A DNA stretch of 64,000 nucleotides, from positions 1 to 64,000 of the IMG/VR virus record IMGVR_UViG_3300006846_000001; one strand, 5' to 3'. The stretch is from a virus. Below are positions 1 to 64,000 of the stretch, one piece after another. Under the pieces are notes generated by a model. It saw nothing but the letters and a program-made list of their open reading frames with translations, was not told the origin of the DNA and did no database searches. The translations under genes were made by a program, and so were the position numbers. How positions within the stretch are numbered: position 1 is the stretch's first letter; each line of letters starts with the position of its first letter.

Positions 1-1484
1 GGGAAGTCGTCGTCCAGGCGGTGCCGCGAGCGCATGCCGGCGGCCGTCTGGTCGAGGATCGTGAGGACGTCCCGCGACGCGGAGAAGTCCGTCATCGTGT
101 TGGTCGTCGTCGTCGCCAGCGTCTGGAGGCGGGCGAACATCAGGGCCTCGGAGAACCGGGCGTGCGCGATGAGCGCCAGGCTGGACCAGGCGTTCTGCAG
201 CTCGGGGTACGTCCGGGCCAGGATGTTGCCGACCGTCAGGCAGTAGGTGACGGCGTAGATCTGGGTGGTGCGCTGGGCGCCGCAGGTGACGCGCTGGCAC
301 GGCTTGGTGGGGGTGCCGGCGGTGGCGTCCGTGTCGTTCTGCACGGTCCACTCGCTGATGGCCCGGCCGGCGGCGTCGCCCGTGAGGATGTTGCCCAGGG
401 TGGGCGGCGTGAGGTCGGTGACGCCACCGCGGGCCGCCTGGAAGCTGACGAGGGCCTGGTCCCGGATGGGCCGTCGGGGGTTGCCGTACGTGACGACGTT
501 GTAGAGCGGCGTGGGCAGGGCGCACAGGCCACCGGCCGCCACCATGCCGCCCCGCTCGCGAGTCGCCGCGATGCCGTCGTCGATGGCCTCCCGGATGATG
601 CGGGTGACCTGGGCCGAGGACAGCATCTCGCCGTCCGCGTCCATGAGGCGACGGTTCTCGGGGTAGTCGGACATGACGGTCGCGACCGTCAGGTACTCCT
701 GGGGGCCGGCCTCGCCGTCCTTGGAGTGGCCGGCCGAGCTCGCGCCGCGGCCTCGGTGGGTGCGGCGGAAGCCGTCGCGGCGACGCTCCAGCGCCCTGTC
801 GACGTCCGCGAGGGTGTGGGTGATGCGACCGGCGGGCGTCTCGGGGACGTCCGCGGCGAAGACGATGTCGGACAGGGCGGCCGTGGTCGTGTCGGCGGGG
901 TCCGGGGCCGGGTTGGGGGGCTGGCGGCGGGGCTGGCGGCGGGCCAGCTCGGAGCGTGAGACGCGTCGGCCCGGAACGGCGCCGGCCAGGACCGGCTCCC
1001 GGTCCCCTTCCTCCTCCTCGGCGCCGGCATCGTCGGTCGCCTCGGGGTCGTCGCCCTCGGCGGGGTCGCCGCCGTCGTTCTCGTCCTCGTCGTCGCCCTC
1101 GGCGGGGTCGCCGCCCTCGTCGCCGGCCTCCTCGGCGCGCTCGCCGCGCAGGCGGGTGACGAGGTCCTCGCGCTCGCTGGCGGCCGCCTCGGCCGCTGCG
1201 TCGCGGTAGGTCTCCTCCTCGCGGATGCGGGACACGCCGTCGAGGGCAGCCTCGAGGAGTTCGATCTCGGCGTCGTTGTCGTCGCCCAGACCCTCCAGGT
1301 AGGTGCGCAGGGTCTCCAGCTCGGCGTCGGTCAGGGGGTCGCCCTGCCAGGACAGGAGGCGGGACTCGGGCTCGGTGTCACCCTCGGCCGGCTCGGGGAC
1401 GGTGGCGTCCACCAGCCGCTGAGCGAGAGCGACGATCTCCTCCGACGCGCCGTAGGCGGTCAGGAGCTGGATGAGGGTTTCCAT
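1..1484 (-). CDS. Major capsid protein with acidic scaffold-like N-terminus (3' end beyond window)
   Basis: The frame is open from ATG 1484 to the window edge (about 494 codons, no stop). Residues 1-115 look helical. Residues 119-163 are almost entirely Asp/Glu/Gly/Ala and include two GGDPAEGDD units. Residues 172-190 are Arg/Pro-rich, and a globular region follows from about residue 200 (TPLYNVVTYGNP, TPPTLGNILTGDAAG, AWSSLALIAHARFSEAL). An acidic helical N-terminal domain in front of a large globular domain, directly after portal and protease genes, fits a capsid protein with a built-in scaffolding (delta) domain that the protease removes. The family call rests on gene order and architecture, not on a recognised signature. 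A GAGG lies about 11 nt before the ATG. It is separated from the protease gene by the structured RNA region and probably has its own promoter near 1640. Confidence 0.65.
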   Translation of the reverse strand, partial: METLIQLLTAYGASEEIVALAQRLVDATVPEPAEGDTEPESRLLSWQGDPLTDAELETLRTYLEGLGDDNDAEIELLEAALDGVSRIREEETYRDAAAEAAASEREDLVTRLRGERAEEAGDEGGDPAEGDDEDENDGGDPAEGDDPEATDDAGAEEEEGDREPVLAGAVPGRRVSRSELARRQPRRQPPNPAPDPADTTTAALSDIVFAADVPETPAGRITHTLADVDRALERRRDGFRRTHRGRGASSAGHSKDGEAGPQEYLTVATVMSDYPENRRLMDADGEMLSSAQVTRIIREAIDDGIAATRERGGMVAAGGLCALPTPLYNVVTYGNPRRPIRDQALVSFQAARGGVTDLTPPTLGNILTGDAAGRAISEWTVQNDTDATAGTPTKPCQRVTCGAQRTTQIYAVTYCLTVGNILARTYPELQNAWSSLALIAHARFSEALMFARLQTLATTTTNTMTDFSASRDVLTILDQTAAGMRSRHRLDDDF

Positions 1485-1622
1485 GCGGAAGGGCCTCGCT
1501 TCGGGTCGTACGTGGGGGCGTACGCCAGACGCGATCCTCGGGGCGCACGCAAGAACGGTGCAGGCCCTCGGGACCTATGGCCGCTACCGGAGCCGCCCTA
1601 GGGACGGCTGGAAGCTGACGGG

Positions 1623-1652
1623 ATCGTAGGACGTAGGTGACGGCGGGTGCAA
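1623..1652 (-). promoter_or_regulatory. Candidate promoter for the capsid gene
   Basis: On the minus strand TTGCAC (1652-1647) is followed after 18 bp by TACGAT (1628-1623), about 140 bp before the capsid ATG and just downstream of the 1713-1744 hairpin. Unlike most promoters here it lacks the CTAAC palindrome, so it may be expressed independently of that regulon. Assigned by eye only. Confidence 0.35.
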
Positions 1653-1712
1653 GCACCTTGACGCCGTCGAGGCTCAGAGAGGGGGCGTGAGGCGGGAGCG
1701 TCCGGGGACGCG

Positions 1713-1744
1713 AAGAAGCCCCCGACCGGAGTCGGGGGCTTCTT
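1713..1744 (-). terminator. Intrinsic terminator ending the structured-RNA transcript
   Basis: A perfect 14-bp stem (1713-1726 with 1731-1744) closed by a 4-nt loop. The stem base is A/T-flanked (AAGAAG...CTTCTT), so it could stop transcription from either side. It lies between the structured RNA region and the capsid gene. Confidence 0.7.
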
Positions 1745-1864
1745 TGAGCACGCGCAGGCACCTCCTGCGTGGGCGTCACACCCTGCGTTCAAGGCCGCCC
1801 CGGGCCTCGCTCCTCCGTGGTCGATGCGTTCGAACGGGGCCGGGTGGGTGTGGCGCCCACGCAG

Positions 1865-1897
1865 GGCCGGGCCTCTCTACGGCGAAGAGGCCCGGCC
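1865..1897 (-). terminator. Strong GC hairpin, possible terminator
   Basis: A perfect 12-bp stem (1865-1876 with 1886-1897) with a 9-nt loop, in the distal part of the non-coding transcript. It has no U-tract, so it could be an RNA stability element instead of a terminator. Confidence 0.45.
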
Positions 1898-1955
1898 GCT
1901 GCGCTGGTATTGCGGGTGCCGGCATCGGGCCGGCGTGTTGGGAGCAGGGAGTCCC

Positions 1956-2045
1956 GTCCCTGCGGGGGCCGCACCAGCCCGGAGCAGTGACCGTGGATGG
2001 GAGTCCGGTGGCCAGTCTCGGAGTCGGTGCGGCCCCCGCAGGGAC
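1956..2045. repeat. 20-bp perfect inverted repeat, 50-nt loop
   Basis: Positions 1956-1975 and 2026-2045 are exact reverse complements over 20 bp, so the minus-strand RNA can form a long GC-rich stem. Its outer arm abuts the 2042-2122 stem and shares four bases with it, so the two stems can fully form together only if one gives up a few pairs. Confidence 0.85.
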
Positions 2046-2122
2046 CGACCCTGAACAGCCCTGGCGGGGTGGGGCTGGTCATCACCAGGCGGGCGGAGGG
2101 CGCCTGCGCTCAGGGTCGGTCC
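2042..2122. repeat. 13-bp perfect inverted repeat with inner hairpin
   Basis: Positions 2042-2054 pair exactly with 2110-2122. Inside lies a smaller CAGCCC/GGGCTG hairpin. Together with the 1956-2045 stem this gives a two-domain RNA fold downstream of the permuted tRNA. I see no tRNA-like T-arm in it. Confidence 0.8.
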
Positions 2123-2385
2123 GCCGCGGGCGGCGGGTGGGTGGTCGAGGCCCCGGTGACCGGCGACGAGTGGCGGTTCTGCGTGGCCGGCCCCCGGGGT
2201 CCTCGCGTCGCCTCCACCTGCCACGGGGGGCGAGGCGTGGTGGAGGTGTGCCGGCGGCCGCCGCCTGGGAGGCGGATCCAGGCAGCGGCCGGCGGAGGGA
2301 TGTTCGGTGCCAGGGAGCCAGGCGTTGGCCACGTAGAACCCTGGGCGAGCGGCGGGCCACCCATGTGGTTGGCCGCTCTCACCGA

Positions 2386-2464
2386 ACAAGAAACCCGGTG
2401 CTCTGACCGTTGAGCTACCAGCCCTCGTTGTGGACTGGACGGGAGTCGAACCCGCATCTTCCGG
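2386..2464 (-). tRNA. Permuted tRNA-Arg (anticodon UCU), 3' half encoded before 5' half
   Basis: Reading the minus strand, the 3' half comes first: CCGG (2464-2461), variable AAGAT, T-arm GCGGG-TTCGACT-CCCGT (2455-2439), acceptor CCAGTCC (2438-2432), discriminator A2431. Six nt later the 5' half starts: acceptor GGGCTGG (2424-2418), TA, D-arm GCTC-AACGGTCA-GAGC (2415-2400), A26, CCGGG, then TTTCTTG with UCU at positions 34-36, and U39 at 2386. GGGCTGG pairs with CCAGTCC over all 7 bp (one G-U), and CCGGG pairs with U39+CCGG, so only the permuted order gives a full cloverleaf. No CCA is encoded. U37 is unusual for an Arg-UCU tRNA. The splice points are inferred: U39 is followed by intron sequence able to pair with the exon end, and a G precedes 2464. 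Confidence 0.7.
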
Positions 2465-2792
2465 CGATTTGGTTGAGGCGTCATGGCCGGCGGTCCCGGC
2501 GGATGGCCGGTGCTCCGACTACCACCTCAACGATGGTGTGACCTCCCCTGGGATCAGACACCCACCGGTGTTGCTAGTGGGGCTCCCGCAGGTCGTGCCT
2601 CCCCAGCCTCGCGGCTGGGTTCACTACCCCAGGGGTGGTCGCTGGCCGTTGTGGCCGGGCAGGTACCGGGGAGTCCCCCCAGCCCGTGGGCTGAGCGATG
2701 GTTCCCTCGAAGATGTGGCTCCGCTCCCCGGCACGCTCATGGCGTCGGCGGTGGCCCACCTTGCGGGCTGCCCGGCCACTGGCCAGGCGGTT

Positions 2793-2808
2793 GGTTCAGT
2801 TTTCAAGG
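2793..2808 (-). promoter_or_regulatory. rRNA-leader-like element (boxA-like)
   Basis: On the minus strand this reads CCTTGAAAACTGAACC, about 45 nt after the -10 box of the 2857 promoter. Very similar TTTGAAAACTGAA-type strings occur in bacterial pre-rRNA leaders and spacers near antitermination and processing signals. In a non-coding transcript this suggests an antitermination or RNA-processing role. The resemblance is seen; the function is inferred. Confidence 0.4.
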
Positions 2809-2856
2809 ACCGGGGGCCGGTGGCCCCGGGGGGCCGTTGGCCTTGCAAGAGAGACA

Positions 2857-2870
2857 CTAACCCGGGTTAG
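2857..2870 (-). promoter_or_regulatory. CTAAC palindrome and promoter of the structured RNA
   Basis: Perfect CTAACCCGGGTTAG. TTGACC lies upstream and TAGTGT forms the -10, with an 18-bp spacer. This copy drives the non-coding tRNA-bearing transcript, not an ATG. Confidence 0.8.
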
Positions 2871-2902
2871 CGCAGCAGGTCAAGCGTTTGGGCGGAACTT
2901 TT

Positions 2903-2916
2903 CTAACCCGGGTTTG
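2903..2916 (-). promoter_or_regulatory. Second, imperfect CTAAC palindrome
   Basis: CTAACCCGGGTTTG (12 of 14 matches), 33 bp upstream of the first copy. Paired sites suggest cooperative binding of the regulator here. It is the only closely spaced pair in the window. Confidence 0.55.
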
Positions 2917-3018
2917 TTTGGGCAGGTCGCAGGGGCTGCGGACGCGTGCCGGCCCCCGCCTGGTGGGGCGGGGGCCGGGCTTGTGGGGGTATGGATGGGG
3001 CCGTTGGCCCTTGTAGTC

Positions 3019-4674
3019 CTAGCCCTTGAGGCTGGCCACTACGCGATCGCGGCGGGAGGCGAGGAGGCGTCGCCGAGCGTCGGCGGTCTCGCGTGCCCTC
3101 TGCGCTCCCAGCACCTGGCCTACGCCGTCAGCGATGCCAGCGGCGATGGCCTCGCGGACCTCCGCTGCCAGAGCGGCGGCCGGGTCCGCCTCGCCTCGTG
3201 CAGCGGCGGCGAGGAGTGCCATGTCCCGGGCGCCCGCGGCGACGAGGGCTGTGACGGTCCCGCCCGATGCGACCTGCGCGCGGGGAACAGGGAAGCCGGG
3301 GCCGTTGACGCAGTGGGCGATGATCAGCTCCAGGGTGCCGCCGATCCATCGCCAGTCCCCTGAGGGGCTGGCGGCCCGGAGCTTGCGCATGGTCAGCTCG
3401 TTGTCCCACACGTCCGGGAGGCCCGCGCCGTGGACCCATACGCCGTAGCGGTCCTCGCCTGCTGTGATCTGGGCGGCCTGGGTGCTCACGTCGTCGTAGT
3501 GGTTGAGGGCGGCCCGGTAGGAGAGCATGACGTCGGCGTGGCCGCCGCCCAGCGTCAGGTTGCCGCTGGGGCGGAGGGTCCCGTCATCGAGCTCGATGTG
3601 GCCGGGCTGGAACCACCGGTACCCGGATGCTGAGTGGGGCGTGAGGACGCACTGCCCGGAGGGGGAGCCGGTGTGGCACTGGCCCCACATGGCGATGTGC
3701 CCCAGGACCTCACCGGAGGGGAGGTACTGCATCGGGACGCCGCGCAGGGTGCGGCCCGTGTCGGGGTCCTCCACAGTGATGACGTCGTCGTTGCTGAAGC
3801 CCGGGTCGGTGAAGTAGGCGGCCGGGGGACGCACGGGGATGGTGGAGGTGGTGGCCGCGGCGGCGAGGGCTTGACCGTCGCAATCACCTCCGCAGCCACA
3901 CTCACCTCCGCACCCCGTGGCCGTGGTCTCCGGGGCGGGCTCGTGGGTGACGCGCACCGAGGCGTCACCGTCGCCTTCCTCGACGGCCGGCTCATCCTCG
4001 GGTGCGCTGTCGTCGGCGGGGGCGCCGGCGTCGGCGTAGAGGAGGGCCGCCCGCGCGAAGGCGGGGATCTGCACCTCGGTGAGGCCGCGGATGCGAGCGC
4101 GGGTGCAGCGCATGATCATGGAGTCCATGGAGTCGGCCCACATGACGACGCCGTCGTCGGGGTCCCCGTCGCCGGCCGCTGCGAGGAGTCCCTCCATGCC
4201 GGCGGCGGCGAGGACGCCGCGCAGGCCCGGGATGCTCAGGGAGTGGAGCTCGCCGGTGTCGGTGAAGATGGCCGAGGCGGTGAGGCCCTGCGCGGCGTAC
4301 ACCACGCTCATCTCCTCCTCGGACTCGGGTTCCTCGAGGTCGGTGGCCACGAACTCGACTGCCATGTCGTCGAGGTCCACGGAGACGCCCAGGGGCATGC
4401 CCTGGTCGTGCATCCGGGCGGCGACCATGCCGGCCGTCGTCTCGTCGTCCATCCACCCCTCGGCGCCGATGGTCCCGTCGCCGCGGCGTTCCATGGTGCG
4501 GATGGTCCCGATGAGGAGGGCCCCGTCGTGCCACCCGTCGTCTTCGATGTCGAGGCGGTGGGGCCAGCCTTGCCCGGGGTCGTCCCAGTAGAAGCACCCG
4601 GCGACGAAGATGCGCCCGTCGCCCGTTTGCACGTCCTCGTACGCGATGCCGGCCGGGCTCGTCCAGGTCCTCAT
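3019..4674 (-). CDS. Capsid maturation protease / minor head protein
   Basis: 551 aa. ATG 4674 overlaps the portal stop (ATGA). The N-terminal half (about residues 1-180) contains GYxVSVD-type phage protease sequence (MPLGVSVDLDD) and EMSVVYAAQG. The middle has an HIAMWGQCHTG / GQCVLTPHSA segment with conserved His and Cys, typical of actinophage capsid proteases. A Cys-rich patch (CGGECGCGGDCDG) forms a linker before it, and the C-terminal 80 residues are Ala/Arg-rich helix, suited to scaffold contact. It follows portal and precedes capsid, as expected. Active-site residues are not certain by eye. Confidence 0.7.
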   Translation of the reverse strand: MRTWTSPAGIAYEDVQTGDGRIFVAGCFYWDDPGQGWPHRLDIEDDGWHDGALLIGTIRTMERRGDGTIGAEGWMDDETTAGMVAARMHDQGMPLGVSVDLDDMAVEFVATDLEEPESEEEMSVVYAAQGLTASAIFTDTGELHSLSIPGLRGVLAAAGMEGLLAAAGDGDPDDGVVMWADSMDSMIMRCTRARIRGLTEVQIPAFARAALLYADAGAPADDSAPEDEPAVEEGDGDASVRVTHEPAPETTATGCGGECGCGGDCDGQALAAAATTSTIPVRPPAAYFTDPGFSNDDVITVEDPDTGRTLRGVPMQYLPSGEVLGHIAMWGQCHTGSPSGQCVLTPHSASGYRWFQPGHIELDDGTLRPSGNLTLGGGHADVMLSYRAALNHYDDVSTQAAQITAGEDRYGVWVHGAGLPDVWDNELTMRKLRAASPSGDWRWIGGTLELIIAHCVNGPGFPVPRAQVASGGTVTALVAAGARDMALLAAAARGEADPAAALAAEVREAIAAGIADGVGQVLGAQRARETADARRRLLASRRDRVVASLKG

Positions 4675-7280
4675 GCTGCGTCCTCCTGTCGATTGAGTTG
4701 TACCAGGATCGAGCCGGTGGAGCACTGACAGCCTCGATGGTCTCCTGGGTAGAAGTGGGATGTGGCGGGGAACGTCCCCCCGTTCGTGAGTTGCGGGTCC
4801 TGCCAGTCACTGAAGACGGTCCCGGCGAGGGCCTGATGCGGGGCGAAGGGAGCGGAGGGGAAGCCCACGTTCCAGGTGAGGGCCACGACTCGGATGCCCT
4901 GGGCGGCGAGGCGCTCGCGCCAGCGGGGGCCCGTCAGCAGACCTGGCGGACCGACTTGGCCCACGAGGCCGGCCGGAGCGAACCCGCTCTGGCCCCCACC
5001 GGCGACGGTCAGGGCGTCGCGGATGATGCCGGCGGGCACCGACAGCGTCAGATCAGCCTCGCCTCCCTCAGCGTCTACGGCCTGGAAGATGCGGGGCGCT
5101 GCGTAGGCCAGGAGGCCGAGGTACAGGGCAGTCCAGCCGGCGTCACGGTCGGTGCTCCCGTCATCGGGCGTGGCGTCGGTGGTTGAGCTGGTGGCCACAG
5201 CGGTGGCGGCGGCCGCCTCAGCGTCAGTGACCCAGGCGTCCCACTGGCCGCGTAGGTCCTCGAAGGCGCCGACCAGGAGCTGCTCAGGGTCAGTGACGGG
5301 TGAGCGTTCGGTGCCCAGGATGAGGCCCACCGATTCGGCGGGCACGCCGTTGACCTCGTCGCGCGCCTCGGGGTCGCCTTGCACGGACCCGCGGATGCGG
5401 TTGCCTGCTCGGGTGAGGGCCCTGTTCATCTCGCCGGACGCGGCGACTTGGAGGCGGTCCCGGAGGCGGGTCTCGATGCCGTCAAGGGTCTCGCCGAGGC
5501 CGGTGAGCTCGACGCCCGCGGCGGTGAGGCCGGCGGCCGTGTCACTCGCAGCGTCATCCTCGGGCGGCTCGGCCGGCTCAGTGTCGGGGGTGGGGTCGCC
5601 GCCCTCCTCGGGGGTGGCGTCATCGGCCGGCGGTGCGTCCTCGGGGACGGCCTCGGATACTTCGATGGCGGCCTCGGCGCCGGCCTTGGCTGCGATCTCG
5701 GAGGGGATGAGGACGGGCTTGTGCGGGTCGAGGCCCAGCGCCTCGGGGGGCAGGAGGCGCAGGAAGTTGAAGAGCTGGGCTGTGATGTCCTGGCCGATGC
5801 CGGACTTCTCGAGGGCGTAGCGGCGGAGGCGCTCCTCCTCTGTGGGGGCGTCGGACTCGGCGAAGCCCAGGTGTCCGCGGTACGCCTCGTCGCTGATGAC
5901 GATGGCCTCATGGGCCTTCTGTGCGTCAGCGGCGCGGTTGGGTCGCACCACCAGCCGGGAGGGGTCCACGCCGAAGACGATGCGGCGGACCCACTGGCGG
6001 TCGTGGCCGTGCCCGAGGAGGGCGGGGCGCAGGTGCACGGCCGTGAGGCCGATGGCGGGGATTTGGGCGGTGGGCTCCACGTGGGCCTTCCACGTGGAGT
6101 CCTCGATTTGCCAGCCCGTCCAGTGGTTGGCGTCAGCGATGCCGGTGAGGACCTCAACGGGCAGGTCGACGCCGTGCGCGATCCGCTCGATGAGGAACTT
6201 CATGCGGCCGATCGCTTCCTTGTCGATCGTCCGGTCGAGGAGTAGGTGGCGGACCTTCTCGAGGATGCTGCCGGGTCCCTTGATGATGTGGGGGACGACG
6301 CTGGCGGCGGACCCGTCATCCTCGTTGGGAGCGATGAGGCTCCGCACGAGGCTCGTCTCGAATTGCGTCCACCCGTCGGCGGGCGTCTGGTCAGCCGGGT
6401 CGGGGGTGGGCGTCTGGCCGGCGGCGCCCTGGGCGCGCTGGGGCTTGGGCGGGTCCAGCTCGGAGGGGAGGAGGAGGATGCCGGCGGGGTTGCGGCTCTT
6501 GCCCACGGCGCGGAACTGCCGCGAGTAGATGAGCAGCTCCTCCAGCTCATCGATGACCGACCCGATGCCGGCGTCGGCGATGTCGGGCCACTCGGTGTCG
6601 CGGCGCCAGACGCGGTAGAGGAGGTCGTCGGGCGCCAGCTCGCGGCCGGGGTCCTTGGGGCTGGACTTGAGGAGGATGCTGTCCTGCCCGCGGCCGGCGA
6701 CGATGTTGCTCTTGGAGTAGACCTGCCACACCTCGTCGTCGATGACGGGGTCGAATTCGTCGGCGCCGCGGCCCACCAGGTACGCCTCGCCGGTGGCCGT
6801 CAGGTTCTCGCCGAATCCGCGCATGAGGCCGGCCTGCCCGTCGGGGCCGGCGGTGATGCGCTCATGCTCGGATAGGGCGTCCGCTGCGATCTGCGGGGGC
6901 AGCTTGATCTCAGGGTCGTCGACGGCTTGGTCGACGGGCACGGGCGCCTCGGCCGGGTCCACGATGACGCCCGGGTAGAGGGTCACCCGGGATAGGGCGT
7001 TGCCCATGAACCGCACAGCGAACTTCGCTTCGGGGACTGAGCGGATGAAGGACCAGATGGCCTTGTCCCGCTCGGAGGGCTTCGTGATGATGCGCCGTCC
7101 GTCGCGGGTCGTCAGATCGATGCGCCGCGCCGCGGCCGTCAGGGACCGGGCGGGGGGTGCAGAAGCGGCCGGCGCCTCGATGGCAGGAGACGCCGCAGGA
7201 GGGGCCGGAGCGGGGCGTCCAGGACGCGACGCGAGCACGACGGACGCGCCGGCGCGGTCGCCTGTGTCGTCAGCAGCCAT
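4671..7280 (-). CDS. Portal protein fused to MuF-like C-terminal domain
   Basis: 869 aa, longer than ordinary portals (450-550 aa). Residues 1-60 are a low-complexity Ala/Pro leader. About 60-500 is the portal part (RDKAIWSFIRSVPEAKFAVRF, GVDLPVEVLTGIADANHWTGW). An acidic Pro/Glu/Thr linker follows at about 540-600. The C-terminus (about 640-869) ends with the MuF-type signature SHFYPGDHRGCQCSTGS, usually a separate head-morphogenesis protein. The product would sit at the capsid vertex and carry the MuF domain into the procapsid. Gene order (terminase upstream, protease downstream) supports this. Confidence 0.85.
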   Translation of the reverse strand: MAADDTGDRAGASVVLASRPGRPAPAPPAASPAIEAPAASAPPARSLTAAARRIDLTTRDGRRIITKPSERDKAIWSFIRSVPEAKFAVRFMGNALSRVTLYPGVIVDPAEAPVPVDQAVDDPEIKLPPQIAADALSEHERITAGPDGQAGLMRGFGENLTATGEAYLVGRGADEFDPVIDDEVWQVYSKSNIVAGRGQDSILLKSSPKDPGRELAPDDLLYRVWRRDTEWPDIADAGIGSVIDELEELLIYSRQFRAVGKSRNPAGILLLPSELDPPKPQRAQGAAGQTPTPDPADQTPADGWTQFETSLVRSLIAPNEDDGSAASVVPHIIKGPGSILEKVRHLLLDRTIDKEAIGRMKFLIERIAHGVDLPVEVLTGIADANHWTGWQIEDSTWKAHVEPTAQIPAIGLTAVHLRPALLGHGHDRQWVRRIVFGVDPSRLVVRPNRAADAQKAHEAIVISDEAYRGHLGFAESDAPTEEERLRRYALEKSGIGQDITAQLFNFLRLLPPEALGLDPHKPVLIPSEIAAKAGAEAAIEVSEAVPEDAPPADDATPEEGGDPTPDTEPAEPPEDDAASDTAAGLTAAGVELTGLGETLDGIETRLRDRLQVAASGEMNRALTRAGNRIRGSVQGDPEARDEVNGVPAESVGLILGTERSPVTDPEQLLVGAFEDLRGQWDAWVTDAEAAAATAVATSSTTDATPDDGSTDRDAGWTALYLGLLAYAAPRIFQAVDAEGGEADLTLSVPAGIIRDALTVAGGGQSGFAPAGLVGQVGPPGLLTGPRWRERLAAQGIRVVALTWNVGFPSAPFAPHQALAGTVFSDWQDPQLTNGGTFPATSHFYPGDHRGCQCSTGSILVQLNRQEDAA

Positions 7281-7475
7281 CGCGGCGCCGCACCGGGAGG
7301 GGATGCCTGGGCACGATGCCGCTGAGCGTACCTGTCGCCATCGAGGCGGGCAGGGGACCAGACGCGCATCGGCCCCCGGACGGGGGGCGTCCCAGGGGCC
7401 GAGCTGTGGAACTGAGTTGGGGCCGGGAGGGAGGTCCCGGGGCTGTAGAGGCTACCGGCCCGGGACCGGCCGGCG

Positions 7476-8066
7476 CTAGTGCCGGATGTAGACCTGCTCC
7501 TCCCAGTCCAGCACGAGGGTCGTCACACCCTCCACGACGCCCTCAGGCAGCGAACCGAACGCCTGGTGGACCATGGTCGACCGGGGGATGACCGTCACCG
7601 ACACGAGGCCCATGGCCTGGTCGGGGGTCACGGCAACGGCGACCAGCGCCTCGGCCACGTCAAGGTCCGGGGTCTCGTGGCCGATGGTGGTGCACAGGCG
7701 CAGCCCGTCACCGGCGAGGAGGGCGTGGGCCACGCCGTGGTAGTAGTCCGCGTAGATGGGGTCCTCAGCCTCGGGGGCGCCGTAGAGGGCGTCCCAGCCG
7801 CCGCCGTGAGCGCGGGCCGCCTCGAAGAGGCCGTCATCGACGAGCATGGCGGCGGCTTCCATGGCGGCCGAGTAGGCGGTACGGCCGTCCTCGACGCGGA
7901 TGGTGACCATGCTGACGAACTCCTCCAGTTCGTCGAGGTCGTAGAACAGCTCGACGCGCTCGGCCAGGGCGTCGAAGTGGGCGTCGCTGACGCCAGCGGC
8001 CCGGATGGCCTGGTAGATGCCCGTGAGGGCGATGGTGAGGGTGGCCTGGCGATCGGTCGTGCTCAT
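7476..8066 (-). CDS. Hypothetical acidic protein, leaderless
   Basis: 196 aa, starting MSTTDRQ directly after the palindrome promoter at 8076. It is predominantly helical and acidic, with a hydrophobic C-terminal part (VSVTVIPRSTMVHQAF). No domain recognised. It lies between the small-gene operon and portal. Portal may be transcribed from the same promoter, since only a weak hairpin (7455-7473) separates them. Confidence 0.75.
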   Translation of the reverse strand: MSTTDRQATLTIALTGIYQAIRAAGVSDAHFDALAERVELFYDLDELEEFVSMVTIRVEDGRTAYSAAMEAAAMLVDDGLFEAARAHGGGWDALYGAPEAEDPIYADYYHGVAHALLAGDGLRLCTTIGHETPDLDVAEALVAVAVTPDQAMGLVSVTVIPRSTMVHQAFGSLPEGVVEGVTTLVLDWEEQVYIRH

Positions 8067-8075
8067 GCCCAGATA

Positions 8076-8089
8076 CTAACCCGGGTTAG
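8076..8089 (-). promoter_or_regulatory. CTAAC palindrome-promoter
   Basis: Perfect 14-mer. TTGACC, 18 bp, TAGTAT, then 6 nt to ATG 8066: predicted leaderless. The same 14 bases carry the TAG stop of the gene ending at 8076. About 30 bp here are identical to the copy at 17316. Confidence 0.85.
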
Positions 8090-8369
8090 CGGGTTCGGTC
8101 AACCCTGGCCCTCCGGTGTCGGGGTCGCCGGACCAGTGCTGGCACAGCAGCGCCCATCCCTCCTTGGGATCGCTGGCCGTCACCTCGCCCAGCGTCTGGA
8201 TGGCGGTGACCAGCTCGACGACGGCGGCGTACGCGACCGCGACGGGGGCGGGGCTGGTGAAGAGGATCTCGCGGGCGGCGGCGTCCTGGCCGTGGAGCAT
8301 GCACGTCACAGCGGCGTGTACGTCACCGTGGGCCCTCCGTTGCACGGGGCCGATGATCGCGTCGCTCAT
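8076..8369 (-). CDS. Hypothetical protein ending inside the palindrome
   Basis: 97 aa (MSDAIIGPVQ...). ATG 8369 overlaps the HAD gene stop (ATGA). Helical protein with hydrophobic VAVAYAAVVELVTAI and one Cys. Its last codons (Asn-Pro-Gly-stop) are the palindrome itself. Function unknown. Confidence 0.7.
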   Translation of the reverse strand: MSDAIIGPVQRRAHGDVHAAVTCMLHGQDAAAREILFTSPAPVAVAYAAVVELVTAIQTLGEVTASDPKEGWALLCQHWSGDPDTGGPGLTEPANPG

Positions 8370-8917
8370 ACGGGGCAGCTTCGGAGGGGTGAGGTGGGGC
8401 CGTCCTCGCGCCAAGCGCTGGCTGGCAGGAAGTCCGCGCTCAGGGCCTGGGCGCACCCTCGGTCCTCGTCGCGGTCACCCACGACGAGCATCTGGTCGGC
8501 GGGGTAGTAGTCGTTGGGGTAGTGGATCGTCAGGATGGTGGCAGCCTCGATGGCCAGGCCGGCGCGGGGCTTGCGGCACCAGCAGCGGCGCATCGCCGGG
8601 TCGGGCGCCTGGGGGTGGTGCGGGCAGAGGAGGGCAGCGTCGAAGAGGCCGCCCGTCTGGCGGTTCGTCTCGGCGACGGCCGCTTGGGCAGCGGCGCGTG
8701 TGACGATGCCCAGGGCGACTCCGCCCTGGTTGGACACGCCGATGATGCGGCCGCCTCGGGCCTTCCACGCGGCCATGCGATCGATGGCCTCCGGGAAGAT
8801 CTTCACGTCGTCGGGGCTGTTGACGAAGTGCCCCAACTCGTCCTTCCCGAACCGGACGGTCCCGTCGAGGTCGAGGATCAGTAGGGGCACGGGGCGCTGG
8901 TCGTCAGAGGGGATCAT
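8366..8917 (-). CDS. HAD-superfamily phosphatase, GmhB/HisB-N type
   Basis: 183 aa. HAD motif I is DLDGT (residues 16-20), motif II is SNQGG (62-66), the Lys of motif III lies in CRKPRAG (K116), and motif IV is GDRDED (147-152). CPHH (98-101) with CWC (112-114) forms the zinc loop of the GmhB/HisB-N histidinol- and heptose-bisphosphate phosphatase group. It is expected to hydrolyse a small phosphorylated metabolite or a nucleic-acid 3'-phosphate; the substrate is unknown. It overlaps its neighbours and is part of the 10.57-8.08 kb operon. Confidence 0.85.
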   Translation of the reverse strand: MIPSDDQRPVPLLILDLDGTVRFGKDELGHFVNSPDDVKIFPEAIDRMAAWKARGGRIIGVSNQGGVALGIVTRAAAQAAVAETNRQTGGLFDAALLCPHHPQAPDPAMRRCWCRKPRAGLAIEAATILTIHYPNDYYPADQMLVVGDRDEDRGCAQALSADFLPASAWREDGPTSPLRSCPV

Positions 8918-9362
8918 CGGCGATGTCCTCGTCGTCGTCGGGGGGTGGTCCTAGCTTCGTGACGGTCGCACCGGTGAAGACCCGGGCGCCGAGGGCGAAC
9001 GCGGTGACTTGCCACCAGAAGGTGTCGCCCAGCCACGCCGCGCTGAGTCCCACGACGGCGGCGATGTAGAAGCTCACGCACCATGGGCACGTGGTGAGCT
9101 TGTACGCCCAGCCCTGCGTCGCCTCGACGCGGCCGACAACGATGTGGTCCACGAAGGCGTCCTGGTCGCCCGTCTCGTAGCCACAGGAGCAGAGGTACAC
9201 ACCCTCGTAGGGGACGAAGGTCTGGCGATGCCGGCGGGCCCTCAGCCATCGGCGAAGGCCCGCCCGGTACCGGGCGGTGATGACGTCGCGGGTGGCGAGC
9301 TGGGTGAGGCTCCACGTCGCGAGCAACGCCAGGAGGGTGACGGTCAGGCCGTCGGTCGCCAT
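8904..9362 (-). CDS. DUF1360-like membrane protein
   Basis: 152 aa from ATG 9362. It has an N-terminal membrane segment (LLALLATWSLTQLATRDVI), a cytoplasmic loop with CSCGYE, then TCPWCVSFYIAAVVGLSAAW and a further hydrophobic stretch. The LATWxLTxL...CPWCxSFY pattern is that of the DUF1360 family of small membrane proteins. It is next to another small membrane protein and a lipoprotein hydrolase, so a role at the cell envelope (lysis or superinfection control) is a reasonable guess. Confidence 0.65.
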   Translation of the reverse strand: MATDGLTVTLLALLATWSLTQLATRDVITARYRAGLRRWLRARRHRQTFVPYEGVYLCSCGYETGDQDAFVDHIVVGRVEATQGWAYKLTTCPWCVSFYIAAVVGLSAAWLGDTFWWQVTAFALGARVFTGATVTKLGPPPDDDEDIADDPL

Positions 9363-9598
9363 GGTGCCACCGGGAGGGCCAGCGGCGAGGGTGCCGCCAT
9401 GATGCGGGCCTGGATGCGCTCGGTCAGAGCCACGGAGGGTGGCAGCGGCCGGGCCTGGATGGGGCGGCTCGAGAAGCGCCCCACGAGGCCGGGCTGCGGT
9501 GCGAAGGCGTCCTGGATGATGGCCACGATGACCATGAGCCACAGGACAGTGAGGGCCACGGCGCCGTAGATGCCGGCGGCTTGGAGGGCGACGATCAT
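9344..9598 (-). CDS. Small single-span membrane protein
   Basis: 84 aa from ATG 9598, overlapping the preceding stop (ATGA). Residues 1-30 form one membrane helix (ALTVLWLMVIVAII), followed by a basic/Pro-rich cytoplasmic tail. Size and shape would fit a holin-like protein, but no endolysin is in the window, so this is speculative. Confidence 0.65.
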   Translation of the reverse strand: MIVALQAAGIYGAVALTVLWLMVIVAIIQDAFAPQPGLVGRFSSRPIQARPLPPSVALTERIQARIMAAPSPLALPVAPWRPTA

Positions 9599-10299
9599 GA
9601 GCAAAGCTCCAGGTAGGAGGCGACGATGAAGGCCGCGTAGGCGTCGGCCCCGGCGTCGGTGTGGTGGATGGGATCGTTGCTGGCCAGGAGCAGGTAGTCA
9701 TCGTGGCCGGCGGACGCGGCGCGCCAGTCAGCGAGGACCAGGAGGTCACCGTACGTGGCCGACTGGGCCACGTCGATGAGCCACGCGTTGTACGCGACCG
9801 TCTTGGACGCGATGGCCGCGGTGCGGTGGGATGCGCTGTTCTCGTCGAGGAGGCCCCACACGATGCGCCGGACTCCGGCGTCGCGGAGGATGTTCATGGC
9901 GGCCAGAGCGTCGGCCTTCGCCTCGGCGAGGGTCAGGTTGCCGATGTCGTTGGTGGCCAGGAAGACCATGGCGCACTTCCCGGCGAGGAGGTTGGGCATC
10001 GTGGGGAAGTGGTCGCGGACCTTCGTGCCTCCCATGGCGTTGACGGAGATGCCCACGCTCGTCTGCTCGGTGAAGCGCTGGCAGATGCCGGTGAAGCCCG
10101 GCTCACTCTCGCCGGCCCGGGGGGCGGGGGTGTTCTTGGCCCAGGCGGTGAGGCTGTCACCGAACTCGTAGACGTCGACGGGCCGGTCCGTGGGGCACGG
10201 CTCTGCGGGCGTGGGTGACTGGGGGAAGCATGCGCTGGCGGCCATGAGGATGAGGGCGCCGAGGCCGGCCAGGCCCAGACGCGGTCGGTTCAGGTTCAC
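9595..10299 (-). CDS. Secreted lipoprotein SGNH/GDSL-type hydrolase
   Basis: 234 aa. Signal peptide with lipobox ASAC (Cys24). SGNH blocks: GDSL with Ser49, a Gly in NAMGG (block II), ATNDIG with Asn117 (block III), and DPIHH with Asp209/His212 (block V). All catalytic positions look intact, so an esterase or deacylase acting at the outer face of the host membrane or on cell-wall/surface lipids is likely. It lies among small membrane proteins. A lipid-anchored enzyme in a phage suggests action on the host envelope during infection. Confidence 0.85.
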   Translation of the reverse strand: MNLNRPRLGLAGLGALILMAASACFPQSPTPAEPCPTDRPVDVYEFGDSLTAWAKNTPAPRAGESEPGFTGICQRFTEQTSVGISVNAMGGTKVRDHFPTMPNLLAGKCAMVFLATNDIGNLTLAEAKADALAAMNILRDAGVRRIVWGLLDENSASHRTAAIASKTVAYNAWLIDVAQSATYGDLLVLADWRAASAGHDDYLLLASNDPIHHTDAGADAYAAFIVASYLELCS

Positions 10300-10355
10300 G
10301 GGTGCTCCACTACTCGTGGGCCGGCCCGGTGGCCGGTCTCGGGTAGAGCGCCGAG

Positions 10356-10568
10356 TCAGGCGGCCAGACGACCGTCGACGGCCGCGGACAGGATGGCGTC
10401 CGCGTCGGCGACGTCCGTGATCTCGGACAGGGCGTCGAGGGCCTCCAGGTAGGGGGCGTCCACGACGAGCTGGCCGAGCTCATCCTCGACGGTGAAGCTC
10501 GGCCCCCGGGTGACCCGGATGGTGAGGCCGTGCTCCTCGAGGAACTGGTCGACGTCATCAGTGCTCAT
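10356..10568 (-). CDS. Hypothetical small acidic protein, leaderless
   Basis: 70 aa (MSTDDVDQFLEEHG...), first gene after the 10580 promoter. An amphipathic helix followed by a short beta segment (TIRVTRG, FTVEDELGQLVV). No family recognised. It heads the operon with the SGNH lipoprotein and HAD phosphatase. Confidence 0.7.
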   Translation of the reverse strand: MSTDDVDQFLEEHGLTIRVTRGPSFTVEDELGQLVVDAPYLEALDALSEITDVADADAILSAAVDGRLAA

Positions 10569-10579
10569 GCCCGTTGATG

Positions 10580-10593
10580 CTAACCCGGGTTAG
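10580..10593 (-). promoter_or_regulatory. CTAAC palindrome-promoter
   Basis: Perfect 14-mer. -35 TAGACG, -10 TAGCAT, 8 nt to ATG 10568. Drives the operon down to 8076. Confidence 0.8.
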
Positions 10594-10638
10594 GGGAAGC
10601 GTCTAGGGTGGGCTGGAAGTTGGCCCGGGAGCAGGGCG

Positions 10639-11046
10639 TCAGGACGCGGGGCCGCCCCCGTAGAGGCCGCGCTCGTCGTCGTTGTTGCGGTCCGCGATGC
10701 GGGCGTGCGTCTCGTCGAGGTCCCCGTCGAGGGTGGCCAGGTCGGGGTGGTCGAGGAGGTCGGTCGCCTCCGGTTCATCCATCGCGCAGCAGTCGATGGG
10801 GAGCTTCACGGCGGGGTCGTGGTCGACGATGGACACGATGCGGCCGCCGCCTGTGGGGCTGGTGGTGATCTCGATGAGGGCGCCGATGGGCCAGCCGCTG
10901 CGGGTCTCTGGGATGGGGTGGCCGGGCTGGACGGCCACCTTCTCCTTGGACAGGTCACGGTTCTCGATGGTCTCGCCGCACCAGGCGCAGAGCTGGCGTA
11001 CGAGGGGACCGACTTGCACGTCAAGGCCGGCGATGTGGATGGTCAC
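10639..11046 (-). CDS. Hypothetical protein with one CxxC knuckle
   Basis: 135 aa. CAWCGE at residues 20-25 and a later Cys-Cys pair (IDCCAMDE) could together bind zinc. The C-terminal 50 residues are acidic (ATLDGDLDETHARIADRNNDD). It is the last gene of the unit that starts at 12528. Function unknown. Confidence 0.65.
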   Translation of the reverse strand: MTIHIAGLDVQVGPLVRQLCAWCGETIENRDLSKEKVAVQPGHPIPETRSGWPIGALIEITTSPTGGGRIVSIVDHDPAVKLPIDCCAMDEPEATDLLDHPDLATLDGDLDETHARIADRNNDDERGLYGGGPAS

Positions 11047-11070
11047 GTGTCCTCGTCCTCGGGGTAGTCA

Positions 11071-11391
11071 TCACTGGTCATGGGTGCGGCGGCGGGCGGC
11101 CGTCCATGCCAGGCGGAGGCAGCCCTTCACGGCGCGGTAGCGGCGGCGGTAGTCGCGGCCCCGGGCCTCCAGCGCAGCCCAGGCGGGGAACAGCCATGCC
11201 GTCACGTTGAGGTCATCGGCCCACCGGTCGTCGGGGTAGAGCCACGGCGTGCGGATGCCGCCCCAGAAGTCGAAAGGCGACCCGGGCGTGATGGGGGCGC
11301 ACCAGCCTCCGGTGACCACCATGGGCGGCGTCTTGGGTCGGTGATCCACGACGCAGCCGGGGATGTCGCAGCCCGGGTTGGTGGTGGTCAT
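11071..11391 (-). CDS. Hypothetical protein, Trp-rich with basic C-terminus
   Basis: 106 aa from ATG 11391 (ATGA overlap with the preceding gene). The N-terminus has CDIPGC, followed by a Trp/Pro-rich middle (SPFDFWGGIRTPWLYPDDRW) and a basic C-terminal helix (RDYRRRYRAVKG). No family recognised. Confidence 0.65.
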   Translation of the reverse strand: MTTTNPGCDIPGCVVDHRPKTPPMVVTGGWCAPITPGSPFDFWGGIRTPWLYPDDRWADDLNVTAWLFPAWAALEARGRDYRRRYRAVKGCLRLAWTAARRRTHDQ

Positions 11392-11663
11392 CTGGCGGCG
11401 CCTCTGCGGGTCTCGTTGCGCCTCGGGCACTGGTGGATGCGGTAGCGGCCCTCGCCGGGCGGAACGTACTTGGCGAGGCTGACGGGCCCGTAGCGTCCCT
11501 GGACGGTGGTGCCCATGGGCCGGAGGTTCCCATCCGGTACCTGGCGGGGCCGGATGACCTCGTCGGAGCCGACGCCGGCGTCGACGGGCATGTTGCGACG
11601 GGCGCCGGTCCGAAGGTCCACGGCCATCCAGACGATCTCGTTGCCGCACTTCTTGCAGGCCAC
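11388..11663 (-). CDS. Small zinc-ribbon protein
   Basis: 91 aa. CKKCGNE at residues 3-9 and a second Cys in RIHQCPRR near the C-terminus make a likely zinc site. The body is basic. Start ATG 11663. It sits between two small genes in the 12.5-10.6 kb operon. Possibly nucleic-acid binding, by composition only. Confidence 0.65.
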   Translation of the reverse strand: MACKKCGNEIVWMAVDLRTGARRNMPVDAGVGSDEVIRPRQVPDGNLRPMGTTVQGRYGPVSLAKYVPPGEGRYRIHQCPRRNETRRGAAR

Positions 11664-11700
11664 GATCAGGACTCCTCCTCAGTGAGGGTCCGGGGTGCCA

Positions 11701-12006
11701 TCACGGCGACTCGGTGAAGGCGCGGGTGGGCTTGGCCGCGGTGGGGGTGTAGCCCTTGAGCTTGGAGCCGCAGCCGCACGACTCCTCCTCACGCAGGAGG
11801 ATCGGGCCGTCGGGCGTCTCGAGGCGGTAGAGGTTCCCGTCGTTCTCAGGGGTGCCCTCCACGGTGATGAGGGCGTACGCCTTGGGCGCGTTGGAGGGCC
11901 ACGTCCACACGCGGGAGGTGGTGCCATCCCAGGTGAGGCGGCAGTCGCGGTACCGGATGACGGCGGGGTTGGCGGGGTCGAGTACGGAGATGGGGAAGAC
12001 GTTCAC
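11701..12006 (-). CDS. Hypothetical beta-rich protein
   Basis: 101 aa, GTG start at 12006 overlapping the preceding stop (GTGA). Beta-rich with Trp residues (RYRDCRLTWDGTTSRVWTW) and a Cys cluster SCGCGS near residue 78. Could be a minor structural or adaptor protein given the head-gene neighbourhood, but nothing diagnostic is seen. Confidence 0.6.
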   Translation of the reverse strand: MNVFPISVLDPANPAVIRYRDCRLTWDGTTSRVWTWPSNAPKAYALITVEGTPENDGNLYRLETPDGPILLREEESCGCGSKLKGYTPTAAKPTRAFTESP

Positions 12007-12323
12007 TCGGGCTCCTGGAGGAGGTGGGTGTGGCGGCGGTGCCCGCCCCGGTGCCGGTGATGGTAGGTGTGCCCGGCATGGGGGTGGCTGTGGGGGAACC
12101 CGTGGCCGGTGTCAGCCCCCAGGATCGTCAGCGCGTCGAGGGCCACGCCATCGGCGGGCGTTAGGTCCTGGCGCTCCTCCACGCCGCCGCTGCGGCGTGC
12201 CCAGTAGTGCTGGCCCTGGGCGTGGAGGGGCGACCAGCCGGCGGCCAGCAGGTCCCGGGCCCTCTCGACCAGACGGCCGACCGCGAGGTTCGCTCGCGGC
12301 CGGCCGGCTCGGTCAGATGACAC
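12003..12323 (-). CDS. Small protein with histidine-rich C-terminus
   Basis: 106 aa from GTG 12323, overlapping the previous gene by 11 nt. The first 75 residues are ordinary (AVGRLVERARDLLAAGW). The last 30 hold about a dozen His with Gly/Pro/Arg (PHSHPHAGHTYHHRHRGGH), a likely Zn/Ni/Cu-binding tail. The start is chosen by tight packing; an upstream ATG would overlap the neighbour more. Confidence 0.55.
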   Translation of the reverse strand: MSSDRAGRPRANLAVGRLVERARDLLAAGWSPLHAQGQHYWARRSGGVEERQDLTPADGVALDALTILGADTGHGFPHSHPHAGHTYHHRHRGGHRRHTHLLQEPE

Positions 12324-12528
12324 GACGGTCGCCGTCCACGATCTCCGAGCACACGAAGCGGGCCGTTGAGATGGCGTGCTGCTCACCGGCAGCGAGGCCG
12401 GTGATCTGCGTCTCGTAGATGGTGGCGAGGTCTCGCTGGGCACGCTCAGCGGCGGCCCGGACGGCGGTCGGGCTGATGCCTGTGCCGATGGCGGTGACCT
12501 GGTGGGTGGTGTCCTGGGGGCTGGCCAT
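12313..12528 (-). CDS. Hypothetical helical protein
   Basis: 71 aa from ATG 12528, with AGGGGA about 11 nt upstream. An in-frame GTG at 12549 is the alternative start. Ala-rich helical sequence (AVRAAAERAQRDLATIYET). First gene of the unit downstream of the palindrome at 12576. Unlike other units, a leader of roughly 40 nt with a ribosome site separates promoter and ATG. Confidence 0.6.
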   Translation of the reverse strand: MASPQDTTHQVTAIGTGISPTAVRAAAERAQRDLATIYETQITGLAAGEQHAISTARFVCSEIVDGDRRVI

Positions 12529-12575
12529 GGCGGGGGATTCCCCTCTCACGGTGTCGCGGTTACGGACTCCTCACG

Positions 12576-12589
12576 GTAACCCTGGTTAG
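12576..12589 (-). promoter_or_regulatory. Divergent CTAAC palindrome
   Basis: Minus strand CTAACCAGGGTTAC (arms 4 of 5). It is about 48 bp before ATG 12528, so this copy would give a leadered message. No clear -35. Weaker than the others. Confidence 0.5.
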
Positions 12590-12599
12590 TGGCCGGTGT

Positions 12600-14087
12600 C
12601 TACAGGCGGTCGCCGCGTTGCATGACTGTCGACTGGAGTTGCAGGTCCGCGGCCGAGAAGCTCTGCACCGGCGCCCCGATGATGTGGGGCATGAGGTACC
12701 GCACGCCGTGCACGAGGGCATCAAGGCGGTCCGGTGAGAAGTCCTCGTCCTTCGTCCAGGTGCACATCTGAGCCTCCAAGTCGGGGAAGTAGTCCACGTG
12801 GTGGACTTGGCTGTACGCGGAGGCAACGGGCTCGGCGCGCTCCCACTTGGACTGTGATGCGTTGACGGGCTCGTAGAGGATGCCGGAGTCCTGGAGGTGA
12901 ATGACGGTGCGGACCATGTCGCCGCCCATGTTCCGCTCAGCGACGACGAGGCTGGGGTCGATGGGGTACAGCCCCTCAGTGTTGCGGTACGCCTCGACGA
13001 TCTTGGCGCCCCAGTCCTCGCCGCGGGCCACCAGGGAGAGGTCATCGAGGACGTACACCTCCCGGTCCCAGGCGCCGATGCCCAGCACGATGATGCCGCA
13101 CTCAGCGATGGCCTCGGCCGGCGGATCCACGGCGATGATGACCCGGGACAACTCGGGGGTGGTGAGGCGCCGGGACGCCTCGATCTTGGCCATCTGCCAG
13201 AGGGCCCCGGGGTTGGACAGGACGAGGCGCCCGAAGATCTCCTGTGCGCCCAGCGGCGAGTCCCGGTACCGGTCGACGATCTGGGAGACGAACATCGGCG
13301 CCAGGTGGGCGATGTTGTCGTAGAGACTCCCGCGGGTCATGACGACGCGGCCGTCGATGATGCCGCACAGGGGGGCCTCCCGGTCGTCCTGGGCCTCCCG
13401 GCCACCGTGCTTGCCGGTGTGGCCCGCCGGGCGCTTGCACGGCGCGCACGCCTCGAACCATTCCTTGATGAGGGGGATGGGCTTGGGGGTGGTGGTGGCC
13501 ACGACCCGGGGGATGAGGCCCGCCGCGTCGAGGCGCAACCCGAAGAGGGCGTTCGTCCAGGCGTTGTTGCCCTGGGCGTCGGTGCGGTGGCGCCAGGCCC
13601 CGGGCTCATCGCACCACAGGGTGTGATGCTGGGGGCCTCGGAGGCTGTCAGGCTCCATCGCCGAGTAGGTGTGAAGCGTCGCTTGCAGGGGCCGGATGAC
13701 GATGCGGCGGCGGCCCGGCTCGTACTTCGCTGCGATCTTGCGGCGGTCGAGGCAGGCCATGATGCCCGACTCACCCTCGACCATGGTGTCGCGGACGTCC
13801 GCTGCGGTCCGGCCCACGAGGCCGCCGCGCATCTCCACGTTGGCCCGGTGGTACTGGATGGCCCGGTCGATGCAGTACTCGGCGCCCGTCCTCGTCTTGC
13901 CGGCTCCTCGGCCGGCGATGACGGGCCAGATTTGCCAGTCCCCGGGCGGCTCTAGCTGGTCGGGTCTGGCCCAGAAGCGCCAGTCCCTGGCCCGGCCAGC
14001 GACCGTCTTGAGGACCTCACGCCGCTCCTGGGGCGTGAGGTCCTCCCGTGCAAGGCGGTCGGCGATCAGCTCGGCCGGGGAGGGCAC
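12600..14087 (-). CDS. terL: Terminase large subunit
   Basis: 495 aa, GTG start immediately after the previous stop (TAGGTG). ATPase: Walker A AGRGAGKT (58-65), Walker B LWCDE (157-161). Nuclease: first catalytic Asp in IIAVDPP (D321) and a late Asp in RLDALVHGVRYL. CAPCKRPAGHTGKH (214-227) is an extra CxxC...HxxxH element between the ATPase and nuclease domains and may bind zinc; I do not know it as a standard TerL feature. The motor packages DNA at the portal vertex; portal lies 5 kb downstream. Confidence 0.93.
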   Translation of the reverse strand: MPSPAELIADRLAREDLTPQERREVLKTVAGRARDWRFWARPDQLEPPGDWQIWPVIAGRGAGKTRTGAEYCIDRAIQYHRANVEMRGGLVGRTAADVRDTMVEGESGIMACLDRRKIAAKYEPGRRRIVIRPLQATLHTYSAMEPDSLRGPQHHTLWCDEPGAWRHRTDAQGNNAWTNALFGLRLDAAGLIPRVVATTTPKPIPLIKEWFEACAPCKRPAGHTGKHGGREAQDDREAPLCGIIDGRVVMTRGSLYDNIAHLAPMFVSQIVDRYRDSPLGAQEIFGRLVLSNPGALWQMAKIEASRRLTTPELSRVIIAVDPPAEAIAECGIIVLGIGAWDREVYVLDDLSLVARGEDWGAKIVEAYRNTEGLYPIDPSLVVAERNMGGDMVRTVIHLQDSGILYEPVNASQSKWERAEPVASAYSQVHHVDYFPDLEAQMCTWTKDEDFSPDRLDALVHGVRYLMPHIIGAPVQSFSAADLQLQSTVMQRGDRL

Positions 14088-14603
14088 CTACCCTCCGAGT
14101 AGAGGCGGGTCGGAGGCGAAGCCGTGTCGGGGCGGCTCGTGGTCCTGCTCGAGGACGCAGCGCAGGAGGTCGCACTTGGACTTGCCGCACGCACAGGCGA
14201 AGCCGGGGCGGCCCTGGACGTCGTCGCGGTCCCAGGTGTGGGTGTGGTCCTGGTCGAAGAGGCCAGCCTCGGCGACCTCTGCCCAGGCGGCGGCCGCGAT
14301 GCGCCGGTGCGTCCCGGCGATCTCGTCGTCGAGCTCGGCCAGGCGCTCCTCGACGGCCGTCGTTACTTCATCGTGGGCGTCCATGGTGCGGCGGGCGGCC
14401 AGGGCCGTCGCCCGGAGTTGGGCCGCAGCGGCGGCTACATCGCCCAGCGGGTCCGAGGAGGGGTCCGTCCACTCGGTGGTTGTGGGCGCATCAACGAGGA
14501 AGCGTTCCTCGGTCTGTGCTGCGGCCTGCTGGATGGCGGCCACATCGTCCTCGGCGGTGCGCCAGCGGTTCATCGTCGGGAAGATGCTGCGGAGGTACTT
14601 CAC
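14088..14603 (-). CDS. Coiled-coil protein with C-terminal zinc cluster
   Basis: 171 aa. Residues 15-120 are Ala/Glu/Arg helix (TTAVEERLAELDDEIAGTHR), followed by CACGKSKCDLLRC (about 140-152), a probable zinc knuckle. Placed directly before terL. A DNA-recognition or terminase accessory role is suggested by position only; it does not match a known small terminase. Confidence 0.6.
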   Translation of the reverse strand: MKYLRSIFPTMNRWRTAEDDVAAIQQAAAQTEERFLVDAPTTTEWTDPSSDPLGDVAAAAAQLRATALAARRTMDAHDEVTTAVEERLAELDDEIAGTHRRIAAAAWAEVAEAGLFDQDHTHTWDRDDVQGRPGFACACGKSKCDLLRCVLEQDHEPPRHGFASDPPLLGG

Positions 14604-14854
14604 TGGTAGTCCTCGGGGTGGGGTCGGTATCGGCGGACGCCGCGGCCCATGGAGCGTTCATGGTCGGCGGCCGCCACCCGGGCGACGCGCCGCTCACGAA
14701 CCTGGTCCGCGGAGAGTAGGCCCTTCCCCTCCAGGCCCCGGTCGATGAGGCCGGCGAGCCAGTCGCTGCGCGTCACTTCGTCATCTGCTGCGGCGCGGTC
14801 TACGAGGTCCGCGATCTCCGGTGCTGCCCGGTAGCAGATGGGTCGGGTTCCCAC
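14600..14854 (-). CDS. Ribbon-helix-helix-like small protein
   Basis: 84 aa from GTG 14854. A short strand (RPICYRA) and two helices (PEIADLVDRAAADDE, RSDWLAGLIDRGLE) give a CopG/Arc-like pattern, followed by a basic tail. Two genes upstream of terL, it could bind DNA for packaging or regulation. The upstream GTATAC with a start about 15 nt later may be a promoter. No Shine-Dalgarno is seen. Confidence 0.55.
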   Translation of the reverse strand: MGTRPICYRAAPEIADLVDRAAADDEVTRSDWLAGLIDRGLEGKGLLSADQVRERRVARVAAADHERSMGRGVRRYRPHPEDYQ

Positions 14855-14895
14855 AGGGGGAGAGGGTAACCGGGGGTGTATACGGGTCGGGGGGT

Positions 14896-15141
14896 CTAGC
14901 TGACGCGGCGCACGTGCTGGACGGTGACCTTCGTCCATCCGCGGCCGTGGACGCCGATGTGGCGGGTCGTGCTCGGCGCGGAGCGGCCGCCCTCGGGGCG
15001 GGCGTGGCCGCGGGCCAGGACGCAGCGGCCGTGGCCGCGGGACCGCTCGGGGCAACGCGCCCAGTGCCCCACGAGGATGCACGTCCCAAGGATGATGCCG
15101 GGCACGGCGGCGGCGGTGATGGCGAGGCGGTGGCGGTTCAT
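14896..15141 (-). CDS. Small membrane protein with basic exterior
   Basis: 81 aa from ATG 15141 (ATGA overlap). One N-terminal membrane helix (LAITAAAVPGIILGTCILVG) followed by a Cys/His/Arg-rich domain (CPERSRGHGRCVLARGHARP). No lipobox. Function unknown. Confidence 0.6.
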   Translation of the reverse strand: MNRHRLAITAAAVPGIILGTCILVGHWARCPERSRGHGRCVLARGHARPEGGRSAPSTTRHIGVHGRGWTKVTVQHVRRVS

Positions 15142-15539
15142 GGGGTCTCTCCGATGGTGAAGCGGCGGGCGCCAGCCGAGATGGCCGCTGAGGCCAGCGC
15201 CAGGGCTTGGGGGTGGGTGATGGTGTGGCGGGTCTGGCACCGGGGGCATCGAGTGGCTAGGGCCCACTCAGTGAGGTTGGTGGGGCTGGCTATCCATGTG
15301 CCGTGGGCGGGCCAGCCCGGGTTCTGTGACTGGATGTCACGGAGGCGCTCGTTGTCGACTTTGACGGCGCGCCACACGTGGACGCTCCCGTCCTGGACGC
15401 CGGCCACAGCGAGGGGCAGCGTGCAGGCGCCACAGTGGCCGAGTATCCACCGGCGCGGTCCTCGGTGCCGGGCGGGGACGGAGCCATGAGCGCCCGGGAA
15501 GCGCATGGGCGGCCGAGGGTGACGGGGCTGGCTCGTCAT
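15138..15539 (-). CDS. Small protein with two CxxC pairs
   Basis: 133 aa from ATG 15539 (ATGA overlap). HCGACTLPL and TRCPRCQTRH are two zinc half-sites about 60 residues apart, with a central segment similar to other zinc-ribbon proteins of this genome. Probable structural zinc; function unknown. Confidence 0.6.
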   Translation of the reverse strand: MTSQPRHPRPPMRFPGAHGSVPARHRGPRRWILGHCGACTLPLAVAGVQDGSVHVWRAVKVDNERLRDIQSQNPGWPAHGTWIASPTNLTEWALATRCPRCQTRHTITHPQALALASAAISAGARRFTIGETP

Positions 15540-16210
15540 GGGTTCCAGTTCCAGGGGACGGAGACTTGCCCGCGGGCGGGGACCGGGGCGGGGGTGGCGC
15601 CCTTGCCCCCGCAGACGGGGCACTGCTGGTGGCGCCGGCCGTGGGCCTCGATGATCACGCCGCCCACGTCAGGGTCAGGGTCCACCTCGCCGCGGCCCCA
15701 GCAGTAGGGGCACCGGTCGAGGATGGTCGCGGGGTCCCGCATGATGAGGCCGTAGCGCCCTGGAGTGAAGTCGCCGAGGGGGAGCTGGTCGGAGACGTCC
15801 AGGCACGCCTCGCTGGTCCCGATGCCGGGCCGGTAGTAGCAGGCCCGGTCCCCGGCCGCGTCCACGACGATGGCCCCGGCGGCCAGCGCCTCTGGCGTCG
15901 CTTCGAAGGGCTCGGCCACGATGGGCACACACTCAACGAGCTCGACGCCCCCGGTGATGGCGCAGAAGTAGTCGTCATCGTCGGCCACGAGGTCAAGCTC
16001 GAGGCTGGAGATCGCGGCGACGATGCGGGCCTCGACGCTGTAGGCGTACTGGTGGCCGGCGTGCCACACCTCCCAGAAGCTCTGGCGGTCGCGGTTGTGG
16101 TGGATGGCCAGCCGGCCCCGGTACTTGCACGGGCGGGGCCTCGTCTCGATCCACTTGAAGCCGCCTACCAGGCACAGGCCCCAGTGGGCCTTGACGGTGA
16201 GGGCCTTCAC
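15536..16210 (-). CDS. ASCH-domain-like protein with DnaJ-type zinc repeats
   Basis: 224 aa. The N-terminus MKALTVKAHWGLCLVGGFKW followed by IETRPRP and YRGRLAIHHN fits the ASCH/PUA-like fold (invariant Lys and Glu-x-Arg). The C-terminus carries CPYCWGRG and CPVCGGKG, two CxxCxGxG zinc repeats as in DnaJ. ASCH proteins bind RNA or modified nucleosides, so an RNA-linked role is plausible. It overlaps the genes on both sides. Confidence 0.7.
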   Translation of the reverse strand: MKALTVKAHWGLCLVGGFKWIETRPRPCKYRGRLAIHHNRDRQSFWEVWHAGHQYAYSVEARIVAAISSLELDLVADDDDYFCAITGGVELVECVPIVAEPFEATPEALAAGAIVVDAAGDRACYYRPGIGTSEACLDVSDQLPLGDFTPGRYGLIMRDPATILDRCPYCWGRGEVDPDPDVGGVIIEAHGRRHQQCPVCGGKGATPAPVPARGQVSVPWNWNP

Positions 16211-16758
16211 TCTGAGGCGGGGGCCGTGCTCGCGACCGGGACGCCCACGGTGTAGCGGCCGGGGTCATAGATGGCGCGGGCGCCGGCCACGTGGCCGGCC
16301 AGGCGGGGCGGCAGCAGGACCTCAGGCGAGACCCGGTCGGCGAGGTGGGCGACGAGCCACAGCAACTCGCCCAGGTAGCGGCCGCCCGTGGAGCGGTCCG
16401 CCTCAGTGTCCTTGTACTCCTCGAGGAGGGCGTTGTGGATGAGGCGGTGGCTGTCCGCCAGCCGGTAGATGTCTTTGAAGAGGACGCCCGTGCGGTCGTA
16501 GCTGTGGGTGATGCGGTCCACCTCATCGGGAGTGAGGGCCCGCTCCAGGGGCGGCTCGGGCCAGTCGGCCTCGTCACCGCGGATGGCGTCGAGGACTTCC
16601 CGGGCCAGCGCCTCCACGACGGTGCGGACGCCGGCGGGCATCTCGGTCAGGGAGAGGGGCGTGCTCACCGATGCGATGGTGGCGGCGATGCGCTCGACCA
16701 TGAAGGGCGGGTGCTGGTAGGCGCGGGGCGCCTCGGTCTCGGTCTGTGCGTCGGTCAC
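16207..16758 (-). CDS. Hypothetical helical protein, leaderless GTG start
   Basis: 183 aa, GTG at 16758, 7 nt after the -10 of the 16769 palindrome. Mostly helical (VERIAATIASV, LGELLWLVAHLADRV); no motif recognised. First gene of the unit that leads through the ASCH protein toward terL. Confidence 0.7.
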   Translation of the reverse strand: MTDAQTETEAPRAYQHPPFMVERIAATIASVSTPLSLTEMPAGVRTVVEALAREVLDAIRGDEADWPEPPLERALTPDEVDRITHSYDRTGVLFKDIYRLADSHRLIHNALLEEYKDTEADRSTGGRYLGELLWLVAHLADRVSPEVLLPPRLAGHVAGARAIYDPGRYTVGVPVASTAPASE

Positions 16759-16768
16759 GGCCGTTACA

Positions 16769-16782
16769 TTAACCCGGGTTAG
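16769..16782 (-). promoter_or_regulatory. CTAAC palindrome-promoter
   Basis: CTAACCCGGGTTAA on the minus strand. -10 TAATGT, 7 nt to GTG 16758; -35 weak (AACGCG). Confidence 0.75.
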
Positions 16783-16795
16783 CCCCGGGCGCGTT

Positions 16796-16827
16796 GAGGG
16801 CCGCCACCGGGCACAGTGGCGGCCCTC
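16796..16827 (-). terminator. Terminator hairpin after the 59-aa membrane gene
   Basis: 12-bp perfect stem (16796-16807 with 16816-16827), 8-nt loop, right after the stop at 16840 and before the next promoter. Confidence 0.75.
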
Positions 16828-16839
16828 GTAGCTGGTGGG

Positions 16840-17019
16840 CTACTTGCTGGCCCGGCCCACGAGGAAGGCGACGCCGAGGAGGATCAGGAGGCGGGCCACG
16901 TTCTGGGGGCCGGGGAGGAGGGCCCGCACGGCGGCGGGCGGGACGGGGATGGGATCGTTGTCGGAGGGATCGGCGGGCAGCCGCTCGGAGAGGATGCGGT
17001 AGGCGTCGCGGGGGTTCAT
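16840..17019 (-). CDS. Small C-tail-anchored membrane protein, leaderless
   Basis: 59 aa (MNPRDAYRILSERLP...). A polar N-terminus and one C-terminal membrane helix (VARLLILLGVAFLVG). A stand-alone cassette: degenerate palindrome promoter at 17030, hairpin terminator after it. Tail-anchored toxin-sized protein; function unknown. Confidence 0.65.
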   Translation of the reverse strand: MNPRDAYRILSERLPADPSDNDPIPVPPAAVRALLPGPQNVARLLILLGVAFLVGRASK

Positions 17020-17029
17020 GCCGGCCACG

Positions 17030-17043
17030 CTAACCCACGTGAG
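17030..17043 (-). promoter_or_regulatory. Degenerate CTAAC palindrome-promoter
   Basis: CTCACGTGGGTTAG on the minus strand: the -10 half (TAGCGT) is kept, the distal half lost. 7 nt to ATG 17019. May be less tightly controlled. Confidence 0.5.
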
Positions 17044-17057
17044 CGCCCCGGACGCGG

Positions 17058-17092
17058 CAGCGGCGCCGCCCCTGGTGGGTGCGGCGCCGCTG
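17058..17092 (-). terminator. Terminator hairpin after the 66-aa gene
   Basis: 12-bp perfect stem (17058-17069 with 17081-17092) between the stop at 17106 and the next promoter. Confidence 0.75.
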
Positions 17093-17105
17093 GCGGGTCT
17101 CACTC

Positions 17106-17306
17106 TCAGGCGGCCGGCCGCTCGATGTCGAAGCGCACCGAGTCGCTGTAGACCATGCGGCCGGTGCGGCCCTGGTAGGTGGTGGTGATGAGCATGCCCC
17201 CGTCGGTGGCGACGACGTGGTTGACGACCTTGCGGGTCACACCGGCGACGATGACGTCGCCCTTGCGGATGAAGCGGGGGCTGCGGCTCAGGTGCGTCGT
17301 GCTCAT
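17106..17306 (-). CDS. Small beta-rich protein, leaderless cassette
   Basis: 66 aa (MSTTHLSRSPRF...). A basic N-terminus followed by strands with VTRKVVNHVV and GGMLITTTYQ. It looks like a small SH3/KOW-like barrel, but this is impression only. Single-gene cassette: promoter 17316, terminator 17058-17092. Confidence 0.65.
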   Translation of the reverse strand: MSTTHLSRSPRFIRKGDVIVAGVTRKVVNHVVATDGGMLITTTYQGRTGRMVYSDSVRFDIERPAA

Positions 17307-17315
17307 AGGAAGATA

Positions 17316-17329
17316 CTAACCCGGGTTAG
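17316..17329 (-). promoter_or_regulatory. CTAAC palindrome-promoter
   Basis: Perfect 14-mer. TTGACC, 18 bp, TAGTAT, 6 nt to ATG 17306. About 30 bp identical to the 8076 copy. Confidence 0.85.
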
Positions 17330-17355
17330 CGGGTTCGGTCAAGGGTGAGCGCGAA

Positions 17356-17386
17356 GATGCCGCCGGGGCGGTGGCCCGGCGGCATC
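17356..17386 (-). terminator. Terminator hairpin after the 109-aa gene
   Basis: 12-bp perfect stem (17356-17367 with 17375-17386), 7-nt loop, just after the stop at 17399. Confidence 0.75.
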
Positions 17387-17398
17387 TGGCGGAAGGGG

Positions 17399-17728
17399 TC
17401 AGGGGACGATGCCGCTGTCCACGAAGCTGCGGGCCGTGGCCACGGCGACCTCGATGGGCAGGTCGCCCACGAGGACCTCGTCGGCCTCGCCCTGGGCGGC
17501 GTCAGCGGACAGGTAGCACACGAGGGCCTCGCCGTCCTCAGCGGTGTCGGCCGTCATGCACAGCTTGGCGCCGGCGTCGTGGGCGGAGGTGATCTCGATG
17601 ACCATGCAGAAGCCGCCGGTCTGGGCGACGTCATGGTCGATGCCCGCCGCGGTGAGGGCAGCGGTGATGGGGTCGAGGCCCTGGGCGGTGGCAGCTTCGT
17701 TGCAGGCGCTGGTGTAGTCGGTGCTCAT
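17399..17728 (-). CDS. Hypothetical acidic protein, leaderless cassette
   Basis: 109 aa (MSTDYTSACNEAATAQG...). Alternating helix/strand and strongly acidic in the second half. Three scattered Cys without CxxC. Single-gene cassette between promoter 17740 and terminator 17356-17386. Confidence 0.65.
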   Translation of the reverse strand: MSTDYTSACNEAATAQGLDPITAALTAAGIDHDVAQTGGFCMVIEITSAHDAGAKLCMTADTAEDGEALVCYLSADAAQGEADEVLVGDLPIEVAVATARSFVDSGIVP

Positions 17729-17739
17729 GCCGATGACAC

Positions 17740-17753
17740 TAACCCGGGTTAGC
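17740..17753 (-). promoter_or_regulatory. CTAAC palindrome-promoter
   Basis: Perfect 14-mer. TTGACA, 18 bp, TAGTGT, 7 nt to ATG 17728. Best match to a sigma-70-type promoter in the set. Confidence 0.88.
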
Positions 17754-17761
17754 GGCGTCTG

Positions 17762-18031
17762 TCAAGCGGGGCGGCGGTGGGGGAAGTTGCCGTGGGTGAG
17801 GCGGTCCCACGCCAGAGCGCACCCGACGCGGTCGGTGAGCATGCCCAGGGCCGCCTCAATCACGGGGATGGTGGGCGCGGCCATGCCGGCCAGGTGCACG
17901 GCCGCCTGCTCCCACTGGGCGGGCGTCATGGCGCGGCCCAGGGTGAGGGTCCCCTCCGGCCCGCCGCCCAGCCCGTCGAGTGCACGGACCAGGCGGCGGG
18001 CCGCCGGGAGGTCAGAAGATGACCAGGCCAC
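17762..18031 (-). CDS. Hypothetical helical protein
   Basis: 89 aa, GTG start at 18031, overlapping the preceding gene by 20 nt. Helical with hydrophobic VIEAALGMLTDRVGCALAWD. The start is uncertain. Second gene of the 18239 unit; it ends just before the palindrome at 17740. Confidence 0.55.
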   Translation of the reverse strand: MAWSSSDLPAARRLVRALDGLGGGPEGTLTLGRAMTPAQWEQAAVHLAGMAAPTIPVIEAALGMLTDRVGCALAWDRLTHGNFPHRRPA

Positions 18032-18239
18032 CGGAGCCGCCGGGGGCCATGGGGACGATGCGGTCCCAGCCGGGTTCCAGCTCGGCGGCCGCCTGGGCCT
18101 CAGCGGCCTTGCGGGCCGAGTCCAGATTGGGAGCCTCCACGTCGATCTCCTCGATGGTGGCGTCGGGGCCGGTGCCGTACACGACGGCGAAGGTGAACAG
18201 GTGGCCCATGGGGACTGGTCCGAAGGGGTTCGTGCTCAT
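18012..18239 (-). CDS. Small protein, leaderless
   Basis: 75 aa (MSTNPFGPVPMGH...). Short beta hairpin (LFTFAVVYGTG) then an Ala/Glu-rich helix (ARKAAEAQAAAELE). No family recognised. Starts 6 nt after the -10 of the 18249 palindrome. Confidence 0.65.
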   Translation of the reverse strand: MSTNPFGPVPMGHLFTFAVVYGTGPDATIEEIDVEAPNLDSARKAAEAQAAAELEPGWDRIVPMAPGGSGGLVIF

Positions 18240-18248
18240 ACGAAGATA

Positions 18249-18262
18249 CTAACCCGGGTTAG
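18249..18262 (-). promoter_or_regulatory. CTAAC palindrome-promoter
   Basis: Perfect 14-mer. TAGACC, 18 bp, TAGTAT, 6 nt to ATG 18239. Confidence 0.85.
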
Positions 18263-18286
18263 CGCCATCGGTCTAGCGGGAGACGC

Positions 18287-18324
18287 GAGGAGGGGGCGCC
18301 CCGGGTGCGGGGCGCCCCCTCCTC
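18287..18324 (-). terminator. Very strong terminator hairpin after the 129-aa gene
   Basis: 16-bp perfect stem (18287-18302 with 18309-18324), 6-nt loop, immediately after the stop at 18331. Confidence 0.8.
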
Positions 18325-18330
18325 CGGCGA

Positions 18331-18720
18331 TCACATGGACGGGGCGTCCCGCAGGAGGCGGTCCGTCATGCCCTGGGGCAGGTTGAGCGCCCAGGCTACG
18401 GCCTCAGCGGGGCAGAGGCCAGCGGCGTGCTTCTCGTCCCACAGGCGGGTAGCGGCGATGGCCTCCCGCAGGGTGGGCCGCTCCAGCTCGATGGTCAGGA
18501 GGTGCTCGACGGCGGCGTCCCAGAGGGCCTGCTCGCGGGTGGCGTAGCCGCCGCCGATCTCCTCATCGGTGAGGCCGAGGGCGTCGGCCTTGCGGTCGAA
18601 GCGGGCGGCGGCCAGGTTGAAGCGGGCGCCGTGCCACACGTTGTACGGGGTGGCCGGGACGGTGGTCACCCACGGGCACAGGGGGCGGCCGTTGGGCTCA
18701 GTAGCGAAGGTGGTGCTCAT
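18331..18720 (-). CDS. Hypothetical protein, leaderless cassette
   Basis: 129 aa (MSTTFATEPNGRP...). Mixed, with helices ATREQALWDAAVEHLLTIEL and AEAVAWALNLPQ. Two isolated Cys. Single-gene cassette between promoter 18731 and the 16-bp hairpin. Function unknown. Confidence 0.65.
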   Translation of the reverse strand: MSTTFATEPNGRPLCPWVTTVPATPYNVWHGARFNLAAARFDRKADALGLTDEEIGGGYATREQALWDAAVEHLLTIELERPTLREAIAATRLWDEKHAAGLCPAEAVAWALNLPQGMTDRLLRDAPSM

Positions 18721-18730
18721 GCCCTGGATA

Positions 18731-18744
18731 GTAACCCGGGTTAG
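18731..18744 (-). promoter_or_regulatory. CTAAC palindrome-promoter
   Basis: CTAACCCGGGTTAC on the minus strand. TCGACA, 18 bp, TACTAT, 7 nt to ATG 18720. Confidence 0.82.
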
Positions 18745-18762
18745 CGGGTCGTGTCGAGGGCG

Positions 18763-19170
18763 TCATGGCTCGCCCTGGATACCGCACAGCCCAGCGAAGT
18801 GAGAGGCCCAGGCCAGCCACCGGTGCTCGTTGGCGGACCAGCGGCCGGCGGCCGTCTCAGCGTCGATCTGGGCGCGTGTGACGTCGGCGTCGGCCAGGTG
18901 CGATCGCAGCGCCGAGCGGACGTCATCAGTCGTCGCATCGATGACCTCTACGGGTGGGCGCTGCCAGGTCGCGGGGACGGCCCGGTGGCCGGTCTCGAGG
19001 ATCTCACCGTGGGCGCCCTGGTGCGCCCACGTCCCCTCCGGCTCATCGTGGGGGTCCAGGTCCTCGCGGCGCCCGACCCAGGTGGTGCGGGTCAGGAGGG
19101 CGCCGCAGGTGCAGGGTACCGGCTCACCGGCGATCCATGCGGCGTAGGCGGCCGCCTCGTCCACGTGCAT
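18763..19170 (-). CDS. Hypothetical protein with CxC motif
   Basis: 135 aa from ATG 19170 (TGATG overlap). Near the N-terminus VPCTCGALLTR, then a His/Glu-rich middle and a helical C-terminus ending in a Trp-rich segment (NEHRWLAWASHFAG). Possible metal site; function unknown. Confidence 0.6.
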   Translation of the reverse strand: MHVDEAAAYAAWIAGEPVPCTCGALLTRTTWVGRREDLDPHDEPEGTWAHQGAHGEILETGHRAVPATWQRPPVEVIDATTDDVRSALRSHLADADVTRAQIDAETAAGRWSANEHRWLAWASHFAGLCGIQGEP

Positions 19171-19487
19171 CAGAAGAGGCCCGGCCTGGTCCCAGCGACG
19201 CTGGAGACGCTGGACACGAAGCCCAGGCGGTACCCGTAGCCCTGCGCCTCGGTGTTACGCAGCCGGGCCGCGTTGAAGGTGATGTAGTGGACGGGGTGGG
19301 TGGTCCCCTCCGGCCGCCCGTAGGTCTGCTCGTGGCGGGTCTCCACGTCGGTGACGGCGCCGGGCTCGGCCTTCTCGAGGCGGGCCAGGAGGGCGTCCAG
19401 GTCGGGGGCGGGGCGGCCGTCCCGCGGCTGGCCCAGGTCATGGCAGACGAGGACCTCAGGGCGGGGCTGGAGGGGGTGGGTGCTCAT
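19170..19487 (-). CDS. Hypothetical protein, leaderless
   Basis: 105 aa (MSTHPLQPRPEVL...), 7 nt after the -10 of the 19498 palindrome. The middle is an acidic helix (DLDALLARLEKAEPGAVTDV), the C-terminus beta (THPVHYITFNAARL, YGYRLGFVSSV). Unassigned. Confidence 0.6.
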   Translation of the reverse strand: MSTHPLQPRPEVLVCHDLGQPRDGRPAPDLDALLARLEKAEPGAVTDVETRHEQTYGRPEGTTHPVHYITFNAARLRNTEAQGYGYRLGFVSSVSSVAGTRPGLF

Positions 19488-19497
19488 GCGGGGGATG

Positions 19498-19511
19498 CTA
19501 ACCCGGGTTAG
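19498..19511 (-). promoter_or_regulatory. CTAAC palindrome-promoter
   Basis: Perfect 14-mer. TCGACA, 18 bp, TAGCAT, 7 nt to ATG 19487. Carries the TAG stop of the preceding gene. Confidence 0.85.
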
Positions 19512-19728
19512 GCGTGGGTGTCGAGGGGTCGGCCGCGGCCCGGAGGGCGGAGCCGGCGACGCTGAGGGCCCGGTCGAAGCTCGTCTTCTGGGGGTTGAGG
19601 TTCGACCAGACGGCGATGGCGGCGCGGAAGAGGGCGTCACCGTCTAGGCCCAGGGTGTTGGCGAAGGCGGCGGCCTTGGCCTGGCGCGACTCCTCCGGGG
19701 TGAGGGTCGGGACGATGGGGCGGGCCAT
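19498..19728 (-). CDS. Small helical protein ending inside the palindrome
   Basis: 76 aa from ATG 19728 (TGATG overlap). Helical (EESRQAKAAAFANTLGLDGD, ALFRAAIAVWS). It ends Pro-Asn-Pro-Gly-stop, encoded by the palindrome. No family recognised. Confidence 0.6.
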   Translation of the reverse strand: MARPIVPTLTPEESRQAKAAAFANTLGLDGDALFRAAIAVWSNLNPQKTSFDRALSVAGSALRAAADPSTPTPNPG

Positions 19729-19955
19729 CAGCCCGTGACCGCCTTGATGCGCTCGATGGTGGCGTCGGGGTTGAGGTAGCGGATGCTGTAGGGCCAGCCC
19801 GAGGGGGCGTTCGGATCGTCCTCCTCCATCTCCAGGTGCCAGGCCCCGGCGTTGAGGTCGCAGGGCTCAGACACAGCGACGGTGTAGACCTTCCCGTCGA
19901 GGCGGACGCGGTCACCCACGCAGACACGGGTGACGGGCATGAGGCTCTCCGGCAT
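19728..19955 (-). CDS. Small beta-rich protein
   Basis: 75 aa from ATG 19955 (TGATG overlap). VCVGDRVRLDGKVYTVAVSE has the GDxVxxdGxxYtV pattern of a small barrel. The next gene upstream (19955-20308) ends with a similar GDVIVVDGRAYTV, so the two may share an ancestor. Function unknown. Confidence 0.6.
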   Translation of the reverse strand: MPESLMPVTRVCVGDRVRLDGKVYTVAVSEPCDLNAGAWHLEMEEDDPNAPSGWPYSIRYLNPDATIERIKAVTG

Positions 19956-20308
19956 CAGACCGTCACCACCTGACGCTGAGCGTCAAAGGTGATGGGCCGG
20001 TAGCCGGCGGCCGTCACGGTGTAGGCCCGGCCGTCCACGACGATGACGTCGCCCTGACCGAGGCGGCGGTGGCCGGCGTCCTCCCAGGCCTGGCGCAGGG
20101 CCACAGTCTCAGCGTCGGGCTCCAGGATGATGGCGCCCGGCTCGGAGGCGAAGGTCCAGATGGCCTTGCGGACCTCAGTGTCGATGTTGCGGCGGGCGGG
20201 GTAGCGGGCCGCCTCATAGACCTCGGCGGCGGGGGAGTAGGCGCCGATGAAGTCGGCGATGAGGTACACGATGACCTCACGGTCAGGCGCCGTGTTGGGG
20301 TTGCTCAT
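19955..20308 (-). CDS. Hypothetical protein with C-terminal barrel-like segment, leaderless
   Basis: 117 aa (MSNPNTAPDREV...). Helical N-terminus, then LGQGDVIVVDGRAYTVTAAG at the C-terminus, resembling its downstream neighbour. First gene of a four-gene TGATG-coupled unit from the 20319 promoter. Confidence 0.65.
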   Translation of the reverse strand: MSNPNTAPDREVIVYLIADFIGAYSPAAEVYEAARYPARRNIDTEVRKAIWTFASEPGAIILEPDAETVALRQAWEDAGHRRLGQGDVIVVDGRAYTVTAAGYRPITFDAQRQVVTV

Positions 20309-20318
20309 GCCTCCGACC

Positions 20319-20332
20319 CTAACCCGGGTTAG
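20319..20332 (-). promoter_or_regulatory. CTAAC palindrome within a 30-bp perfect palindrome
   Basis: The 14-mer is embedded in a perfect 30-bp palindrome (20311-20340) because the flanks also match (CTCCGACC / GGTCGGAG). -10 TAGGGT, 7 nt to ATG 20308; GGAGG also sits in the short leader. No good -35. Carries the TAG stop of the preceding gene. Confidence 0.8.
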
Positions 20333-20516
20333 GGTCGGAGCGCCAGGCCCACCTGGAGACGGCGCCTCCGGCGGTCACGAGGGTCACGTACACGAGGGCG
20401 TAGAGGACCGCTGGCGTCATCGACGCGTAGAAGATGGCCATGCCCGTCGTCACGGTGGTGAGGAGGCCGGCGTCAAACAGTCTCCTCGAGCGGCGGGGCT
20501 GAGTACTCAGCGTCAC
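20319..20516 (-). CDS. Small two-span membrane protein
   Basis: 65 aa, GTG start overlapping the previous stop (GTGA). Basic N-terminus, then hydrophobic segments (AGLLTTVTTGMAIFY and AVLYALVYVTLVTAGG). Its stop is in the palindrome. Function unknown. Confidence 0.6.
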   Translation of the reverse strand: MTLSTQPRRSRRLFDAGLLTTVTTGMAIFYASMTPAVLYALVYVTLVTAGGAVSRWAWRSDPNPG

Positions 20517-20704
20517 GCCTCGCGCGGGTCGGGGTCCTCAGCCTCAGGGGCGGCGGCGCAGCCCGTGAGGCCACGTGCGTCGGCCCTCTCTGCGCCTCTC
20601 CGGGCCTGAGCTCGGCGGGCCCTCCCGAGTGCGCTGGGCACGAGGGGAGCGGGATGGGTGGGCGTCTGGGGGCCGGCAGGCTGGCCGGGCGTCTCGTCAG
20701 GCAT
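20513..20704 (-). CDS. Small Ala/Pro/Arg-rich prot, leaderless
   Basis: 63 aa (MPDETPGQPAGP...). Low complexity, basic centre and acidic end. Starts 6 nt after the -10 of the 20714 palindrome and is coupled to the membrane protein downstream. Weak coding evidence beyond its position. Confidence 0.5.
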   Translation of the reverse strand: MPDETPGQPAGPQTPTHPAPLVPSALGRARRAQARRGAERADARGLTGCAAAPEAEDPDPREA

Positions 20705-20713
20705 ACGCCGACC

Positions 20714-20727
20714 CTAACCGGGGTTAG
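20714..20727 (-). promoter_or_regulatory. CTAAC palindrome-promoter (variant centre)
   Basis: CTAACCCCGGTTAG on the minus strand. TTGAGC, 18 bp, TAGGGT, 6 nt to ATG 20704. Confidence 0.8.
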
Positions 20728-20743
20728 GTGGGATGCTCAAGGG

Positions 20744-20815
20744 TCTGGGCGGGGCGATTCGAACGCCCGGCCTCCCGGTCCCGAACCGGGTGCGCTACCG
20801 CTGCGCTACGCCCAG
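20744..20815 (-). tRNA. tRNA-Pro (anticodon CGG)
   Basis: Complete cloverleaf: acceptor CTGGGCG/CGCCCAG with the C1-G72 pair usual for tRNA-Pro, D-arm GCGC-GCGC, anticodon arm CCCGG-TTCGGGA-CCGGG, T-loop TTCGAAT, A73. No CCA encoded. It lies at the 3' end of the Met-Cys microprotein operon, just after a hairpin. Confidence 0.93.
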
Positions 20816-20820
20816 CCATG

Positions 20821-20852
20821 AGGGCCTGGACGCGCGGTGGCGTTCAGGCCCT
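20821..20852 (-). terminator. Hairpin between the microprotein operon and tRNA-Pro
   Basis: 8-bp stem (20821-20828 with 20845-20852). It could terminate the operon or serve as a processing stem for the tRNA, which begins 6 nt downstream. Confidence 0.45.
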
Positions 20853-20893
20853 ACATCGGCGGCGGGGTAGGTCGCTGGCGCACCCCCGGGAGG

Positions 20894-21310
20894 TTACGCC
20901 TCCGGGCTGGCCTCGTCGATGACGTTGGGATGGAAGATGACGGACCGGGCGGCGCCCTCCAGCTCGTCCAGGTCGAGGCCCATGCCCGCGGCGGTGGCGC
21001 GGCGCTGCTCGGTCTTGTCGCCGACGGTGGCCTTGATGCCGGCCTCGGTGGATTCAAGGCGGAAGGTGGGCGGGAGGGTGCGCTTCTCGATCTCGATGAG
21101 GAGGCGCTGCGCCTCGTCGGCCTTCGCGGCCTGGTCGGCGATGGCATCCACGAGGTGGGGCAGCCAGGACGCGAGCTGGAGGATGCCGAACCGGAAGTGG
21201 TTGCTGGTCCGCCACTCGTCGCGGCGGTCACCGATGAGGGCCCCCAGCAGGGCCTGGTGCTGGTCCTCGGCGTCCGTCACGTTGATCGGGGCCGGCGGGT
21301 TGCCCACCAT
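20894..21310 (-). CDS. Hypothetical helical protein
   Basis: 138 aa from ATG 21310; a GTG at 21346 is the alternative start. Helices HQALLGALIGDRRDEWRTS and HLVDAIADQAAKADEAQRLL, then a beta part. Last protein gene of the 24.8-20.9 kb operon. It does not share the Met-Cys start of its neighbours. Confidence 0.6.
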   Translation of the reverse strand: MVGNPPAPINVTDAEDQHQALLGALIGDRRDEWRTSNHFRFGILQLASWLPHLVDAIADQAAKADEAQRLLIEIEKRTLPPTFRLESTEAGIKATVGDKTEQRRATAAGMGLDLDELEGAARSVIFHPNVIDEASPEA

Positions 21311-21456
21311 AGGAGGTCCCCGGTGAGGCGCATCGCTGCGGTCCACGGGCCGTTCGGGCGGGGGTCTGGCCCTTCACTCTTCATGCGGCCGAGGGTCTCG
21401 TCGGCCTGGCGGCGGGCCTCGGGGGTGTTGGGGCGGGGCGGCTCACTCTTGCACAT
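21277..21456 (-). CDS. Met-Cys microprotein
   Basis: 59 aa. Starts MCKSEPPRPNTP and ends with an amphipathic Trp/Arg helix (GPWTAAMRLTGDLLWWATRR). It overlaps both neighbours. Same plan as the other Met-Cys proteins: Met-Cys, polar linker, C-terminal Arg/Trp/Leu helix. Confidence 0.55.
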   Translation of the reverse strand: MCKSEPPRPNTPEARRQADETLGRMKSEGPDPRPNGPWTAAMRLTGDLLWWATRRPRST

Positions 21457-21688
21457 CGGGGGACTCCTGGGGGTTGGGGTCGGGGGGCCACACGTAGGCG
21501 TGGCTGGAGCCGGCGGCGCACGTGCCGTACCCGCGGCGGCGGAGGGCACGGAGTTTCACGTGGGTGATGGGCAGCGCCACGACGGCGGCCGCCTCCCGGG
21601 TGGGGAGGATGGCCGGGCCGATGATGGGCACGCGCATCTCATCGAGGACCTCGAGGAGGTGATCCTCTGCGGTGAGCTCGGTCGTCAT
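21443..21688 (-). CDS. Small HTH-like protein
   Basis: 81 aa from ATG 21688 (ATGA overlap). LPTREAAAVVALPITHVKLR is a plausible helix-turn-helix (winged/MerR type), followed by a Gly/Tyr-rich end. Could regulate the operon; not established. Confidence 0.55.
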   Translation of the reverse strand: MTTELTAEDHLLEVLDEMRVPIIGPAILPTREAAAVVALPITHVKLRALRRRGYGTCAAGSSHAYVWPPDPNPQESPDVQE

Positions 21689-21879
21689 GGGGCCAGGTCC
21701 TCGCAGTCCTGGCCCGTCCCGTCGACGTCGGCGCACCGGTTGGGGGTCTGGCTCGTGTCGGTATGGCCGGGCCGGTCGTCATCATCGGGTGGCGTCTGGC
21801 AGGCGCCGGTGACGGTGACGCCGAAGGCCACGATGCCGGCGGCGAGGGCGCGCCAGCGGTGCCGGCGGTAGGCGGTCAT
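21685..21879 (-). CDS. Small lipoprotein
   Basis: 64 aa from ATG 21879 (ATGA overlap). Basic start, hydrophobic helix and lipobox VTGAC (Cys27), then a short acidic exterior with two Cys (CADVDGTGQDC). Predicted to be lipid-anchored outside the membrane. Function unknown. Confidence 0.65.
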   Translation of the reverse strand: MTAYRRHRWRALAAGIVAFGVTVTGACQTPPDDDDRPGHTDTSQTPNRCADVDGTGQDCEDLAP

Positions 21880-22097
21880 GAGCCGTCAGGTCGGGGCCAG
21901 CGGCCGCCGCGGGTACCGCGTCCCGGTGGGCGGCCTCGGCCTCGGTGTTCCTCGCGCTGGTGCTGCTCGCGTTCGCGGGCGGAGGGACGCCCCCAGGCCC
22001 CGTAGTGATCGTTGGACTCCTGGGGTGTGGCCCAGCCGCCGACGCTTCCGATGTCCCTGCCGCCCTCGCCTGAGCCGCTGTTCTGGTTGGTGCACAT
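21876..22097 (-). CDS. Met-Cys microprotein, Gly/Arg-rich
   Basis: 73 aa, ATG 22097 (TGATG). Starts MCTNQNSGSGEGG. The second half is Arg/Gly/Pro-rich (RGRGRPPGRGTRGGRW) without the hydrophobic helix seen in its siblings. Ends MTAY-overlapping the lipoprotein start. Confidence 0.5.
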   Translation of the reverse strand: MCTNQNSGSGEGGRDIGSVGGWATPQESNDHYGAWGRPSAREREQHQREEHRGRGRPPGRGTRGGRWPRPDGS

Positions 22098-22459
22098 CAC
22101 CGAGCCTCGGGGCCGCGCACAGTCCAGCCGACCACGAAGGCCACCGCGGAGGCGATGGCCAGGATGGCCCGATCGAAGAAGCGGGGCAGGCGGGAGCCGA
22201 AGTCTCGGCCGTAGGGCTCGGGGCTGCGGCCGGCGGGGGGCGTCTGGTCGGCGGCGTCGTCGGTGCCGTTGCCGGAGCAGGCCAGGGCCAGCGCACCGAA
22301 GCGGTTGGAGTTGAAGGGATCGTCCATGTCGGGGCGGTACCGGCAGACGGTGTGGTTCTGGCCGGGCTCATCGTTGGAGCACATGGCGTGTCCATCCTTG
22401 CGGTAGCGGGCGTTCAGCTCCCTGGCCTGGTCGGCGGGGAGGCGGTCGAGTTGGCACAT
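22097..22459 (-). CDS. Met-Cys protein, apparently fused units, membrane end
   Basis: 120 aa from ATG 22459 (TGATG). Starts MCQLDRLP and contains an internal in-frame MCSNDEPG. ALALACSGNGTDDAADQ is the polar-linker signature of the family. The C-terminus is a membrane helix (FFDRAILAIASAVAFVVGW). It reads like two or three family units joined in frame. Confidence 0.55.
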   Translation of the reverse strand: MCQLDRLPADQARELNARYRKDGHAMCSNDEPGQNHTVCRYRPDMDDPFNSNRFGALALACSGNGTDDAADQTPPAGRSPEPYGRDFGSRLPRFFDRAILAIASAVAFVVGWTVRGPEAR

Positions 22460-22596
22460 CAGGCGATGATGGGCCGGCGGCGTAGGAGCCGCACGATCAT
22501 GCCCAGCCACCCGCGCCGCTCGCTCACGAGGCCGAGGCCGGTCTTCTGGGGGGGCTTGAGCGGCGGCGGGGGCGGCTCCTGCTGGTGGCCGCACAT
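22459..22596 (-). CDS. Met-Cys microprotein (45 aa)
   Basis: Starts MCGHQQEPPPPPLKPP and ends WLGMIVRLLRRRPIIA, an amphipathic Arg/Leu helix. TGATG-coupled on both sides. The same length as its upstream sibling, suggesting duplication. Confidence 0.55.
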   Translation of the reverse strand: MCGHQQEPPPPPLKPPQKTGLGLVSERRGWLGMIVRLLRRRPIIA

Positions 22597-22733
22597 CACG
22601 CGGCCCTCAGGGCCAGGACGCGCCGGAAGGGGGCGATCCACTTCGATCGCCGGGCTCGGGGCGTAGCGGCCGCGCTGGTCGAGGGCGGCGGGGCCGGGCG
22701 CTTGATGTAGGGGTTGTCCTTGCCCCGGCACAT
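22596..22733 (-). CDS. Met-Cys microprotein (45 aa)
   Basis: Starts MCRGKDNPYIKRP, Pro/Ser/Ala linker, ends SKWIAPFRRVLALRAA. TGATG-coupled on both sides. See the finding on the family. Confidence 0.55.
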   Translation of the reverse strand: MCRGKDNPYIKRPAPPPSTSAAATPRARRSKWIAPFRRVLALRAA

Positions 22734-23257
22734 CACGCGGCCGTCCGGCGGTAGCCGAGGGCCCGCAGGAAGCGGACCCACTGGCAGCCCTGGGCGTGCC
22801 GGTCCAGGTCCAGGAACGTCCACCGGAACCACGCGACCGGTCGGCCCTGGCGGAGGAGGTTGCCCCCATCGCTGGTGGTCGACTGGCGAAGCCACGTCAT
22901 GAGCCGGAAGGTCCGCGGGGGCGGGGCCTGGGAGGGGTCCACGTCGCGCAGGGGAGCGGCGGGGTCACCGTTGCCGTCATCGCCGTTGGGGCAAGCCAGA
23001 GTCACCAGGGCCAGCACGGCGAGGGGGATGAAGCCGTGGCCCTTCCACCAGTCCTCGCGGCCGGTGGTGACATCGTGGGCTCGCCGGGCGCCTCGTCGTT
23101 CGATGGTCTGGGAGGGGCCGCGGTCTGCGGGGTCGCACATGGTCGGTCTCCGATCGTTGGAGGGTTGGGCGGTCCTGGCCCTGAGGTGGGGGTCGAGGCC
23201 TCCCTGCGGTTCGCCCGGTCCCCGGTAGGACCGGGGACCGGGGCGGGGCTTGCACAT
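22733..23257 (-). CDS. Met-Cys protein, fused units
   Basis: 174 aa from ATG 23257 (TGATG); an in-frame ATG at 23140 (MCDPAD) could be a second start. It contains a membrane helix (FIPLAVLALVTLACPNGDDG) running straight into the family's Asn/Gly/Asp linker, and ends WVRFLRALGYRRTAA. Appears to be a concatenation of family units. Confidence 0.55.
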   Translation of the reverse strand: MCKPRPGPRSYRGPGEPQGGLDPHLRARTAQPSNDRRPTMCDPADRGPSQTIERRGARRAHDVTTGREDWWKGHGFIPLAVLALVTLACPNGDDGNGDPAAPLRDVDPSQAPPPRTFRLMTWLRQSTTSDGGNLLRQGRPVAWFRWTFLDLDRHAQGCQWVRFLRALGYRRTAA

Positions 23258-23769
23258 CAGGCGCGCCGGTTGTAGGCGGGGTGGCGGTGCAGGGCCAGGT
23301 CGAGGATGCGCCGGAAGTTCCACGGGCCGTGCGTGCCCTTGGGCCTGATCCTGAACTTGCCCCAGCCGCCCGGGGGTGCCGTCTGGTCAGCCTCGTTGCG
23401 GCTCGGCCAGCCGGGGCGCGGCGGGGTACCCCCGGACACGTCGTCGCTCTCATCACCGCCTGTGCACATCAGGAGGAGGCCCCGCGCGGCGGGGATGGCC
23501 CAGTGGAAGGGCGGCGCCGGGCGTGGGCCGTTGCGCGGGGCGCGGGCGTCATCGATGGGCTCGTTCATGTAGGCCCGGGCTCGGGCCAGGGGGCCGGGCC
23601 GGCCGCCGCCATCATCCCCGTCGCCGTTGGTGCAGGCCATGAGGATGCTCAGCGCCACGAGGGGTGCGGTGACGGCCTGGAAGTTCTGCATCCCACCGCG
23701 TGGTGGGTGGTCGGTCATGTCCGGGGGGTTGGACCAGTAGCGGGGATCAGTGGGGTGGGGCTTGCACAT
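23257..23769 (-). CDS. Met-Cys protein, fused units
   Basis: 170 aa from ATG 23769. Three Met-Cys-like unit starts can be seen in frame (MCKPHPTD, MACTNGDG, MCTGGDES), each preceded by a hydrophobic stretch, and the end is WNFRRILDLALHRHP. Best explained as three concatenated units. Confidence 0.55.
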   Translation of the reverse strand: MCKPHPTDPRYWSNPPDMTDHPPRGGMQNFQAVTAPLVALSILMACTNGDGDDGGGRPGPLARARAYMNEPIDDARAPRNGPRPAPPFHWAIPAARGLLLMCTGGDESDDVSGGTPPRPGWPSRNEADQTAPPGGWGKFRIRPKGTHGPWNFRRILDLALHRHPAYNRRA

Positions 23770-23771
23770 CG

Positions 23772-24023
23772 TCAGGTCCTCCGGGGGATGAGGCGGGTGA
23801 GTAGTGCGATGGGCCATAGGGTGCGGCCCATCCACTGGTCAGGGGGCTTCTCCCAGCCGCGGCGGGTCGGGGGCGGGGGCTGCCAGCCGGGGCCCTCGGG
23901 GTTGGTGTTGCCGGCGCTGCGGGGGTAGCGGCTTCGCTCCTCACGGGTGCGGAGGTCGTACTGCTCTCCGTACCAGCCTCTTGCGGTGCGGCCCCGCTTG
24001 GGGCCGTCGTTTCCATCGCACAT
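23772..24023 (-). CDS. Met-Cys microprotein
   Basis: 83 aa, starts MCDGNDGPKRG. Arg/Pro-rich middle, C-terminal helix WMGRTLWPIALLTRLIPRR. Family plan intact. Confidence 0.55.
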   Translation of the reverse strand: MCDGNDGPKRGRTARGWYGEQYDLRTREERSRYPRSAGNTNPEGPGWQPPPPTRRGWEKPPDQWMGRTLWPIALLTRLIPRRT

Positions 24024-24025
24024 CG

Positions 24026-24205
24026 TCAGGTGTCCTCGTGCTCAGGTGCGGTGGGCGCGGGCTGGGGTGGGTGGCCGTTGCCTCGGTGGCGGATGGACCA
24101 GCCGCCCAGGAAGTGCCGGCGTCGCCGGTCGGGGGTGGCGTGGTCGATGACGCGGCGGGCATCGCCGGGGGCGCCGTGGCCGTTGCCGTTGCTGCTATCG
24201 CACAT
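24026..24205 (-). CDS. Met-Cys microprotein
   Basis: 59 aa, ATG 24205 (TGATG). Starts MCDSSNGNGHGAPGD. Basic RRRRHFLGGWSIRHRGNG in the centre and a Pro/Glu tail. A weaker C-terminal helix than its siblings. Confidence 0.55.
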   Translation of the reverse strand: MCDSSNGNGHGAPGDARRVIDHATPDRRRRHFLGGWSIRHRGNGHPPQPAPTAPEHEDT

Positions 24206-24453
24206 CAGCGGGTGGCCAGGTAGGTCAGGCTCGCTGCGGCGAGGCGGATGGCCAGCCGTCGGCGGATGCTGATGCGTGTCATGGGGGTGCCCCATCGGGG
24301 GTGGGATCCGTCGCGGCCGTTGCCGCCGGAGGGGCGGCGGCCGGGGCGCTGGCCTCGGCGGGTGATGCCCTCCCAGGTGGTGCGGCCGGTGTGATCGTTC
24401 ACGGCGCTCTGGGCGTTGCCGTCGCCGCCGTGGCCGTTCGACTCAGCGCACAT
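24205..24453 (-). CDS. Met-Cys microprotein
   Basis: 82 aa, ATG 24453. Starts MCAESNGHGGDGN. C-terminus MTRISIRRRLAIRLAAASLT is an amphipathic basic helix. Overlaps the 48-aa gene upstream by 11 nt. Confidence 0.55.
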   Translation of the reverse strand: MCAESNGHGGDGNAQSAVNDHTGRTTWEGITRRGQRPGRRPSGGNGRDGSHPRWGTPMTRISIRRRLAIRLAAASLTYLATR

Positions 24454-24589
24454 GGATCAGGCCGGCGAGTCGCCGGAGGAGGCGGGTGAGGGGCATGGGC
24501 GGCGGCCCCTCACGCCAGGGGTTGCGGCGGACCCAGATCTCGGTGACCTCGTTGCCGTCGGCGTCGGTGCGGGTCCGTTCCACGCACAT
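24443..24589 (-). CDS. Met-Cys microprotein (48 aa)
   Basis: A short frame read directly from the sequence: starts MCVERTRTDADGNE, then VTEIWVRRNPWREGPPP, ends MPLTRLLRRLAGLIHVR. ATG 24589 shares its A with the stop of the first operon gene (TGATG). Family plan intact. Confidence 0.55.
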   Translation of the reverse strand: MCVERTRTDADGNEVTEIWVRRNPWREGPPPMPLTRLLRRLAGLIHVR

Positions 24590-24798
24590 CAGGCGGTCCC
24601 CCTCGCGGCGAGTCGGCGGGCCACGTCGAGGGTCAGCAGGCGGGTGAGGCCGATGCGGTGGCCATTGCGCCCGGAGGGCGTGGTCCGGTCGGTGGGCCGG
24701 CCGAAGATGGCGGAGAGGCTCGATCCCTGGCCGGCGCCCCGGGCGGCCGTTCCGGCGTCAGAGTCGGAGCCGTGGCCGTTGCTGGAGTTGTCACACAT
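24589..24798 (-). CDS. Met-Cys microprotein, first gene of operon, leaderless
   Basis: 69 aa. Starts MCDNSSNGHGSDSD, 8 nt after the -10 of the 24810 palindrome. C-terminus IGLTRLLTLDVARRLAARG is an amphipathic basic helix. The leaderless start supports the Met-Cys N-terminus as real, not an artefact of start choice. Confidence 0.65.
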   Translation of the reverse strand: MCDNSSNGHGSDSDAGTAARGAGQGSSLSAIFGRPTDRTTPSGRNGHRIGLTRLLTLDVARRLAARGTA

Positions 24799-24809
24799 GG
24801 CCGGCCACA

Positions 24810-24823
24810 CTAACACCGGTTAG
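24810..24823 (-). promoter_or_regulatory. CTAAC palindrome-promoter of the microprotein operon
   Basis: CTAACCGGTGTTAG on the minus strand. TACACA, 18 bp, TAGTGT, 8 nt to ATG 24798. Confidence 0.8.
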
Positions 24824-24844
24824 CGACCTTGTGTAGTGCCCTGG

Positions 24845-25438
24845 CTACCCGGGGGTGGCGGAGGGCGAAGAGGATGAGTCGGCGGCGGGCTCGGGTACGG
24901 AGGGGGGTGGGCATGTTGGATCTCCCGGGCATGGAACCGTCGGCGGCGTCGTCGACGGGGGGATGGTCGTGCTGGTGGTGCTGGTCGAGGTGGTGGGCGG
25001 GGCGGTGGTACTCGTTGTGGTGGATGCGGTCGTCGGTGGGGCGGTGGTGGCCGGCGTGGGCGCCAGGCTCGTGGTGGAGGCCGGCGGGATCGTCGGGGCA
25101 GGAGGCGGGGGCTGAGGGGCTGTGGTGGCCGGCGCTGAGGTGGTGGGCCTCGCCGTGGTCGTGGTGGTGGTCGAGGATGCGGGCGGTGCGTCTTCGGCGA
25201 CCTCCGGGGCCGGGCGGGTGGTGCCCTGGGTGAGGTCGGCGAGGGGGCCGACGACGTATGCGACGCTCACGGCGGCGACCAGGAGGACGAGGCCCATGGC
25301 CGTGGTGAACATCCCGGGCGGAGGGCGCCGGGCTCGGGGCACGTCGGGGAGGGGACCGGGCGCTAGGTAGAAGCCCACGGGATGGGGGGCGGTGACCTCC
25401 TCCAGGGTGACGTCAGGGTCGTCGTAGGGGCCGTTCAC
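24845..25438 (-). CDS. Mucin-like single-span membrane protein
   Basis: 197 aa, GTG start overlapping the previous stop. Cytoplasmic N-terminus, one membrane helix (MGLVLLVAAVSVAYVV, about 48-63), then about 110 residues of almost pure Thr/Ser/Pro/Ala, a CPGDPTC pair, and a Ser-rich end. It resembles an O-glycosylated stalk displayed outside the cell. In a phage genome this suggests modification of the infected cell's surface, such as superinfection exclusion. Inference from composition. Confidence 0.7.
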   Translation of the reverse strand: MNGPYDDPDVTLEEVTAPHPVGFYLAPGPLPDVPRARRPPPGMFTTAMGLVLLVAAVSVAYVVGPLADLTQGTTRPAPEVAEDAPPASSTTTTTTARPTTSAPATTAPQPPPPAPTIPPASTTSLAPTPATTAPPTTASTTTSTTAPPTTSTSTTSTTIPPSTTPPTVPCPGDPTCPPPSVPEPAADSSSSPSATPG

Positions 25439-25629
25439 GCTGGCCCCGCCTCCGCCGCGGGGTCCTGGTCGAGGGTGACTGTGCCGAAGCCCAGTCCGGA
25501 GGCGAGGGCCCGGCCGCAGTCACAGGGGGCCAGGGTGAACATGCCGCCCGTCCAGGTGTGGAAGGTCATGCGGAGGGTCACGCTGCTGTGGCAGCCGCGG
25601 GGCCGGCCCTCCGGCGCGAAGAGGGCCAC
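25435..25629 (-). CDS. Small protein with CxC
   Basis: 64 aa, GTG start sharing a base with the previous stop (TAGTG). Contains GGMFTLAPCDCGRALASG. Probably metal-binding with the Cys at residue 14. Function unknown. Confidence 0.5.
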   Translation of the reverse strand: MALFAPEGRPRGCHSSVTLRMTFHTWTGGMFTLAPCDCGRALASGLGFGTVTLDQDPAAEAGPA

Positions 25630-25976
25630 TACTCGTCCTCGGTGGCGGCGCAGCCCGGGGTGCAGGAGCAGGGAAGGTCGTCGCCGGTGTGCCACCCGTC
25701 GGGGCAGTAGAGGTGGGGACACTCGGGCGTGTCGCCGGTGCACAGCTCGAGGGGCACGACGCAGGATGTGCACAGGTCGCCCATGTTCTCGGCCCAGCCG
25801 CACGGGTCGCCCATCTCATCGAGGCACGCGTCCGCCTCGGTGCATCCGCAGACGCGGCAGGCCCTGGCCTTCGTGACCCTCCCGCAGATGCAGGTGTCGC
25901 CGCCTGCCGCTCCGGGGTGCCACTGGTGGGCCTCGGTGGGCAGGAGCTGGCACGAGATGGCCAGGTGGCCGGCCAT
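25629..25976 (-). CDS. Cys-rich multi-zinc protein
   Basis: 115 aa with about 20 Cys/His. CICGR, then CRVCGCTEADACLDEMG and DLCTSC form the rubredoxin-like CxxCGCTxxxAC...C..C pattern common in phage and proteobacterial small proteins, followed by a CPHLYC/CSCTPGC module. Expected to bind several zinc ions; role unknown. Confidence 0.65.
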   Translation of the reverse strand: MAGHLAISCQLLPTEAHQWHPGAAGGDTCICGRVTKARACRVCGCTEADACLDEMGDPCGWAENMGDLCTSCVVPLELCTGDTPECPHLYCPDGWHTGDDLPCSCTPGCAATEDE

Positions 25977-26248
25977 CAGCGGCAGCCGTCCTCGTCGCCT
26001 AGGTAGAGGGCGAGGCCGTCGATCATGCCGCCTGCCATGGCGTCGAGGTCCTCGCGGGAGGGCTGGTCGCCGGGGGCGTCGAGGATGCCGCGGCCCTCAC
26101 AGTTGGGGCAGTCGTCGCCGGGCAGCGCGCCGCACGCCGCGGCGAACTGGGCGAGCTCGGGCTCGGTGGCGGCGTCGGGGACGATGCCGGCGCCCTTGCA
26201 GTTGGGGCACTCGGAGGGGACGCGATCGGTGGGGGTGGGCTGGTCCAC
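25976..26248 (-). CDS. Small DnaJ-type zinc-finger protein
   Basis: 90 aa from GTG 26248. Two CxxCxGxG units (CPNCKGAG, CPNCEGRG) separated by 30 residues form one DnaJ-like zinc domain. Acidic C-terminal helix. Similar repeats end the ASCH protein at 15.5-16.2 kb. Possibly a chaperone-like or RNA-associated adaptor. Confidence 0.65.
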   Translation of the reverse strand: MDQPTPTDRVPSECPNCKGAGIVPDAATEPELAQFAAACGALPGDDCPNCEGRGILDAPGDQPSREDLDAMAGGMIDGLALYLGDEDGCR

Positions 26249-26250
26249 GG

Positions 26251-26418
26251 TCAGATGACCTTTCCGATGATGACCACCATGAAGATGGCGGCCAGGATGG
26301 TGAGGGTGACGATGCAGGCGCCTGTCAAGCGGATCTGGCGGATGCGCTCCTCGGTGAGGCGTTCCCGGGCGGGAGGCACGGGCGGAGGAGGCGGCGGGGG
26401 CGGGTAGGGCGGCGTCAT
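26251..26418 (-). CDS. Small Pro-rich membrane protein
   Basis: 55 aa from ATG 26418 (ATGA overlap). Polyproline run (eight Pro), basic linker, one membrane helix (CIVTLTILAAIFMVVIIG). Function unknown. Confidence 0.6.
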   Translation of the reverse strand: MTPPYPPPPPPPPVPPARERLTEERIRQIRLTGACIVTLTILAAIFMVVIIGKVI

Positions 26419-26951
26419 GTGGCATCGGGTTCCGTAGGGTCGGCGCCGGCATCGGTGGCGGCGCAACTCGTGGTACATGCGGGTTCCTGGGCGTGCTCGT
26501 GCTCGGTCTGTGGCAGGCCGGCGCCCTTGCGGGCCAGGCGGGCCATGGCGGCGTGGGCCTCGGGACTCGGGTTGGTGATGCCGGCGAGGCCAGCATCGCG
26601 GGCCGCCGTACCGGTGGGGTACAACTCGACGTCGGTCGCCTGGGCCTTCTCGACGTCAGCGGGGATGAGCTGCCCGCGGGACAGGGCGAGGCGCACGGCG
26701 ATGGCGTCGGTGCCGTGGATGCCCAGCCACCCGACGCACACGCTGGGGCGGCCGGTGGCGTTCTCCTGGTGGCAGTGGAAGACGCCGAAGGGCGCCCGGC
26801 CGGTGGCGGCGTCCTCGTCGTAGGCGGCGAGCTTCTCGTACTCGTGGGCGGCCCAGATGCCGGCGGGGGTGCGGACGGCCTCGGGGCAGGTGGGGCAGGG
26901 GCGGGCCGCGCAGTACAGCGGGTCCGGGCCCTCAGCGCGATCGGTGCTCAT
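26415..26951 (-). CDS. DUF6283-like zinc protein, leaderless
   Basis: 178 aa (MSTDRAEGPDP...). RPCPTCPEAVRTPAG at about 18-32, then FGVFHCHQENATG and VCVGWLGIHG match the DUF6283 pattern (CxxCP ... CH ... CxGwl), a family frequent in actinobacteria and their phages. Function unknown. The C-terminus carries extra Cys. First gene of a six-gene unit ending with the mucin-like protein. Confidence 0.7.
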   Translation of the reverse strand: MSTDRAEGPDPLYCAARPCPTCPEAVRTPAGIWAAHEYEKLAAYDEDAATGRAPFGVFHCHQENATGRPSVCVGWLGIHGTDAIAVRLALSRGQLIPADVEKAQATDVELYPTGTAARDAGLAGITNPSPEAHAAMARLARKGAGLPQTEHEHAQEPACTTSCAATDAGADPTEPDAT

Positions 26952-26962
26952 AGCGGTTGACC

Positions 26963-26976
26963 CTAACCGTGGTTAG
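26963..26976 (-). promoter_or_regulatory. CTAAC palindrome-promoter (variant centre)
   Basis: CTAACCACGGTTAG on the minus strand. TCGACA, 18 bp, TAGGGT, 8 nt to ATG 26951. Confidence 0.8.
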
Positions 26977-26993
26977 CGGGCGGTGTCGAGGGG

Positions 26994-27386
26994 TCAGTCG
27001 ACTTGGGCGAGGACGCGGCCGCGGCGGGCGTCCCACGTCTCGCGGGTGGCGGTGTGGTGCGGGAAGTAGGGCTGGGCGCCGTTGACCATGAAGCGCTCCC
27101 GCTCCTCGTGGATGACGCTCCACAGGATGTGCCCGAAGACCAGGGCGGCCAGGTCATCGGCGTCACCGACGAGGCGGGGGTCGATGAGGATGGTCCGGGT
27201 CTGGGGGAAGGGGGCGCCCGTCCCGCCGGGCGTGGTATCCGCCTCGACGTACGACACGAAGAGGACGGGCCACTGCCCATCCACGTCCACGTGAGGGCAG
27301 GGCACCTCAGCGGCGGACACCTTCCACCCGGGGCGGGTGTAGTTGAGGTCCTGGTTGATCCACTCGACGATGTCAGGGGTAAGCAT
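26994..27386 (-). CDS. Hypothetical protein, leaderless cassette
   Basis: 130 aa (MLTPDIVEWINQ...). Beta-rich (WPVLFVSYVEAD, TRTILIDPRLVG), then a helix (FGHILWSVIHEERERF). No family recognised. Single gene between palindromes 27396 and 26963. Confidence 0.65.
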   Translation of the reverse strand: MLTPDIVEWINQDLNYTRPGWKVSAAEVPCPHVDVDGQWPVLFVSYVEADTTPGGTGAPFPQTRTILIDPRLVGDADDLAALVFGHILWSVIHEERERFMVNGAQPYFPHHTATRETWDARRGRVLAQVD

Positions 27387-27395
27387 CCCCCTACA

Positions 27396-27409
27396 CTAAC
27401 ACGGGTTAG
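27396..27409 (-). promoter_or_regulatory. CTAAC palindrome-promoter (variant centre)
   Basis: CTAACCCGTGTTAG on the minus strand. -10 TAGTGT, 6 nt to ATG 27386. No recognisable -35, so it may need an activator. Confidence 0.7.
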
Positions 27410-27591
27410 TGGACGGGGGGCCGGCTTCCCTTGCCCGCCTCCTGGCCACGCTCGGACCCGGCGCCGGGCCTGCTGGTGTTCCGGTGTGACGGGCAGGGAA
27501 GGGTCAGGACCAGAGGCCGCACTGACGCGCCAGCTCCCAGCCTCCGCCACAGGCAGGCCCGTGGCCCAGAGGGGGAAGCCTCCGGTCCCGG

Positions 27592-27664
27592 CTCGCAGGG
27601 GAGGGTTCGAACCTCCAACATCCAGCTCCAGAGGCTGGCGTTCTGCCGATTGAACTACCCGCGA
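27592..27664 (-). tRNA. tRNA-Gln (anticodon CTG)
   Basis: Acceptor TCGCGGG/CCTGCGA with U1-A72 and G73 as usual for tRNA-Gln, D-arm GTTC-GAAC, anticodon arm CCAGC-CTCTGGA-GCTGG, T-arm GGAGG-TTCGAAC-CCTCC. No CCA encoded. The palindrome at 27780 is the nearest promoter. The 180 nt on its 3' side hold only imperfect hairpins. Confidence 0.93.
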
Positions 27665-27779
27665 AGGTGTGGGGTGCGGGCGGGCCGCCGCCGCTCCAGC
27701 GGATGGCCGGAGGGCGGCGCCCCTGGGCGCAGGATCGGTGGCCGGCGCCCCGGCGCCCTACCCGCCCGCGGTGGTGGAC

Positions 27780-27793
27780 CTTACCCGGGTTAG
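27780..27793 (-). promoter_or_regulatory. CTAAC palindrome-promoter facing tRNA-Gln
   Basis: CTAACCCGGGTAAG on the minus strand, -10 TAAGGT, no clear -35. No ATG follows; the first gene downstream is tRNA-Gln, as with the structured RNA at 2.8 kb. Confidence 0.7.
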
Positions 27794-27795
27794 CC

Positions 27796-28131
27796 CTAGG
27801 GGGCCAGGGCGTTGCAGGCCGCGAGGATGTACCGGTCGCCCATCGCCGAGTCGACGTCCTCGATGTCGAGGGGCTCGTGCTCGTCGTAGGTGACCTTGAT
27901 GAGGCCGGCGTCGCCGAGGGCCTCGTAGAGGTCGTACCGCCACGAGCTGTTCCCGAAGGGGCGCTTCCCGGACACGTTGCCGGCGTGGTCCTGCCACAGG
28001 GCGGCCAGGATCGCGGCGAGGGCGGCGCCGATGGTCTCTGCGCCGGTGACGTTGTGGAGGTCGCAGGTGCGCCGGAGGGGCAACTCGAGGACCTCCGACG
28101 CGGGGATGGCGAGGGGCGTGGGGGTGGTCAT
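27796..28131 (-). CDS. Hypothetical protein
   Basis: 111 aa from ATG 28131 (ATGA overlap). Ala-rich helix (GAALAAILAALWQDHAG) followed by an acidic C-terminus (YDEHEPLDIEDVDSAMGD). Third gene of the 29356 unit. Unassigned. Confidence 0.6.
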   Translation of the reverse strand: MTTPTPLAIPASEVLELPLRRTCDLHNVTGAETIGAALAAILAALWQDHAGNVSGKRPFGNSSWRYDLYEALGDAGLIKVTYDEHEPLDIEDVDSAMGDRYILAACNALAP

Positions 28132-28769
28132 GGGGTGGGGGCCTCGGGAGTGTTGGTGATGCGGTCGGCGTCGGCGTCAGTCATGGGCGCGACGTGGGCG
28201 CGGAGCACGCCGTACTCGATGCCCACGTTGAGGCGGCCGCACACGTGGCAGGAGCCGGTCACGTGGGGCACGTCGGTGGGTTGGAGGCGCCCGCCTCCGG
28301 GGCAGGGGTTGCCGGGGTGGGCGTCGACGAGCCAGTCCTGCCCGGAGGCGGTGACGGTCTGCTCGCACACGATGCACACGGTGGCCCCGGACGGGTCGCT
28401 AGTCCGGCGGGCCACGAAGCCCGTGCCCTCGCAGAGCATCAGGTGGCTGATGATCGGCGGCGTCCCGGGGCGCTCCTCGACGGGCTCGATGCCGGGCCGG
28501 CGTCGGGGCAGCGGCGGGAGGGGCGGGTACATGATGGCGGCGAGCTGGGCTCGGACGCTGGCCGGGCCCTCGGCCTGGTGCACCTCGTCGAGGGCGGTGA
28601 GGATGCCGCGGATCTCGGCCATGCTCTGGGAGACGCCCACGGCCTGGCGGCCGGCGAAGTGGATGAGGGTGCCCTTGCCCACCGTGGAGGGCCTCAGGTA
28701 GAGGATGTGGTCGACGGCCACGTGGGTGGGCTTGCCGTCGTCGCCGGTGAGGTCGAGCCAGTCCGTCAC
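28128..28769 (-). CDS. FlbD-like N-terminus with C-terminal zinc pair
   Basis: 213 aa, GTG 28769 (GTGA overlap). Residues 1-65 (TDWLDLTGDDGKPTHVAVDH, then an I-L segment and GxxVSQSMAEIRGIL) resemble small FlbD-type proteins. The C-terminal half has CIVCEQTV and CHVCGRLN, a zinc site. The gene upstream shows the same N-terminal pattern, suggesting duplication. Function unknown. Confidence 0.55.
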   Translation of the reverse strand: MTDWLDLTGDDGKPTHVAVDHILYLRPSTVGKGTLIHFAGRQAVGVSQSMAEIRGILTALDEVHQAEGPASVRAQLAAIMYPPLPPLPRRRPGIEPVEERPGTPPIISHLMLCEGTGFVARRTSDPSGATVCIVCEQTVTASGQDWLVDAHPGNPCPGGGRLQPTDVPHVTGSCHVCGRLNVGIEYGVLRAHVAPMTDADADRITNTPEAPTP

Positions 28770-29356
28770 GGGCCGGGGGTGATGCGGTAGTCGGGGAAGG
28801 TGCCCACGGGGACCTCCCGGTCCCACAGGGTGTAGACCTCCGTCCAGGCGTTGAGGTCGGCGCCCTGGTCGCGCCGCTCGATGACGAGGCGCACGCCACG
28901 CTCCGCCTCGGTGGCGTCCAGGTCCATGTCGTCGAGGTTGACCTCGACGAGCTGCGGGTCATCGGCGCTGGCGGTGCGCAGCCGCTCAGCGACGACGGGG
29001 TGGGCGGCGAGCCACTCCTCGGACAGGGTGCCGGTGGCCACGAGGCTGCCGTCATCGCCGGCCCGCACGGTGTCCAGGGGCAGGGTGATGTCCTCGATGA
29101 GGCCCACAGCCACCTCGACGCGGTCCTCGATGTCGAAGGTGGGGTAGATGCGCTCCCACGCCTCGTCGATCTGCTCGGGGGTCTCGGCCAGGTAGAGGCC
29201 CCGGTCGCCGATGAGGCTCATGTAGGTACCGGCCCCGTCGGGGGAGCCGGCCGTGCCTCCCGGCTCTCGGTACATGGCGATGGCCTCGGGGTTGATGCGC
29301 ACGGGTCGGGGGCCTCGGCCGCCGGGGGCGTGCACCTCGGTCAGGTGTAGGAGCAT
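28766..29356 (-). CDS. Hypothetical protein with FlbD-like start, leaderless
   Basis: 196 aa (MLLHLTEVHAPGG...). The N-terminal 80 residues share the beta-beta-(insert)-helix plan of the downstream gene (VRINPEAIAMYRE ... ETPEQIDEAWE). The rest is acidic alpha/beta. 6 nt after the -10 of the 29366 palindrome. Confidence 0.6.
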   Translation of the reverse strand: MLLHLTEVHAPGGRGPRPVRINPEAIAMYREPGGTAGSPDGAGTYMSLIGDRGLYLAETPEQIDEAWERIYPTFDIEDRVEVAVGLIEDITLPLDTVRAGDDGSLVATGTLSEEWLAAHPVVAERLRTASADDPQLVEVNLDDMDLDATEAERGVRLVIERRDQGADLNAWTEVYTLWDREVPVGTFPDYRITPGP

Positions 29357-29365
29357 GCGCCGACC

Positions 29366-29379
29366 CTAACACCGGTTAG
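29366..29379 (-). promoter_or_regulatory. CTAAC palindrome-promoter (variant centre)
   Basis: CTAACCGGTGTTAG on the minus strand. -10 TAGGGT, 6 nt to ATG 29356; no clear -35. Confidence 0.75.
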
Positions 29380-29396
29380 CGGGGTGGGGGGGTTGG

Positions 29397-29469
29397 GGTG
29401 ACCGACGGGAATCGGACCCGTGGCATCCGGGGGCACAATCCGGCGCTCTACCACTGAGCTACGGCCACC
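29397..29469 (-). tRNA. tRNA-His (anticodon GTG)
   Basis: Acceptor GTGGCCG/CGGTCAC with an encoded extra G at -1 opposite C73, the hallmark of tRNA-His. D-arm GCTC-GAGC, anticodon GTG, T-arm ACGGG-TCCGATT-CCCGT. Last of a four-tRNA cluster. Confidence 0.93.
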
Positions 29470-29470
29470 G

Positions 29471-29542
29471 CGCCCTCACCAGGACTCGAACCTGGGCACA
29501 CGGCTCCGTAGGCCGCTGCTCTCTCCGCTGAGCTATGAAGGC
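29471..29542 (-). tRNA. tRNA-Arg (anticodon ACG)
   Basis: Acceptor GCCTTCA/TGAGGGC (one G-U), D-arm GCTC-GAGC, anticodon arm GCGGC-CTACGGA-GCCGT with ACG, T-arm with TTCGAGT, G73. ACG would need deamination to ICG to read CGC. Confidence 0.92.
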
Positions 29543-29547
29543 TTGGG

Positions 29548-29618
29548 TGCCCCCAGCGGGAATCGGACCCGCGCTTGCACGCTGAGAACGTGCTGTCCTG
29601 CCACTAGACGATGGGGGC
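29548..29618 (-). tRNA. tRNA-Glu (anticodon CTC)
   Basis: Acceptor GCCCCCA/TGGGGGC, D-arm GTC-GAC, anticodon arm GCACG-TTCTCAG-CGTGC with CTC, T-arm GCGGG-TCCGATT-CCCGC. Matches the GAG codons that dominate this genome. Confidence 0.92.
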
Positions 29619-29627
29619 ATCGCTGGG

Positions 29628-29702
29628 CGGCGCGAGCGGGGATCGAACCCGCGTTGTCCCGGTTGAAAGCCGGGGGTCCTGGGCCAGCTAGACGACCGCG
29701 CC
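29628..29702 (-). tRNA. tRNA-Glu (anticodon TTC)
   Basis: Acceptor GGCGCGG/TCGCGCC (one G-U), anticodon arm CCCGG-CTTTCAA-CCGGG with TTC, T-arm GCGGG-TTCGATC-CCCGC, G73. First gene of the tRNA cluster. No palindrome promoter lies directly in front of it. Confidence 0.92.
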
Positions 29703-29786
29703 GAGGTGAGCGTGATGTCGACGCTCTCGTTCTCGGCGCAGGGCGGCCCGGGTCACAGGGGTGAGTGTAGGCCCGAGACGCGGACC

Positions 29787-29810
29787 GGGGCCAGCGCGAA
29801 CGCTGGCCCC
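29787..29810 (-). terminator. Terminator hairpin between the 120-aa gene and the tRNA cluster
   Basis: 10-bp perfect stem (29787-29796 with 29801-29810) with a 4-nt loop, preceded by a second small hairpin near 29822-29840. The tRNAs downstream must be read through this or have an unseen promoter. Confidence 0.7.
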
Positions 29811-29839
29811 GGTGGATTGCCTCTCCCCAGCAGGGGAGG

Positions 29840-30202
29840 CTAGTAGGAGCGGGGGGTGGGGATGCCGTCCAGGGTGGCCACGGGGCCGCTGGGCGGGGAC
29901 CCGAAGTAGCCGATGGTCTCGGCGATGTCCATGCGGTAGGCCCGGGTGGCCGGCCCGTCGAAGATGACCTTGCGGGTGCGGGGCTGGTGCACGACGTTGG
30001 TGGCGCCGTACGGCATGGTGGTGATGCGCTCGGCGAGCTCGTCGGCCATGCGGGCCTTGGGGAAGATCGCCTCGTAGGTGGTGGTGGGCGGGTCGGCCGG
30101 GGCGTCGATCCAGCCGCCGCAGTCGGGGCAGGAGTTGTGGGAGTGGCTGCGCACGTGCCCGGGAAAGGCGGCGTGGCAGTCGGTGGTGGGCTGCGTGCTC
30201 AT
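29840..30202 (-). CDS. Hypothetical protein with CPDC, leaderless cassette
   Basis: 120 aa (MSTQPTTDCHAAFP...). The N-terminal CHAAFPGHVRSHSH and CPDCGG could form a zinc site. The remainder is mixed (RKVIFDGPATRAYRMDIAET). Single-gene cassette: promoter 30212, terminator 29787-29810. Confidence 0.65.
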   Translation of the reverse strand: MSTQPTTDCHAAFPGHVRSHSHNSCPDCGGWIDAPADPPTTTYEAIFPKARMADELAERITTMPYGATNVVHQPRTRKVIFDGPATRAYRMDIAETIGYFGSPPSGPVATLDGIPTPRSY

Positions 30203-30211
30203 ACCCAGACG

Positions 30212-30225
30212 CTAACCCGGGTTAG
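30212..30225 (-). promoter_or_regulatory. CTAAC palindrome-promoter
   Basis: Perfect 14-mer. TTGACC, 18 bp, TAGCGT, 6 nt to ATG 30202. Confidence 0.85.
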
Positions 30226-30234
30226 TGGGTTCGG

Positions 30235-30903
30235 TCAAGTGGGTGACTCCTCGGCGGGCGTCCACGGGTGGTCCCGGTCGAAGTCGAAGTCGTGGGGGAG
30301 GTGGCCGTGCCGGTCCACGTGGGGTTGCAGGACGCCACGGATCATCGGGTCAGTGATGTTCGCGATCGTCCAGCCCACCTGGTAGGCCCGGACGCCCAGC
30401 TCCAGCCACGCCTTCTCCGAGAGTGCTCGGTACACCCACCAGCGTTGCCCGTAGGTGAGGCCCATGAGGCGCTGGCCGAGCTCGATGCCCAGCTCGTAGC
30501 CGGCGGTGATGGCCTCGTCGCGGCAGTGCTCCACGAAGTGGGCTTCGATGTTCCCGTCATCGAGGACGACGTGGTAGATGCCGCCGGTGGACTGGTGGGG
30601 CAGGGAGTACCAGAAGCGGGCCAGAGCGAGGGTGACCTTCATGGCCGAGCTCGGCCAGGGGCACGACTCGCCGGCCGGCTCGGCCGCTGGGGGCACGAGG
30701 CGGACATCAAGCCACGAGGTGGCGCAGTCGCGGGTGGGCGGGGGAGGCGGGTCCTCGTCGTCATCCCAGCGGGCGGGATGCTGCTCCTCGCCGATGCGCT
30801 GCTCGGTCGAGGCGGGGTGGGAGGACCAGCGGCCGGCGCCGGTGGTGTCGTCGTGGTCGATATCGGCCATGTGGCCGCAGGCGGGGCAGCGCTCGGCCGT
30901 CAC
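30235..30903 (-). CDS. Hypothetical protein with N-terminal zinc knuckle
   Basis: 222 aa, GTG 30903 (GTGA overlap). CPACGHMADIDHDD at 6-19, a long acidic/Pro linker, then a helical and aromatic domain (ALARFWYSL, GQRLMGLTYGQRWWVYRALS). Last gene of the nine-gene unit from the 33953 promoter. Confidence 0.6.
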   Translation of the reverse strand: MTAERCPACGHMADIDHDDTTGAGRWSSHPASTEQRIGEEQHPARWDDDEDPPPPPTRDCATSWLDVRLVPPAAEPAGESCPWPSSAMKVTLALARFWYSLPHQSTGGIYHVVLDDGNIEAHFVEHCRDEAITAGYELGIELGQRLMGLTYGQRWWVYRALSEKAWLELGVRAYQVGWTIANITDPMIRGVLQPHVDRHGHLPHDFDFDRDHPWTPAEESPT

Positions 30904-31109
30904 GGCATGGCCCGGAAGAGGTCGCGGGCCAGGTAGGCCCCGGCGGGCACCCCGATGGTGAGGGCCGCGACCTGGGCGGCGGTGCCCGCGGGCCAGCCGG
31001 TGACGATGGTCGCGAAGCACATGGCCACGAGGACGATGAGGGCGAAGATCTCCGGCTCGGTCAGGTGGGGGCGGCGGTGCCAGGCCAGGAGGGCGCGTAG
31101 GAGGTTCAT
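30900..31109 (-). CDS. Small two-span membrane protein
   Basis: 69 aa. Two hydrophobic segments (FALIVLVAMCFATIVTG, VAALTIGVPAGAYLA) with a short outside loop. Overlaps neighbours at both ends. Function unknown. Confidence 0.65.
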   Translation of the reverse strand: MNLLRALLAWHRRPHLTEPEIFALIVLVAMCFATIVTGWPAGTAAQVAALTIGVPAGAYLARDLFRAMP

Positions 31110-31345
31110 GCCAGGGGGTCTTCCAGGAAGGTGGAGTGGGTCGTGAGGAGCTTGCGGAAGCGGGCTTCGAGGCCCTGGTGGTCCTTGGAGGGGATGGGCG
31201 TGGCCACGTCGCCGTTGGGTGCGGTGAGCTTGGGGTGCTTGCCCTCATAGGACAGGACCCACCCGCGGGCGATGGCCGCCTCCACGAGGCGCCGGTAGCG
31301 CTTGTTGATCTTCTGGTTGCGGAGCTTGGGGTGGCCCTTTGGCAT
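31106..31345 (-). CDS. HicA-like small basic protein
   Basis: 79 aa from ATG 31345 (TGATG). Basic N-terminus, then RRLVEAAIARGWVLSYEGKH-like beta-alpha elements, a Lys-Leu-Thr strand and PSKDHQGLEARFRKLL, the pattern of HicA/dsRBD-like small proteins. A HicA toxin would need a catalytic His; H38 is a candidate. No HicB partner adjacent, so more likely an RNA-binding relative. Confidence 0.5.
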   Translation of the reverse strand: MPKGHPKLRNQKINKRYRRLVEAAIARGWVLSYEGKHPKLTAPNGDVATPIPSKDHQGLEARFRKLLTTHSTFLEDPLA

Positions 31346-31593
31346 CACGATGGCCCCGGTGCCCAGGCGGACCAGTGGTTGTCGGTGGTGATGATCTCCC
31401 GGTACCCGTCCGGGCCGAGGCCCCCGAGGCCGAAGGCGTCGACCAGGAGCTTGGCGTGGAGGTCCGTGTCGAGCCAGGTGCCACCGGCGCAGCCGGGCAT
31501 GGCGTAGGACCCGGCGCCGACGGTGAGGACTGTGGCCAGGCTGGCGGGCAGGTGCAGCATCTCAGGCACGGGCGTGGCCTTCCTTGTAGTCAT
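31345..31593 (-). CDS. Hypothetical protein
   Basis: 82 aa. Hydrophobic LPASLATVLTVGAGSYAMPG then an alpha/beta end (LLVDAFGLGG...REIITTDNHWSAW). No family recognised. Confidence 0.55.
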   Translation of the reverse strand: MTTRKATPVPEMLHLPASLATVLTVGAGSYAMPGCAGGTWLDTDLHAKLLVDAFGLGGLGPDGYREIITTDNHWSAWAPGPS

Positions 31594-32087
31594 CCACGGC
31601 GTTTGCCCTTCTTGCCGGATCGGTGACCGGGTTTGCGTCGGCGGCTCCCCTTCACCGGAGGCCGGGCCGGGTCAGCGGGGCCACCCGGAACGGCTCGGAT
31701 CATCTTGCCGATGCGCTCCCAGCCGGGGCCGATGTCGGGCTGGTCCAGGCACGTCCGGTCCCACCGGTCGCCGGTGCGCCTCCAGACGCACTGGGCGGGG
31801 TGGTAGCGGCCGAGGGTGATGGGCCGCAGGCAGTGGTTGCAGACGCCACCCTCCAGGATCTGGCGGACGAGGCGGTCACAGGCATGCGCCGGGGACTGTT
31901 GGTTCTCGATGATGACCCGTCGTCCTTGCCAGGTGGCCTGGGCGTACCAGCGGGCCATGTGCACGGGCACGTCATCGTCGAGGTGCCCCACGGTGAAGTC
32001 GAGGGCCCCGGCCCGGCCGATGGCATCGGCGCACGCGACGACGACATCGGCCACCTCCTCGAGGACGGCGTCGTGGTCGCTGCTCAT
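31590..32087 (-). CDS. Zinc-binding protein with basic tail
   Basis: 165 aa. Middle: ENQQSPAHACDRLVRQIL, then CNHCLRPI and CVWRRTGDRWDRTC, a four-Cys zinc site. The last 30 residues are Lys/Arg/Gly (SRRRKPGHRSGKKGKRRG), likely nucleic-acid binding. I recognise the pattern from actinophage small proteins but know no function. Confidence 0.65.
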   Translation of the reverse strand: MSSDHDAVLEEVADVVVACADAIGRAGALDFTVGHLDDDVPVHMARWYAQATWQGRRVIIENQQSPAHACDRLVRQILEGGVCNHCLRPITLGRYHPAQCVWRRTGDRWDRTCLDQPDIGPGWERIGKMIRAVPGGPADPARPPVKGSRRRKPGHRSGKKGKRRG

Positions 32088-32845
32088 GCCGGGGGCAACG
32101 CCGCGCCCACCGCGGTCACGTCAACCTCGGCGGTGCACAGGCGGGTGTCGTTGCCCTTGGGGTCCCACGCGATGAGGTCGCCGGGGGAGAGCATCAGGTA
32201 CAGGTCCCCCTCCTCGGTGGTGTCATCGTCGTTGCAGGTGTAGGCCGGCTCCAGGATCGTCAGCTCACCGGCGTCATCGAGGACGACCCACCGCGCCGAG
32301 TAACCCTCGTCGTCCTCGGCGAGGACGACGGCCACGTTCCAGCCGCGGACGTGCTCGTCTGCGTTGGCGAGGACATCCGCGGCGCGGCGCAGGAAGTCGG
32401 GGTCAGCCGACTCGGCGGACCAGGGCTCGCCGCTGGTGCTGGTGGACTCGGATGAGGCGCAGCCGGCCAGGATGATGGCGGCGCAGGACAGCGCCAGCGC
32501 GGCGAGGGTGAGGATCGCTACAAGACGGGCACGGCTCATGTGGTCTCCCTGGGCGGGTCGGCGTCGGGGGGGTGGCGGGGGGATGTAGGCCATGAGGGCC
32601 CAGGGCACCTCGGCGCCATCGAGGACGAGGAGGATCTGGGCGCCCTCAGCGATCGCGGTGCGCTCCTCCGGTTCCAGCTCGATGAGGGCGGTGTATGCGA
32701 AGCGGTGGGGGTAAAGCTGGGAGGGGGTGGCCAGGTACTCGCAGGGGCGCACGTCGGTGCGGGTCGGGTCGCCGGGCTCACCGAAGATGGCGCGTCGGCC
32801 GCCTAGGTGCTTGGCGATGTGGTCGGGGATGGGGATGGCGCGCAT
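32084..32845 (-). CDS. Two-part protein: soluble N-domain joined in frame to a lipoprotein
   Basis: 253 aa from ATG 32845 (TGATG). Residues 1-85 form a soluble alpha/beta domain (VRPCEYLATPSQLYPHRF). A Pro/Arg linker follows, then at about residue 103 a complete signal peptide with lipobox (LAALALSCAAIILAGC) and a secreted domain. An internal ATG at 32539 has a good ribosome site (GGGAG, 5-7 nt upstream), so the lipoprotein (151 aa, 32539-32084) may be made separately although no stop separates the two. Full-length product with a buried signal sequence would be odd. Confidence 0.55.
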   Translation of the reverse strand: MRAIPIPDHIAKHLGGRRAIFGEPGDPTRTDVRPCEYLATPSQLYPHRFAYTALIELEPEERTAIAEGAQILLVLDGAEVPWALMAYIPPPPPRRRPAQGDHMSRARLVAILTLAALALSCAAIILAGCASSESTSTSGEPWSAESADPDFLRRAADVLANADEHVRGWNVAVVLAEDDEGYSARWVVLDDAGELTILEPAYTCNDDDTTEEGDLYLMLSPGDLIAWDPKGNDTRLCTAEVDVTAVGAALPPA

Positions 32846-33357
32846 CAGCCGGGCCTCTGGATGTTGGCGACCTCGTTGCGGACACGGTTGGCGTAGCGGC
32901 CCGTCATCCAGGCGCCCCAGGAGATGAGCTGGTCGCCTTCCCTGAGGCGGTGCCCGCGGAACCTGTCCGCGCCGTCGGGGGTGTTGGTGTAAGCGATGAT
33001 CTGGCGGTTGCGGGGGACGCCTCGGCCGGGGCCCTCCCGCCAGTGACGCAGGCCGTCGTTGTTGAGGACGACGAGGAAGTAGCGGCCCTGGCCTTGGCCG
33101 GGCGGCGCCGGGGTCAAGCGGGGGCCGTAGTTGGTGACGCCCACGAGCTGGCGCACGTCCTTCGTGACCTGGTCGATGAGGATGGGCACGGGCTGGCCGG
33201 CTTCAGCGTGGAGGGCCTCGGCGATCTTCTGGGCAGCGTCCGCGACCTCATCGCCGCCTTGGGTGCCGACCACGATGACGGGTTGGCCGGCCACCTCCAT
33301 GATGATCACGTGCTCGGTGACCTCTCCATGCGTCACCTCGATGCCGCCCGGGCTCAT
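32845..33357 (-). CDS. Hypothetical alpha/beta protein
   Basis: 170 aa from ATG 33357 (ATGA overlap). Beta-rich N-terminus (EHVIIMEVAGQPVIVVGTQG), helix AADAAQKIAEALHAEAG, then a basic C-terminal domain with many Arg. No motif recognised. Confidence 0.6.
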   Translation of the reverse strand: MSPGGIEVTHGEVTEHVIIMEVAGQPVIVVGTQGGDEVADAAQKIAEALHAEAGQPVPILIDQVTKDVRQLVGVTNYGPRLTPAPPGQGQGRYFLVVLNNDGLRHWREGPGRGVPRNRQIIAYTNTPDGADRFRGHRLREGDQLISWGAWMTGRYANRVRNEVANIQRPG

Positions 33358-33629
33358 GCGGGGGCCTCGTGGCCGGGGCAGTCACCCGGCTCGTCGTAGA
33401 CGGCCTCGACGATGAGGGGTTCACCGCCGCGGCCGGCGGGCCAGATGCCCAGCATCAGCTCGCGGCGGCCGCCGAGCACGGGCGCCTCCTCCGGGGGGCC
33501 GGGGTCGATGGGCGGCCCCGGATCGGCGCGATCCTGGCGCACATCCGAGGGGAGGAAGTCTCCGGCCGGGAGGCCCAGGGCGTGGCAGTAGAAGGCTGCG
33601 GCCTCCGCGTACGGGTGGAGGTCAGCCAC
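33354..33629 (-). CDS. Hypothetical protein
   Basis: 91 aa, GTG 33629 overlapping the previous stop. Aromatic helix near the start (YAEAAAFYCHALGLP), a Pro/Asp linker, then RRELMLGIWPAGRGGEPLIV and a C-terminal CPGHE. Function unknown. Confidence 0.55.
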   Translation of the reverse strand: MADLHPYAEAAAFYCHALGLPAGDFLPSDVRQDRADPGPPIDPGPPEEAPVLGGRRELMLGIWPAGRGGEPLIVEAVYDEPGDCPGHEAPA

Positions 33630-33942
33630 GGTCAGGGTCCGAGTTGAGGGCGCGCACGGCCTTCTCGAGGAGGTCCTGCGCCTCGATGGCGGGGTCCTCG
33701 TCGCGACCGTCCAGGAAGTTGGCGGGGATGTACGACCACTTCGACGAGTGGCTGAGGAGGTCACGCATGGCCTGGTTGTAGCGGCCCAGGTGGCGGGCCT
33801 CGTCGGGCGTCATGACGATGATGGCGAGCTCGGCATGCCGGAGGGCCTCCATGGCGTCGCGGGCGCCGGTGGGACCGATCTGGCAGGCCATCGCCTCCTC
33901 CATCGCGGAGAGGACGTCTTCTGCGGTGGCAGCTACGGGCAT
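33622..33942 (-). CDS. Hypothetical helical protein, leaderless
   Basis: 106 aa from ATG 33942, chosen over GTG 33951 because it lies 7 nt after the -10. Helical (EDVLSAMEEAMACQ, AELAIIVMTPDEARHL). First gene of a long unit down to 30235. Confidence 0.65.
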   Translation of the reverse strand: MPVAATAEDVLSAMEEAMACQIGPTGARDAMEALRHAELAIIVMTPDEARHLGRYNQAMRDLLSHSSKWSYIPANFLDGRDEDPAIEAQDLLEKAVRALNSDPDRG

Positions 33943-33952
33943 GCCGCCCACC

Positions 33953-33966
33953 CTAACCGCGGTTAG
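33953..33966 (-). promoter_or_regulatory. CTAAC palindrome-promoter (variant centre)
   Basis: CTAACCGCGGTTAG, perfect palindrome. -10 TAGGGT, 7 nt to ATG 33942; no clear -35. Confidence 0.75.
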
Positions 33967-33972
33967 GGCCGG

Positions 33973-34161
33973 CTACCCGTACGCGTCCCAGAGGGCCTCA
34001 GCCGCCTCGACCCGCTCGCGCCACCAGGCGGGCCACGTGTCCCGGTCGTCGTCGTCCATGGCGGCCAGCTCGGCGCGGACCTCGTCAGTGAGGGGCCTGC
34101 CGATGATGCGCTCCACGATGCGGTCGTGTTGGCGGGCGTTGAAGTCGGCCCGGTCCGTCAC
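33973..34161 (-). CDS. Small helical protein
   Basis: 62 aa, GTG 34161 (GTGA). Acidic/aromatic (LAAMDDDDRDTWPAWWRERV). Last gene of the unit from 37517. Confidence 0.6.
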   Translation of the reverse strand: MTDRADFNARQHDRIVERIIGRPLTDEVRAELAAMDDDDRDTWPAWWRERVEAAEALWDAYG

Positions 34162-34517
34162 GCTGGCACCCACAGGCCGTTGCGGATGAAGCCGTGGATG
34201 CCGCAGCCGCCCTTCGCCTCGGTGCACAGGATGGAGGGCTCCAGGTGTAGCGGGTCCCAGGACACGACGGTCCACATGGGCTTGCCCGGCTCCAGCTCGC
34301 GGGCCGTCGGCGTGTCGAAGGTCAGGAAGGAGTGGCACATGCCCTGCCCGTCGGGGCGGGGGTGGCGGTGGATCAGGCCGTACCGATCGACGTCGGGGAG
34401 GTGTGCCACACCGGGGTTGAGGTCGCGGTCTGGTGCCCAGGAGACGAAGCGGCCCGTCACCCCTGAACCGAAGTCCAGGGGGTCGGGCGTGTCGAAGAGG
34501 GGACCTGGGTCAGTCAT
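34158..34517 (-). CDS. DUF6527-like small protein
   Basis: 119 aa from ATG 34517. The C-terminus W-x-x-L/H-L-E-PSILC, then GGCGIHGFIRNGLWV, resembles DUF6527 family proteins (tail PSI...C..CG.HfFIrnG). N-terminal half Pro/Asp-rich with GLIHRHPRPDGQGMCHSF. Likely one metal site; function unknown. Confidence 0.5.
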   Translation of the reverse strand: MTDPGPLFDTPDPLDFGSGVTGRFVSWAPDRDLNPGVAHLPDVDRYGLIHRHPRPDGQGMCHSFLTFDTPTARELEPGKPMWTVVSWDPLHLEPSILCTEAKGGCGIHGFIRNGLWVPA

Positions 34518-34818
34518 CGGCCCATCCTGTCGCCTTCATGGCGATGGCCCAGTTCATGCCGTGGTGATCCAGCTCGCCCCACCACGTGAGATCGCCGGCC
34601 TCGACGCCCAGGTACCGGCACGCGAGACGGCACACCTCGGGCCAGCCGGTGGGGGTGAACCATAGGTACCCGTAGGCGCCGAGGCCGTGGATGCCGTACC
34701 TGTCGGGGAGGACACCGGCGGGTAGGTCCCCAAGGTCGGCGGTGCGGCACGCCATGAGGCTCCACCGGCCAGTCGAGCACGGCACATCCACCTTCCCCTC
34801 TGTGATGGTGAGGATCAC
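34510..34818 (-). CDS. Hypothetical protein
   Basis: 102 aa, GTG start (GTGA overlap). Gly/Trp/Tyr-rich (GIHGLGAYGYLWFTPTGWPE, TWWGELDHHGMNWAIAMK). Compact alpha/beta; unassigned. Confidence 0.6.
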   Translation of the reverse strand: MILTITEGKVDVPCSTGRWSLMACRTADLGDLPAGVLPDRYGIHGLGAYGYLWFTPTGWPEVCRLACRYLGVEAGDLTWWGELDHHGMNWAIAMKATGWADD

Positions 34819-35297
34819 AGGTCGTGCCCATCAGGGAGTTGGCACGCCGCGTCGGTGCCGGGGTGCAGGCGCCAGCACAGATGCGGGTCCCGTCGGGGGA
34901 CAAAGCGAGGGCCCCGAGCGGCGTCGGGTGGGCCGGGGCAGTCGCCGGTGTGGTCGCACCCCTCCAGGAGGCACACCGTCCGCTCGCCTGGTTGCAGGAT
35001 GCGGCCGGGGCCGGCGAAGTCGCCGGCCGGGTCGAGGGTCCCCTCCTCCATCTGGTGGAGGGCCTCGCCCACCTCGCTGTCCTCAGCCGGCGTGAGGGCG
35101 GGCATGCGGTGGGCGCCGTCATCATCAGCGCGGTTGCCGCCGACATCAGCGACGGTGAGGCCACGGGCCGCGAGCTGGCGCTCGATCTCCTCGGCCAGAT
35201 CTGCGGCATTCCGGCCGGGCCGCTTGAGGGCGGCGCCCACGGCCTCACGTAGGCCGGAGCGGCGGCGGACTGCGGCCCGGGTGACTGAGTTACCCAT
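34815..35297 (-). CDS. Hypothetical protein with C-terminal Cys/His
   Basis: 160 aa from ATG 35297; alternative start ATG 35306. Basic N-terminus (TRAAVRRRSGLREAVGAAL), acidic helix, then CLLEGCDHTGDCPG and HLCWRLHPGTDAACQLPDGH. Two possible zinc sites. Confidence 0.6.
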   Translation of the reverse strand: MGNSVTRAAVRRRSGLREAVGAALKRPGRNAADLAEEIERQLAARGLTVADVGGNRADDDGAHRMPALTPAEDSEVGEALHQMEEGTLDPAGDFAGPGRILQPGERTVCLLEGCDHTGDCPGPPDAARGPRFVPRRDPHLCWRLHPGTDAACQLPDGHDL

Positions 35298-35508
35298 GGT
35301 CGCCATCCAGCGTGCGGGCCGGGACCACGTGGACGGGCGTCAGGGTGATCGTGCCGTCATCATCGACGGTCGCCATGTAGAACCGATGCTCGGGGTTGCC
35401 GACCTTCATGAGCGACACCCGGCGCCTGGCGTCGATGGTGATGAGCTTGCCCTCGACGTCGTTGCCCATCACGCGCCCCTCCCGATCTCGGCCCTGGTTG
35501 GTCGTCAT
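35290..35508 (-). CDS. AbrB/SpoVT-like small protein
   Basis: 72 aa from ATG 35508 (ATGA overlap). LITIDARRRVSLMKVGN, then FYMATVDDDGTITLTPVHVV has the strand-turn-strand pattern of swapped-hairpin AbrB DNA-binding proteins. Could be a dimeric transcription regulator. Confidence 0.5.
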   Translation of the reverse strand: MTTNQGRDREGRVMGNDVEGKLITIDARRRVSLMKVGNPEHRFYMATVDDDGTITLTPVHVVPARTLDGDHG

Positions 35509-35828
35509 CCCAGGATCTCAGCGGCGGCGCCGGGGTACCGGTCCGGGGGCAGGATGCGCAGCGCCTCCTCGAGGTCCACCATGTCGGCGTCGTCGCGGTC
35601 CTGGGGGTAGACGCCCACGACCTCGGGCCAGTGCCCGTCCAGCTCGACGAGGACGGCCTGACGCACGATGAGGTCAGCCCACCGGTGCTGCTGGGATCGC
35701 AGCGCCAGGAGGGCATCAGTCATGCGGCGGCCGAGGCTCCCATCGGCGGCGGGGTGCGCCTTCTGGGCGTCTGCGATGAGGTGGTCAAGCTCGGACATGA
35801 GGGGGGCCGGGACTCCGGGGATGGTCAC
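35505..35828 (-). CDS. Hypothetical protein
   Basis: 107 aa, GTG start (GTGA overlap). Helical N-terminus (SELDHLIADAQKAHPAADG), then strands VLVELDGHWPEVVGVYPQDR. No family recognised. Confidence 0.6.
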   Translation of the reverse strand: MTIPGVPAPLMSELDHLIADAQKAHPAADGSLGRRMTDALLALRSQQHRWADLIVRQAVLVELDGHWPEVVGVYPQDRDDADMVDLEEALRILPPDRYPGAAAEILG

Positions 35829-36889
35829 GCCTTGCCCCGTTCTTGGGCAAGGTGCAGGGCGGTGATGACCTCGTCGTAGTACACGCCCTGCTCGTTGAGG
35901 CGGCAGCGCACGATGTGGTCCAGGGGGGTGATGGCCACCTGGTCGAGGAAGGCGCAGCCGCCCTGGCCGTCAGGGTGCACGTCGGTGAGGAGGATGTAGG
36001 CGTCGCGGTGGCGGCCGCCCTCGCCCTGGCGGTCGCGCCACTGCTGCGCCTCGTTCTCATCGAGGGCCAGCACGAACCATCGCTCGCGGGCGACGGGCAC
36101 AGCGCTGCCCGTGCGGGTGACCTCGGGCGCCGGGTCGACGGCTTGGGTGACGACGCGGCCACCAGCGGGGCCGGGCACGGCGTCGACTGACACGCCACGG
36201 ATCCGGCCCTCGGTGATCACCGTCGGCTCAGGCCGGACCTCCGGAGGCAGGGACACGGGCGACTCGTCGAGGCCGGTGAAGAGTGCGGCGCGGCCGGCCT
36301 GGCCCTCATGGCGCGGATCAGGGGTCGTGGTCGCCGGGAGGTATTCCATGCCAGCCGGCTCAGCCGGTGGGTGCTCGTTGTGGCAGCCGGCCGCTGCTGC
36401 GGTGTCCGCCGCGGCCACGTCGGCCAGCACGTCGGCAGCGGACCCATCATGGGGCACCGCGCCGAGGACGGGCTGGGCCTGCGGCCCATCAACCTCGGTC
36501 AGGCACTGGTAGCACAGGTGAGGGAGGGGTTCGATTCCTCGCTGTGGGTAGTGGTTGCAGCGGGAGCAGGCGGTGTGGCCCCAGCCCAGATTGACCGGAG
36601 AGTCAGCCGCAGGGGTGGCCGGCTCGGGCTCGACGATGATGCGGGCAGCGGCGCCCGCGAGGACCTGGGCCGCGTCGGCACCGTCAGGTACCGGCACACG
36701 GATGACGGGCGGGGGCTTGACAGCGGCCGGGGCCGGCTCAGCGGGCGGCTCGGGGAGGTCCTTCGCCCGGGGGGCGACGGCGGCGCCGCACAGGCAGGGG
36801 GTGGAGGCGGGCGGCTCGGTGCGGGGCGGGGTGTCCCACACGTGGAAGCGGCGGCCGGGGGTCAGCCAGCCGCACGTGATGAGGGTCAT
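35825..36889 (-). CDS. Large protein with N-terminal CxC and central zinc site
   Basis: 354 aa from ATG 36889 (ATGA overlap). CLCGAAV at about 32, long Pro/Ala/Glu linker, CSRCNHYPQRG...CYQC (zinc), second Ala-rich linker, then a C-terminal domain (RERWFVLALDENEAQQWRDR, YILLTDVHPDG, VRCRLNEQGVYYDEVITALH). Multi-domain, unassigned. Confidence 0.65.
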   Translation of the reverse strand: MTLITCGWLTPGRRFHVWDTPPRTEPPASTPCLCGAAVAPRAKDLPEPPAEPAPAAVKPPPVIRVPVPDGADAAQVLAGAAARIIVEPEPATPAADSPVNLGWGHTACSRCNHYPQRGIEPLPHLCYQCLTEVDGPQAQPVLGAVPHDGSAADVLADVAAADTAAAAGCHNEHPPAEPAGMEYLPATTTPDPRHEGQAGRAALFTGLDESPVSLPPEVRPEPTVITEGRIRGVSVDAVPGPAGGRVVTQAVDPAPEVTRTGSAVPVARERWFVLALDENEAQQWRDRQGEGGRHRDAYILLTDVHPDGQGGCAFLDQVAITPLDHIVRCRLNEQGVYYDEVITALHLAQERGKA

Positions 36890-37056
36890 CGTGGGGTCTT
36901 TCTCTTGGGGCGGGGCTTGCGCTTGGGCTTCGTGTCGCGGCGTTTGCCGGTGGGGCGGCCGGCCGGGCCACCGTCTGATGACAGGTGGGGGCCGTGGTCG
37001 GGGTCGCGTTTGGGGTCCCACAGGATGTCGTGGTTGATGGATGACCGGCGGGCCAT
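36886..37056 (-). CDS. Small basic protein
   Basis: 56 aa from ATG 37056 (TGATG). Strongly basic C-terminal half (KRRDTKPKRKPRPKRKTPR). Likely nucleic-acid binding or a short adaptor. Coupled to the RHH gene. Confidence 0.6.
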   Translation of the reverse strand: MARRSSINHDILWDPKRDPDHGPHLSSDGGPAGRPTGKRRDTKPKRKPRPKRKTPR

Positions 37057-37517
37057 CAGTCCTCCCAGGGGACCAGCTTCACCTCGAAGGGCGGGGCGAC
37101 GCCGGCGGCCTTGAGGGCGTCGCGGGCGAAGGCGTTCACGGCCATGCGGGTGGCGGCGGTCTGGGTGGGCGACTCGGCGTTGATGCGCCACTGGTGCATG
37201 GATGCGACCTGGCGATGTTGCACTGTGTGCACCGGGAGGCCCGGGCTCTTGGAGGCAGCGCGCTTGGACGGCGGACCGGGCCTGGGGGACGCCGTCCGGG
37301 AGCGGGGCTTAGCATCCGGCTCATCGAGCGGGATGGGAGTTGAGGGCCGCGGGGCGTCAGCGAGTTGCGCCTCCACGGCGGCGGCGATCCAGCCGTTGCG
37401 GGTGACCTTCGGGGCGCCCTCCGGTCGGCGCTCATTGGCGAGCTCGACGGCGGCCGTGATCCGGGCGGCCAGCCCGTCAGGGAGGCGCACGGAGATGGGC
37501 GCGGGCTGAGGTGCCAT
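37056..37517 (-). CDS. Ribbon-helix-helix protein
   Basis: 153 aa. Residues 7-52 (ISVRLPDGLAARITAAVELA, a Lys/Arg turn, NGWIAAAVEAQLA) fit the beta-alpha-alpha RHH fold. The C-terminal part has a conserved-looking QWRINAESPTQTAATRMAVN helix that may oligomerise. ATG 37517 lies 8 nt after a TAGTAT -10. A 12-bp inverted repeat flanks this promoter, so autoregulation is likely. Confidence 0.7.
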   Translation of the reverse strand: MAPQPAPISVRLPDGLAARITAAVELANERRPEGAPKVTRNGWIAAAVEAQLADAPRPSTPIPLDEPDAKPRSRTASPRPGPPSKRAASKSPGLPVHTVQHRQVASMHQWRINAESPTQTAATRMAVNAFARDALKAAGVAPPFEVKLVPWED

Positions 37518-37518
37518 A

Positions 37519-37564
37519 GGTAGTAATACTAACGGGGCGTGCCGGGGCGTGCAGTACTACTACC
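37519..37564 (-). promoter_or_regulatory. Promoter flanked by a 12-bp inverted repeat (RHH operator candidate)
   Basis: 37519-37530 and 37553-37564 are reverse complements at 11 of 12 positions, 22 bp apart. Between them lie CGTTAG (half of the CTAAC palindrome) and the -10 TAGTAT. The repeat is AT-richer (GGTAGTA / TACTACC) than anything nearby. Confidence 0.65.
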
Positions 37565-37865
37565 CGGGGACCTCACCGGCCGCCGTCCAGGCCCCGCGGT
37601 ACACCCAGGAGTGGCCGCAGGAGCAGTGCAGGCGGGGCAGCAGGAAGTCGGTGTCGGCGCTGCGGGCCAGCCACTCCACGTGGAGGGTGTCCTGGTCAGA
37701 GCCGGTCACGAGGGCGGACCATGCGACCTTGGCGACGACCTCGAAGATGACCTCGTTGTCACCGCTGTCGTCGCTCCCATGGCACCGCGGGCAGGTAATA
37801 CCACTGGTTGTGTCACAGGTCTCAGCCCGGGAATTCGGGGGACCTGCTGCCACCTCGGGGGTCAT
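37560..37865 (-). CDS. Zinc-ribbon protein
   Basis: 101 aa from ATG 37865 (ATGA overlap). CPRCHGSDD and LHCSCGHSW are the two halves of a zinc ribbon around 45 residues of beta structure. Ends at the inverted repeat near 37560. Confidence 0.65.
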   Translation of the reverse strand: MTPEVAAGPPNSRAETCDTTSGITCPRCHGSDDSGDNEVIFEVVAKVAWSALVTGSDQDTLHVEWLARSADTDFLLPRLHCSCGHSWVYRGAWTAAGEVPG

Positions 37866-38230
37866 GAGGCGCGGGTCCGTTGGTGCCGGCGCATGGCCAC
37901 GCCACCAGCCCGGAGGATGCGCCACACCCTCCCCTCTGACAGACCAAAGGCCACGGCGACCGTCTTGCACGTGGCCTGCTCGTCGGTCTCGTAAGCCTGG
38001 CAGATGGCCTCGTCGCGCTCGTCGCGGGGCACCGGGTGGGCCACGACGCCACGCAGCCGGTAGAGGGCCCGGCAGCGGTGACACGTCCACCGGTAGGCAG
38101 GTGGCTCATCAGGGCCGGGGCACCGGTCGAAGTGAGCTCCGCCCAGGCACGGCGTGCGCTCCAGGGAGTCGAGGACGTCCTCGAGGACGTCCCTGGTCAG
38201 GGCTGGGTTCGTGACGGTCGGGCTGCTCAC
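37862..38230 (-). CDS. Helix-turn-helix protein with zinc pair
   Basis: 122 aa, GTG start (GTGA overlap). CHRCRALYRL mid-protein, then DEAICQAYETDEQ, TCKTVAVAFGLSEGRVWRIL, a resolvase/homeodomain-like HTH, and a basic end. One of the few DNA-binding candidates for a regulator in this window. Confidence 0.65.
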   Translation of the reverse strand: MSSPTVTNPALTRDVLEDVLDSLERTPCLGGAHFDRCPGPDEPPAYRWTCHRCRALYRLRGVVAHPVPRDERDEAICQAYETDEQATCKTVAVAFGLSEGRVWRILRAGGVAMRRHQRTRAS

Positions 38231-38466
38231 TGGCCGGTCTCATCCAGAGGTACGGCCAGGCCGTCACCCTGGTTGTAGCGGGTGGTGTGGTGCCGGATGG
38301 ACTCCAGCTCGCGGGCCAGGCGCGCCCACCGGATGGCCAGGCCGTTTGCGATCTCACCTCGGGGCCGGCCGGCGTGCGCGTCACGGGCGGCAGCCCACCG
38401 GGCCGCCGCAGCGCGGGCAGACGCGATGGCCTCGGCGTGGGCGTCCTCGTCCAGCTCAGCGGGCAC
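38227..38466 (-). CDS. Hypothetical helical protein
   Basis: 79 aa from GTG 38466, overlapping the previous stop; GTG/ATG-type starts up to 38520 are possible. Ala/Arg helix (AEAIASARAAAARWAAARDA). Unassigned. Confidence 0.5.
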   Translation of the reverse strand: MPAELDEDAHAEAIASARAAAARWAAARDAHAGRPRGEIANGLAIRWARLARELESIRHHTTRYNQGDGLAVPLDETGQ

Positions 38467-38692
38467 GGTCGCCGTCCACGGTCCCGCGGGTCGAGGTGTG
38501 CCGGCCCGTCGACCCGCCACCCCCGAGGGTGGGGCCGTCCTCTTTGCCGGGGTTGTCGTAGAGGGGCACCGGCGTGGAACGGACGGGCGGGGGGCCGGAG
38601 AGGATGCGATCGGCGGCGGCAGCGTCGAAGCCGGAGTCGAGGATCATCTGGCGGACGAGGTCGGGGGTGTCGTCAGGATCGTTGCGGGGCAC
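38456..38692 (-). CDS. Small acidic protein
   Basis: 78 aa, GTG start with a strong AGGAGG 5 nt upstream, one of the clearest ribosome sites in the window. Asp/Pro-rich N-terminus with a short helix (DLVRQMILDSGFDAAAADRI), Gly/Ser end. Confidence 0.6.
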   Translation of the reverse strand: MPRNDPDDTPDLVRQMILDSGFDAAAADRILSGPPPVRSTPVPLYDNPGKEDGPTLGGGGSTGRHTSTRGTVDGDRAR

Positions 38693-38704
38693 GGTTCCTC
38701 CTGG

Positions 38705-39487
38705 TCAGGTGGGCTGGTCGCCCGGGTCAGGTGGGCGCTGGTCCGCCTCGTCGATGACGTCCACGTCGATGATCTGGTCCTCGGTGACGCCCGCGGCGGA
38801 GAGTTGGGTGAGGGCCTCAGTCTTGCGGCGGTGCAGGGCGATGAGGGCGTCGTTGATCTCGTCGACGGGGTCGGTGCCCAGATCGAGCTCGTCGAGGTCG
38901 GCTCCGCCGTTGAGGTCGATGTCGATGCGGGTGTGGTGGCCCCAGCGGGTGGGGAAGCGGCGTTCCATGCGCCACTGGATGGCCTGGCGGTCGGGGAGGG
39001 TGTGGGTGGTCTTGACGGAGCGTTCGATGACGTCGTAGATGGGTTCGCCGTCGGGGCCGCGGATGATGTTGCCGGCGGCGTTGCGGCGGGCTTCGACCTT
39101 CTCGGTGGTGGTGGTTTGGGGGATGCCGCCGAGGGCGAGGCGGGCGAGTAGTTGCAGGTCACGGGCCTCCGCCTCGGCCAGCGCGGAGCGGAGAGAGAGT
39201 GAGAATTCGCGGGCTAGGCGTTGGGCTTTGCGGAGCTTGGAGGGGCGAGTCCCTTCGAGGACGAGGCGGTGGGCGCGGGCGCCTTCGCGGAGCCAACCTT
39301 GCACGACCATGCGGTCGACTTGGACGAGGTTCGCGGCCGTCTCGAGGTAGTTGCCGCCGCGGACGTAGCGGACGATGGCATCAGCCACGGTGACGGGGGC
39401 GCCGGTTTGGGGGTTGTATTCGTGGACTTCGTCGAGGCGGGTGGGGCGACCGGCGGGTTGTCCAGTGGGCGGTCGTCCGGTGGTCAT
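38705..39487 (-). CDS. Small-terminase-like HTH protein
   Basis: 260 aa. RGGNYLETAANLVQVDRMVV, then QGWLREGARAHR is the N-terminal HTH of phage terminase small subunits. The following helix (SLSLRSALAEAEARDLQLL) and WRMERRFPTRWG are also typical of that family. It lies 24 kb upstream of terL, unusual for TerS, so it could be a regulator of similar fold. Possible promoter: TATACA, 8 nt before the ATG. Confidence 0.65.
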   Translation of the reverse strand: MTTGRPPTGQPAGRPTRLDEVHEYNPQTGAPVTVADAIVRYVRGGNYLETAANLVQVDRMVVQGWLREGARAHRLVLEGTRPSKLRKAQRLAREFSLSLRSALAEAEARDLQLLARLALGGIPQTTTTEKVEARRNAAGNIIRGPDGEPIYDVIERSVKTTHTLPDRQAIQWRMERRFPTRWGHHTRIDIDLNGGADLDELDLGTDPVDEINDALIALHRRKTEALTQLSAAGVTEDQIIDVDVIDEADQRPPDPGDQPT

Positions 39488-39511
39488 GGTGGGACTGTAT
39501 ACAGGTGGGGG

Positions 39512-39856
39512 TTAGGTGGTGGCGGGGGTCGGCGGTGGTGACTGGTCCCTGAGATGCTCGATCTCGTCGACCAGCGCCTGGATGGTCTGGGCGTCGCGGG
39601 ACCGCTCGTCACCCACGAGGTGCCCGGCCAGCTTCTCGGCACGCACCAGGAGGTCGTCGTGAGCGGGGCGGGCAGGCAGCAGAGCCACGAGGTCGGAGCT
39701 GATCGTGCGGATGCGGTAGGCGGCGTCGCCCATCACGGCCGATGTGTGACCGCTGGCAGGGACAGCGTCCAGTTCGTCGGCAGTGCGGCGCAGCTCAGCG
39801 ACCAGTTCCCGGATCTGCTCTCGGGTGGGGCCGGGTACCGGCTGGTCGACGCTCAC
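39512..39856 (-). CDS. Hypothetical helical protein
   Basis: 114 aa, GTG start (GTGA overlap). All-helical (REQIRELVAELRRTADELD, HDDLLVRAEKLAGHLVG). No motif. Confidence 0.6.
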   Translation of the reverse strand: MSVDQPVPGPTREQIRELVAELRRTADELDAVPASGHTSAVMGDAAYRIRTISSDLVALLPARPAHDDLLVRAEKLAGHLVGDERSRDAQTIQALVDEIEHLRDQSPPPTPATT

Positions 39857-40011
39857 CGGTTGTTCCCGAAGATGCCAGCGAACAGGCGACGCATGGAGCC
39901 GACCATTACCAGCGTCAGGCGACAGGTCTCGCAGGCTCGGGCAGCACCGAAGCCGTGCGGGCAGCGGCCAGCGAGCGTCTCGTCCAGCGCATCCGGCTCA
40001 GGACTGGCCAT
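39853..40011 (-). CDS. Short Cys/His protein (52 aa)
   Basis: A short frame read directly: starts MASPEPDALDETLAG, contains RCPHGFGAARACETCRLT (zinc-type C-H-C-C), ends with a basic helix (SMRRLFAGIFGNNR). Tightly packed between neighbours (GTGA at its 3' end). Confidence 0.55.
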   Translation of the reverse strand: MASPEPDALDETLAGRCPHGFGAARACETCRLTLVMVGSMRRLFAGIFGNNR

Positions 40012-40111
40012 CGCCGGCCACCTCCGTCAGCTGGTCGATCATGTCGGCCCACGACTCGTACATGCTGACCTCGGCGGCGATCGCCTCTTCCCAGTCACTC
40101 ATGGTGGCCAT
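39998..40111 (-). CDS. Short acidic protein (37 aa)
   Basis: A short frame read directly: MATMSDWEEAIAAEVSMYES, then an acidic helix. ATG 40111 shares its A with the previous stop (TGATG); the stop overlaps the next start region. Helical, two-heptad size. Confidence 0.5.
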   Translation of the reverse strand: MATMSDWEEAIAAEVSMYESWADMIDQLTEVAGDGQS

Positions 40112-40635
40112 CACGGCTCCGTTGGTCGGGTGTAGAGGATCGAGTAGCGGTACCGGTCGCAGAGGCACCGCTCACCGTCAACGAGGCGGGTGCACGCCCC
40201 GGCATTGGTGGGGCCGGCGTGGGAGTCGCGGCGGCATTTGCAGCGCGAGCACGGCAGGGCCGGGTGGTCGTGGGGGACCTCAACGGCGGGGTCCAGGAGT
40301 AGGGACCCGTCAGGGCGGCGGGTCAGGATGAAGCGTTGACCGTGCTCCAACCCGAGGCGGGCCACGTTGATGCGGGCCTGAGCGTCGACGCGCACGAGGC
40401 GACTCAAGTCGCCGGCGTCGATGAGGTCGGGGAGTGCCAGGGGATCGGGGGGCTGCGGCGGCGGGGTGATGGTGAAGCCCAGTTCCTCGAGTGCGGCGCA
40501 GCCGAGGCGGACGCCCTCGATGACGTCGCCGGTGCCCCAGGGTCGGCCCTCGCTGGCCTGGGGCAGCGTGTTGTGGAGGGCCGCCGCGATCACGTCGACG
40601 TGATCGGGGTGGGCGATGGGCGGGGTGGTGGTCAT
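40111..40635 (-). CDS. Protein with C-terminal Cys-rich zinc module
   Basis: 174 aa from ATG 40635 (TGATG). N-terminal helical part (DHVDVIAAALHNTL), middle LSRLVRVDAQARINVARLG, C-terminus CSRCKCRRDSHAG...CTRLVDGERCLCDRYRY, a probable two-zinc module. Confidence 0.6.
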   Translation of the reverse strand: MTTTPPIAHPDHVDVIAAALHNTLPQASEGRPWGTGDVIEGVRLGCAALEELGFTITPPPQPPDPLALPDLIDAGDLSRLVRVDAQARINVARLGLEHGQRFILTRRPDGSLLLDPAVEVPHDHPALPCSRCKCRRDSHAGPTNAGACTRLVDGERCLCDRYRYSILYTRPTEP

Positions 40636-41339
40636 CAGTCTCCCAGGATGCAGGCGTCGCCGCGGGTGTGATGGTCGGGGGTGCACGCCAGGCACGACGA
40701 GTAGGCGGGGTCCGACCACTGGGGTTCGGCCGTGACCACGAGGTCGGCGACCCCGACGAGGAGGCGGTTGGCGATGCGCTCCTGGAGCGGTCCCCAGAAC
40801 GACTCCCACGCGGGCGGGGCCAGCATGTGGGCGGGCACGTTCTCGATGAGGACGCCGCCCTCGCCGGGGGCGTTCCAGCGGTGCGACATGGTGACGCGGC
40901 AGTACCGGGGGACCGGCGGGTTCGCCTCATGGAGGCGATCGATCTCAGCGGCGAGGAGGGCGCCAGCGCGGGCCAGGTTCACGACGGGATCGACGTCGGG
41001 GCGCCACGTGTCGGTACCCCACGGCCAGCGGTCCGGGGCCTTGAGCTTCCCATCGCTGGTGCGGCCGCACACGTAGCCCAGGCGGTCCGGTTCCTCCTCA
41101 TCGAGGATGGCCTGCATCCTGGCGGCCTCGCCTCGGTCGTTCAGGCGGTCGACGGTCTCGGGGCCTCGGACGGTGAACCACCACTCAGCGTCGGTGAGCG
41201 CGCGGGCCACGGCGATGAGGGCCTGGGCAGCGGACAGGTACTCGCTGCGATGCTCGATGGGGGCACCGGAGGGCGTGGCGTGGGAGGAGCGGTCCAGGCC
41301 CTTGCGGCGCTGCTCCCAGATGATGTCATGGCCCCTCAC
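40635..41339 (-). CDS. Hypothetical protein with RyR-like helical core and C-terminal zinc
   Basis: 234 aa from GTG 41339. N-terminus RGHDIIWEQRRKGLDRSSHA, helical EYLSAAQALIAVARALTDAE, then a large alpha/beta domain; ends CLACTPDHHTRGDACIL (zinc). Helical ALLAAEIDRLH near residue 140 is a common actinophage pattern (NLARAGALLAAEIDRL). Function unknown. Confidence 0.55.
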   Translation of the reverse strand: MRGHDIIWEQRRKGLDRSSHATPSGAPIEHRSEYLSAAQALIAVARALTDAEWWFTVRGPETVDRLNDRGEAARMQAILDEEEPDRLGYVCGRTSDGKLKAPDRWPWGTDTWRPDVDPVVNLARAGALLAAEIDRLHEANPPVPRYCRVTMSHRWNAPGEGGVLIENVPAHMLAPPAWESFWGPLQERIANRLLVGVADLVVTAEPQWSDPAYSSCLACTPDHHTRGDACILGD

Positions 41340-41440
41340 GGCCGGCGCCGCTTGAAGGGGTCCCAGATGCCCAGGAACCCGGCCAGGCACGCCACCCACA
41401 CGACGGCGGCGATGCCGATGATCACCTCGTCGGGGATCAC
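41336..41440 (-). CDS. Short single-span membrane protein (34 aa)
   Basis: A short frame read directly: GTG 41440 (GTGA with the previous gene), hydrophobic IGIAAVVWVACLAGFLGIW, basic end PFKRRRP, stop overlapping the next start. Classic phage micro-membrane protein. Confidence 0.55.
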   Translation of the reverse strand: MIPDEVIIGIAAVVWVACLAGFLGIWDPFKRRRP

Positions 41441-41913
41441 TGGCGGCCCAGCTCCTCGTCGATGATCCGGGCGGCCGCCTCGACCTCATCGCGGGGACCG
41501 GTGATGGTCGCCGTGACGGTGCGGGTCTGGGCCGGGGGGCGGGGACGCAGGGTCCGCAGGACGGTGAGGGCGGCCCTGACGCGCTGCTGGGCGATGGGCA
41601 GATGGTGCATCCCCGCGTCCGTGGTGGGGTCCAGGGCCTTGAGGGCGCCGTGGGCATCGAGCAGCTCAGCGATCGCGGCGTGGCACGCACCAAGGTCCGT
41701 CCTCACCCGTTCCTCATTGAGGCGGGACCGGTTGAGGCCGTGGGAGAGGCGGCGGTGGGAGGCGGCGAGGTGGGCGACGTCGCGGTTGGCGCGCAGGTCC
41801 ATGGGGTCGCCCAGGTTGGATGCCAGGTTGAGGAAGGCCCGCTGGGCGGCGGCCTCGACTTCCTCGTCGGTCATCACGTCCGGGTCGGGGGCGGGTGTGG
41901 TTGGGTCAGCCAT
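41437..41913 (-). CDS. Coiled-coil protein, leaderless
   Basis: 158 aa, ATG 41913, 8 nt after the -10 of the 41925 palindrome. Helical throughout (SHRRLSHGLNRSRLNEERVR) with an alpha/beta end (TRTVTATITGPRDEVEAAAR). First gene of a seven-gene unit to 39512. Confidence 0.65.
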   Translation of the reverse strand: MADPTTPAPDPDVMTDEEVEAAAQRAFLNLASNLGDPMDLRANRDVAHLAASHRRLSHGLNRSRLNEERVRTDLGACHAAIAELLDAHGALKALDPTTDAGMHHLPIAQQRVRAALTVLRTLRPRPPAQTRTVTATITGPRDEVEAAARIIDEELGRQ

Positions 41914-41924
41914 ACCCGGCGACC

Positions 41925-41938
41925 CTAACCGGGGTTAG
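41925..41938 (-). promoter_or_regulatory. CTAAC palindrome-promoter (variant centre)
   Basis: CTAACCCCGGTTAG on the minus strand. TCGACA, 18 bp, TAGGGT, 8 nt to ATG 41913. Carries the TAA stop of the preceding gene. Confidence 0.82.
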
Positions 41939-42198
41939 CGGGCGGTGTCGAGGGGTTGCACCCACCATGTGATGAGGGCGGGGTTGGCGTTGAGGGGAAG
42001 GATGTAGCGGCGCATGCCCTCTTGGATGCGCGCCAGGTGGTCCGGCCCGTTGGGGCCGACGAGGAGGGTGGCCATCGATTCGGTGCCGTGGAACACGGCG
42101 GTGGCGGGGTCGTCGTAGCCATCCACCGGGCAGGACGCGTGGAGGAGGAAGCGGGCCTGGTCCGGGCGAGAGCAGAGGTCTCTGGAGGAGTCAGGCAC
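41935..42198 (-). CDS. Small protein ending in the palindrome
   Basis: 87 aa from ATG 42198. Beta-rich (ARFLLHASCPVDGYDDPATA, MATLLVGPNGPDHLARI). The TAA stop is in the palindrome. Last gene of the 12-gene unit from 48354. Confidence 0.6.
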   Translation of the reverse strand: MPDSSRDLCSRPDQARFLLHASCPVDGYDDPATAVFHGTESMATLLVGPNGPDHLARIQEGMRRYILPLNANPALITWWVQPLDTAR

Positions 42199-42523
42199 CG
42201 GTGGTGCGCTCCTCGATGATGGCCCGGCGGCGTGCGAGCTCGGCCCGGCCGGCGTCCGTGAGGCGCCACGGCAGGGCTTGGCCGTGGCCCCACATCGGGG
42301 GGTGGAACTTCTCGGCCAGGCCCTGGGCCTTGAGGCGGCGTAGGCCCTTGTCGGCCCACCCGGCGAGGACTGAGCGGGCGACGTCGGGGGCGCGGTCGGT
42401 CATGTGCTGGCAGAACGCTGACACGATGCCGGTGGTGGTGGCCCACCCGTCGTGGAGGTTCTCTTGCCGTTCGATCTCCCAGAGGAGCCAGCGGGCCGCC
42501 TTGTGCGGGCCACGGGCGCTCAC
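42191..42523 (-). CDS. Winged-helix-like protein
   Basis: 110 aa, GTG 42523 (GTGA overlap). Helices KAARWLLWEIERQENLHDG and GLRRLKAQGLAEKFHP, then a wing-like strand pair (ALPWRLTDAGRAELARR) give a winged-HTH pattern. Possible transcriptional regulator. Confidence 0.55.
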   Translation of the reverse strand: MSARGPHKAARWLLWEIERQENLHDGWATTTGIVSAFCQHMTDRAPDVARSVLAGWADKGLRRLKAQGLAEKFHPPMWGHGQALPWRLTDAGRAELARRRAIIEERTTGA

Positions 42524-43281
42524 GTGGCCGGGAGGGGGTAACCGGGCCGGGCGGGCCGGGGGTGGGTGCGGACCTCGAGGAAGACGGGCATCGTCGAGGA
42601 GGGGCGCCAGTCGGCGCCGTCGAGGCGCAGGTTGAGGCGCACCTCCTGCCCCGGCGTGAGGCCATCCAACCACCGGCCGGGCTGGCCGGCCAGCCCGGCC
42701 CGGCCGTCGTCTCGGATCACGGTCACACGCTCGGGGGTGGTGGCATCGAAGCGGCCCTGGATGACGTAGCGGGGCTGGAAGTCCGGGGGTTGGGCCTCGT
42801 CGAGGACGGTGACGGCCCAGTGGGTGGCGCCCGGTCGGGGCACGACGATGCCGGCCAGCTCCACCCACACCCGCGTCAGGTCCGGGGGGACGGTGAAGTT
42901 CACCGCGGGGTCCGGGACCGGGGTGCCGGGGAAGTGGCCCGTGACGCGCTCGTAGCCGATGAGTCCCTCACAGGGGCCGGCCACGCTGTGGTTGTACGCG
43001 GGGGGCTGGGCGAGGTAGGGGTCAGCGTCGGGGTGGCCGGCGCCGTCCCAGTCGAGGAGCTGCGCCGCGTCGATCTCGATATGAGCGTCGGGGGCGGCCG
43101 TGAGGAGGCGCACGAAGTCGGGCCAGTCCTCGGTGCCCATGATGAGCTGCCCGACCTTCGCTCCGTTGCGGTCGGCGTGTTGGGCGGCGTTGCCTACCCA
43201 GATGCCCACGTGGACGTGATCGCCCGGTACGTGCTGGCGTGCTCGGATGCGCCAGTGGCGGATCTGGTGCGGGGGTGTCAT
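42520..43281 (-). CDS. Hypothetical two-domain protein
   Basis: 253 aa from ATG 43281 (ATGA overlap). Residues 20-75 look like a small barrel (HVHVGIWVGNAAQHADRNGA ... DFVRLLTAAPDAHIEID). The rest is beta-rich (THWAVTVLDEAQ). No family recognised. Confidence 0.6.
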   Translation of the reverse strand: MTPPHQIRHWRIRARQHVPGDHVHVGIWVGNAAQHADRNGAKVGQLIMGTEDWPDFVRLLTAAPDAHIEIDAAQLLDWDGAGHPDADPYLAQPPAYNHSVAGPCEGLIGYERVTGHFPGTPVPDPAVNFTVPPDLTRVWVELAGIVVPRPGATHWAVTVLDEAQPPDFQPRYVIQGRFDATTPERVTVIRDDGRAGLAGQPGRWLDGLTPGQEVRLNLRLDGADWRPSSTMPVFLEVRTHPRPARPGYPLPAT

Positions 43282-43586
43282 GGGGTCACCTCAGGAGGGG
43301 AAGAGTCAGCGGAATGGGGGCGGGGCGGCGGAGGGCCCGGAGGGCGGGGCGGCCACGGAGGCGGGGGTGTGGGCGGGGTGCGCCTGTGCCGGGCCACCAG
43401 GTCCTCGGCGGCCTCCGTCAGGGCGTTGATGAGATACGCGAAGCCCATGCCCATGAGGAGCAGCACGAAGCACACGAAGGCCACGGCCTGCCAGGACAGC
43501 TCCGGTATGAAGACGCGGATCATGACGAGGGCGCCGGTGGCCACGCCCAGCCCGTAGTCGTACGGGTCGAACAGGGGCCGCTTCAC
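43278..43586 (-). CDS. Membrane protein with proline-rich tail
   Basis: 102 aa, GTG start (GTGA overlap). Two hydrophobic segments (GLGVATGALVMIRVFI, AVAFVCFVLLLMGMGFAYLI), then a basic stretch and a Pro-rich tail (PPTPPPPWPPRPPGPPPP), reminiscent of SH3-type partners. Confidence 0.6.
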   Translation of the reverse strand: MKRPLFDPYDYGLGVATGALVMIRVFIPELSWQAVAFVCFVLLLMGMGFAYLINALTEAAEDLVARHRRTPPTPPPPWPPRPPGPPPPRPHSADSSPPEVTP

Positions 43587-44041
43587 GGCGTGTCCAGGGT
43601 GCGGAGGCGCCCCGGGTCGTGGTGGACGGGCGCCAGGTTCTCGCTCGCCTCCAGGGGGCTGAGGCGGTCGAGGGCGTTGGGGGTGGCGCCGGCCGTCCAG
43701 TCCCGGATGCGCTGGTTGAAGACGAGGCGCCGGTCGTAGGCGTCGACCGCGGCGTTCGCCAGCGCTGGGCCGTGCTCGTCAGAGAAGGCCACAGCCTCCC
43801 GCCAGCTCTGGCAGCGGAGGGTCCTGGTGATCGTCGTGACCCGGTCGGCGATGAGGGGCAACTCCACGGTGACCTTCCACACCTGGAGGCCGTCCTCGTC
43901 GCCGTCGATGTCGAGCTCGGCGCTGATGGACAGCTCGTAGGGGCCGGCCAGGTTGGGGCGGTCAACGACGTACGTGGAGGTGAAGCGTTCCCACCGGAAG
44001 TTGGTGAGGGTCTCCTCGACGGTCGGGGCGGGGCTAGTCAT
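43583..44041 (-). CDS. Hypothetical beta-rich protein
   Basis: 152 aa from ATG 44041 (ATGA overlap). Strands YELSISAELDIDGDEDGLQV and WKVTVELPLIADRVTT, then helices. No motif recognised. Confidence 0.6.
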   Translation of the reverse strand: MTSPAPTVEETLTNFRWERFTSTYVVDRPNLAGPYELSISAELDIDGDEDGLQVWKVTVELPLIADRVTTITRTLRCQSWREAVAFSDEHGPALANAAVDAYDRRLVFNQRIRDWTAGATPNALDRLSPLEASENLAPVHHDPGRLRTLDTP

Positions 44042-44364
44042 GGGGTCTCTCCTGGGCAGGGGCCGTCCGCGCACGACTCGTCGCAGGCGGGCTTGCAGCA
44101 CGGGCCATCACGGTCGGGCTGGTAGTGGTGGTCGGGGTTGATGTGGTAGGCGGCCACGTGGTTGGGCACGGGGTCCGTTTGGCCGGCGGCCTGGTGGTGT
44201 CGGCGGCGTTGCCCGGCGTGGCGGCCCAGGTTCGTGGTGAGGCCGACCCAGCCGCAGACGCACCGGCAGTGCGGCTCCCGGTTGTGCCTGTAGATCATCC
44301 ACTGGCGGCCGCCTCGGGCGGTGCACCCCTCGATGGGACAGACGATCATGCGGGGCCTCGTCAT
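44038..44364 (-). CDS. C2H2-type zinc protein
   Basis: 108 aa from ATG 44364 (ATGA overlap). CPIEGCTARGGRQWMIYRHN, then CRCVCGWVGLTTNLGRHAGQ look like zinc fingers with C-C...H-H spacing. The C-terminus CCKPACDESCADGPC is a second Cys cluster. Likely nucleic-acid binding. Confidence 0.6.
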   Translation of the reverse strand: MTRPRMIVCPIEGCTARGGRQWMIYRHNREPHCRCVCGWVGLTTNLGRHAGQRRRHHQAAGQTDPVPNHVAAYHINPDHHYQPDRDGPCCKPACDESCADGPCPGETP

Positions 44365-44606
44365 GGTCGTTGGGCCTTCCACTCGTTGAGCCGTTCGATG
44401 GGTACCCACACCTCGTAGGGGACGTCGGAGTCCCACTCCACGTCGCCTGTCTCCGTCAGGTACACGGCAGCGCCGTTGATGTGCACCCGGGCAGTCGATG
44501 CGCCGGCGTCAAGCTCGAGGCGCTGGACGCGCCCATCTGAGGTGGTGCCCGTCATCCGGTAGACGACGGTCCGGTAGGCGCGGCCGTGGTGCACCGCCGC
44601 TACCAA
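44361..44606 (-). CDS. Small beta-rich protein
   Basis: 81 aa, TTG start at 44606, overlapping the SDR gene end. Strands RVQRLELDAGASTARVHING, AAVYLTETGD, VPYEVWVPIERLNEW. The start codon is the least certain part. Confidence 0.5.
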   Translation of the reverse strand: MVAAVHHGRAYRTVVYRMTGTTSDGRVQRLELDAGASTARVHINGAAVYLTETGDVEWDSDVPYEVWVPIERLNEWKAQRP

Positions 44607-45418
44607 TCCCAGAAGGACGCGTGGTGTTTGCGGATGCGCTCAGCGAGGGAGTAGGGCACGACGTGGCGGAAGCCGTGCGCCTCGCCCGTCACGATGTGGC
44701 AGATGGGGGCGATGACCTCAGCGGGATCAGTAGCACCGCGAAGGTGCGGGTCGTCAGAGGCCGGCCCGGGCTCGTCGAGGGGGTTGCGGTGGCGCAAGTC
44801 CCGGGCGGCGATGGCGGCCCGGTCGAAGCCCGTGTCCAGGAGGCCGGGGTTGATGACGGCCACGCTGATGCCCTGGTCGATACGCTCGACGTGGATGGTC
44901 TCGGCGATGCCCTCGATGGCCCGCTTGGACGCGGCGTAGGCGCCCATCTGCTCCACGGGGATGAGGCCCGAGATGCTCGACATGAACACCAGGCGGCCCC
45001 GGGGAGCGTCGCGGCTCCCGTCGCGCCGGGCGAGGAAGGTGGGCAGGACGGCCCGGGTCAGGGCGTAGGTCCCGAAGACGTTCACGTCGAAGACCTCCCG
45101 CATGAGGCTGACGGGCACGCTCCCGAGGACGCCAGCCTCGATGATCCCGGCGTTGTTGAAGAGGACGTCGACGCGGTGCTGCTCGGCCAGGAGGCCGGCC
45201 TGGTTGATGTCATCGGTGCGGGTCAAGTCGAGCCGGAAGGGCCGCACATCAAGGGGGCCGGCGTCATGCAACTCGGCCATGTCCAGGAGGTCAGTGACCT
45301 GGGGGCGGATCTGGCAACCGGCGAGGACGGTGTGGCCCAGGGCGCCCAGGGCCAGGGCCACCAAGCGGCCCAGGCCGGATCCGGCGCCGGTCATGAGGAT
45401 CGTCTTGTGATCGGTCAC
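44600..45418 (-). CDS. Short-chain dehydrogenase/reductase (SDR)
   Basis: 272 aa, GTG 45418 (GTGA with the methyltransferase stop). Cofactor motif TGAGSGLG (10-17), NNAG (88-91), catalytic Ser in FMSSISG (146-151), Tyr161 and Lys165 (YAASK), PG motif NPGLLDTGF. All residues of an active classical SDR are present. Substrate unknown; a metabolic oxidoreductase translationally coupled to a phage DNA methyltransferase is unusual. Confidence 0.9.
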   Translation of the reverse strand: MTDHKTILMTGAGSGLGRLVALALGALGHTVLAGCQIRPQVTDLLDMAELHDAGPLDVRPFRLDLTRTDDINQAGLLAEQHRVDVLFNNAGIIEAGVLGSVPVSLMREVFDVNVFGTYALTRAVLPTFLARRDGSRDAPRGRLVFMSSISGLIPVEQMGAYAASKRAIEGIAETIHVERIDQGISVAVINPGLLDTGFDRAAIAARDLRHRNPLDEPGPASDDPHLRGATDPAEVIAPICHIVTGEAHGFRHVVPYSLAERIRKHHASFWDW

Positions 45419-47064
45419 GCTGCCTCCATGGCCTGTACGACGCGGCCGACGATCCATTGCATCTTGGGGTGCGGGACGGCGTTGCCGGCGAGTTTGATCT
45501 GGTGCTTCTTCGGGAGGTCGGTGGGGATGTAGCCCGGGGGGAATGCTTGGAAGCCGGCGATCTCGGGGGGTTCCAGCATCCGGTATAGGCAGGCGTCAAT
45601 GGCCTCCTCGAGGGTGGCCCGGTCCCGTGGGGTGAGGAGGGCCCACGCGTCCTTCGTGAGGATGGTGCCCACCGGGCCGTCCGTGGGTAGGGCCAGGCCG
45701 GTCCGGTTGTAGGGCAGGAGGAGGCTCTGGGCGGCCGTGCTCGTCAAGGTGCGGGCCGGCTCGTCGACGGAGGTGACCATCTCGGCGCCGCCGCGGTTGT
45801 TGCGCATGAGGAGGGCGTGGCGGTTCCCGGAGGTGGTGATGGTCCCGATGGGCTGGTCGGTGGAGCGCGCCGTGTTGTGGGGGTTGTTGGCGATGACCAG
45901 CCCGTCAGGTGGCGGCCCGAGGAGGGCGTGGTGGGTTCCGCCTGCCGTCACGGTGGGTGCTGGGCCGGATGTGGGCCATGCTCGGCCGTTGTTGCGCGAC
46001 GGGATGATCATCGGTTCCAGGAGCGCGGGCCGGTCGTCTGACGCGGCGACGGTCCACATGGGCTCCTGCACGCTGCGGGTGCGGCAGTTGTCTGAGCCGC
46101 CGTGGTGGGACTGGACGAGGTAGGGATGCGGCTCCACGAGGGCGTGGGTGGCCGTGGTCGACACGACGGTCAGCGGCTCTGATACGGGGTGGGAGCGGTT
46201 GCCGGGGGTGCGCTCATGAACGTGCCCGGCGCCGGCCGTGACGAGGGGCACCCACCCGTGTTTCACGAGGCCGGCGGCTACCCGAAAGCGGGTGTTGGGG
46301 ACGAGGGCTTTCTTGCGGCCGCCGATGGGCTCGGATGGGAGGCGGAAGTCGATCACGTCAGTGGCGGGGCGCACGGGGGGCTCAGCGGGCTTGCCGCAGC
46401 GGATGCACGCCCAGAACCACTGTTGGCGGTAGCGGCCTACCGTCCGGCCGTTCTTCCAGGCTTGGCGCACGGTGGTGGCCACGTCGCAGCGGGGGCAGTG
46501 GGCGGGGAGCTCCAGCTCCAGGTTGGGGCGGAGGCCCGGCCGCCAGAAGACCATGTAGACCCGGTCCCGGCTCTGGGGGATGCCGAAGTGCATGGCGTTG
46601 TGGGAGAGGATGGCGTGCTCGTAGCCGAGGTCCTTCATGGCCTGGAGCCACGACGGGAACAGGACCCAGCGGGTCACCTCCACCACGTTCTCCACGATGA
46701 CGGCCGCGTAGATCATCTGCTCAGCGAAGCGCACGACGTCCCACATCGTGGCCCGGGAGCGTTCGGCGGCCGGGTCGGGGGCGTCCCACAGGGTGGGGTC
46801 CTGACGCCGGCGTGAGACGCCGCGGGCTTGGGAGTGGTTCACGCATTCGGGTGACGCGATGAGGATGTCGGTCCTGGGCCAGCGGCGGGGGTCGACGCCG
46901 GAGATGTCGGCCAGGTCGTGGGCGGCGTTGGGGAAGTTGGCCTGGTGAACGTCGATGGCCACCTCCCAGTGGTTGGCGGCCATCACCAGCTCGACGCCGG
47001 CGCCGGAGGCTCCCAGGCTGGAGCCTCCGGCGCCGCAGAACATGTCGGTGGCCGTGATCGTCAC
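45415..47064 (-). CDS. C5-cytosine DNA methyltransferase with repeat-rich recognition region
   Basis: 549 aa. Motif I DMFCGAGGSS (7-16), catalytic motif IV SPEC (71-74, P-x-C variant), motif VI ENV (125-127), motif VIII QSRDRVY (164-170), motif X LAGNAVPHP near the C-terminus. A four-Cys insert (CPRCDV ... CIRCG, about 190-225) may bind zinc. Residues about 285-490 hold six degenerate repeats of the form (E/Q/G)P-x-x-T(V/I)-x-(T/S)-x-x-x-x-x-A-L-L. It presumably methylates phage DNA to evade host restriction. Confidence 0.9.
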   Translation of the reverse strand: MTITATDMFCGAGGSSLGASGAGVELVMAANHWEVAIDVHQANFPNAAHDLADISGVDPRRWPRTDILIASPECVNHSQARGVSRRRQDPTLWDAPDPAAERSRATMWDVVRFAEQMIYAAVIVENVVEVTRWVLFPSWLQAMKDLGYEHAILSHNAMHFGIPQSRDRVYMVFWRPGLRPNLELELPAHCPRCDVATTVRQAWKNGRTVGRYRQQWFWACIRCGKPAEPPVRPATDVIDFRLPSEPIGGRKKALVPNTRFRVAAGLVKHGWVPLVTAGAGHVHERTPGNRSHPVSEPLTVVSTTATHALVEPHPYLVQSHHGGSDNCRTRSVQEPMWTVAASDDRPALLEPMIIPSRNNGRAWPTSGPAPTVTAGGTHHALLGPPPDGLVIANNPHNTARSTDQPIGTITTSGNRHALLMRNNRGGAEMVTSVDEPARTLTSTAAQSLLLPYNRTGLALPTDGPVGTILTKDAWALLTPRDRATLEEAIDACLYRMLEPPEIAGFQAFPPGYIPTDLPKKHQIKLAGNAVPHPKMQWIVGRVVQAMEAA

Positions 47065-47270
47065 TGATCCTCAGCTTCCACGGTGGCCCGGTACGACTCG
47101 GCCGCCGCCCTCGTGGCCTCGATGTTGATCTTGGCCATGCGCTCGGCGTGGTTGCGGCGGTTGTACTTCAGGCATCCGATCGTCACGGAGGCGACTGACA
47201 CGGCGGCGGAGGCGGCCCAGGCGGCCATGGCCCACGCGTCGTAAACGTTGGTCGCGGTGGCGGTGATCAC
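47061..47270 (-). CDS. Small membrane protein
   Basis: 69 aa, GTG 47270 (GTGA overlap). One membrane helix (AMAAWAASAAVSVASVTIG), then a basic/amphipathic helix (AERMAKINIEATRAAAESYR). Overlaps the methyltransferase start. Confidence 0.6.
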   Translation of the reverse strand: MITATATNVYDAWAMAAWAASAAVSVASVTIGCLKYNRRNHAERMAKINIEATRAAAESYRATVEAEDQ

Positions 47271-47899
47271 AGCTCGTGCTTCCTTTCCTGGATGACCTGG
47301 TACCGCACGTACGCCACGATGCCCTCGGGGTAGCGGTCCATGATGCGGCCCAGGCGGGCCAGAGACTCGGGGGTCTCTTGGCGGTCGAAGCGCTGGGCCT
47401 GGCGCCCCTCGAAGTCTCGGATGTCCACGAGCTGGAGGAGGGGCTGGATCTCGCCGATCTCGAGGAGGTCCGTCACGGTCCCAGCGATGCCCGGACAGCC
47501 GAGGGCCGCCCAGCGGGCGCAGGGCTCGCAGCACGGCGGCTCGATCAGGTACTGGCCTCCGTGGTTGTCGGTGGTCTCCACGAGGCCGGGGTGGTTGGGC
47601 AGGAAGCCGTGCTCGTGGATCTCATCGCCGCAGATTTGGCAGACGCCGTGGAGGACGGCGCGGCGCTGGCGCTCGGCGTTCATGACCCCGAAGACGGGCG
47701 TGCCCCGTCCGGGCCGGCCCTTCGTGAAGTAGGCGACCCGACCGACTAGGGGGTCGTAGCGGACGGTGCTCTGACCCTCACTCGACCAGGACGCCACCCA
47801 CGGGACGGGCAGGCCCCGGCGGATGGGCAGGTGCTGGAGGAAGGTCGGGATGGGTGGCCGGGGGTGCGGGCCCCGACGCGGCGGGGATGGGGTGCTCAC
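47267..47899 (-). CDS. Zinc-binding protein
   Basis: 210 aa, GTG 47899 (GTGA overlap). CQICGDEIHEHGFLPNH and PPCCEPCARWAALGCPG form a zinc module as in HNH-adjacent phage proteins, but no HNH catalytic core is seen. The C-terminus is helical (ESLARLGRIMDRYPEG). Confidence 0.6.
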   Translation of the reverse strand: MSTPSPPRRGPHPRPPIPTFLQHLPIRRGLPVPWVASWSSEGQSTVRYDPLVGRVAYFTKGRPGRGTPVFGVMNAERQRRAVLHGVCQICGDEIHEHGFLPNHPGLVETTDNHGGQYLIEPPCCEPCARWAALGCPGIAGTVTDLLEIGEIQPLLQLVDIRDFEGRQAQRFDRQETPESLARLGRIMDRYPEGIVAYVRYQVIQERKHEL

Positions 47900-48354
47900 G
47901 GCCGCAGGAGCCACTCGTTGATGGCGGCGAGTGTCCCGCGGCGCAGGTGCGGGGGTTGGCGGCGCATGATGTCACGCAGGCCGTGGAGTGTGATGGCGCC
48001 GATGTCGCCGTTGTCCCGGGCGAGGCGAGCGGCGGCCTGGTTGGCGCTGACCTCCTGCTCGGCGGCCATGGCCTCGGCGCGCCAGCGGTTCATGTCCTCA
48101 GCGTCATCGTGCATGCCGGCATAGCGGACCGAGTCGAAGTTGGCCGAGATGCGGCCCTCTTCACGGTGCCAGACGGTGAGTGTGTAGCGGCCTCCGATGG
48201 CGGGGTGGCGTATGACCTTCCCGTTGAAGGCCCGGCTCTTGCCGCTCGGATCGAGGAACACGTGGGCCGGCTTGCCATCCTCGTAGCCGCCGCGGCGGCC
48301 GATGTACGTCCAGGTCTCAGTGGTGCCCTCATCAGGGTCAGTGGTGGTGCTCAT
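47896..48354 (-). CDS. Hypothetical protein, leaderless
   Basis: 152 aa (MSTTTDPDEGTTE...). Beta-rich N-terminal half (AFNGKVIRHPAIGGRYTLTV), then a helical C-terminus (QAAARLARDNGDIGAITLHG). First gene of the unit that includes the DNA methyltransferase and SDR. Confidence 0.65.
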   Translation of the reverse strand: MSTTTDPDEGTTETWTYIGRRGGYEDGKPAHVFLDPSGKSRAFNGKVIRHPAIGGRYTLTVWHREEGRISANFDSVRYAGMHDDAEDMNRWRAEAMAAEQEVSANQAAARLARDNGDIGAITLHGLRDIMRRQPPHLRRGTLAAINEWLLRP

Positions 48355-48364
48355 ACCGAGGACA

Positions 48365-48378
48365 CTAACCCGGGTTAG
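48365..48378 (-). promoter_or_regulatory. CTAAC palindrome-promoter of the methyltransferase unit
   Basis: Perfect 14-mer. TAGACA, 18 bp, TAGTGT, 7 nt to ATG 48354. Carries the TAA stop of the preceding gene. Confidence 0.87.
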
Positions 48379-49001
48379 CGGGGCGTGTCTAGTGGGGCGT
48401 CGACGGGGAGGCGTGGATTCACAGCCTCGTCGTGGATGCCCTGGCGCTGGAGGTCCCACAGCGCCTCGCCGAGGGGGGAGCGGGTCAACTCGGAGCGGAC
48501 CTCCCGCTCCCGGGCGGCCTCGCCCCACACGTGGCGGCAGGATCGGCAGAACAGGAACCACTTCGTGCCGTGGTCCGCCGTCTGGTAGGACACGGCGCGG
48601 CGGGTGGGGTCGTCCTGTTGGTAGACGGCGCGGCAGGCGGGGCAGGCCACGACTTGGAGGTGGCGGCGGCCGGCGCAGTCGGCGGGGCCGTGGAGGGGGC
48701 GGGGCATCCACCCGGGGAGGGGGATCATGCCGTCGTAGCTGGCCTCGATGAGGCGCACATCGCAGCCTGCGTGGCCGAGGGTGATGACGGCGCCCGTGTC
48801 CCAGCCGCCGGTCTGGGCGTCGTAGAAGGGCACGTCCCCGATGCTGTAGCCGTCAAACCAGCGGGTCCAGTCGTCGCGGGCGGTGGCGGCGTTGGCCTTG
48901 GGGCGGCCGGGGTAGCTGCGTTGTGTGATCGTCTTGGCGATGACGAGGGTGGGGCCGATGACCTCGCAGGTGTTGCAGGCCAGCACGAGGCGGGTCGTCA
49001 C
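48375..49001 (-). CDS. Zinc-ribbon protein ending in the palindrome
   Basis: 208 aa from ATG 49001. CNTCEVIG near the N-terminus, VACPACRAVYQQD and FCRSCRHVWGE form zinc half-sites. Its TAA stop lies in the 48365 palindrome. Unassigned. Confidence 0.65.
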   Translation of the reverse strand: MTTRLVLACNTCEVIGPTLVIAKTITQRSYPGRPKANAATARDDWTRWFDGYSIGDVPFYDAQTGGWDTGAVITLGHAGCDVRLIEASYDGMIPLPGWMPRPLHGPADCAGRRHLQVVACPACRAVYQQDDPTRRAVSYQTADHGTKWFLFCRSCRHVWGEAAREREVRSELTRSPLGEALWDLQRQGIHDEAVNPRLPVDAPLDTPR

Positions 49002-49291
49002 AGGATGCTCCCAACGGGCTTGCGGTCAAGGCCGCGGATGGTGTTGTTGTAGCGGGCGTCGAGGTCGGCGCACATGTCCCACACGTCGATCATGTCGGGG
49101 GCGCCGCGGGCGTGGCGTTGGCCGGGGTAGCAGTCGCGGCAGGCGGGCCAGTCGCGGGCCTCGTCGAAGTCCACGACGGTCACGGTCCGGCCGCAGCGGG
49201 CCCGGTCGGTGGGCGCCCCCGTCGGTTGGTTGACGGCGTGGACGCGGTCGATGTTGCCGCGCAGGGCCAGGGCATGGGCGAGGGTGCTCAC
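48998..49291 (-). CDS. Small protein with C-terminal CxxC
   Basis: 97 aa, GTG start (MSTLAHALALRG...). The MST start and a TACCCT box 7 nt upstream suggest another leaderless start without the palindrome. CGRTVTVVDFDEA...CRDCYPG may bind zinc. Confidence 0.6.
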   Translation of the reverse strand: MSTLAHALALRGNIDRVHAVNQPTGAPTDRARCGRTVTVVDFDEARDWPACRDCYPGQRHARGAPDMIDVWDMCADLDARYNNTIRGLDRKPVGSIL

Positions 49292-49306
49292 GGGGGTAAG
49301 GGTACG

Positions 49307-49343
49307 TCCGGGCCGGGGCGCCGAAGGGGGGCCCCGGCCCGGA
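49307..49343 (-). terminator. Terminator hairpin after the 446-aa gene
   Basis: 13-bp perfect stem (49307-49319 with 49331-49343), right after the stop at 49346. Confidence 0.75.
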
Positions 49344-49345
49344 GA

Positions 49346-50686
49346 TCAGTCGCTCACCCGGGGGGCCGCGGTGGTGCCGGCGGCCTTCCACGCGTCGATG
49401 GCGGAGCGAAGGCGGCCGCGCTTGCGGGGACTGGGGCCGAGGGAGGAGCGGGGCATGGACGGGTCTGGGCGGGTGACGATGGCCGGCGTCCCGCCGGATG
49501 TGCGGCGGCTCGGCGGCTCAGACGGATCGTGGGGCATGGGGATCAGGCCCATGGCCGCGGTGGGGGCCTGCGGCTCGGGGAGGATCTCGACGCCGGTGAT
49601 GTCGCCCGTCATGTCAGCGTCACCGTTGCCGGGCCGGCCCTTGCGGTCGTAGAAGCCCTCGAACTCCTCGGTCGCCTCCCTGGGGGCGGGGCGGGCAGTG
49701 ACGGGCGGAGCGGGCACGTGGGCCTGGCGTGCGGCCCCCTCAGCCTCAGGGTGCCACTCGTTGGCGTTGGTGAAGCCCAGGGCGCCGATCAGCTCCTGAG
49801 CGGCGGTGAGCCAGTCGAACCATCGCCAGCCGGCCACCGCGGGCAGGCGGCCGCCGTTGGGATCCACGAAGTCTCGGGTCTCCCGGAAGGCGGCGATGGC
49901 CTCGACGAGTATCTCGACGAGGGCTTCCTCGCGGGCGAGGGGGTGTTGGCCCGTCAGCTCTCGGGCGATGATGCCCTGGAGCCACCGGACGTCCGCGGCG
50001 TCTACATGCTGGTTTTCGCCGTTCGGTGTGACGAACAGGGCGTAGGGCGGGGAGGTGCTGCCCTCGGGGAAGCCGAAGGACTCGACCGTCCAGCCGGTGC
50101 GGGTCGGGCGGCCGTGCCCGTCGGTGGGGCAGTTGGGGCACGCCACCTCGATATAGAAGCCCTCCTCGCCGTTGTTCAGCGGCATCGGGTTGGGCAGGCC
50201 GGGCGACCACGGGTAGGCGGTGAAGTCACCCTCCCAGACGTGGGCGCTGTCCCGGCGGGCTTCGAGGGTCACCCACCAGCCGCGCACCTCAGGGCGGTAG
50301 TCGCGTAGCGCCTCGACGGCCGCCTCGATGAGGCCGGCCCGGTTGGCGCCGGGGACCACGAACGTCACCCGTCCTGACAGTTGGGCCACCGGCGCCGGGG
50401 CGGCCGTCAGGAGGCCGGCGGCCTCGTCGCTGATGCGCTGCTCCTCCCTGTCGAGGAGGGACGAGATGGCGGAGCGGACCTCGGTCTCATCGACGCTGGG
50501 GTCGACGGGGGGCAGCCCGTCGAGGACGTCGCCCGTCGCCTCAGCGGCGGGCACCCGGTCGCGCTCGTCGCCGGGGAGGTCGAAGTCGTCCGGGTCGTGG
50601 TCCGGGCTGGGCGGGTCCTCGAACGTGCCGACGGTCGTAGTGTCCAGCTCGGGGACGGGCGGGGTGCCCTTGGGGGGCGTGGGCAT
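49346..50686 (-). CDS. Large hypothetical protein
   Basis: 446 aa from ATG 50686 with AAGGAG 9 nt upstream. Acidic N-terminal 90 residues, then an alpha/beta domain (SGRVTFVVPGANRAGLIEAA), a four-residue CPNCP knuckle near 180, a helical part (RWLQGIIARELTGQHPLARE), and a basic disordered C-terminus. Its position next to a DUF932 gene suggests a DNA-metabolism unit; no family recognised. Confidence 0.65.
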   Translation of the reverse strand: MPTPPKGTPPVPELDTTTVGTFEDPPSPDHDPDDFDLPGDERDRVPAAEATGDVLDGLPPVDPSVDETEVRSAISSLLDREEQRISDEAAGLLTAAPAPVAQLSGRVTFVVPGANRAGLIEAAVEALRDYRPEVRGWWVTLEARRDSAHVWEGDFTAYPWSPGLPNPMPLNNGEEGFYIEVACPNCPTDGHGRPTRTGWTVESFGFPEGSTSPPYALFVTPNGENQHVDAADVRWLQGIIARELTGQHPLAREEALVEILVEAIAAFRETRDFVDPNGGRLPAVAGWRWFDWLTAAQELIGALGFTNANEWHPEAEGAARQAHVPAPPVTARPAPREATEEFEGFYDRKGRPGNGDADMTGDITGVEILPEPQAPTAAMGLIPMPHDPSEPPSRRTSGGTPAIVTRPDPSMPRSSLGPSPRKRGRLRSAIDAWKAAGTTAAPRVSD

Positions 50687-50730
50687 GGCAGGGGGCTCCT
50701 TCGGTGATCGATGGCGTCCAGGGGCTGGGG

Positions 50731-51306
50731 TCAGCCCTTGGCGGCGTCGGCCTGGCGGGCCAGGGTGTCGGCCAGGAGGGTGGCGGCGTGGTTGGTGAGG
50801 GCGTCCTTGATCTGGGCCTTGCCCTTGTCCAGAGCACCGCGCAGCTCGGCCGTCAGGGTGCGGTCGAGGGCCTCGTTGATGATCTGGGTGATGCGGGTCT
50901 GGCGGCCGCCGCGGGAGGTGCTGACGGACTCACCGAGCCACGCCTCGCCCTTCGCCGCGATCAGGTCGGTGAGGGTCGTGGCCTCACAGACGCCCTCGCC
51001 CATGCGGTTGGTGGGCTGGATGGCCCGAGTCAACGCGTCCGCCAGGATGGGCTCGAGGAGCTTGGCCAGCAACTCGTCTCGGATCTGGCCGATGCGGTGG
51101 GTCAGACCGGTCCACATGGACTTGTCCTGGGTGGCCTGCTCGATGAGGGCGGCGATGACGCCGTCAAGGACCAGGTCCTCAAGGGTGGCCGGCTCGTCGT
51201 AGTGCTCCTCGTAGGGCCCGTCGCTGGTGTAGGTCACGACGCGGCGGCGCCGGGACAGGGCCTGGTCGAGGTTGACGGTGACCTGGACGGTGATGGGCTC
51301 GGTCAA
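50731..51306 (-). CDS. Hypothetical helical protein, TTG start coupled to a 12-codon leader
   Basis: 191 aa, TTG 51306 overlapping the stop of a 12-codon frame. Beta start (ITVQVTVNLDQALSRRRRVV), then helical repeats (LEDLVLDGVIAALIEQATQD). No motif. Confidence 0.6.
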   Translation of the reverse strand: MTEPITVQVTVNLDQALSRRRRVVTYTSDGPYEEHYDEPATLEDLVLDGVIAALIEQATQDKSMWTGLTHRIGQIRDELLAKLLEPILADALTRAIQPTNRMGEGVCEATTLTDLIAAKGEAWLGESVSTSRGGRQTRITQIINEALDRTLTAELRGALDKGKAQIKDALTNHAATLLADTLARQADAAKG

Positions 51307-51341
51307 CCCTCGTCCTCCATCATCCGGTTGAGGTTGGGCAT
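51303..51341 (-). CDS. 12-codon leader peptide
   Basis: ATG 51341 preceded by a strong AGGAG; encodes MPNLNRMMEDEG and stops in a TTGA overlap with the 191-aa gene. Its good ribosome site and the weak TTG start of the next gene suggest translational coupling. Confidence 0.45.
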   Translation of the reverse strand: MPNLNRMMEDEG

Positions 51342-51379
51342 GGCTCTCCTAGGGGTTGGGGTGGTGGTTGGAGAACGGG

Positions 51380-51427
51380 CCGGCCGCCGCCCGGCCCTGA
51401 GCACGAGGCCATGTGGGCGGCGGCCGG
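51380..51427 (-). terminator. GC-rich hairpin downstream of the DUF932 gene
   Basis: 13-bp stem (51380-51392 with 51415-51427), 22-nt loop, second of two hairpins in the 190-nt gap between the DUF932 gene and the 12-codon leader. Confidence 0.55.
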
Positions 51428-51457
51428 TCGCACCGCGAGGAGTCCCGGTGCGAGGGT

Positions 51458-51492
51458 GGGAGGCCCCAGCCGGCAGCAGGCCGGGGCCTCCC
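51458..51492 (-). terminator. Terminator of the DUF932 gene
   Basis: 10-bp stem (51458-51467 with 51483-51492) with an additional inner stem, 6 nt after the stop at 51498. Confidence 0.7.
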
Positions 51493-51497
51493 ATGAG

Positions 51498-52685
51498 CTA
51501 CGCAGCGGCGGCGGCCAACTCCAGCGATCGCACAGCGTCAGCCTCCATGGCGTGGGCCGTGTCGGCGTTGAGTTGCTGCTGTGCCGCGGCGGTGACGGCG
51601 TGCATCACGCCACCGGCGGTGCGGACGCCGCCGTCCATGAACATGGAGAAGACGGATTCGCGCTGGGCGTCGGTGTAGAGGAGGCTCTTGGCCACGTGCT
51701 CGATGACGGCGGCCGGCTCATCGACGGGCGTGCCGGCCAACTCGTTCAGCTCGGCGACCTTGCGCTTCACGTACTCGGCGTCGAGGAAGGTGCGGACGAC
51801 GTCGGTGGTCTCGGCCTTGACGAGGGCCAGGTAGGCGATCTGCGTCTCGCGGCTGGGCTCGACGATGCCGGTGTCGGGCTTGCCGCCGCCGAGGTGGACC
51901 TTGCGGAACACGTCGCGCGTCATGGTCATGCCGTTGCCGCAAATCTGGACGGTGAGCTGGGGCGTCAGGGTGTAGGCGCCGCCGCCCGTCTCGCTGTTCG
52001 TCAGGACGAACCCGGCGAAGACGGTGGGGTTCTCGTCGCCCGTCTGGCCGCTGTAGGGCGACCGGTATCCGGCGAGTAGCTCGGGGGCGGCGATGGCCAC
52101 GGAGGGGGCCTGGATCTTGACGTACATGCGCGACTCGGTGAGGTCGCACTGCCCGACTTGGACCTCCAGCCCGGAGGACTGGACGGCGTCGAGGGCGGTG
52201 ACGAGGACGTCGAGGTGGTCGATGATGCCGTAGCCCTGGGATAGGACGGCCCGGAGGATGCCCTTGCCCTCGTCGCCGCGGAAGGTCCGCAGGAGCCAGG
52301 GCTTCGTGAGGGGGTCGCCGCCCTCGGTGTAGCCGGCGCACCAGCCGTTCGCTGCGGCGCCTAGGGGGCTGCGGCCGTGCAACATGCCATTGACGGCCAC
52401 ATCGAAGATGTCGGGGCGCTGGTCGCGGAGGGCCCGCAGGTAGGGGGCGGGGGTGTTGATGCGCTCGGCGAGGCCGCCGATGGCCGTGTCGGTGATGACG
52501 TAGGTCCCGTCGGCCATGGTCACCCCGTCGGCGGTGATCTGCGGGTCGACGCCGGTGATCGTCAGGTTGCCCTCGTGGGCGGCGATGAGGCCGCCGTGGG
52601 CTATGACGTCGACCTTGCGGGTGTGCTGCTCCTGGAGGAGTTGACTCAGCTCTGCCAGGCCCTGGTTGCGGAGGTCGGTGTGCAT
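51498..52685 (-). CDS. DUF932 family protein
   Basis: 395 aa. ITDTAIGGLAERINTPAPYL, then WLLRTFRGDEGKGILRAVLS, GYGIIDHLDVLVTALDAV and CGNGMTMTRDVFRKVHLG follow the DUF932 plan (phage/plasmid LGT_TIGR03299-type). Members occur widely on phages and plasmids and are suspected to act in DNA metabolism. The leader is about 50 nt with GGGGA, so this palindrome promoter is not leaderless. Confidence 0.8.
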   Translation of the reverse strand: MHTDLRNQGLAELSQLLQEQHTRKVDVIAHGGLIAAHEGNLTITGVDPQITADGVTMADGTYVITDTAIGGLAERINTPAPYLRALRDQRPDIFDVAVNGMLHGRSPLGAAANGWCAGYTEGGDPLTKPWLLRTFRGDEGKGILRAVLSQGYGIIDHLDVLVTALDAVQSSGLEVQVGQCDLTESRMYVKIQAPSVAIAAPELLAGYRSPYSGQTGDENPTVFAGFVLTNSETGGGAYTLTPQLTVQICGNGMTMTRDVFRKVHLGGGKPDTGIVEPSRETQIAYLALVKAETTDVVRTFLDAEYVKRKVAELNELAGTPVDEPAAVIEHVAKSLLYTDAQRESVFSMFMDGGVRTAGGVMHAVTAAAQQQLNADTAHAMEADAVRSLELAAAAA

Positions 52686-52740
52686 GCTCAGATTCCCCTT
52701 CTCGAGGCCCCGGGTGGGGTCCGGGGCCGCTGCGGGGAAC

Positions 52741-52754
52741 CTTACCCGGGTTAG
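52741..52754 (-). promoter_or_regulatory. CTAAC palindrome-promoter with long leader
   Basis: CTAACCCGGGTAAG on the minus strand. TAGACA, 17 bp, TAAGGT, then about 50 nt with a ribosome site before ATG 52685. Confidence 0.8.
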
Positions 52755-52764
52755 TGCGGGGTGT

Positions 52765-53871
52765 CTAGGCGTTGCGGAGGTACTCGCCGGTGGTGCGGGC
52801 GATGGCCTCGTTGATGGCCTCGACGTCGCCCTGGCTCCAGCCCTTGTCGGGGTAGGCGGGGCCGGTGCGGGCCATCTGCACGGCGATCTCTAGGGTTGCC
52901 TGGGTGGCGGCGCTCGCGGCCAGTTCCTTGGACATGGCGCGGGGGTGGGGGATGTGCACGGCCAGCCACGGCGTCGGGGTGTGGTTGATGAGGTCGTGGC
53001 CGATGACGGCGCAGCGATGCACGGGCACCTCGGCGCGGGCGACGGCATGCGTCACGGTCTCGCCGGCCAGGAGGACGACCCGGCCCCCGATGTTGGGCAG
53101 GATGCGGTGGACGGCGAACTCCTGCCACGTGACGGTGCTGACGCGGGACCAGTCGGCGATGGGCTCGGGGGAGAGGTTGATGGTGTCGAGGGCGTCAAGG
53201 AGCCGCCCGGGCCCCAGGCGCAGGTACTGCTCCAGGCGCTCGCCTCCCACGGTGCCTATGAAGGGCGCAGCGTCGGCCAGCTCCGGGCGGGGGGCGAGGC
53301 CCACGAGGAGGGGCTTGCGGAGGCCGGCGTCGGCGGGGGCGTGGCGGCAGCCGGTCGCGGCCAGCTCTGCTGCGGTGCCGGTGGGGGAGCCGGGGCACAC
53401 GAGGCAGCGCATGCGCCCGAGGTCCGCGGCGACGGCGCTGTACTCGGTGAGGGCGGCGCGGTCCGCTGCGCTGATGTCGCGGTGGGGTGCGCCCACGGCG
53501 AGGATCACATGCGGCGAGTCGGGGCGGGCGGACACGGCGTGGGGCACGGCGCCCTCGACCATGTAGACCTGCCCGGCCTCGGTGGGGTAGATGGTGCCCT
53601 CCACGGTGATGGTGCCGTAGCCGCCCACGACGATCAGGAGGTGGTCGCCGGGGTGGGTGTGGGGGGCGAAGCCCTTGCCGGGAGGCACTGAGATCAGGTC
53701 GACGCCCAGGAAGCCGTTGCCCACGAGGGTGCGGCCCGTCGCCTCGGTGCCGTACATGGGTTGGGGGCCGGGACCGAGGCGGACTTGGACGGTGGACCGG
53801 TCAGCGTCCTGGCCGGTGTGCTCGGCCCACTGGGCGAGGATCAGGGACCCGTCGTCGTGCTGGTACGTCAT
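52765..53871 (-). CDS. Cupin fused to uracil-DNA-glycosylase-like domain
   Basis: 368 aa, ATG 53871 (TGATG). Residues 53-125: cupin fold with HTHPGDH (71-77) and His111. Then CLVCP (156-160) and GLAPRPELADAAPFIGTVGG (191-210), the motif I region of UDG-superfamily proteins (VGxAPGxxE..xxxPFxGxxG), followed by a helical domain with RVVLLAGETVTHAV, as in family 4/5 UDGs. The catalytic water-activating residue is not evident, so a nucleotide-binding or base-modifying role is as likely as repair. Last gene of the six-gene operon. Confidence 0.7.
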   Translation of the reverse strand: MTYQHDDGSLILAQWAEHTGQDADRSTVQVRLGPGPQPMYGTEATGRTLVGNGFLGVDLISVPPGKGFAPHTHPGDHLLIVVGGYGTITVEGTIYPTEAGQVYMVEGAVPHAVSARPDSPHVILAVGAPHRDISAADRAALTEYSAVAADLGRMRCLVCPGSPTGTAAELAATGCRHAPADAGLRKPLLVGLAPRPELADAAPFIGTVGGERLEQYLRLGPGRLLDALDTINLSPEPIADWSRVSTVTWQEFAVHRILPNIGGRVVLLAGETVTHAVARAEVPVHRCAVIGHDLINHTPTPWLAVHIPHPRAMSKELAASAATQATLEIAVQMARTGPAYPDKGWSQGDVEAINEAIARTTGEYLRNA

Positions 53872-54491
53872 CACATGCTCCAGATGAGATGGGCCTCGTC
53901 GGCTTCTAGGAGGCGGCCGGCGGGCAGCGGCGCCGAGGACACGGCCGCGTAGTCGCGGGTCACCTCGGCGTACAGGGGGTGGGCCGCTACCCTAACGCCC
54001 GTTACCCTCCCGGCGTACAGCCCGTCCGCGTCTGCCCAGATGAGGGCCTGTGGCGCACGGCATGCCAGTTGCAGGAGGGCGAAGCGGGCGCCCGGTGGGC
54101 GGTCCTGGCGGGCCAGGATGCGGAGGATGGCCTCCGAGTCGATGGTCACCTTGGCGGGGTCCTGGCCGAGGTCGGTGATGCACTCGGCGGTGAGGGTCCC
54201 GTTGTGGGCGAAGGCGACGCCGGCGTCGACCAGGGGCTGGCCCTCGTCAGGGTCGGGGGCGTCGCCGGGCCGGCGGGTGGAGGTGGCGAGGCGGGAGTGT
54301 CCAATTGCTATTGGACCGGGGGCGGGGGCGTCCTGTGCGGTGAGGCGCCCGGGGCGGCGGGTGACGGTCCAGCCTCCGGGGGCGGGGGTGGCCCAGCCGT
54401 GGGAGTGCGGGCCTCGGGCGGCGGCCCCGATGATGGCCGTTGCTCGGACCTCGGGGGGCACCTCTCCGGCGAGGGCTACGAGGCCGCACAT
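53871..54491 (-). CDS. Class II (Ntn-type) glutamine amidotransferase
   Basis: 206 aa, starting MCGLVALAG so that Cys2 becomes the N-terminal nucleophile. GHSRLAT (64-70) has the Arg that binds glutamine, HNG (96-98) the oxyanion residues, Asp118 in DSE the ammonium contact. A stand-alone amidase domain, so ammonia or an amide must be passed to a partner encoded nearby. Overlaps the PAPS-type gene by 16 nt. An AT-rich 7-bp hairpin (54299-54316) lies within the GHSRLAT codons. Confidence 0.85.
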   Translation of the reverse strand: MCGLVALAGEVPPEVRATAIIGAAARGPHSHGWATPAPGGWTVTRRPGRLTAQDAPAPGPIAIGHSRLATSTRRPGDAPDPDEGQPLVDAGVAFAHNGTLTAECITDLGQDPAKVTIDSEAILRILARQDRPPGARFALLQLACRAPQALIWADADGLYAGRVTGVRVAAHPLYAEVTRDYAAVSSAPLPAGRLLEADEAHLIWSM

Positions 54492-55252
54492 CGCAGGGCC
54501 TCAGCGGCGCCGGGGATGCCGGCGGTGGCGGCGAGCTCGGCGACGCCGGCGTCGATGCTGGCGACCTCACGCCAGCCGTGGGCGCGGTCGCGTGTCCACT
54601 GGCGGGCGGGCCACGCTCCCGTTCCGACGCGGAAGCCGCGGGGCCAGCCGTAGCAGGGGGGCAGCGGCGCGCGGTGCGCGCCGAGGACGCAGAGGAGGTC
54701 CTCGTGGGACCAGCCGGCGATGGGCGAGATCCTGTCGAAGCCGGCGCGGTCGCGGTAGCGGCCGCCGCCGGTGTGGTTCCCATCGGCGGTGCGGCGCCCG
54801 AGGACCAGAGCGTCGATGCCGGCCTGTCGGGCGTAGGCGCGTTGGCCGGTGTGCTGAACGAGGCGGAACCACCGGGCCGCCGTCTTGGCGTCTGCGGGGA
54901 AGAGCATGTCGGGGTTGCGGGCCAGCCACGCCAGGTCGAGGGGCCGGGCCTCCACGGTGCAGCCCCATGGCATGTGGTCGGTGGCCCAGGTGAGGAAGGC
55001 GGGGTACTCCAGCTCGGAGATGACCAGGACGCACTCGGTGATGCCGGCCGCCTCACAGACGATGCGTAGGCCCTGGGAGTCCTTGCCGCCCGACCAGCCG
55101 TAGGCGACGTGGTAGCCCTCCGTCGCCTGGCGCAACCAGGCGACGGCGGCCTCCACGAGGCGGCGGGCCCGGGGGACGTCGGGGTGCTGGTAGGCGTCGC
55201 GGACGGCGCCTACCCAGTCGGCCTGGGTGGAGCGTTGCTTCTGGGGGATCAC
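54476..55252 (-). CDS. Second PAPS-reductase-family (PP-loop) protein
   Basis: 258 aa, GTG 55252 (GTGA overlap). PP-loop GWSGGKDSQG (52-61). Then a half-sandwich fold with ELEYPAFLTWATDH, DALVLGRRTADGNH, ISPIAGWSHEDLLCVLGAHR. Shorter than IbrA. It likely activates a substrate with ATP (adenylation); no obvious Cys for sulfur transfer in the C-terminus as in APS reductases. Confidence 0.85.
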   Translation of the reverse strand: MIPQKQRSTQADWVGAVRDAYQHPDVPRARRLVEAAVAWLRQATEGYHVAYGWSGGKDSQGLRIVCEAAGITECVLVISELEYPAFLTWATDHMPWGCTVEARPLDLAWLARNPDMLFPADAKTAARWFRLVQHTGQRAYARQAGIDALVLGRRTADGNHTGGGRYRDRAGFDRISPIAGWSHEDLLCVLGAHRAPLPPCYGWPRGFRVGTGAWPARQWTRDRAHGWREVASIDAGVAELAATAGIPGAAEALRCAAS

Positions 55253-55797
55253 GTGGCGCGGGTCTTGGGGGCGGGGCGCCACGCCTGCCCGAAGCCCTCG
55301 GGGCTGGAGCCACGCTCCAGCATGTTGCCGCGCTGGAGGAGGCGCTTCACCTCCTCGGCGTCCATGCCCAGCCGGCGGCGGACCTCGTCAGTGTCCATGC
55401 CCGACTCGACGAGGGTGGCCACGATGTCGGCCATCTTCACGACGTGGTGGGTGCCACGGGCTCGGTTGTGGCGCACGGTGGAGAGGCGCCGCTCGGCCTC
55501 GTCCTTGTCGATGGGGACGATGGGCACGTACCCCTCGGTGAGCTTCCACACGTCGGGGTCATCCGAGGTCAGCCACCGGTGGTAGCCGTCGACGACCTCG
55601 AAGTGATCGGCGATGGTGTCGTGGGGGCCGGCCACGATGGGCTGCGTCCACCCGTCCTCGAGGATGCTGGTTCGGAGGAGCTTCAACTCGGGGGGTGCCA
55701 CGTGGTTGGGATTCCAGGCGTTGGCGTGGAGGCGCTCACGCTCGACCCACATGACGTTGCTGATGGGCTGGAGGGGGCGGCCGATGGGGGCGGTCAC
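55249..55797 (-). CDS. IbrB-like ParB-domain protein
   Basis: 182 aa, GTG 55797 (GTGA overlap). NPN (29-31), GWTQPIV (49-55), VVDGYHR (68-74), STVRHNRARGTHHVVKMADI (110-129), LGMDAEEVKRLLQRGNM. This matches the ParB/sulfiredoxin-fold IbrB proteins known to pair with IbrA. Directly downstream of the IbrA-like gene, as in ibrAB loci. Confidence 0.85.
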   Translation of the reverse strand: MTAPIGRPLQPISNVMWVERERLHANAWNPNHVAPPELKLLRTSILEDGWTQPIVAGPHDTIADHFEVVDGYHRWLTSDDPDVWKLTEGYVPIVPIDKDEAERRLSTVRHNRARGTHHVVKMADIVATLVESGMDTDEVRRRLGMDAEEVKRLLQRGNMLERGSSPEGFGQAWRPAPKTRAT

Positions 55798-57029
55798 TCG
55801 ATGTCTCCGTTCGCGCGGGACGCCTCGACGTCCTCCCGGTAGGCGGCCCAGCCGGCGGGGGTGTTGAGGTGGGGCTGGGCTTGCATGATCTCGTTGCGGT
55901 CTTTGAGGTCACCGCGCAGAGCGATGGTCGCCACCCACTCCCAGGAGACGCCGGTGTAGGGGTGGCGGGCCTTGCCGGGAATGGGGTCGGTCGTCTTGGA
56001 GTAGTGGTTGCGGATGATGCGACGGCACTTGTGGGCGACGAAGCGGCGCACGGCCGGCTCGGTGTGGTCCTCCACGAGGGTCCGCACGAAGGTCTGCCAC
56101 GTCATGCCGTCGGGCTTGGAGGGCGCGTCGCCGTAGGCGAACAACTCCGTCCGCGAGTAGCGGGCCCCGCAGGCTGCGCCGGGGACCCGGTACACCATCC
56201 GTGACCACAGGTCCGGGAAGCACGCGGCCCACTGGTCGAGGTCCCGGGCGGGCTGCTCACCGAAGGGCGGCGCTATGCGCTGCTGGGAGGGGGAGAAGCC
56301 GTGCATGGATAGGAGGTCGTAGCTGCGGTTGTAGTCCCATCCGAGGGTGGCCGGCGCCGTCCACACGTCGGCCGCCGTCCAGTCGTAGACGGGATACACC
56401 TTGTAGTAGGCGGGGTTGTCGCTGGGCATCACGAAGTTGTCGGGGCGCTTGTTCGACACGGCCTTGCGGCGGATGATGGACTCGTCGGCCCGGATGCCCA
56501 TGAGGGCGCAGCTCGTCCCGTACCGGTCGTGCGGTGACACCAGGTGCGTCATCGTGTCGGGGATGGACATGCGAGCGTCGGGCGGCTCGACGGGGAAGCC
56601 GTCGAGCTCGGTGATGGCCTCCGGGGGCAGGGGCCACACCCACCGGTCGCGGGCCTCCGGTGCCCATGGCCACCAGTGCGGCTCATCCATGGAGCAGGCG
56701 TTGCGGTGCTTCACCGGGAGGCAGAACCACTCCAGCCCGACCTCAGGCAGCTCGGCCACGCGGCGGGTGTACTCGATCGTCAGGTCGCTGATGCACTCCT
56801 CGTCGAAGAACACGACGCGCAGGGGCAGGCGGTCCAACTCGGCGGCCACGGCGAGGGCCACGTTCAGGACGGCGGTGGAGTCCTTGCCCCCGGAGAAGCT
56901 GACGAAGACGTGGTCGAAGCGGGTGTAGGCGTAGCGGGTCCGTTCGAGGGCCGCCTCCCATACGGATTGCCCGGTGCGCTCGCGGCCCCACCAGCCCGTC
57001 GCCTCGGGGACGGCGGGAGTGGCCGTCAT
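55794..57029 (-). CDS. IbrA-like PAPS-reductase-family protein
   Basis: 411 aa. PP-loop SFSGGKDST (44-52). The second half carries the IbrA/DUF3440-type signature: YPVYDWTAADVWTA, GWDYNRSYDLLSMHG, QQRIAPPFGEQP, MTWQTFVRTLV, RFVAHKCRRIIRNHY. IbrA/IbrB are known regulators of eib genes of E. coli and have homologues on many prophages, but their biochemical reaction is unknown to me. ATGA overlap with the upstream ParB gene. Confidence 0.88.
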   Translation of the reverse strand: MTATPAVPEATGWWGRERTGQSVWEAALERTRYAYTRFDHVFVSFSGGKDSTAVLNVALAVAAELDRLPLRVVFFDEECISDLTIEYTRRVAELPEVGLEWFCLPVKHRNACSMDEPHWWPWAPEARDRWVWPLPPEAITELDGFPVEPPDARMSIPDTMTHLVSPHDRYGTSCALMGIRADESIIRRKAVSNKRPDNFVMPSDNPAYYKVYPVYDWTAADVWTAPATLGWDYNRSYDLLSMHGFSPSQQRIAPPFGEQPARDLDQWAACFPDLWSRMVYRVPGAACGARYSRTELFAYGDAPSKPDGMTWQTFVRTLVEDHTEPAVRRFVAHKCRRIIRNHYSKTTDPIPGKARHPYTGVSWEWVATIALRGDLKDRNEIMQAQPHLNTPAGWAAYREDVEASRANGDIE

Positions 57030-57745
57030 GCCGTGAGGCCGCGGAGGATCTCGAGGAGCGTCTCGACGAGGGTGTCCTTGTTCCGGGCCCCGGCCTGCTG
57101 GCGCAGGATGAGGATGGCCTCGTCGCGTTGGGCCTGCGTCATGGCCAGCCGGAAGTCCACGACGTCGGTTCCGGTGCGGGCCGTGTCCCGGGCCGGCGCA
57201 GCGTCACCATCGACGGGGGGCAGGTCCTCCAGGTCGGCGAGGAAGCCGGCTTCCTGGTCGCCGAGGATGCCAGCCTCCTGGATGAGGGCCCGATACTCCT
57301 CATCGTCAAAGCCGGCGCCCAGGGCGAAGCCGGCGACGTCCTGCTCGTAGCGGGCGAGCATCTGGGCCAGCTCGTCGGGCTTCCAGCCGCCCCGCTCGGG
57401 GGAGCGGTTGGAGACGATCAGGTACTTGTCGGCCTGCTCGTCGCTATCACTGGCCCAGCCGTGCACGACGGGCATCGTCCACCGGCCGTCCTTGTCGACC
57501 ACGATGCCCTCGGGGGGGTCGCCACCGGCCGCCTCTTGGCGGATGAGGGACTCGAGGCGGCCGTGCCCCACGACGAGGCGGCCGGTGCGCTGATCCAGGA
57601 GGCTGGGCTCGACGAACCCGAACTCCTGGATCTTGTCGTCGAGGAAGTCGTCGTCGTGGCCCTTGGGGTTGGCGAGGGCGGGCGTCACCTGGTCGAGGCG
57701 GTGGTACTCGATCCAGCGGGGAGGGTTGGGGGCGGTGGCGGCCAT
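57026..57745 (-). CDS. ParB-like protein, first gene of the operon
   Basis: 239 aa. NPKGHD (26-31), IQEFGFVEPSLLDQRTG, VVGHGRLES (58-66) are the ParB N-terminal motifs (substituting GHGR for GERR). C-terminal half acidic with helices. Distinct from the IbrB-like gene. ATG 57745 follows TAGGAT by 9 nt, with a degenerate palindrome upstream. Confidence 0.8.
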   Translation of the reverse strand: MAATAPNPPRWIEYHRLDQVTPALANPKGHDDDFLDDKIQEFGFVEPSLLDQRTGRLVVGHGRLESLIRQEAAGGDPPEGIVVDKDGRWTMPVVHGWASDSDEQADKYLIVSNRSPERGGWKPDELAQMLARYEQDVAGFALGAGFDDEEYRALIQEAGILGDQEAGFLADLEDLPPVDGDAAPARDTARTGTDVVDFRLAMTQAQRDEAILILRQQAGARNKDTLVETLLEILRGLTA

Positions 57746-57755
57746 GCCCGGAATC

Positions 57756-57769
57756 CTAAGCGGTGTAAC
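57756..57769 (-). promoter_or_regulatory. Degenerate CTAAC palindrome and promoter of the PAPS/ParB operon
   Basis: Minus strand GTTACACCGCTTAG, -10 TAGGAT, 9 nt to ATG 57745. Only the outer bases of the palindrome survive, so control may differ from that of the other units. Confidence 0.45.
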
Positions 57770-57930
57770 TGCCCGGAAGCCCGGTACGCGCAGCTCCCCC
57801 GGGGGAGGCTCTTCCCACAGATACCCACCCGGGGGCGCTGCTAGTGCGGAGGTCTACTTCACCGACGATCCAGGTTCCGGTGTGCGCCACGACCGGAGAC
57901 GTCCCCGCGGCGCGAGGCCAGCCTACGCGC

Positions 57931-57966
57931 TGGCGCTCCCGCAGCCCGGAGGCCACGGGAGCGCCA
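57931..57966 (-). terminator. Terminator hairpin before the PAPS/ParB operon
   Basis: 11-bp perfect stem (57931-57941 with 57956-57966) in the 257-nt gap (57746-58002) after the stop at 58003. The rest of the gap holds a short CTCCCCCGGGGGAG palindrome near 57797 and no credible gene. Confidence 0.65.
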
Positions 57967-58002
57967 CCCCGTCCGGTAACGGTCTCGGGCGGGGCTGCGG
58001 CC

Positions 58003-58410
58003 TCACTCGCCGGGCAGGGCTACCCGTGCGATGGTGTCGCAGACCAGCTCCGTCATGCGCAGCGCGTCGGGGAGGGTGACGCCCCCATCGGTGCGGTCAT
58101 TGAGGGCAAGCGCGATCTTGCGGCGGTGGTGGGGCAGCACGAGGTCGGAGACCTCATCGATGTCATCGAGGCCAGGCATGTGCCCCAGGTCCTTCTCCTG
58201 CTCCCGGAGCAGCTCGACGTACCGGAGGCCGAAGCGGTGCCGGTAGCGGTCCCTCTGGTCCCGTGTCAGGTCCGGGCCCCACGTCCCCAGGGCCATGGCC
58301 AGAAGGGCCCGCTCGTGGCGAGCGAGGCGCCTGAGGCGGCGCATGACGCGCTGCCACACCTCGTCGTCGGCGGGGACGGTGGCACCGTAGGGGCGGGCGG
58401 CGGCGCTCAT
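58003..58410 (-). CDS. Hypothetical helical basic protein
   Basis: 135 aa from ATG 58410. Helical, Arg-rich (VMRRLRRLARHERALLAMAL), then DIDEVSDLVLPHHRRKIALA. It may bind nucleic acid. Second gene of the 58919 unit. Confidence 0.6.
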   Translation of the reverse strand: MSAAARPYGATVPADDEVWQRVMRRLRRLARHERALLAMALGTWGPDLTRDQRDRYRHRFGLRYVELLREQEKDLGHMPGLDDIDEVSDLVLPHHRRKIALALNDRTDGGVTLPDALRMTELVCDTIARVALPGE

Positions 58411-58919
58411 CGGGGGAACCCGGCGAAGGGATCGTCATCGGCGGGGGCGGGCGGGGCGGCCGGGGGTTGCCCGGCCAGCTCGGCGATGAGGTGCTGCGCC
58501 CGCACGTCATCGGCCAGCTTGTCGGTAGCCAGCCAGCAGGAGCCGCCCGAGGCCCGACTCGACTCCAGGTCCACGAACGAGGCGACGAAGCGGACGAGGT
58601 CGGCGTCACGCTCCAGGCGGCGCAGGACGCCCGCCGCGTGCTTGCAGCAGGCCCGGCCGTTGGAGCGGTGGGTGTCGCCGTGATCGTCGACTCGGCCGCC
58701 GCCCTGGGGCTGGCAGCGAGTGAAGACGGGGCGGCCGGCGCCTCGGTGGGCGATGACCGTGACGCGGTACGTCTTGTCCCGCTCAGTGTCTGAGTGGATG
58801 AGGCAGTGCCACCCCTCGGCGTCGTGGCGAAGCCAGGTGTGATGGCCCTCCTCGACGAAGCGAACCTCAGCGTCCACGTTGGTGTCTCCGGTGGCGGGAG
58901 TGACGGTGTCGGTGCTCAT
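58407..58919 (-). CDS. SWIM-like zinc protein, leaderless
   Basis: 170 aa (MSTDTVTPATGDT...). FTRCQPQGGGRVDDHGDT, then NGRACCKHAAGVLRRLE resembles a SWIM zinc finger (C...C-x-H) preceded by a small beta domain (WHCLIHSDTERDKTYRVTVI). SWIM domains bind DNA or proteins. Acidic C-terminus. Confidence 0.65.
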   Translation of the reverse strand: MSTDTVTPATGDTNVDAEVRFVEEGHHTWLRHDAEGWHCLIHSDTERDKTYRVTVIAHRGAGRPVFTRCQPQGGGRVDDHGDTHRSNGRACCKHAAGVLRRLERDADLVRFVASFVDLESSRASGGSCWLATDKLADDVRAQHLIAELAGQPPAAPPAPADDDPFAGFPR

Positions 58920-58929
58920 GCCTCCGATC

Positions 58930-58943
58930 CTAACCGGGGTTAG
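58930..58943 (-). promoter_or_regulatory. CTAAC palindrome-promoter (variant centre)
   Basis: CTAACCCCGGTTAG on the minus strand. TAGACG, 17 bp, TAGGAT, 7 nt to ATG 58919 (GGAGG in the short leader). Confidence 0.82.
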
Positions 58944-58969
58944 CGTCGTCGTCTAGTGGGTGGCGCGAT

Positions 58970-59000
58970 GAGGCCCCCGCCCGGGGTGGGCGGGGGCCTC
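58970..59000 (-). terminator. Terminator hairpin after the 303-aa gene
   Basis: 13-bp perfect stem (58970-58982 with 58988-59000), 5-nt loop, 11 nt after the stop at 59012. Confidence 0.8.
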
Positions 59001-59011
59001 TGGGTTGGGGA

Positions 59012-59923
59012 TCAGGCCGGGGCCTTCCAGCCCACCTGCTCGGCGAACTTCATGAGCCACTCGTTGAGCTTGCAGGCGGCCTTGTCGCCGTCCTTGCACA
59101 GCGGGGCCAGGCCGGTGAGGAGGGCCCGCACCCCGTCAGCGTCCACGTCGACCCGCTTGGCCTCGGCGGCCACGGCGGCCCGCAGGGCCTTGATGGAGCC
59201 GGCGGCGTCCTCGGGGAGGGCGGCCAGCATGACGGTCCGGCGGACGGGCGAGAGGTTCAGGTCGGTGACCCGGCCCTCCGGTGCCCGGCTCTTGCGGGTG
59301 CGCTTGGCGGTGGTGGGCTGGTCTGCGGTCATGTTGGACGAGTCCACCATGCCGATGGGACCCTGCGCCACGCCCAGGCCCATGGGGTTGGCCGGATCGA
59401 TGGGAGCGGTGCCGGGCTTGCGACCCTCCACCTCGGCGGCTTTGTCGGCGGCCTCTGCGGCCTTCTCCGCCTCGATGGCATCGAGGTTGGGGGTAGCGGG
59501 CCGGTCGCCCTTCTCGCCGCCCTCGGTCCACGCCTTGAGGGCGCGGGCCTCGGCGGTGGCCTTGACGACGCGGGGACCGCGCTTGGCCTCGGCCTGGGGC
59601 GCCTCAGGGGCGTCATCAGCCTCGGGGGCGTCGGCCGCCTCGATCTCGTCGACCTCGGCCAGCACATCAGCGGGGATGGGATCGGCCTCAGGGGCCTCCG
59701 ACTCACCGGTGTCGGCGATGGTGAGGACGGCCTTGATCCGGCGGGTGGGGGCGCCGCCCGACTTCTTGGCCGGGCACTTGCCGCACTCGACGGTCTGGCC
59801 CATGAGGTTGTCGGCGGTGGGCTTACCCTCGGCCTGCTCGATGTCGATGACGTGCCGGCAGGACAGGCGGACCGTGACGGTGGGGGCGGTGCTGGCGGCG
59901 GGGGTGTTGGTGTCTGTGCTCAT
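59012..59923 (-). CDS. Zinc-ribbon protein with long acidic linker, leaderless
   Basis: 303 aa (MSTDTNTPAAST...). N-terminal zinc site: VRLSCRHVIDI, then VECGKCPAKK. Middle is Ala/Glu/Asp-rich, probably disordered. C-terminal 90 residues are helical (SIKALRAAVAAEAKRVDVDA ... LNEWLMKFAEQVGW). Single-gene cassette; adaptor or DNA-associated protein by architecture. Confidence 0.65.
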   Translation of the reverse strand: MSTDTNTPAASTAPTVTVRLSCRHVIDIEQAEGKPTADNLMGQTVECGKCPAKKSGGAPTRRIKAVLTIADTGESEAPEADPIPADVLAEVDEIEAADAPEADDAPEAPQAEAKRGPRVVKATAEARALKAWTEGGEKGDRPATPNLDAIEAEKAAEAADKAAEVEGRKPGTAPIDPANPMGLGVAQGPIGMVDSSNMTADQPTTAKRTRKSRAPEGRVTDLNLSPVRRTVMLAALPEDAAGSIKALRAAVAAEAKRVDVDADGVRALLTGLAPLCKDGDKAACKLNEWLMKFAEQVGWKAPA

Positions 59924-59933
59924 GCCGATGACA

Positions 59934-59947
59934 CTAACCCGGGTTAG
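59934..59947 (-). promoter_or_regulatory. CTAAC palindrome-promoter
   Basis: Perfect 14-mer. TTGACC, 18 bp, TAGTGT, 7 nt to ATG 59923. Flanks nearly identical to the 17740 copy. Confidence 0.87.
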
Positions 59948-59956
59948 CGGCGTCGG

Positions 59957-62719
59957 TCAAGCCGGGACGTCGGATTCCCTGGTCGCGGCCTCGGGTTGTG
60001 GCGGTGAGCTGGGCTTTGGTTTGGATGATCGGCGCCGCTCGGCGAGGGCGGTGATGGCGTCGGAGAGGTCGCCGGCCGTCTTGTACTTGCCGACGTCCTT
60101 GAGCTTCCAGCGCTTCGCCGCGTCGAGTTGGCGGGGACTGGGCTTGCGCTTGCGCCACCCAGCGTCGGAGCTGGTGAGGCGGGTGTCGCCGTGTAGGCGG
60201 GCGTAGTCCTCGCCGACGCCCTGGCACGTCTCGAGGTCCACGTCGCGGATGAGGGTGCGGGCGCCTTGGGTGGGGTGCTGGTCCTGGACGGCCCACGACT
60301 CGTCGCTGTTGGGGTCGAGTTGGACCATGACGAGGCGGGATGCGCCCTGCCTGCCCAGGGGCAGCACGTAGCGGAGGCGGTCGTCGTTGCGGCGGGGGGC
60401 CGTGACCCAGGCCAGGCCGTCGCCGCGGAGGCGCTTGAAGAGGTCGGCGGCCTCGGCGCGGAGGCGGCCGGCGGCGATCTCAGCCTCTTCGTGCTGGGCG
60501 ACCAGCACGGACACGGGCGCCTCGCCGGTCGTGGCGCGGCGGGCCAGCTTGGCCGGGAGGCCGAAGAGGCTGGGCACGGTGATGAGGCTGTTCTCGCGGG
60601 AGGCGCCCACCACGTCGAGGACGAGGCAGTCGACCTTGTCAGGGTGCTTGCGGGTGCCGCGGCCGATCATCTGGGTGTAGAGGCCCGACGATTTGGTGGG
60701 CCGCCCGATGACGATGCAGTCAGTGCGGGGCGCGTCGAAGCCCTCCGTCAGGACCATGCAATTGGTGACGACGTCCACCTCGTGGCGCCGGTACCGGTCC
60801 AGGAGGTTGCGCCGCTCGGTGGGCGGCGTCTTGTCCGAGACGCAGCCGGCCCGGAGGCCGACTTGGCGGCAGGCGTCGGCCGTCTGCTCGGCCGTCTCCA
60901 CAGTGGGAAGGAAGGCCAGGGTCAGGCGGTGGGGGGCGTACTCGCGGATGGCCTGGGCGATCGTCCAGGGGGCGCCGGCGTCCTGGAGGGCCCGGCCGGT
61001 GTCGCCGGCCTGGTAGTCCCCGCGGCTCACCTTGACCTTGCCCAGGTCGAGGTCATCGAGGATGACGCGCTGGCCTCGCACGTCGGAGAGGTAGCCGGCG
61101 CGGATGCCCCACAGGATGTCGTAGGTGAAGGCGACCTCATCGAAGACGCCGTCGAGGCCCTGCCCGTCACCGCGTTGGGGGGTGGCGGTGGTGCCGTAGA
61201 GGATGGGGCCGCCGGGCTGGCCGACGCCGCACCAGTCAAAGATGCGCCGGTAGCTCGCGGCGGCGGCGTGGTGCGCCTCATCCACGATGACGAGGCCGAA
61301 GGGCCGGCCAGCCGTCGGATCGGGACCGACGCCGGGCTGCCACTCTGGGCACAGGCGGGCGAGGCGGCGGCGGTTGGCGAGGGTCTGCACGGACCCGACG
61401 ATCACGTCGGCGTGCACGCCGTTCTCTGGGCCTTTGACGATGCCGAGGCTGGGCACATCGGGCCACGAGTTGAGGATGCTCTTGACGGCCTGGCGGATCA
61501 GCTCGTCGCGGTGGGCGAGGATCAGGGTGCGCAGCCCCAGCCGCTCGGCCAGCGCGCAGAAGATGACCGTGTTGTGGGTGACGACGTACCCGCGGGTGAC
61601 GAAGAGGCCGTCGGGGTTGGCGACCTTGATGCAGACCATCTCGGCGTCGCCGGCCGGCTCGATGCCGGTGATGCGACGCTGGGGGTGGTACTTGGTCCGG
61701 GGCTTCCAGGCGTCGGCCTTGCGCTTCCAGCGGAAGGGGCAGATATCCATGGCGATGGAGAGTCGCCAGGCGGTGCCCTGGTGCTGTTCACCGTTGTAGG
61801 TCCAGGTGGTGCGTTTGTACCTGAGGCGGGCTGTGCCGCCGAGGCTACGGACGAGGTGGGCGGTGTCCTGTGCCAGTTGATGGTTGGCGAGCGTGAGCTC
61901 GATGTGACCGTCGCTAGGTCGCACGTGGCCGTCAGCGTCCATGATGCCGCGGAGGAGGTTGAGCCGGTCCGCTGCGGGGGCGAACTTGTAGAGGTCGGGA
62001 ACAGCCTTGCTCGTCGCTCGGCTTCCTTCTAGTCCTAGGACGCGGATGGCGGACAGGATGGGGTTGTCGCCACGGCCGGTGGGTCCTCCGATTATCCAGG
62101 TCCCGGCTCCGCCGCCGCAGTCAGCGAGGCGCTTCCATCGGCAGGGCGCTGGTAAGTCGATGGTCTCGACTAGCTCATCCTCGGTGTGCACCAGGACGCG
62201 GCCGGGGACGGAGAGGCCGCCGTCGCCTAGGAGCACGCCTAGGAGGTACGGGTCGAGGGGCAACGTCACGGCGCTGTGCTGGACTGGTGCTACGAGCGGG
62301 GTCTCCCAGCGGTGGCCGGCTCCTTCTCGGAGGCCAACGTCGAGGAGCTGCTGAGTCGTGAGTGTCCGCCATGGGCGGCCACGGAGGCGGTCGTGTTTGG
62401 TGCGGACGGCCCAGAGGTGGTCGGCGTCACAGACGACTTGCTGCCCCTCGGTGAAGTGCACGCGGTAGGCAGGACGGATGCCCTGGGGGAAGACACCTTC
62501 AACCGTGGTTGGAAGGCCGTCGCCGCCGATGACCTGGTCGCCGGGGGTGAGTCTGCCGATCGGGGTCCAGCCGGTAGGGGTGAGGACAGGCTCGTCAGCG
62601 GCGAGGGCTTTCCCGAGGCCGGTGGCGGCTACGCCCAGTAGACGGCGGACGCCCTCGCCGAGTCGGGCATCGACTCGGGCGAGGGCGTCCTGCTGGTAGG
62701 GCCTGGGGGTCAGGCGCAT
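59957..62719 (-). CDS. SF2 DEAD/DEAH-type helicase with class 3 LAGLIDADG intein in Walker A
   Basis: 920 aa precursor; exteins make a helicase of about 574 aa. Walker A reads ATGLGK (32-37) joined after splicing to T384. DEAH is VIVDEAHHA, motif III TATPQR, motif IV FLPTVETAEQTADACR, motif VI QMIGRGTRK. The intein (residues 38-383, 62608-61571) starts ALAADEPV, has Trp in HLW (W103, block B), Cys363 (MVCIKV, block F) and ends VVTHN|T, the Trp-Cys-Thr set of class 3 inteins. LAGLIDADG motifs: LLGVLLGDG (159-167) and LLRGIMDADG (255-264). Recombination/replication helicase; it lies in the 63003 unit. Confidence 0.92.
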   Translation of the reverse strand: MRLTPRPYQQDALARVDARLGEGVRRLLGVAATGLGKALAADEPVLTPTGWTPIGRLTPGDQVIGGDGLPTTVEGVFPQGIRPAYRVHFTEGQQVVCDADHLWAVRTKHDRLRGRPWRTLTTQQLLDVGLREGAGHRWETPLVAPVQHSAVTLPLDPYLLGVLLGDGGLSVPGRVLVHTEDELVETIDLPAPCRWKRLADCGGGAGTWIIGGPTGRGDNPILSAIRVLGLEGSRATSKAVPDLYKFAPAADRLNLLRGIMDADGHVRPSDGHIELTLANHQLAQDTAHLVRSLGGTARLRYKRTTWTYNGEQHQGTAWRLSIAMDICPFRWKRKADAWKPRTKYHPQRRITGIEPAGDAEMVCIKVANPDGLFVTRGYVVTHNTVIFCALAERLGLRTLILAHRDELIRQAVKSILNSWPDVPSLGIVKGPENGVHADVIVGSVQTLANRRRLARLCPEWQPGVGPDPTAGRPFGLVIVDEAHHAAAASYRRIFDWCGVGQPGGPILYGTTATPQRGDGQGLDGVFDEVAFTYDILWGIRAGYLSDVRGQRVILDDLDLGKVKVSRGDYQAGDTGRALQDAGAPWTIAQAIREYAPHRLTLAFLPTVETAEQTADACRQVGLRAGCVSDKTPPTERRNLLDRYRRHEVDVVTNCMVLTEGFDAPRTDCIVIGRPTKSSGLYTQMIGRGTRKHPDKVDCLVLDVVGASRENSLITVPSLFGLPAKLARRATTGEAPVSVLVAQHEEAEIAAGRLRAEAADLFKRLRGDGLAWVTAPRRNDDRLRYVLPLGRQGASRLVMVQLDPNSDESWAVQDQHPTQGARTLIRDVDLETCQGVGEDYARLHGDTRLTSSDAGWRKRKPSPRQLDAAKRWKLKDVGKYKTAGDLSDAITALAERRRSSKPKPSSPPQPEAATRESDVPA
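61571..62608 (-). mobile_element. Intein with LAGLIDADG homing endonuclease
   Basis: 346 residues, in frame, inserted between Lys and Thr of the helicase P-loop. Ala1 as first residue, block B with W103, penultimate His and Asn in THN, Thr at +1. Two dodecapeptide motifs about 95 residues apart indicate a homing endonuclease, so the element may still be mobile. Confidence 0.88.
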
Positions 62720-62730
62720 GGCGGGGTCCC

Positions 62731-63003
62731 CTAGCGGGTGACGTCCTGGGGCTGGACGACGCGGATGGCGGTGGACCCATCCGTGAGCTGGTCGGGGAAG
62801 ATGGTGAACTCGTCGCCGCGGGTGTCCAGGTTGATGCCGGGGTCCCCGTCATTCCACTCGGCGAGGATGCGGACGGTGAGAGCGGTGCCCTGGTGGGTGT
62901 CCTCGACGGTGGCCAGGACCACGTCCTCACCGAAGTGAACTTGCAGCAGAGCGCCCAGGTGGTAGGGCATGGTGGCGGGGCGGGGAAGGGCAGAGGTGCT
63001 CAT
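62731..63003 (-). CDS. Small beta-rich protein, leaderless
   Basis: 90 aa (MSTSALPRPATMP...), 7 nt after the -10 of the 63014 palindrome. Beta-rich (QVHFGEDVVLATVEDTHQGT, DEFTIFPDQLTDG). Located directly before the helicase and probably co-transcribed. Possible helicase accessory; function unknown. Confidence 0.65.
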   Translation of the reverse strand: MSTSALPRPATMPYHLGALLQVHFGEDVVLATVEDTHQGTALTVRILAEWNDGDPGINLDTRGDEFTIFPDQLTDGSTAIRVVQPQDVTR

Positions 63004-63013
63004 GCCCCGGATA

Positions 63014-63027
63014 CTAACCCGGGTTAG
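63014..63027 (-). promoter_or_regulatory. CTAAC palindrome-promoter of the helicase unit
   Basis: Perfect 14-mer. TAGACG, 18 bp, TAGTAT, 7 nt to ATG 63003. Overlaps the end of the preceding gene (stop at 63024). Confidence 0.85.
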
Positions 63028-63371
63028 CTAGCGGCGTCTACCGCGACCTGGAGGCGGGGTGGGGGACCGAACTTCGTGCGGGCGCCCTTGACGATGGCGT
63101 TGACGCGGGGCCCGGTGACGCTGAGGCTCCCGGCCAGCCGCTCCTGGGTGACGCGCGGTTCCATGCCGTCCTGGCCGTAGAGGGCGAGTTGAGCGATCAC
63201 CGCGTGGGCGGCATCAGCGATGGCCTGGTGCCTGGCGGCGATGCGAGCCAGGCGCCCGAGCTGATGCAGGAGGCCGGCCTCGTCCTGGGGGTAGACGGCC
63301 AGACGGACCAGTTCCTTCGGGAGGGCGACGTCGCCGTCGGGGATCTTGGCGGAGGTGGTGGGAGACGTCAT
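63024..63371 (-). CDS. Small HTH-like protein, leaderless
   Basis: 115 aa (MTSPTTSAKIPDG...). Helical; the C-terminal part (RVTQERLAGSLSVTGPRVNA, then a basic strand) fits a HTH of sigma-4/Xre type. Single gene in its own cassette. Because it is small and has its own promoter, it is a candidate for the regulator of the palindrome, but this is not shown. Confidence 0.6.
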   Translation of the reverse strand: MTSPTTSAKIPDGDVALPKELVRLAVYPQDEAGLLHQLGRLARIAARHQAIADAAHAVIAQLALYGQDGMEPRVTQERLAGSLSVTGPRVNAIVKGARTKFGPPPRLQVAVDAAS

Positions 63372-63380
63372 GGGGGTTAC

Positions 63381-63394
63381 CTTACCGGTGTTAG
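63381..63394 (-). promoter_or_regulatory. Divergent CTAAC palindrome-promoter
   Basis: CTAACACCGGTAAG on the minus strand. -10 TAAGGT, 7 nt to ATG 63371; -35 unclear. Adjacent to the end of the nuclease gene (63395). Confidence 0.7.
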
Positions 63395-63760
63395 TTACCG
63401 CAACAGGGCTTTGATGGCCGGCCAGTGTCGGGGCCTCCACACGTGCACCTCCACGCCGGGCACCTCGGCGAGATCCCGTAGCCAGAGGTCCTGGGCGTCG
63501 GAGGTGTGGCCCTTCTCCCGTTTGAACTCGGCGATGACGAGGACGCCGCGTCGCACGGCGATGAAGTCGGGGAAGCCGGGGTCGCCTTGAAAGGCGGTGC
63601 GGACCTTGCCGTCTGGCATGCGGCAGGGGAGGTCGTGCTTGCGTCGCCACCCCTTGTCGAGGGCGTAGCGCATGACGACCTTCTGGAGGTCGGTCTCTGA
63701 GGCGGTGCGGTCCTGGACGCGGGCCAGGGCCTGGCGGATCTCCAGGGGGAGGCCGGGCAT
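63395..63760 (-). CDS. VRR-NUC-type nuclease
   Basis: 121 aa from ATG 63760 (TAATG overlap). SETDLQKVVMRYALDKGW, then DPGFPDFIAVRRGVLVIAEF and FKREKGHTSDAQDLWLRDL carry the E...PD...xEFK...Q catalytic set of the VRR-NUC / PD-(D/E)XK family, which cut branched or damaged DNA. Minimal single-domain version, as usual in phages. Confidence 0.85.
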   Translation of the reverse strand: MPGLPLEIRQALARVQDRTASETDLQKVVMRYALDKGWRRKHDLPCRMPDGKVRTAFQGDPGFPDFIAVRRGVLVIAEFKREKGHTSDAQDLWLRDLAEVPGVEVHVWRPRHWPAIKALLR

Positions 63761-64000
63761 TAGCGGCGCCGGTCTTGGATGGTGGCCTTGAGCTTCTCGG
63801 TGGCGCTCACCTTGCGGGGGAGCTCGACGCCACCGGCCGTGCGCTCCTCGATGGTGGCGGCCTGCCCGGTGATCTTCTGGTGCGCCTCCAGGGCGAGGCA
63901 GCACGCGGGGCACTCGAAGTCGAAGGCCGTTTGCTTCGTGGCCGGCCGCTCCGGGAAGTCGCAGGCGTACCAGGCGCCGGGGCGGAGGCCGTCGCGCGGG
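63760..64000 (-). CDS. Zinc protein (5' part beyond the window)
   Basis: The last 80 codons only. Near the window edge GAWYACDFPERPATKQT, then DFECPACCLALEAHQKITG with CxxC and a His form a probable zinc site; the tail is a helical basic segment (SATEKLKATIQDRRR). TAA overlaps the next ATG. Confidence 0.6.
   Translation of the reverse strand, partial: PRDGLRPGAWYACDFPERPATKQTAFDFECPACCLALEAHQKITGQAATIEERTAGGVELPRKVSATEKLKATIQDRRR

Follow-up and report, generated by a model that had tools for sequence, protein, structure and literature searches.

A tandem array of small genes on the minus strand of a phage genome, between 24.8 and 21.2 kb of the window analyzed here (64,000 nucleotides, positions 1 to 64,000 of the IMG/VR record IMGVR_UViG_3300006846_000001), is marked by cysteine as the second residue of its products (Cys2), and it seems to be Cys2 itself, rather than a coupling signal, that is under selection. 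About a dozen coupled genes that share only their second residue form an unusual and sharp selection signature. The interpretation preferred here, to which we give somewhat less than even probability, is that of a diversifying operon whose microproteins are membrane-associated, interact with the host and carry a functional N-terminal Cys, some of them being lipoproteins. The phage is uncultured and probably actinobacterial.

Organization of the array

The array is predicted to be one operon, with a leaderless promoter and operator at 24823; the following promoter/operator lies at 20727. The palindromic operator CTAACCGGTGTTAG (24810..24823, on the minus strand like the array genes and the tRNA listed below) overlaps the -10 element (TAGTGT) of the leaderless promoter, and the genome contains it 26 times, nearly always directly upstream of a gene start. 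A stalk gene of 197 residues (24845-25438) flanks the array. The transcription unit ends with tRNA-Pro(CGG) (20742..20815), which precedes the next operator at 20714-20727.

Met-Cys protein 1 (24589..24798) has 69 residues, begins with MCDNSSNGHGSDSD with TGT as codon 2, and has a codon log-likelihood score of +27.6 bits, the other frames being negative. It is followed by protein 2 (24443..24589; 48 residues, tail LTRLLRRLAGLIHVR, +28 bits), protein 3 (24205..24453; 82 residues), a paralogue of protein 1 with a predicted C-terminal helix at residues 61-81, protein 4 (24026..24205; 59 residues beginning MCDSSNGNGHG, +29 bits) and protein 5 (23772..24023; 83 residues, +42 bits). The longer protein 6 (23257..23769; 170 residues) and protein 7 (22733..23257) come next. 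Proteins 8 (22596..22733) and 9 (22459..22596), with 45 residues each and the tails KWIAPFRRVLALRAA and GWLGMIVRLLRRRPIIA, score +10.7 bits, which is weak but still the best frame, and +23 bits, respectively. Protein 10 (22097..22459; 120 residues) scores +94 bits, while protein 11 (21876..22097; 73 residues beginning with MCTNQNSGSGEGG) scores a weak +7.5 bits with the other frames negative, and protein 12 (21277..21456; 59 residues, tail MRLTGDLLWWATRRPRST) scores +16 bits. Three genes in this range lack the Met-Cys start: a small lipoprotein (21685..21879; 64 residues, score +38), a gene without a family match (21443..21688; 81 residues, score +64) and the last protein gene of the operon (20894..21310; 138 residues beginning MVGNPPAPIN), for which no relative was found.

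The TGATG overlaps by which the original prediction had joined the genes are present at 7 of the 12 named starts; the starts at 24023 and 23769 have TGACGATG in their place, those at 24453 and 21456 overlap the preceding gene further, and that at 24798 is leaderless. The single operon that it proposed is supported, and to it are now added the promoter and operator at 24823, the in-frame fusions, the lipobox-type Cys-Asn-Gly-Asp junctions within three members and the lipoprotein at 21879-21685.

Cysteine at the second position

All 15 ATGTG[C/T] sites on the minus strand between 24.8 and 21.2 kb either open a small coding frame or are an in-frame internal Met-Cys. The twelve named genes all start with Met-Cys, as had been claimed, with ATG-TGC in each except 24798 (ATG-TGT), and three further in-frame sites lie within longer frames at 23469, 23140 and 22384. 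Among automatically called genes Cys2 occurs in 10 of 13 in the array and in 1 of 155 outside it (P ~4e-20). The minus strand of the whole 101 kb contains ATGTGC 30 times, 14 of them in the array region, and TGATGTGC has 11 copies in the window, where 1.74 would be expected and 100 shuffles gave 5 at most.

The conserved stretch comprises two codons, ATG-TGY, or six bases, and the flanking bases differ among members. The base after ATGTG is C or T at 15 of 15 array sites, compared with 17 of the 39 other ATGTG sites of the strand (p=1e-4), which indicates that Cys is kept rather than AUGUG. ATGTGG, with Trp as codon 2, does not occur in the array. Elsewhere in the phage, codon 2 is never Cys in the 79 coupled starts and never TGC in these or in the 15 TGATG starts. 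The two-codon conservation, the lack of ATGTGG and the 79 Cys-free coupled starts together argue for selection on Cys2. Since only the second residue is kept across the coupled genes, the exposed N-terminus would be their common functional element.

Alternatively, AUGUGC could be an mRNA site that coordinates the array, either as a re-initiation element or by binding a small RNA or translational regulator, with Cys as a by-product. The leaderless-promoter genes of the phage have ATGAGCAC (Met-Ser-Thr) in common over eight bases, so short gene starts conserved at the nucleotide level do exist in this phage, and the use of TGC in 14 of the 15 array sites would also fit, although it is indistinguishable from the Cys codon bias of the genome (102 TGC : 10 TGT). 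We consider such a site unlikely, as the first gene carries ATGTGT, the conservation ends sharply after six bases, TGC is missing from the coupled and TGATG starts elsewhere, and Rfam yields tRNA only and no other RNA element. If it were an mRNA element, it would be a new means of coordinating an overlapping gene array.

Met-Cys might also record recombination history instead of function, with TGATGTGC as a short boundary for the exchange of small genes. Short boundary sequences have been proposed in phage mosaicism (PMC3029335), TGATGTGC occurs eight times on the array strand, the genes between junctions are mostly dissimilar, and the three in-frame fusions lie exactly at Met-Cys. However, at about half of the junctions the sequence is CGATGTGC or CCATGTGC and the flanks differ, and the six common bases, one copy of which has a synonymous change, are short for homologous recombination; a shuffling junction thus appears quite improbable.

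Coding potential

Codon bias had been named in the original prediction as a possible ground for refutation, and the result favors coding: the Met-Cys frame scores positive and the other five negative in every member except the stretch 23257-23141. This stretch of 38 codons scores about zero (-4) and resembles non-coding sequence, while 23140-22733 scores +64, so the real start of protein 7 is probably 23140, where a GGAG ribosome site is found; the product would then have 135 residues and begin MCDPADRG. It is barely credible that the frames are chance ORFs. The genome has 72% GC and long open frames on both strands, and the codon scores are weak in that stretch and in the members starting at 22097 and 22733, but nearly all members score positive in the Met-Cys frame alone, and the Cys2 enrichment itself (10/13 against 1/155) speaks against chance.

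In E. coli, initiation in both frames is possible at AUGUG sites (PMC9841429), and AUGUG is present at all 15 array starts, so that AUG and the overlapping GUG might each be used and two frames translated per start. Unlike the E. coli sites, those of the array always have C or T as the sixth base, never AUGUGG. At 7 of the 15 starts the GUG frame runs for only 1 to 6 codons, and the other frames score as non-coding. Dual-frame reading is very improbable and was rejected, the GUG frame being short or non-coding in all.

Linkers, tails and paralogy

The Asn/Gly/Asp/Ser linker that was said to follow most starts is present after about half of them; the segment rich in Asn/Gly/Asp/Ser/His is strong in ~7 of 15 members (mean 0.47 vs. 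0.23 elsewhere, p=2e-4). Of the Arg/Leu/Trp amphipathic tails predicted, the cationic character (mean charge +4.6 vs. -0.2, p=2e-5), as in cationic membrane-active peptides, and the enrichment in Trp (p=0.002) are borne out, but amphipathicity is not raised, the helical moment (0.49 vs. 0.45, p=0.12) being no higher than in other small proteins of the phage. This counts against the microprotein interpretation, as does the lack of a hydrophobic C-terminal tail in the members starting at 24205 (protein 4) and 22097. The low confidence of the AlphaFold2 models of two members is a further point against it. In protein 3 the pLDDT is 73-80 over most of the helix and 50-55 elsewhere, and the low-confidence model suggests a disordered body with a C-terminal helix, in line with the microprotein interpretation.

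Most members look unrelated, as predicted, but some are paralogues and many have in common a Trp ahead of the basic-hydrophobic tail. The proteins from 24798 and 24453 align with z ~7 with Met-Cys left out, which supports the proposed duplication and divergence.

Lipobox-type proteins

Four lipobox-type proteins were found in the genome by a pattern scan, three of them within the array. Protein 6 contains the lipobox-like LVALSILMA-C46-TNGDGDDGGG, followed by the in-frame internal Met-Cys at 23469 (MCTGGDESDD), and looks like fused units. Protein 7 matches the pattern with FIPLAVLALVTLA-C50-PNGDDGNGD, and protein 10, which has its internal in-frame Met-Cys at 22384, contains the hydrophobic FGALALA-C-SGNGTDD and a hydrophobic segment at the C-terminus. 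The small non-Met-Cys lipoprotein has the putative signal peptide MTAYRRHRWRALAAGIVAFGVTVTGA-C-QTPPDDDD with a lipobox pattern. The residues up to the lipobox Cys in four array genes are MAC, LAC, LAC and GAC, while the Met-Cys members have Met at -1. A signal peptide, with a basic n-region and a hydrophobic core before the Cys, is present in 21879 and partly in 23769 and 23140; it is absent before the Cys in plain Met-Cys members, in which Cys is residue 2 and the upstream frames are not hydrophobic.

The whole array could accordingly be one of lipoproteins, with Cys-[Asn/Gly/Asp/Ser] as the mature N-terminus, lipobox members exported and lipidated for surface exclusion, and the Met-Cys frames as modules detached from, or soon joined to, a signal helix that ends the preceding gene. 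Besides the clustering of lipobox-type proteins, the sequences Cys-Thr-Asn-Gly-Asp, Cys-Pro-Asn-Gly-Asp and Cys-Ser-Gly-Asn-Gly after hydrophobic stretches resemble Met-Cys-Asp-Ser-Ser-Asn-Gly, and in 23769 a hydrophobic-basic stretch continues in frame into Met-Cys (ARGLLL-MC-TGGDESDD). Most Met-Cys members, however, have neither a signal peptide nor hydrophobic in-frame upstream sequence, the tails of preceding genes are interrupted by Arg, Met is unusual at lipobox position -1, and Met-Cys is retained also in members without the Asn/Gly/Asp segment. We give this reading a low probability. Export through frameshifting, with the tail of the preceding gene as signal peptide, was also considered; it is unlikely in general, since Arg residues interrupt these tails and reading in the -1 frame yields Leu/Val-Met-Cys. 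The lipobox proteins retain a Met-Cys at their far N-terminus, in the part that would be lost with the signal peptide. This Cys and that of the lipobox may therefore have separate purposes, which also counts against the microprotein interpretation.

Searches for relatives

The members have no match in Pfam, PHROGs or PADLOC, and no significant defense or anti-defense match in PADLOC or PHROGs, which agrees with the earlier statement that no described family of this plan is known. By tblastn, two members and the 21688 gene gave matches with E>=0.4 or none against 50,697 phage records. No phage relatives were found by the terminase or the 20894 gene; the helicase led to distant ones and a five-sequence PHROG 1362 alignment to 16 contigs, and the Met-Cys cluster is absent from the relatives found by both routes. 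No relatives were found for testing selection across species, another point against the microprotein interpretation.

A DNA pattern for Met-Cys with Asn-Gly-His-Gly matched 27 stretches in IMG/VR and no second array. Pairs of TGATGTGC in IMG/VR gave none among the matches listed, nor did triples in IMG/VR and 84,980 prokaryote species; the pair and triple scans cover narrow spacings only, and arrays with other junctions would escape them. On inspection, the matches were out-of-frame low-complexity repeats or other repeats. The two tandem MCWFNRHWWR proteins of locus L204 are a different Cys-rich family.

Proposed function

Under the microprotein interpretation, the operon consists of fast-evolving accessory genes that would have arisen by duplication in tandem, by subsequent divergence and, now and then, by fusion in frame. 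Their small products would be translated from the leaderless promoter through stop-start coupling. Removal of Met, expected for such starts, would leave the free N-terminal Cys that the original prediction envisaged, of which Cys2 is observed and the processing presumed. A disordered polar segment would follow, and the C-terminus of most members would be a helix-prone cationic tail with Trp, probably lying against the inner side of the host membrane. Some may have turned into, or arisen from, lipoproteins with Cys-Asn/Gly/Asp after a hydrophobic stretch. The most likely site of action would be the host envelope, where the proteins would serve superinfection exclusion or takeover and the N-terminal Cys would provide a second point of attachment or reaction through disulfide formation, thiol conjugation or acylation. 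The genes, operon layout, selection for Cys2 alone, basic Trp-rich tails and lipobox clustering can be read from the sequence, and the purpose assigned to Met-Cys is a guess, as are the membrane activity, anti-host inhibition or decoy function suggested in the original prediction. More doubtfully, the microproteins of this operon may form a new phage protein class, with an N-terminal Cys handle as its sole defining trait. At least a dozen different cationic members would then be processed or modified in one common way at the exposed Cys, by conjugation, acylation or thiol exchange with a partner from host or phage, and the rest of each protein would be free to diversify. If true, the microprotein interpretation would describe a new use of N-terminal cysteine in the interaction of bacteria and phages.

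Comparison with known systems

Proteins with an N-terminal Cys nucleophile, such as class II glutamine amidotransferases, likewise have a Met-Cys start that exposes Cys, but the array proteins are of 45-170 residues, low in complexity and without a GATase domain, for which those tested gave no Pfam match. Outside the array, the gene at 53871-54491 of the same phage has a Met-Cys start and a weak, below-cutoff match to GATase_6. Short ORFs acting as Cys-codon attenuators exist in mycobacteria. In these, too, the short coupled frames open with a Cys codon, while the array has one such codon per gene, in every gene, and no poly-Cys.

Small-orphan-gene clusters of actinophages are similar in that their genes are short, coupled, co-directional and without family matches; they differ in that the array members have an invariant second residue, which to our knowledge is not known for such clusters. 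The array resembles lipoproteins of phages and actinobacteria (substrates of Lgt/LspA, among them those for superinfection exclusion) in having a Cys followed by an Asn/Gly/Asp/Ser-rich linker, and the operon includes 21879 as a clear lipoprotein as well as two or three members of lipobox type. In the Met-Cys members, however, there is no signal peptide and Cys directly follows the initiator Met.

Met-Cys starts and their coding evidence

The original prediction of twelve small genes opening with Met-Cys, in a minus-strand array at about 24.8-20.7 kb, was borne out by a check of the sequence, and three additional in-frame Met-Cys pairs (23469, 23140 and 22384) are internal to longer frames. 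The junction sequence TGATGTGC is present in 11 copies in the window, 8 of them in the array, against 1.7 expected. In nearly all members, named here by their minus-strand start positions, the coding score is positive for the Met-Cys frame and not for the other five. The exception is the stretch 23257-23141, and because it does not score as coding, the true start of gene 7 (listed as 23257 to 22733) is probably 23140. Cysteine at residue 2 (Cys2) is found in 10 of the 13 genes called in the array and in 1 of the 155 called outside it (P ~4e-20). The sole Cys2 gene called outside the array (53871-54491, minus strand) encodes a glutamine-amidotransferase-like protein beginning with MCGLVALAG.

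Probable selection on the second residue

A base-by-base alignment of 15 starts in the array left ATGTGY alone as invariant, while the upstream bases and the third codon differ. The base following ATGTG is a pyrimidine in all 15 array cases, compared with 17 of 39 in the rest of the strand (p=1e-4), and thus the array keeps Cys and avoids Trp (TGG). Elsewhere in the phage Cys2 is absent from all 79 overlapping starts and from all 15 TGATG starts, which indicates that translational coupling does not require it. The restriction of the conservation to ATGTGY, the avoidance of Trp and the coupled starts lacking Cys2 argue for selection acting on the amino acid. A six-base element at the RNA level could also account for the conserved starts, as Cys codons give little latitude, TGC making up 102 of the 112 in the training genes; we rate it as less likely.

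Methionine aminopeptidase removes Met when it precedes Cys, and the initiator Met of the array proteins would be expected to be lost for this reason. For E. coli there is a report of a degron with N-terminal Cys, and Cys in this position can also undergo acetylation (PMC12258705), so that turnover or modification of the array proteins through this residue is possible.

Anatomy of the members

The Asn/Gly/Asp/Ser linker proposed to follow the start is present in about half of the members, as segments rich in Asn, Gly, Asp, Ser or His. Set against 93 further small proteins that the phage encodes, the C-terminal tails are cationic and Trp-rich; they had been described as amphipathic, but their helical moment is ordinary in comparison with the same proteins. 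For member 24453, AlphaFold2 predicts a helix at the C-terminal end (61-81) and disorder in the body of the protein. The members were thought to be otherwise dissimilar, which does not apply to 24798 and 24453, clear paralogues with z ~7 when Met-Cys is left out; 24205 is weakly similar to both.

Three members contain a hydrophobic stretch leading to Ala-Cys and then Asn/Gly/Asp (positions 23634, 22993 and 22279), and 21879, an array gene without a Met-Cys start (21685-21879, minus strand), appears from its sequence to encode an ordinary small lipoprotein. Across the whole genome a simple lipobox pattern is matched by four proteins, three of which lie within the array. The array could instead be one of lipoproteins, with Met-Cys as a by-product, an explanation that we rate about as likely as the RNA-level element. 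In 23769, a hydrophobic-basic stretch, ARGLLL, runs in frame into Met-Cys, which suggests a joining of neighbouring units. Less probable than the RNA-level or the lipoprotein explanation is that Met-Cys marks a shuffling junction. Our favoured but tentative reading is that the array comprises a diversifying set of accessory microproteins that would associate with the membrane and make use of their N-terminal Cys, and some of which would have become lipoproteins.

Phage affinities and search for relatives

The window covers the opening 64 kb of an IMG/VR record of 101,313 bases, with a GC content of 72%. All 168 genes called by a codon-based caller are on the minus strand, and the phage encodes a terminase, a portal, a helicase and a cytosine methylase. 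The portal is closest to those of phages of Microbacterium, Arthrobacter and Mycobacterium (~30% identity), and the PHROG-1362 protein shares 45% identity with that of Arthrobacter phage KellEzio and 47% with that of Pseudanabaena phage Pam4; judged by these identities, it is probably a phage of actinobacteria that lacks close relatives among those described. The helicase (59957-62719, minus strand) carries a LAGLIDADG-containing insertion at residues ~253-305, the N-terminal part of which resembles terminase and primase families, and which is probably an intein. A PAPS-reductase-like protein (PHROG 2302, DUF3440), an auxiliary gene of the sulfur-metabolism type, is encoded at 55794-57029 (minus strand).

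The array members had no family match in Pfam, PHROGs or PADLOC. No second array was found by phage tblastn, in related contigs or, among the matches listed, by pattern scans of viral contigs and 84,980 prokaryote species, an absence that holds within the narrow spacings around the TGATGTGC junction to which the scans were keyed. An unrelated viral contig (L204:3653-4037) encodes, in tandem, two small proteins that are rich in Trp and Cys and begin MCWFNRHWWR.

Putative operon limits and a phage-wide palindrome

A 14-base palindrome, CTAACNNNNGTTAG, occurs in 26 copies in the genome, nearly all directly upstream of minus-strand starts. Sites of CTAACCCGGGTTAG and its variants upstream of gene starts include window positions 8076-8089, 17739-17752, 20319-20332, 24810-24823 and 59934-59947. 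The palindrome overlaps a TAGTGT-like -10 element, and since the start codon follows only ~7-12 bases downstream, the transcripts are probably leaderless. At 16 of the ~24 starts behind it the sequence is ATGAGCAC (Met-Ser-Thr). One copy precedes 24798 and the next is found at 20727, after tRNA-Pro, so that, with these as putative promoters, the operon would extend from 24.8 to ~20.7 kb. The gene adjoining the array upstream (24845-25438, minus strand) encodes 197 amino acids with a cytosolic N-terminus, one membrane helix and a long Thr/Pro/Ser-rich stalk, possibly a surface stalk. The palindromes look like a phage-wide set of operators or promoters, comparable in layout to stoperators.
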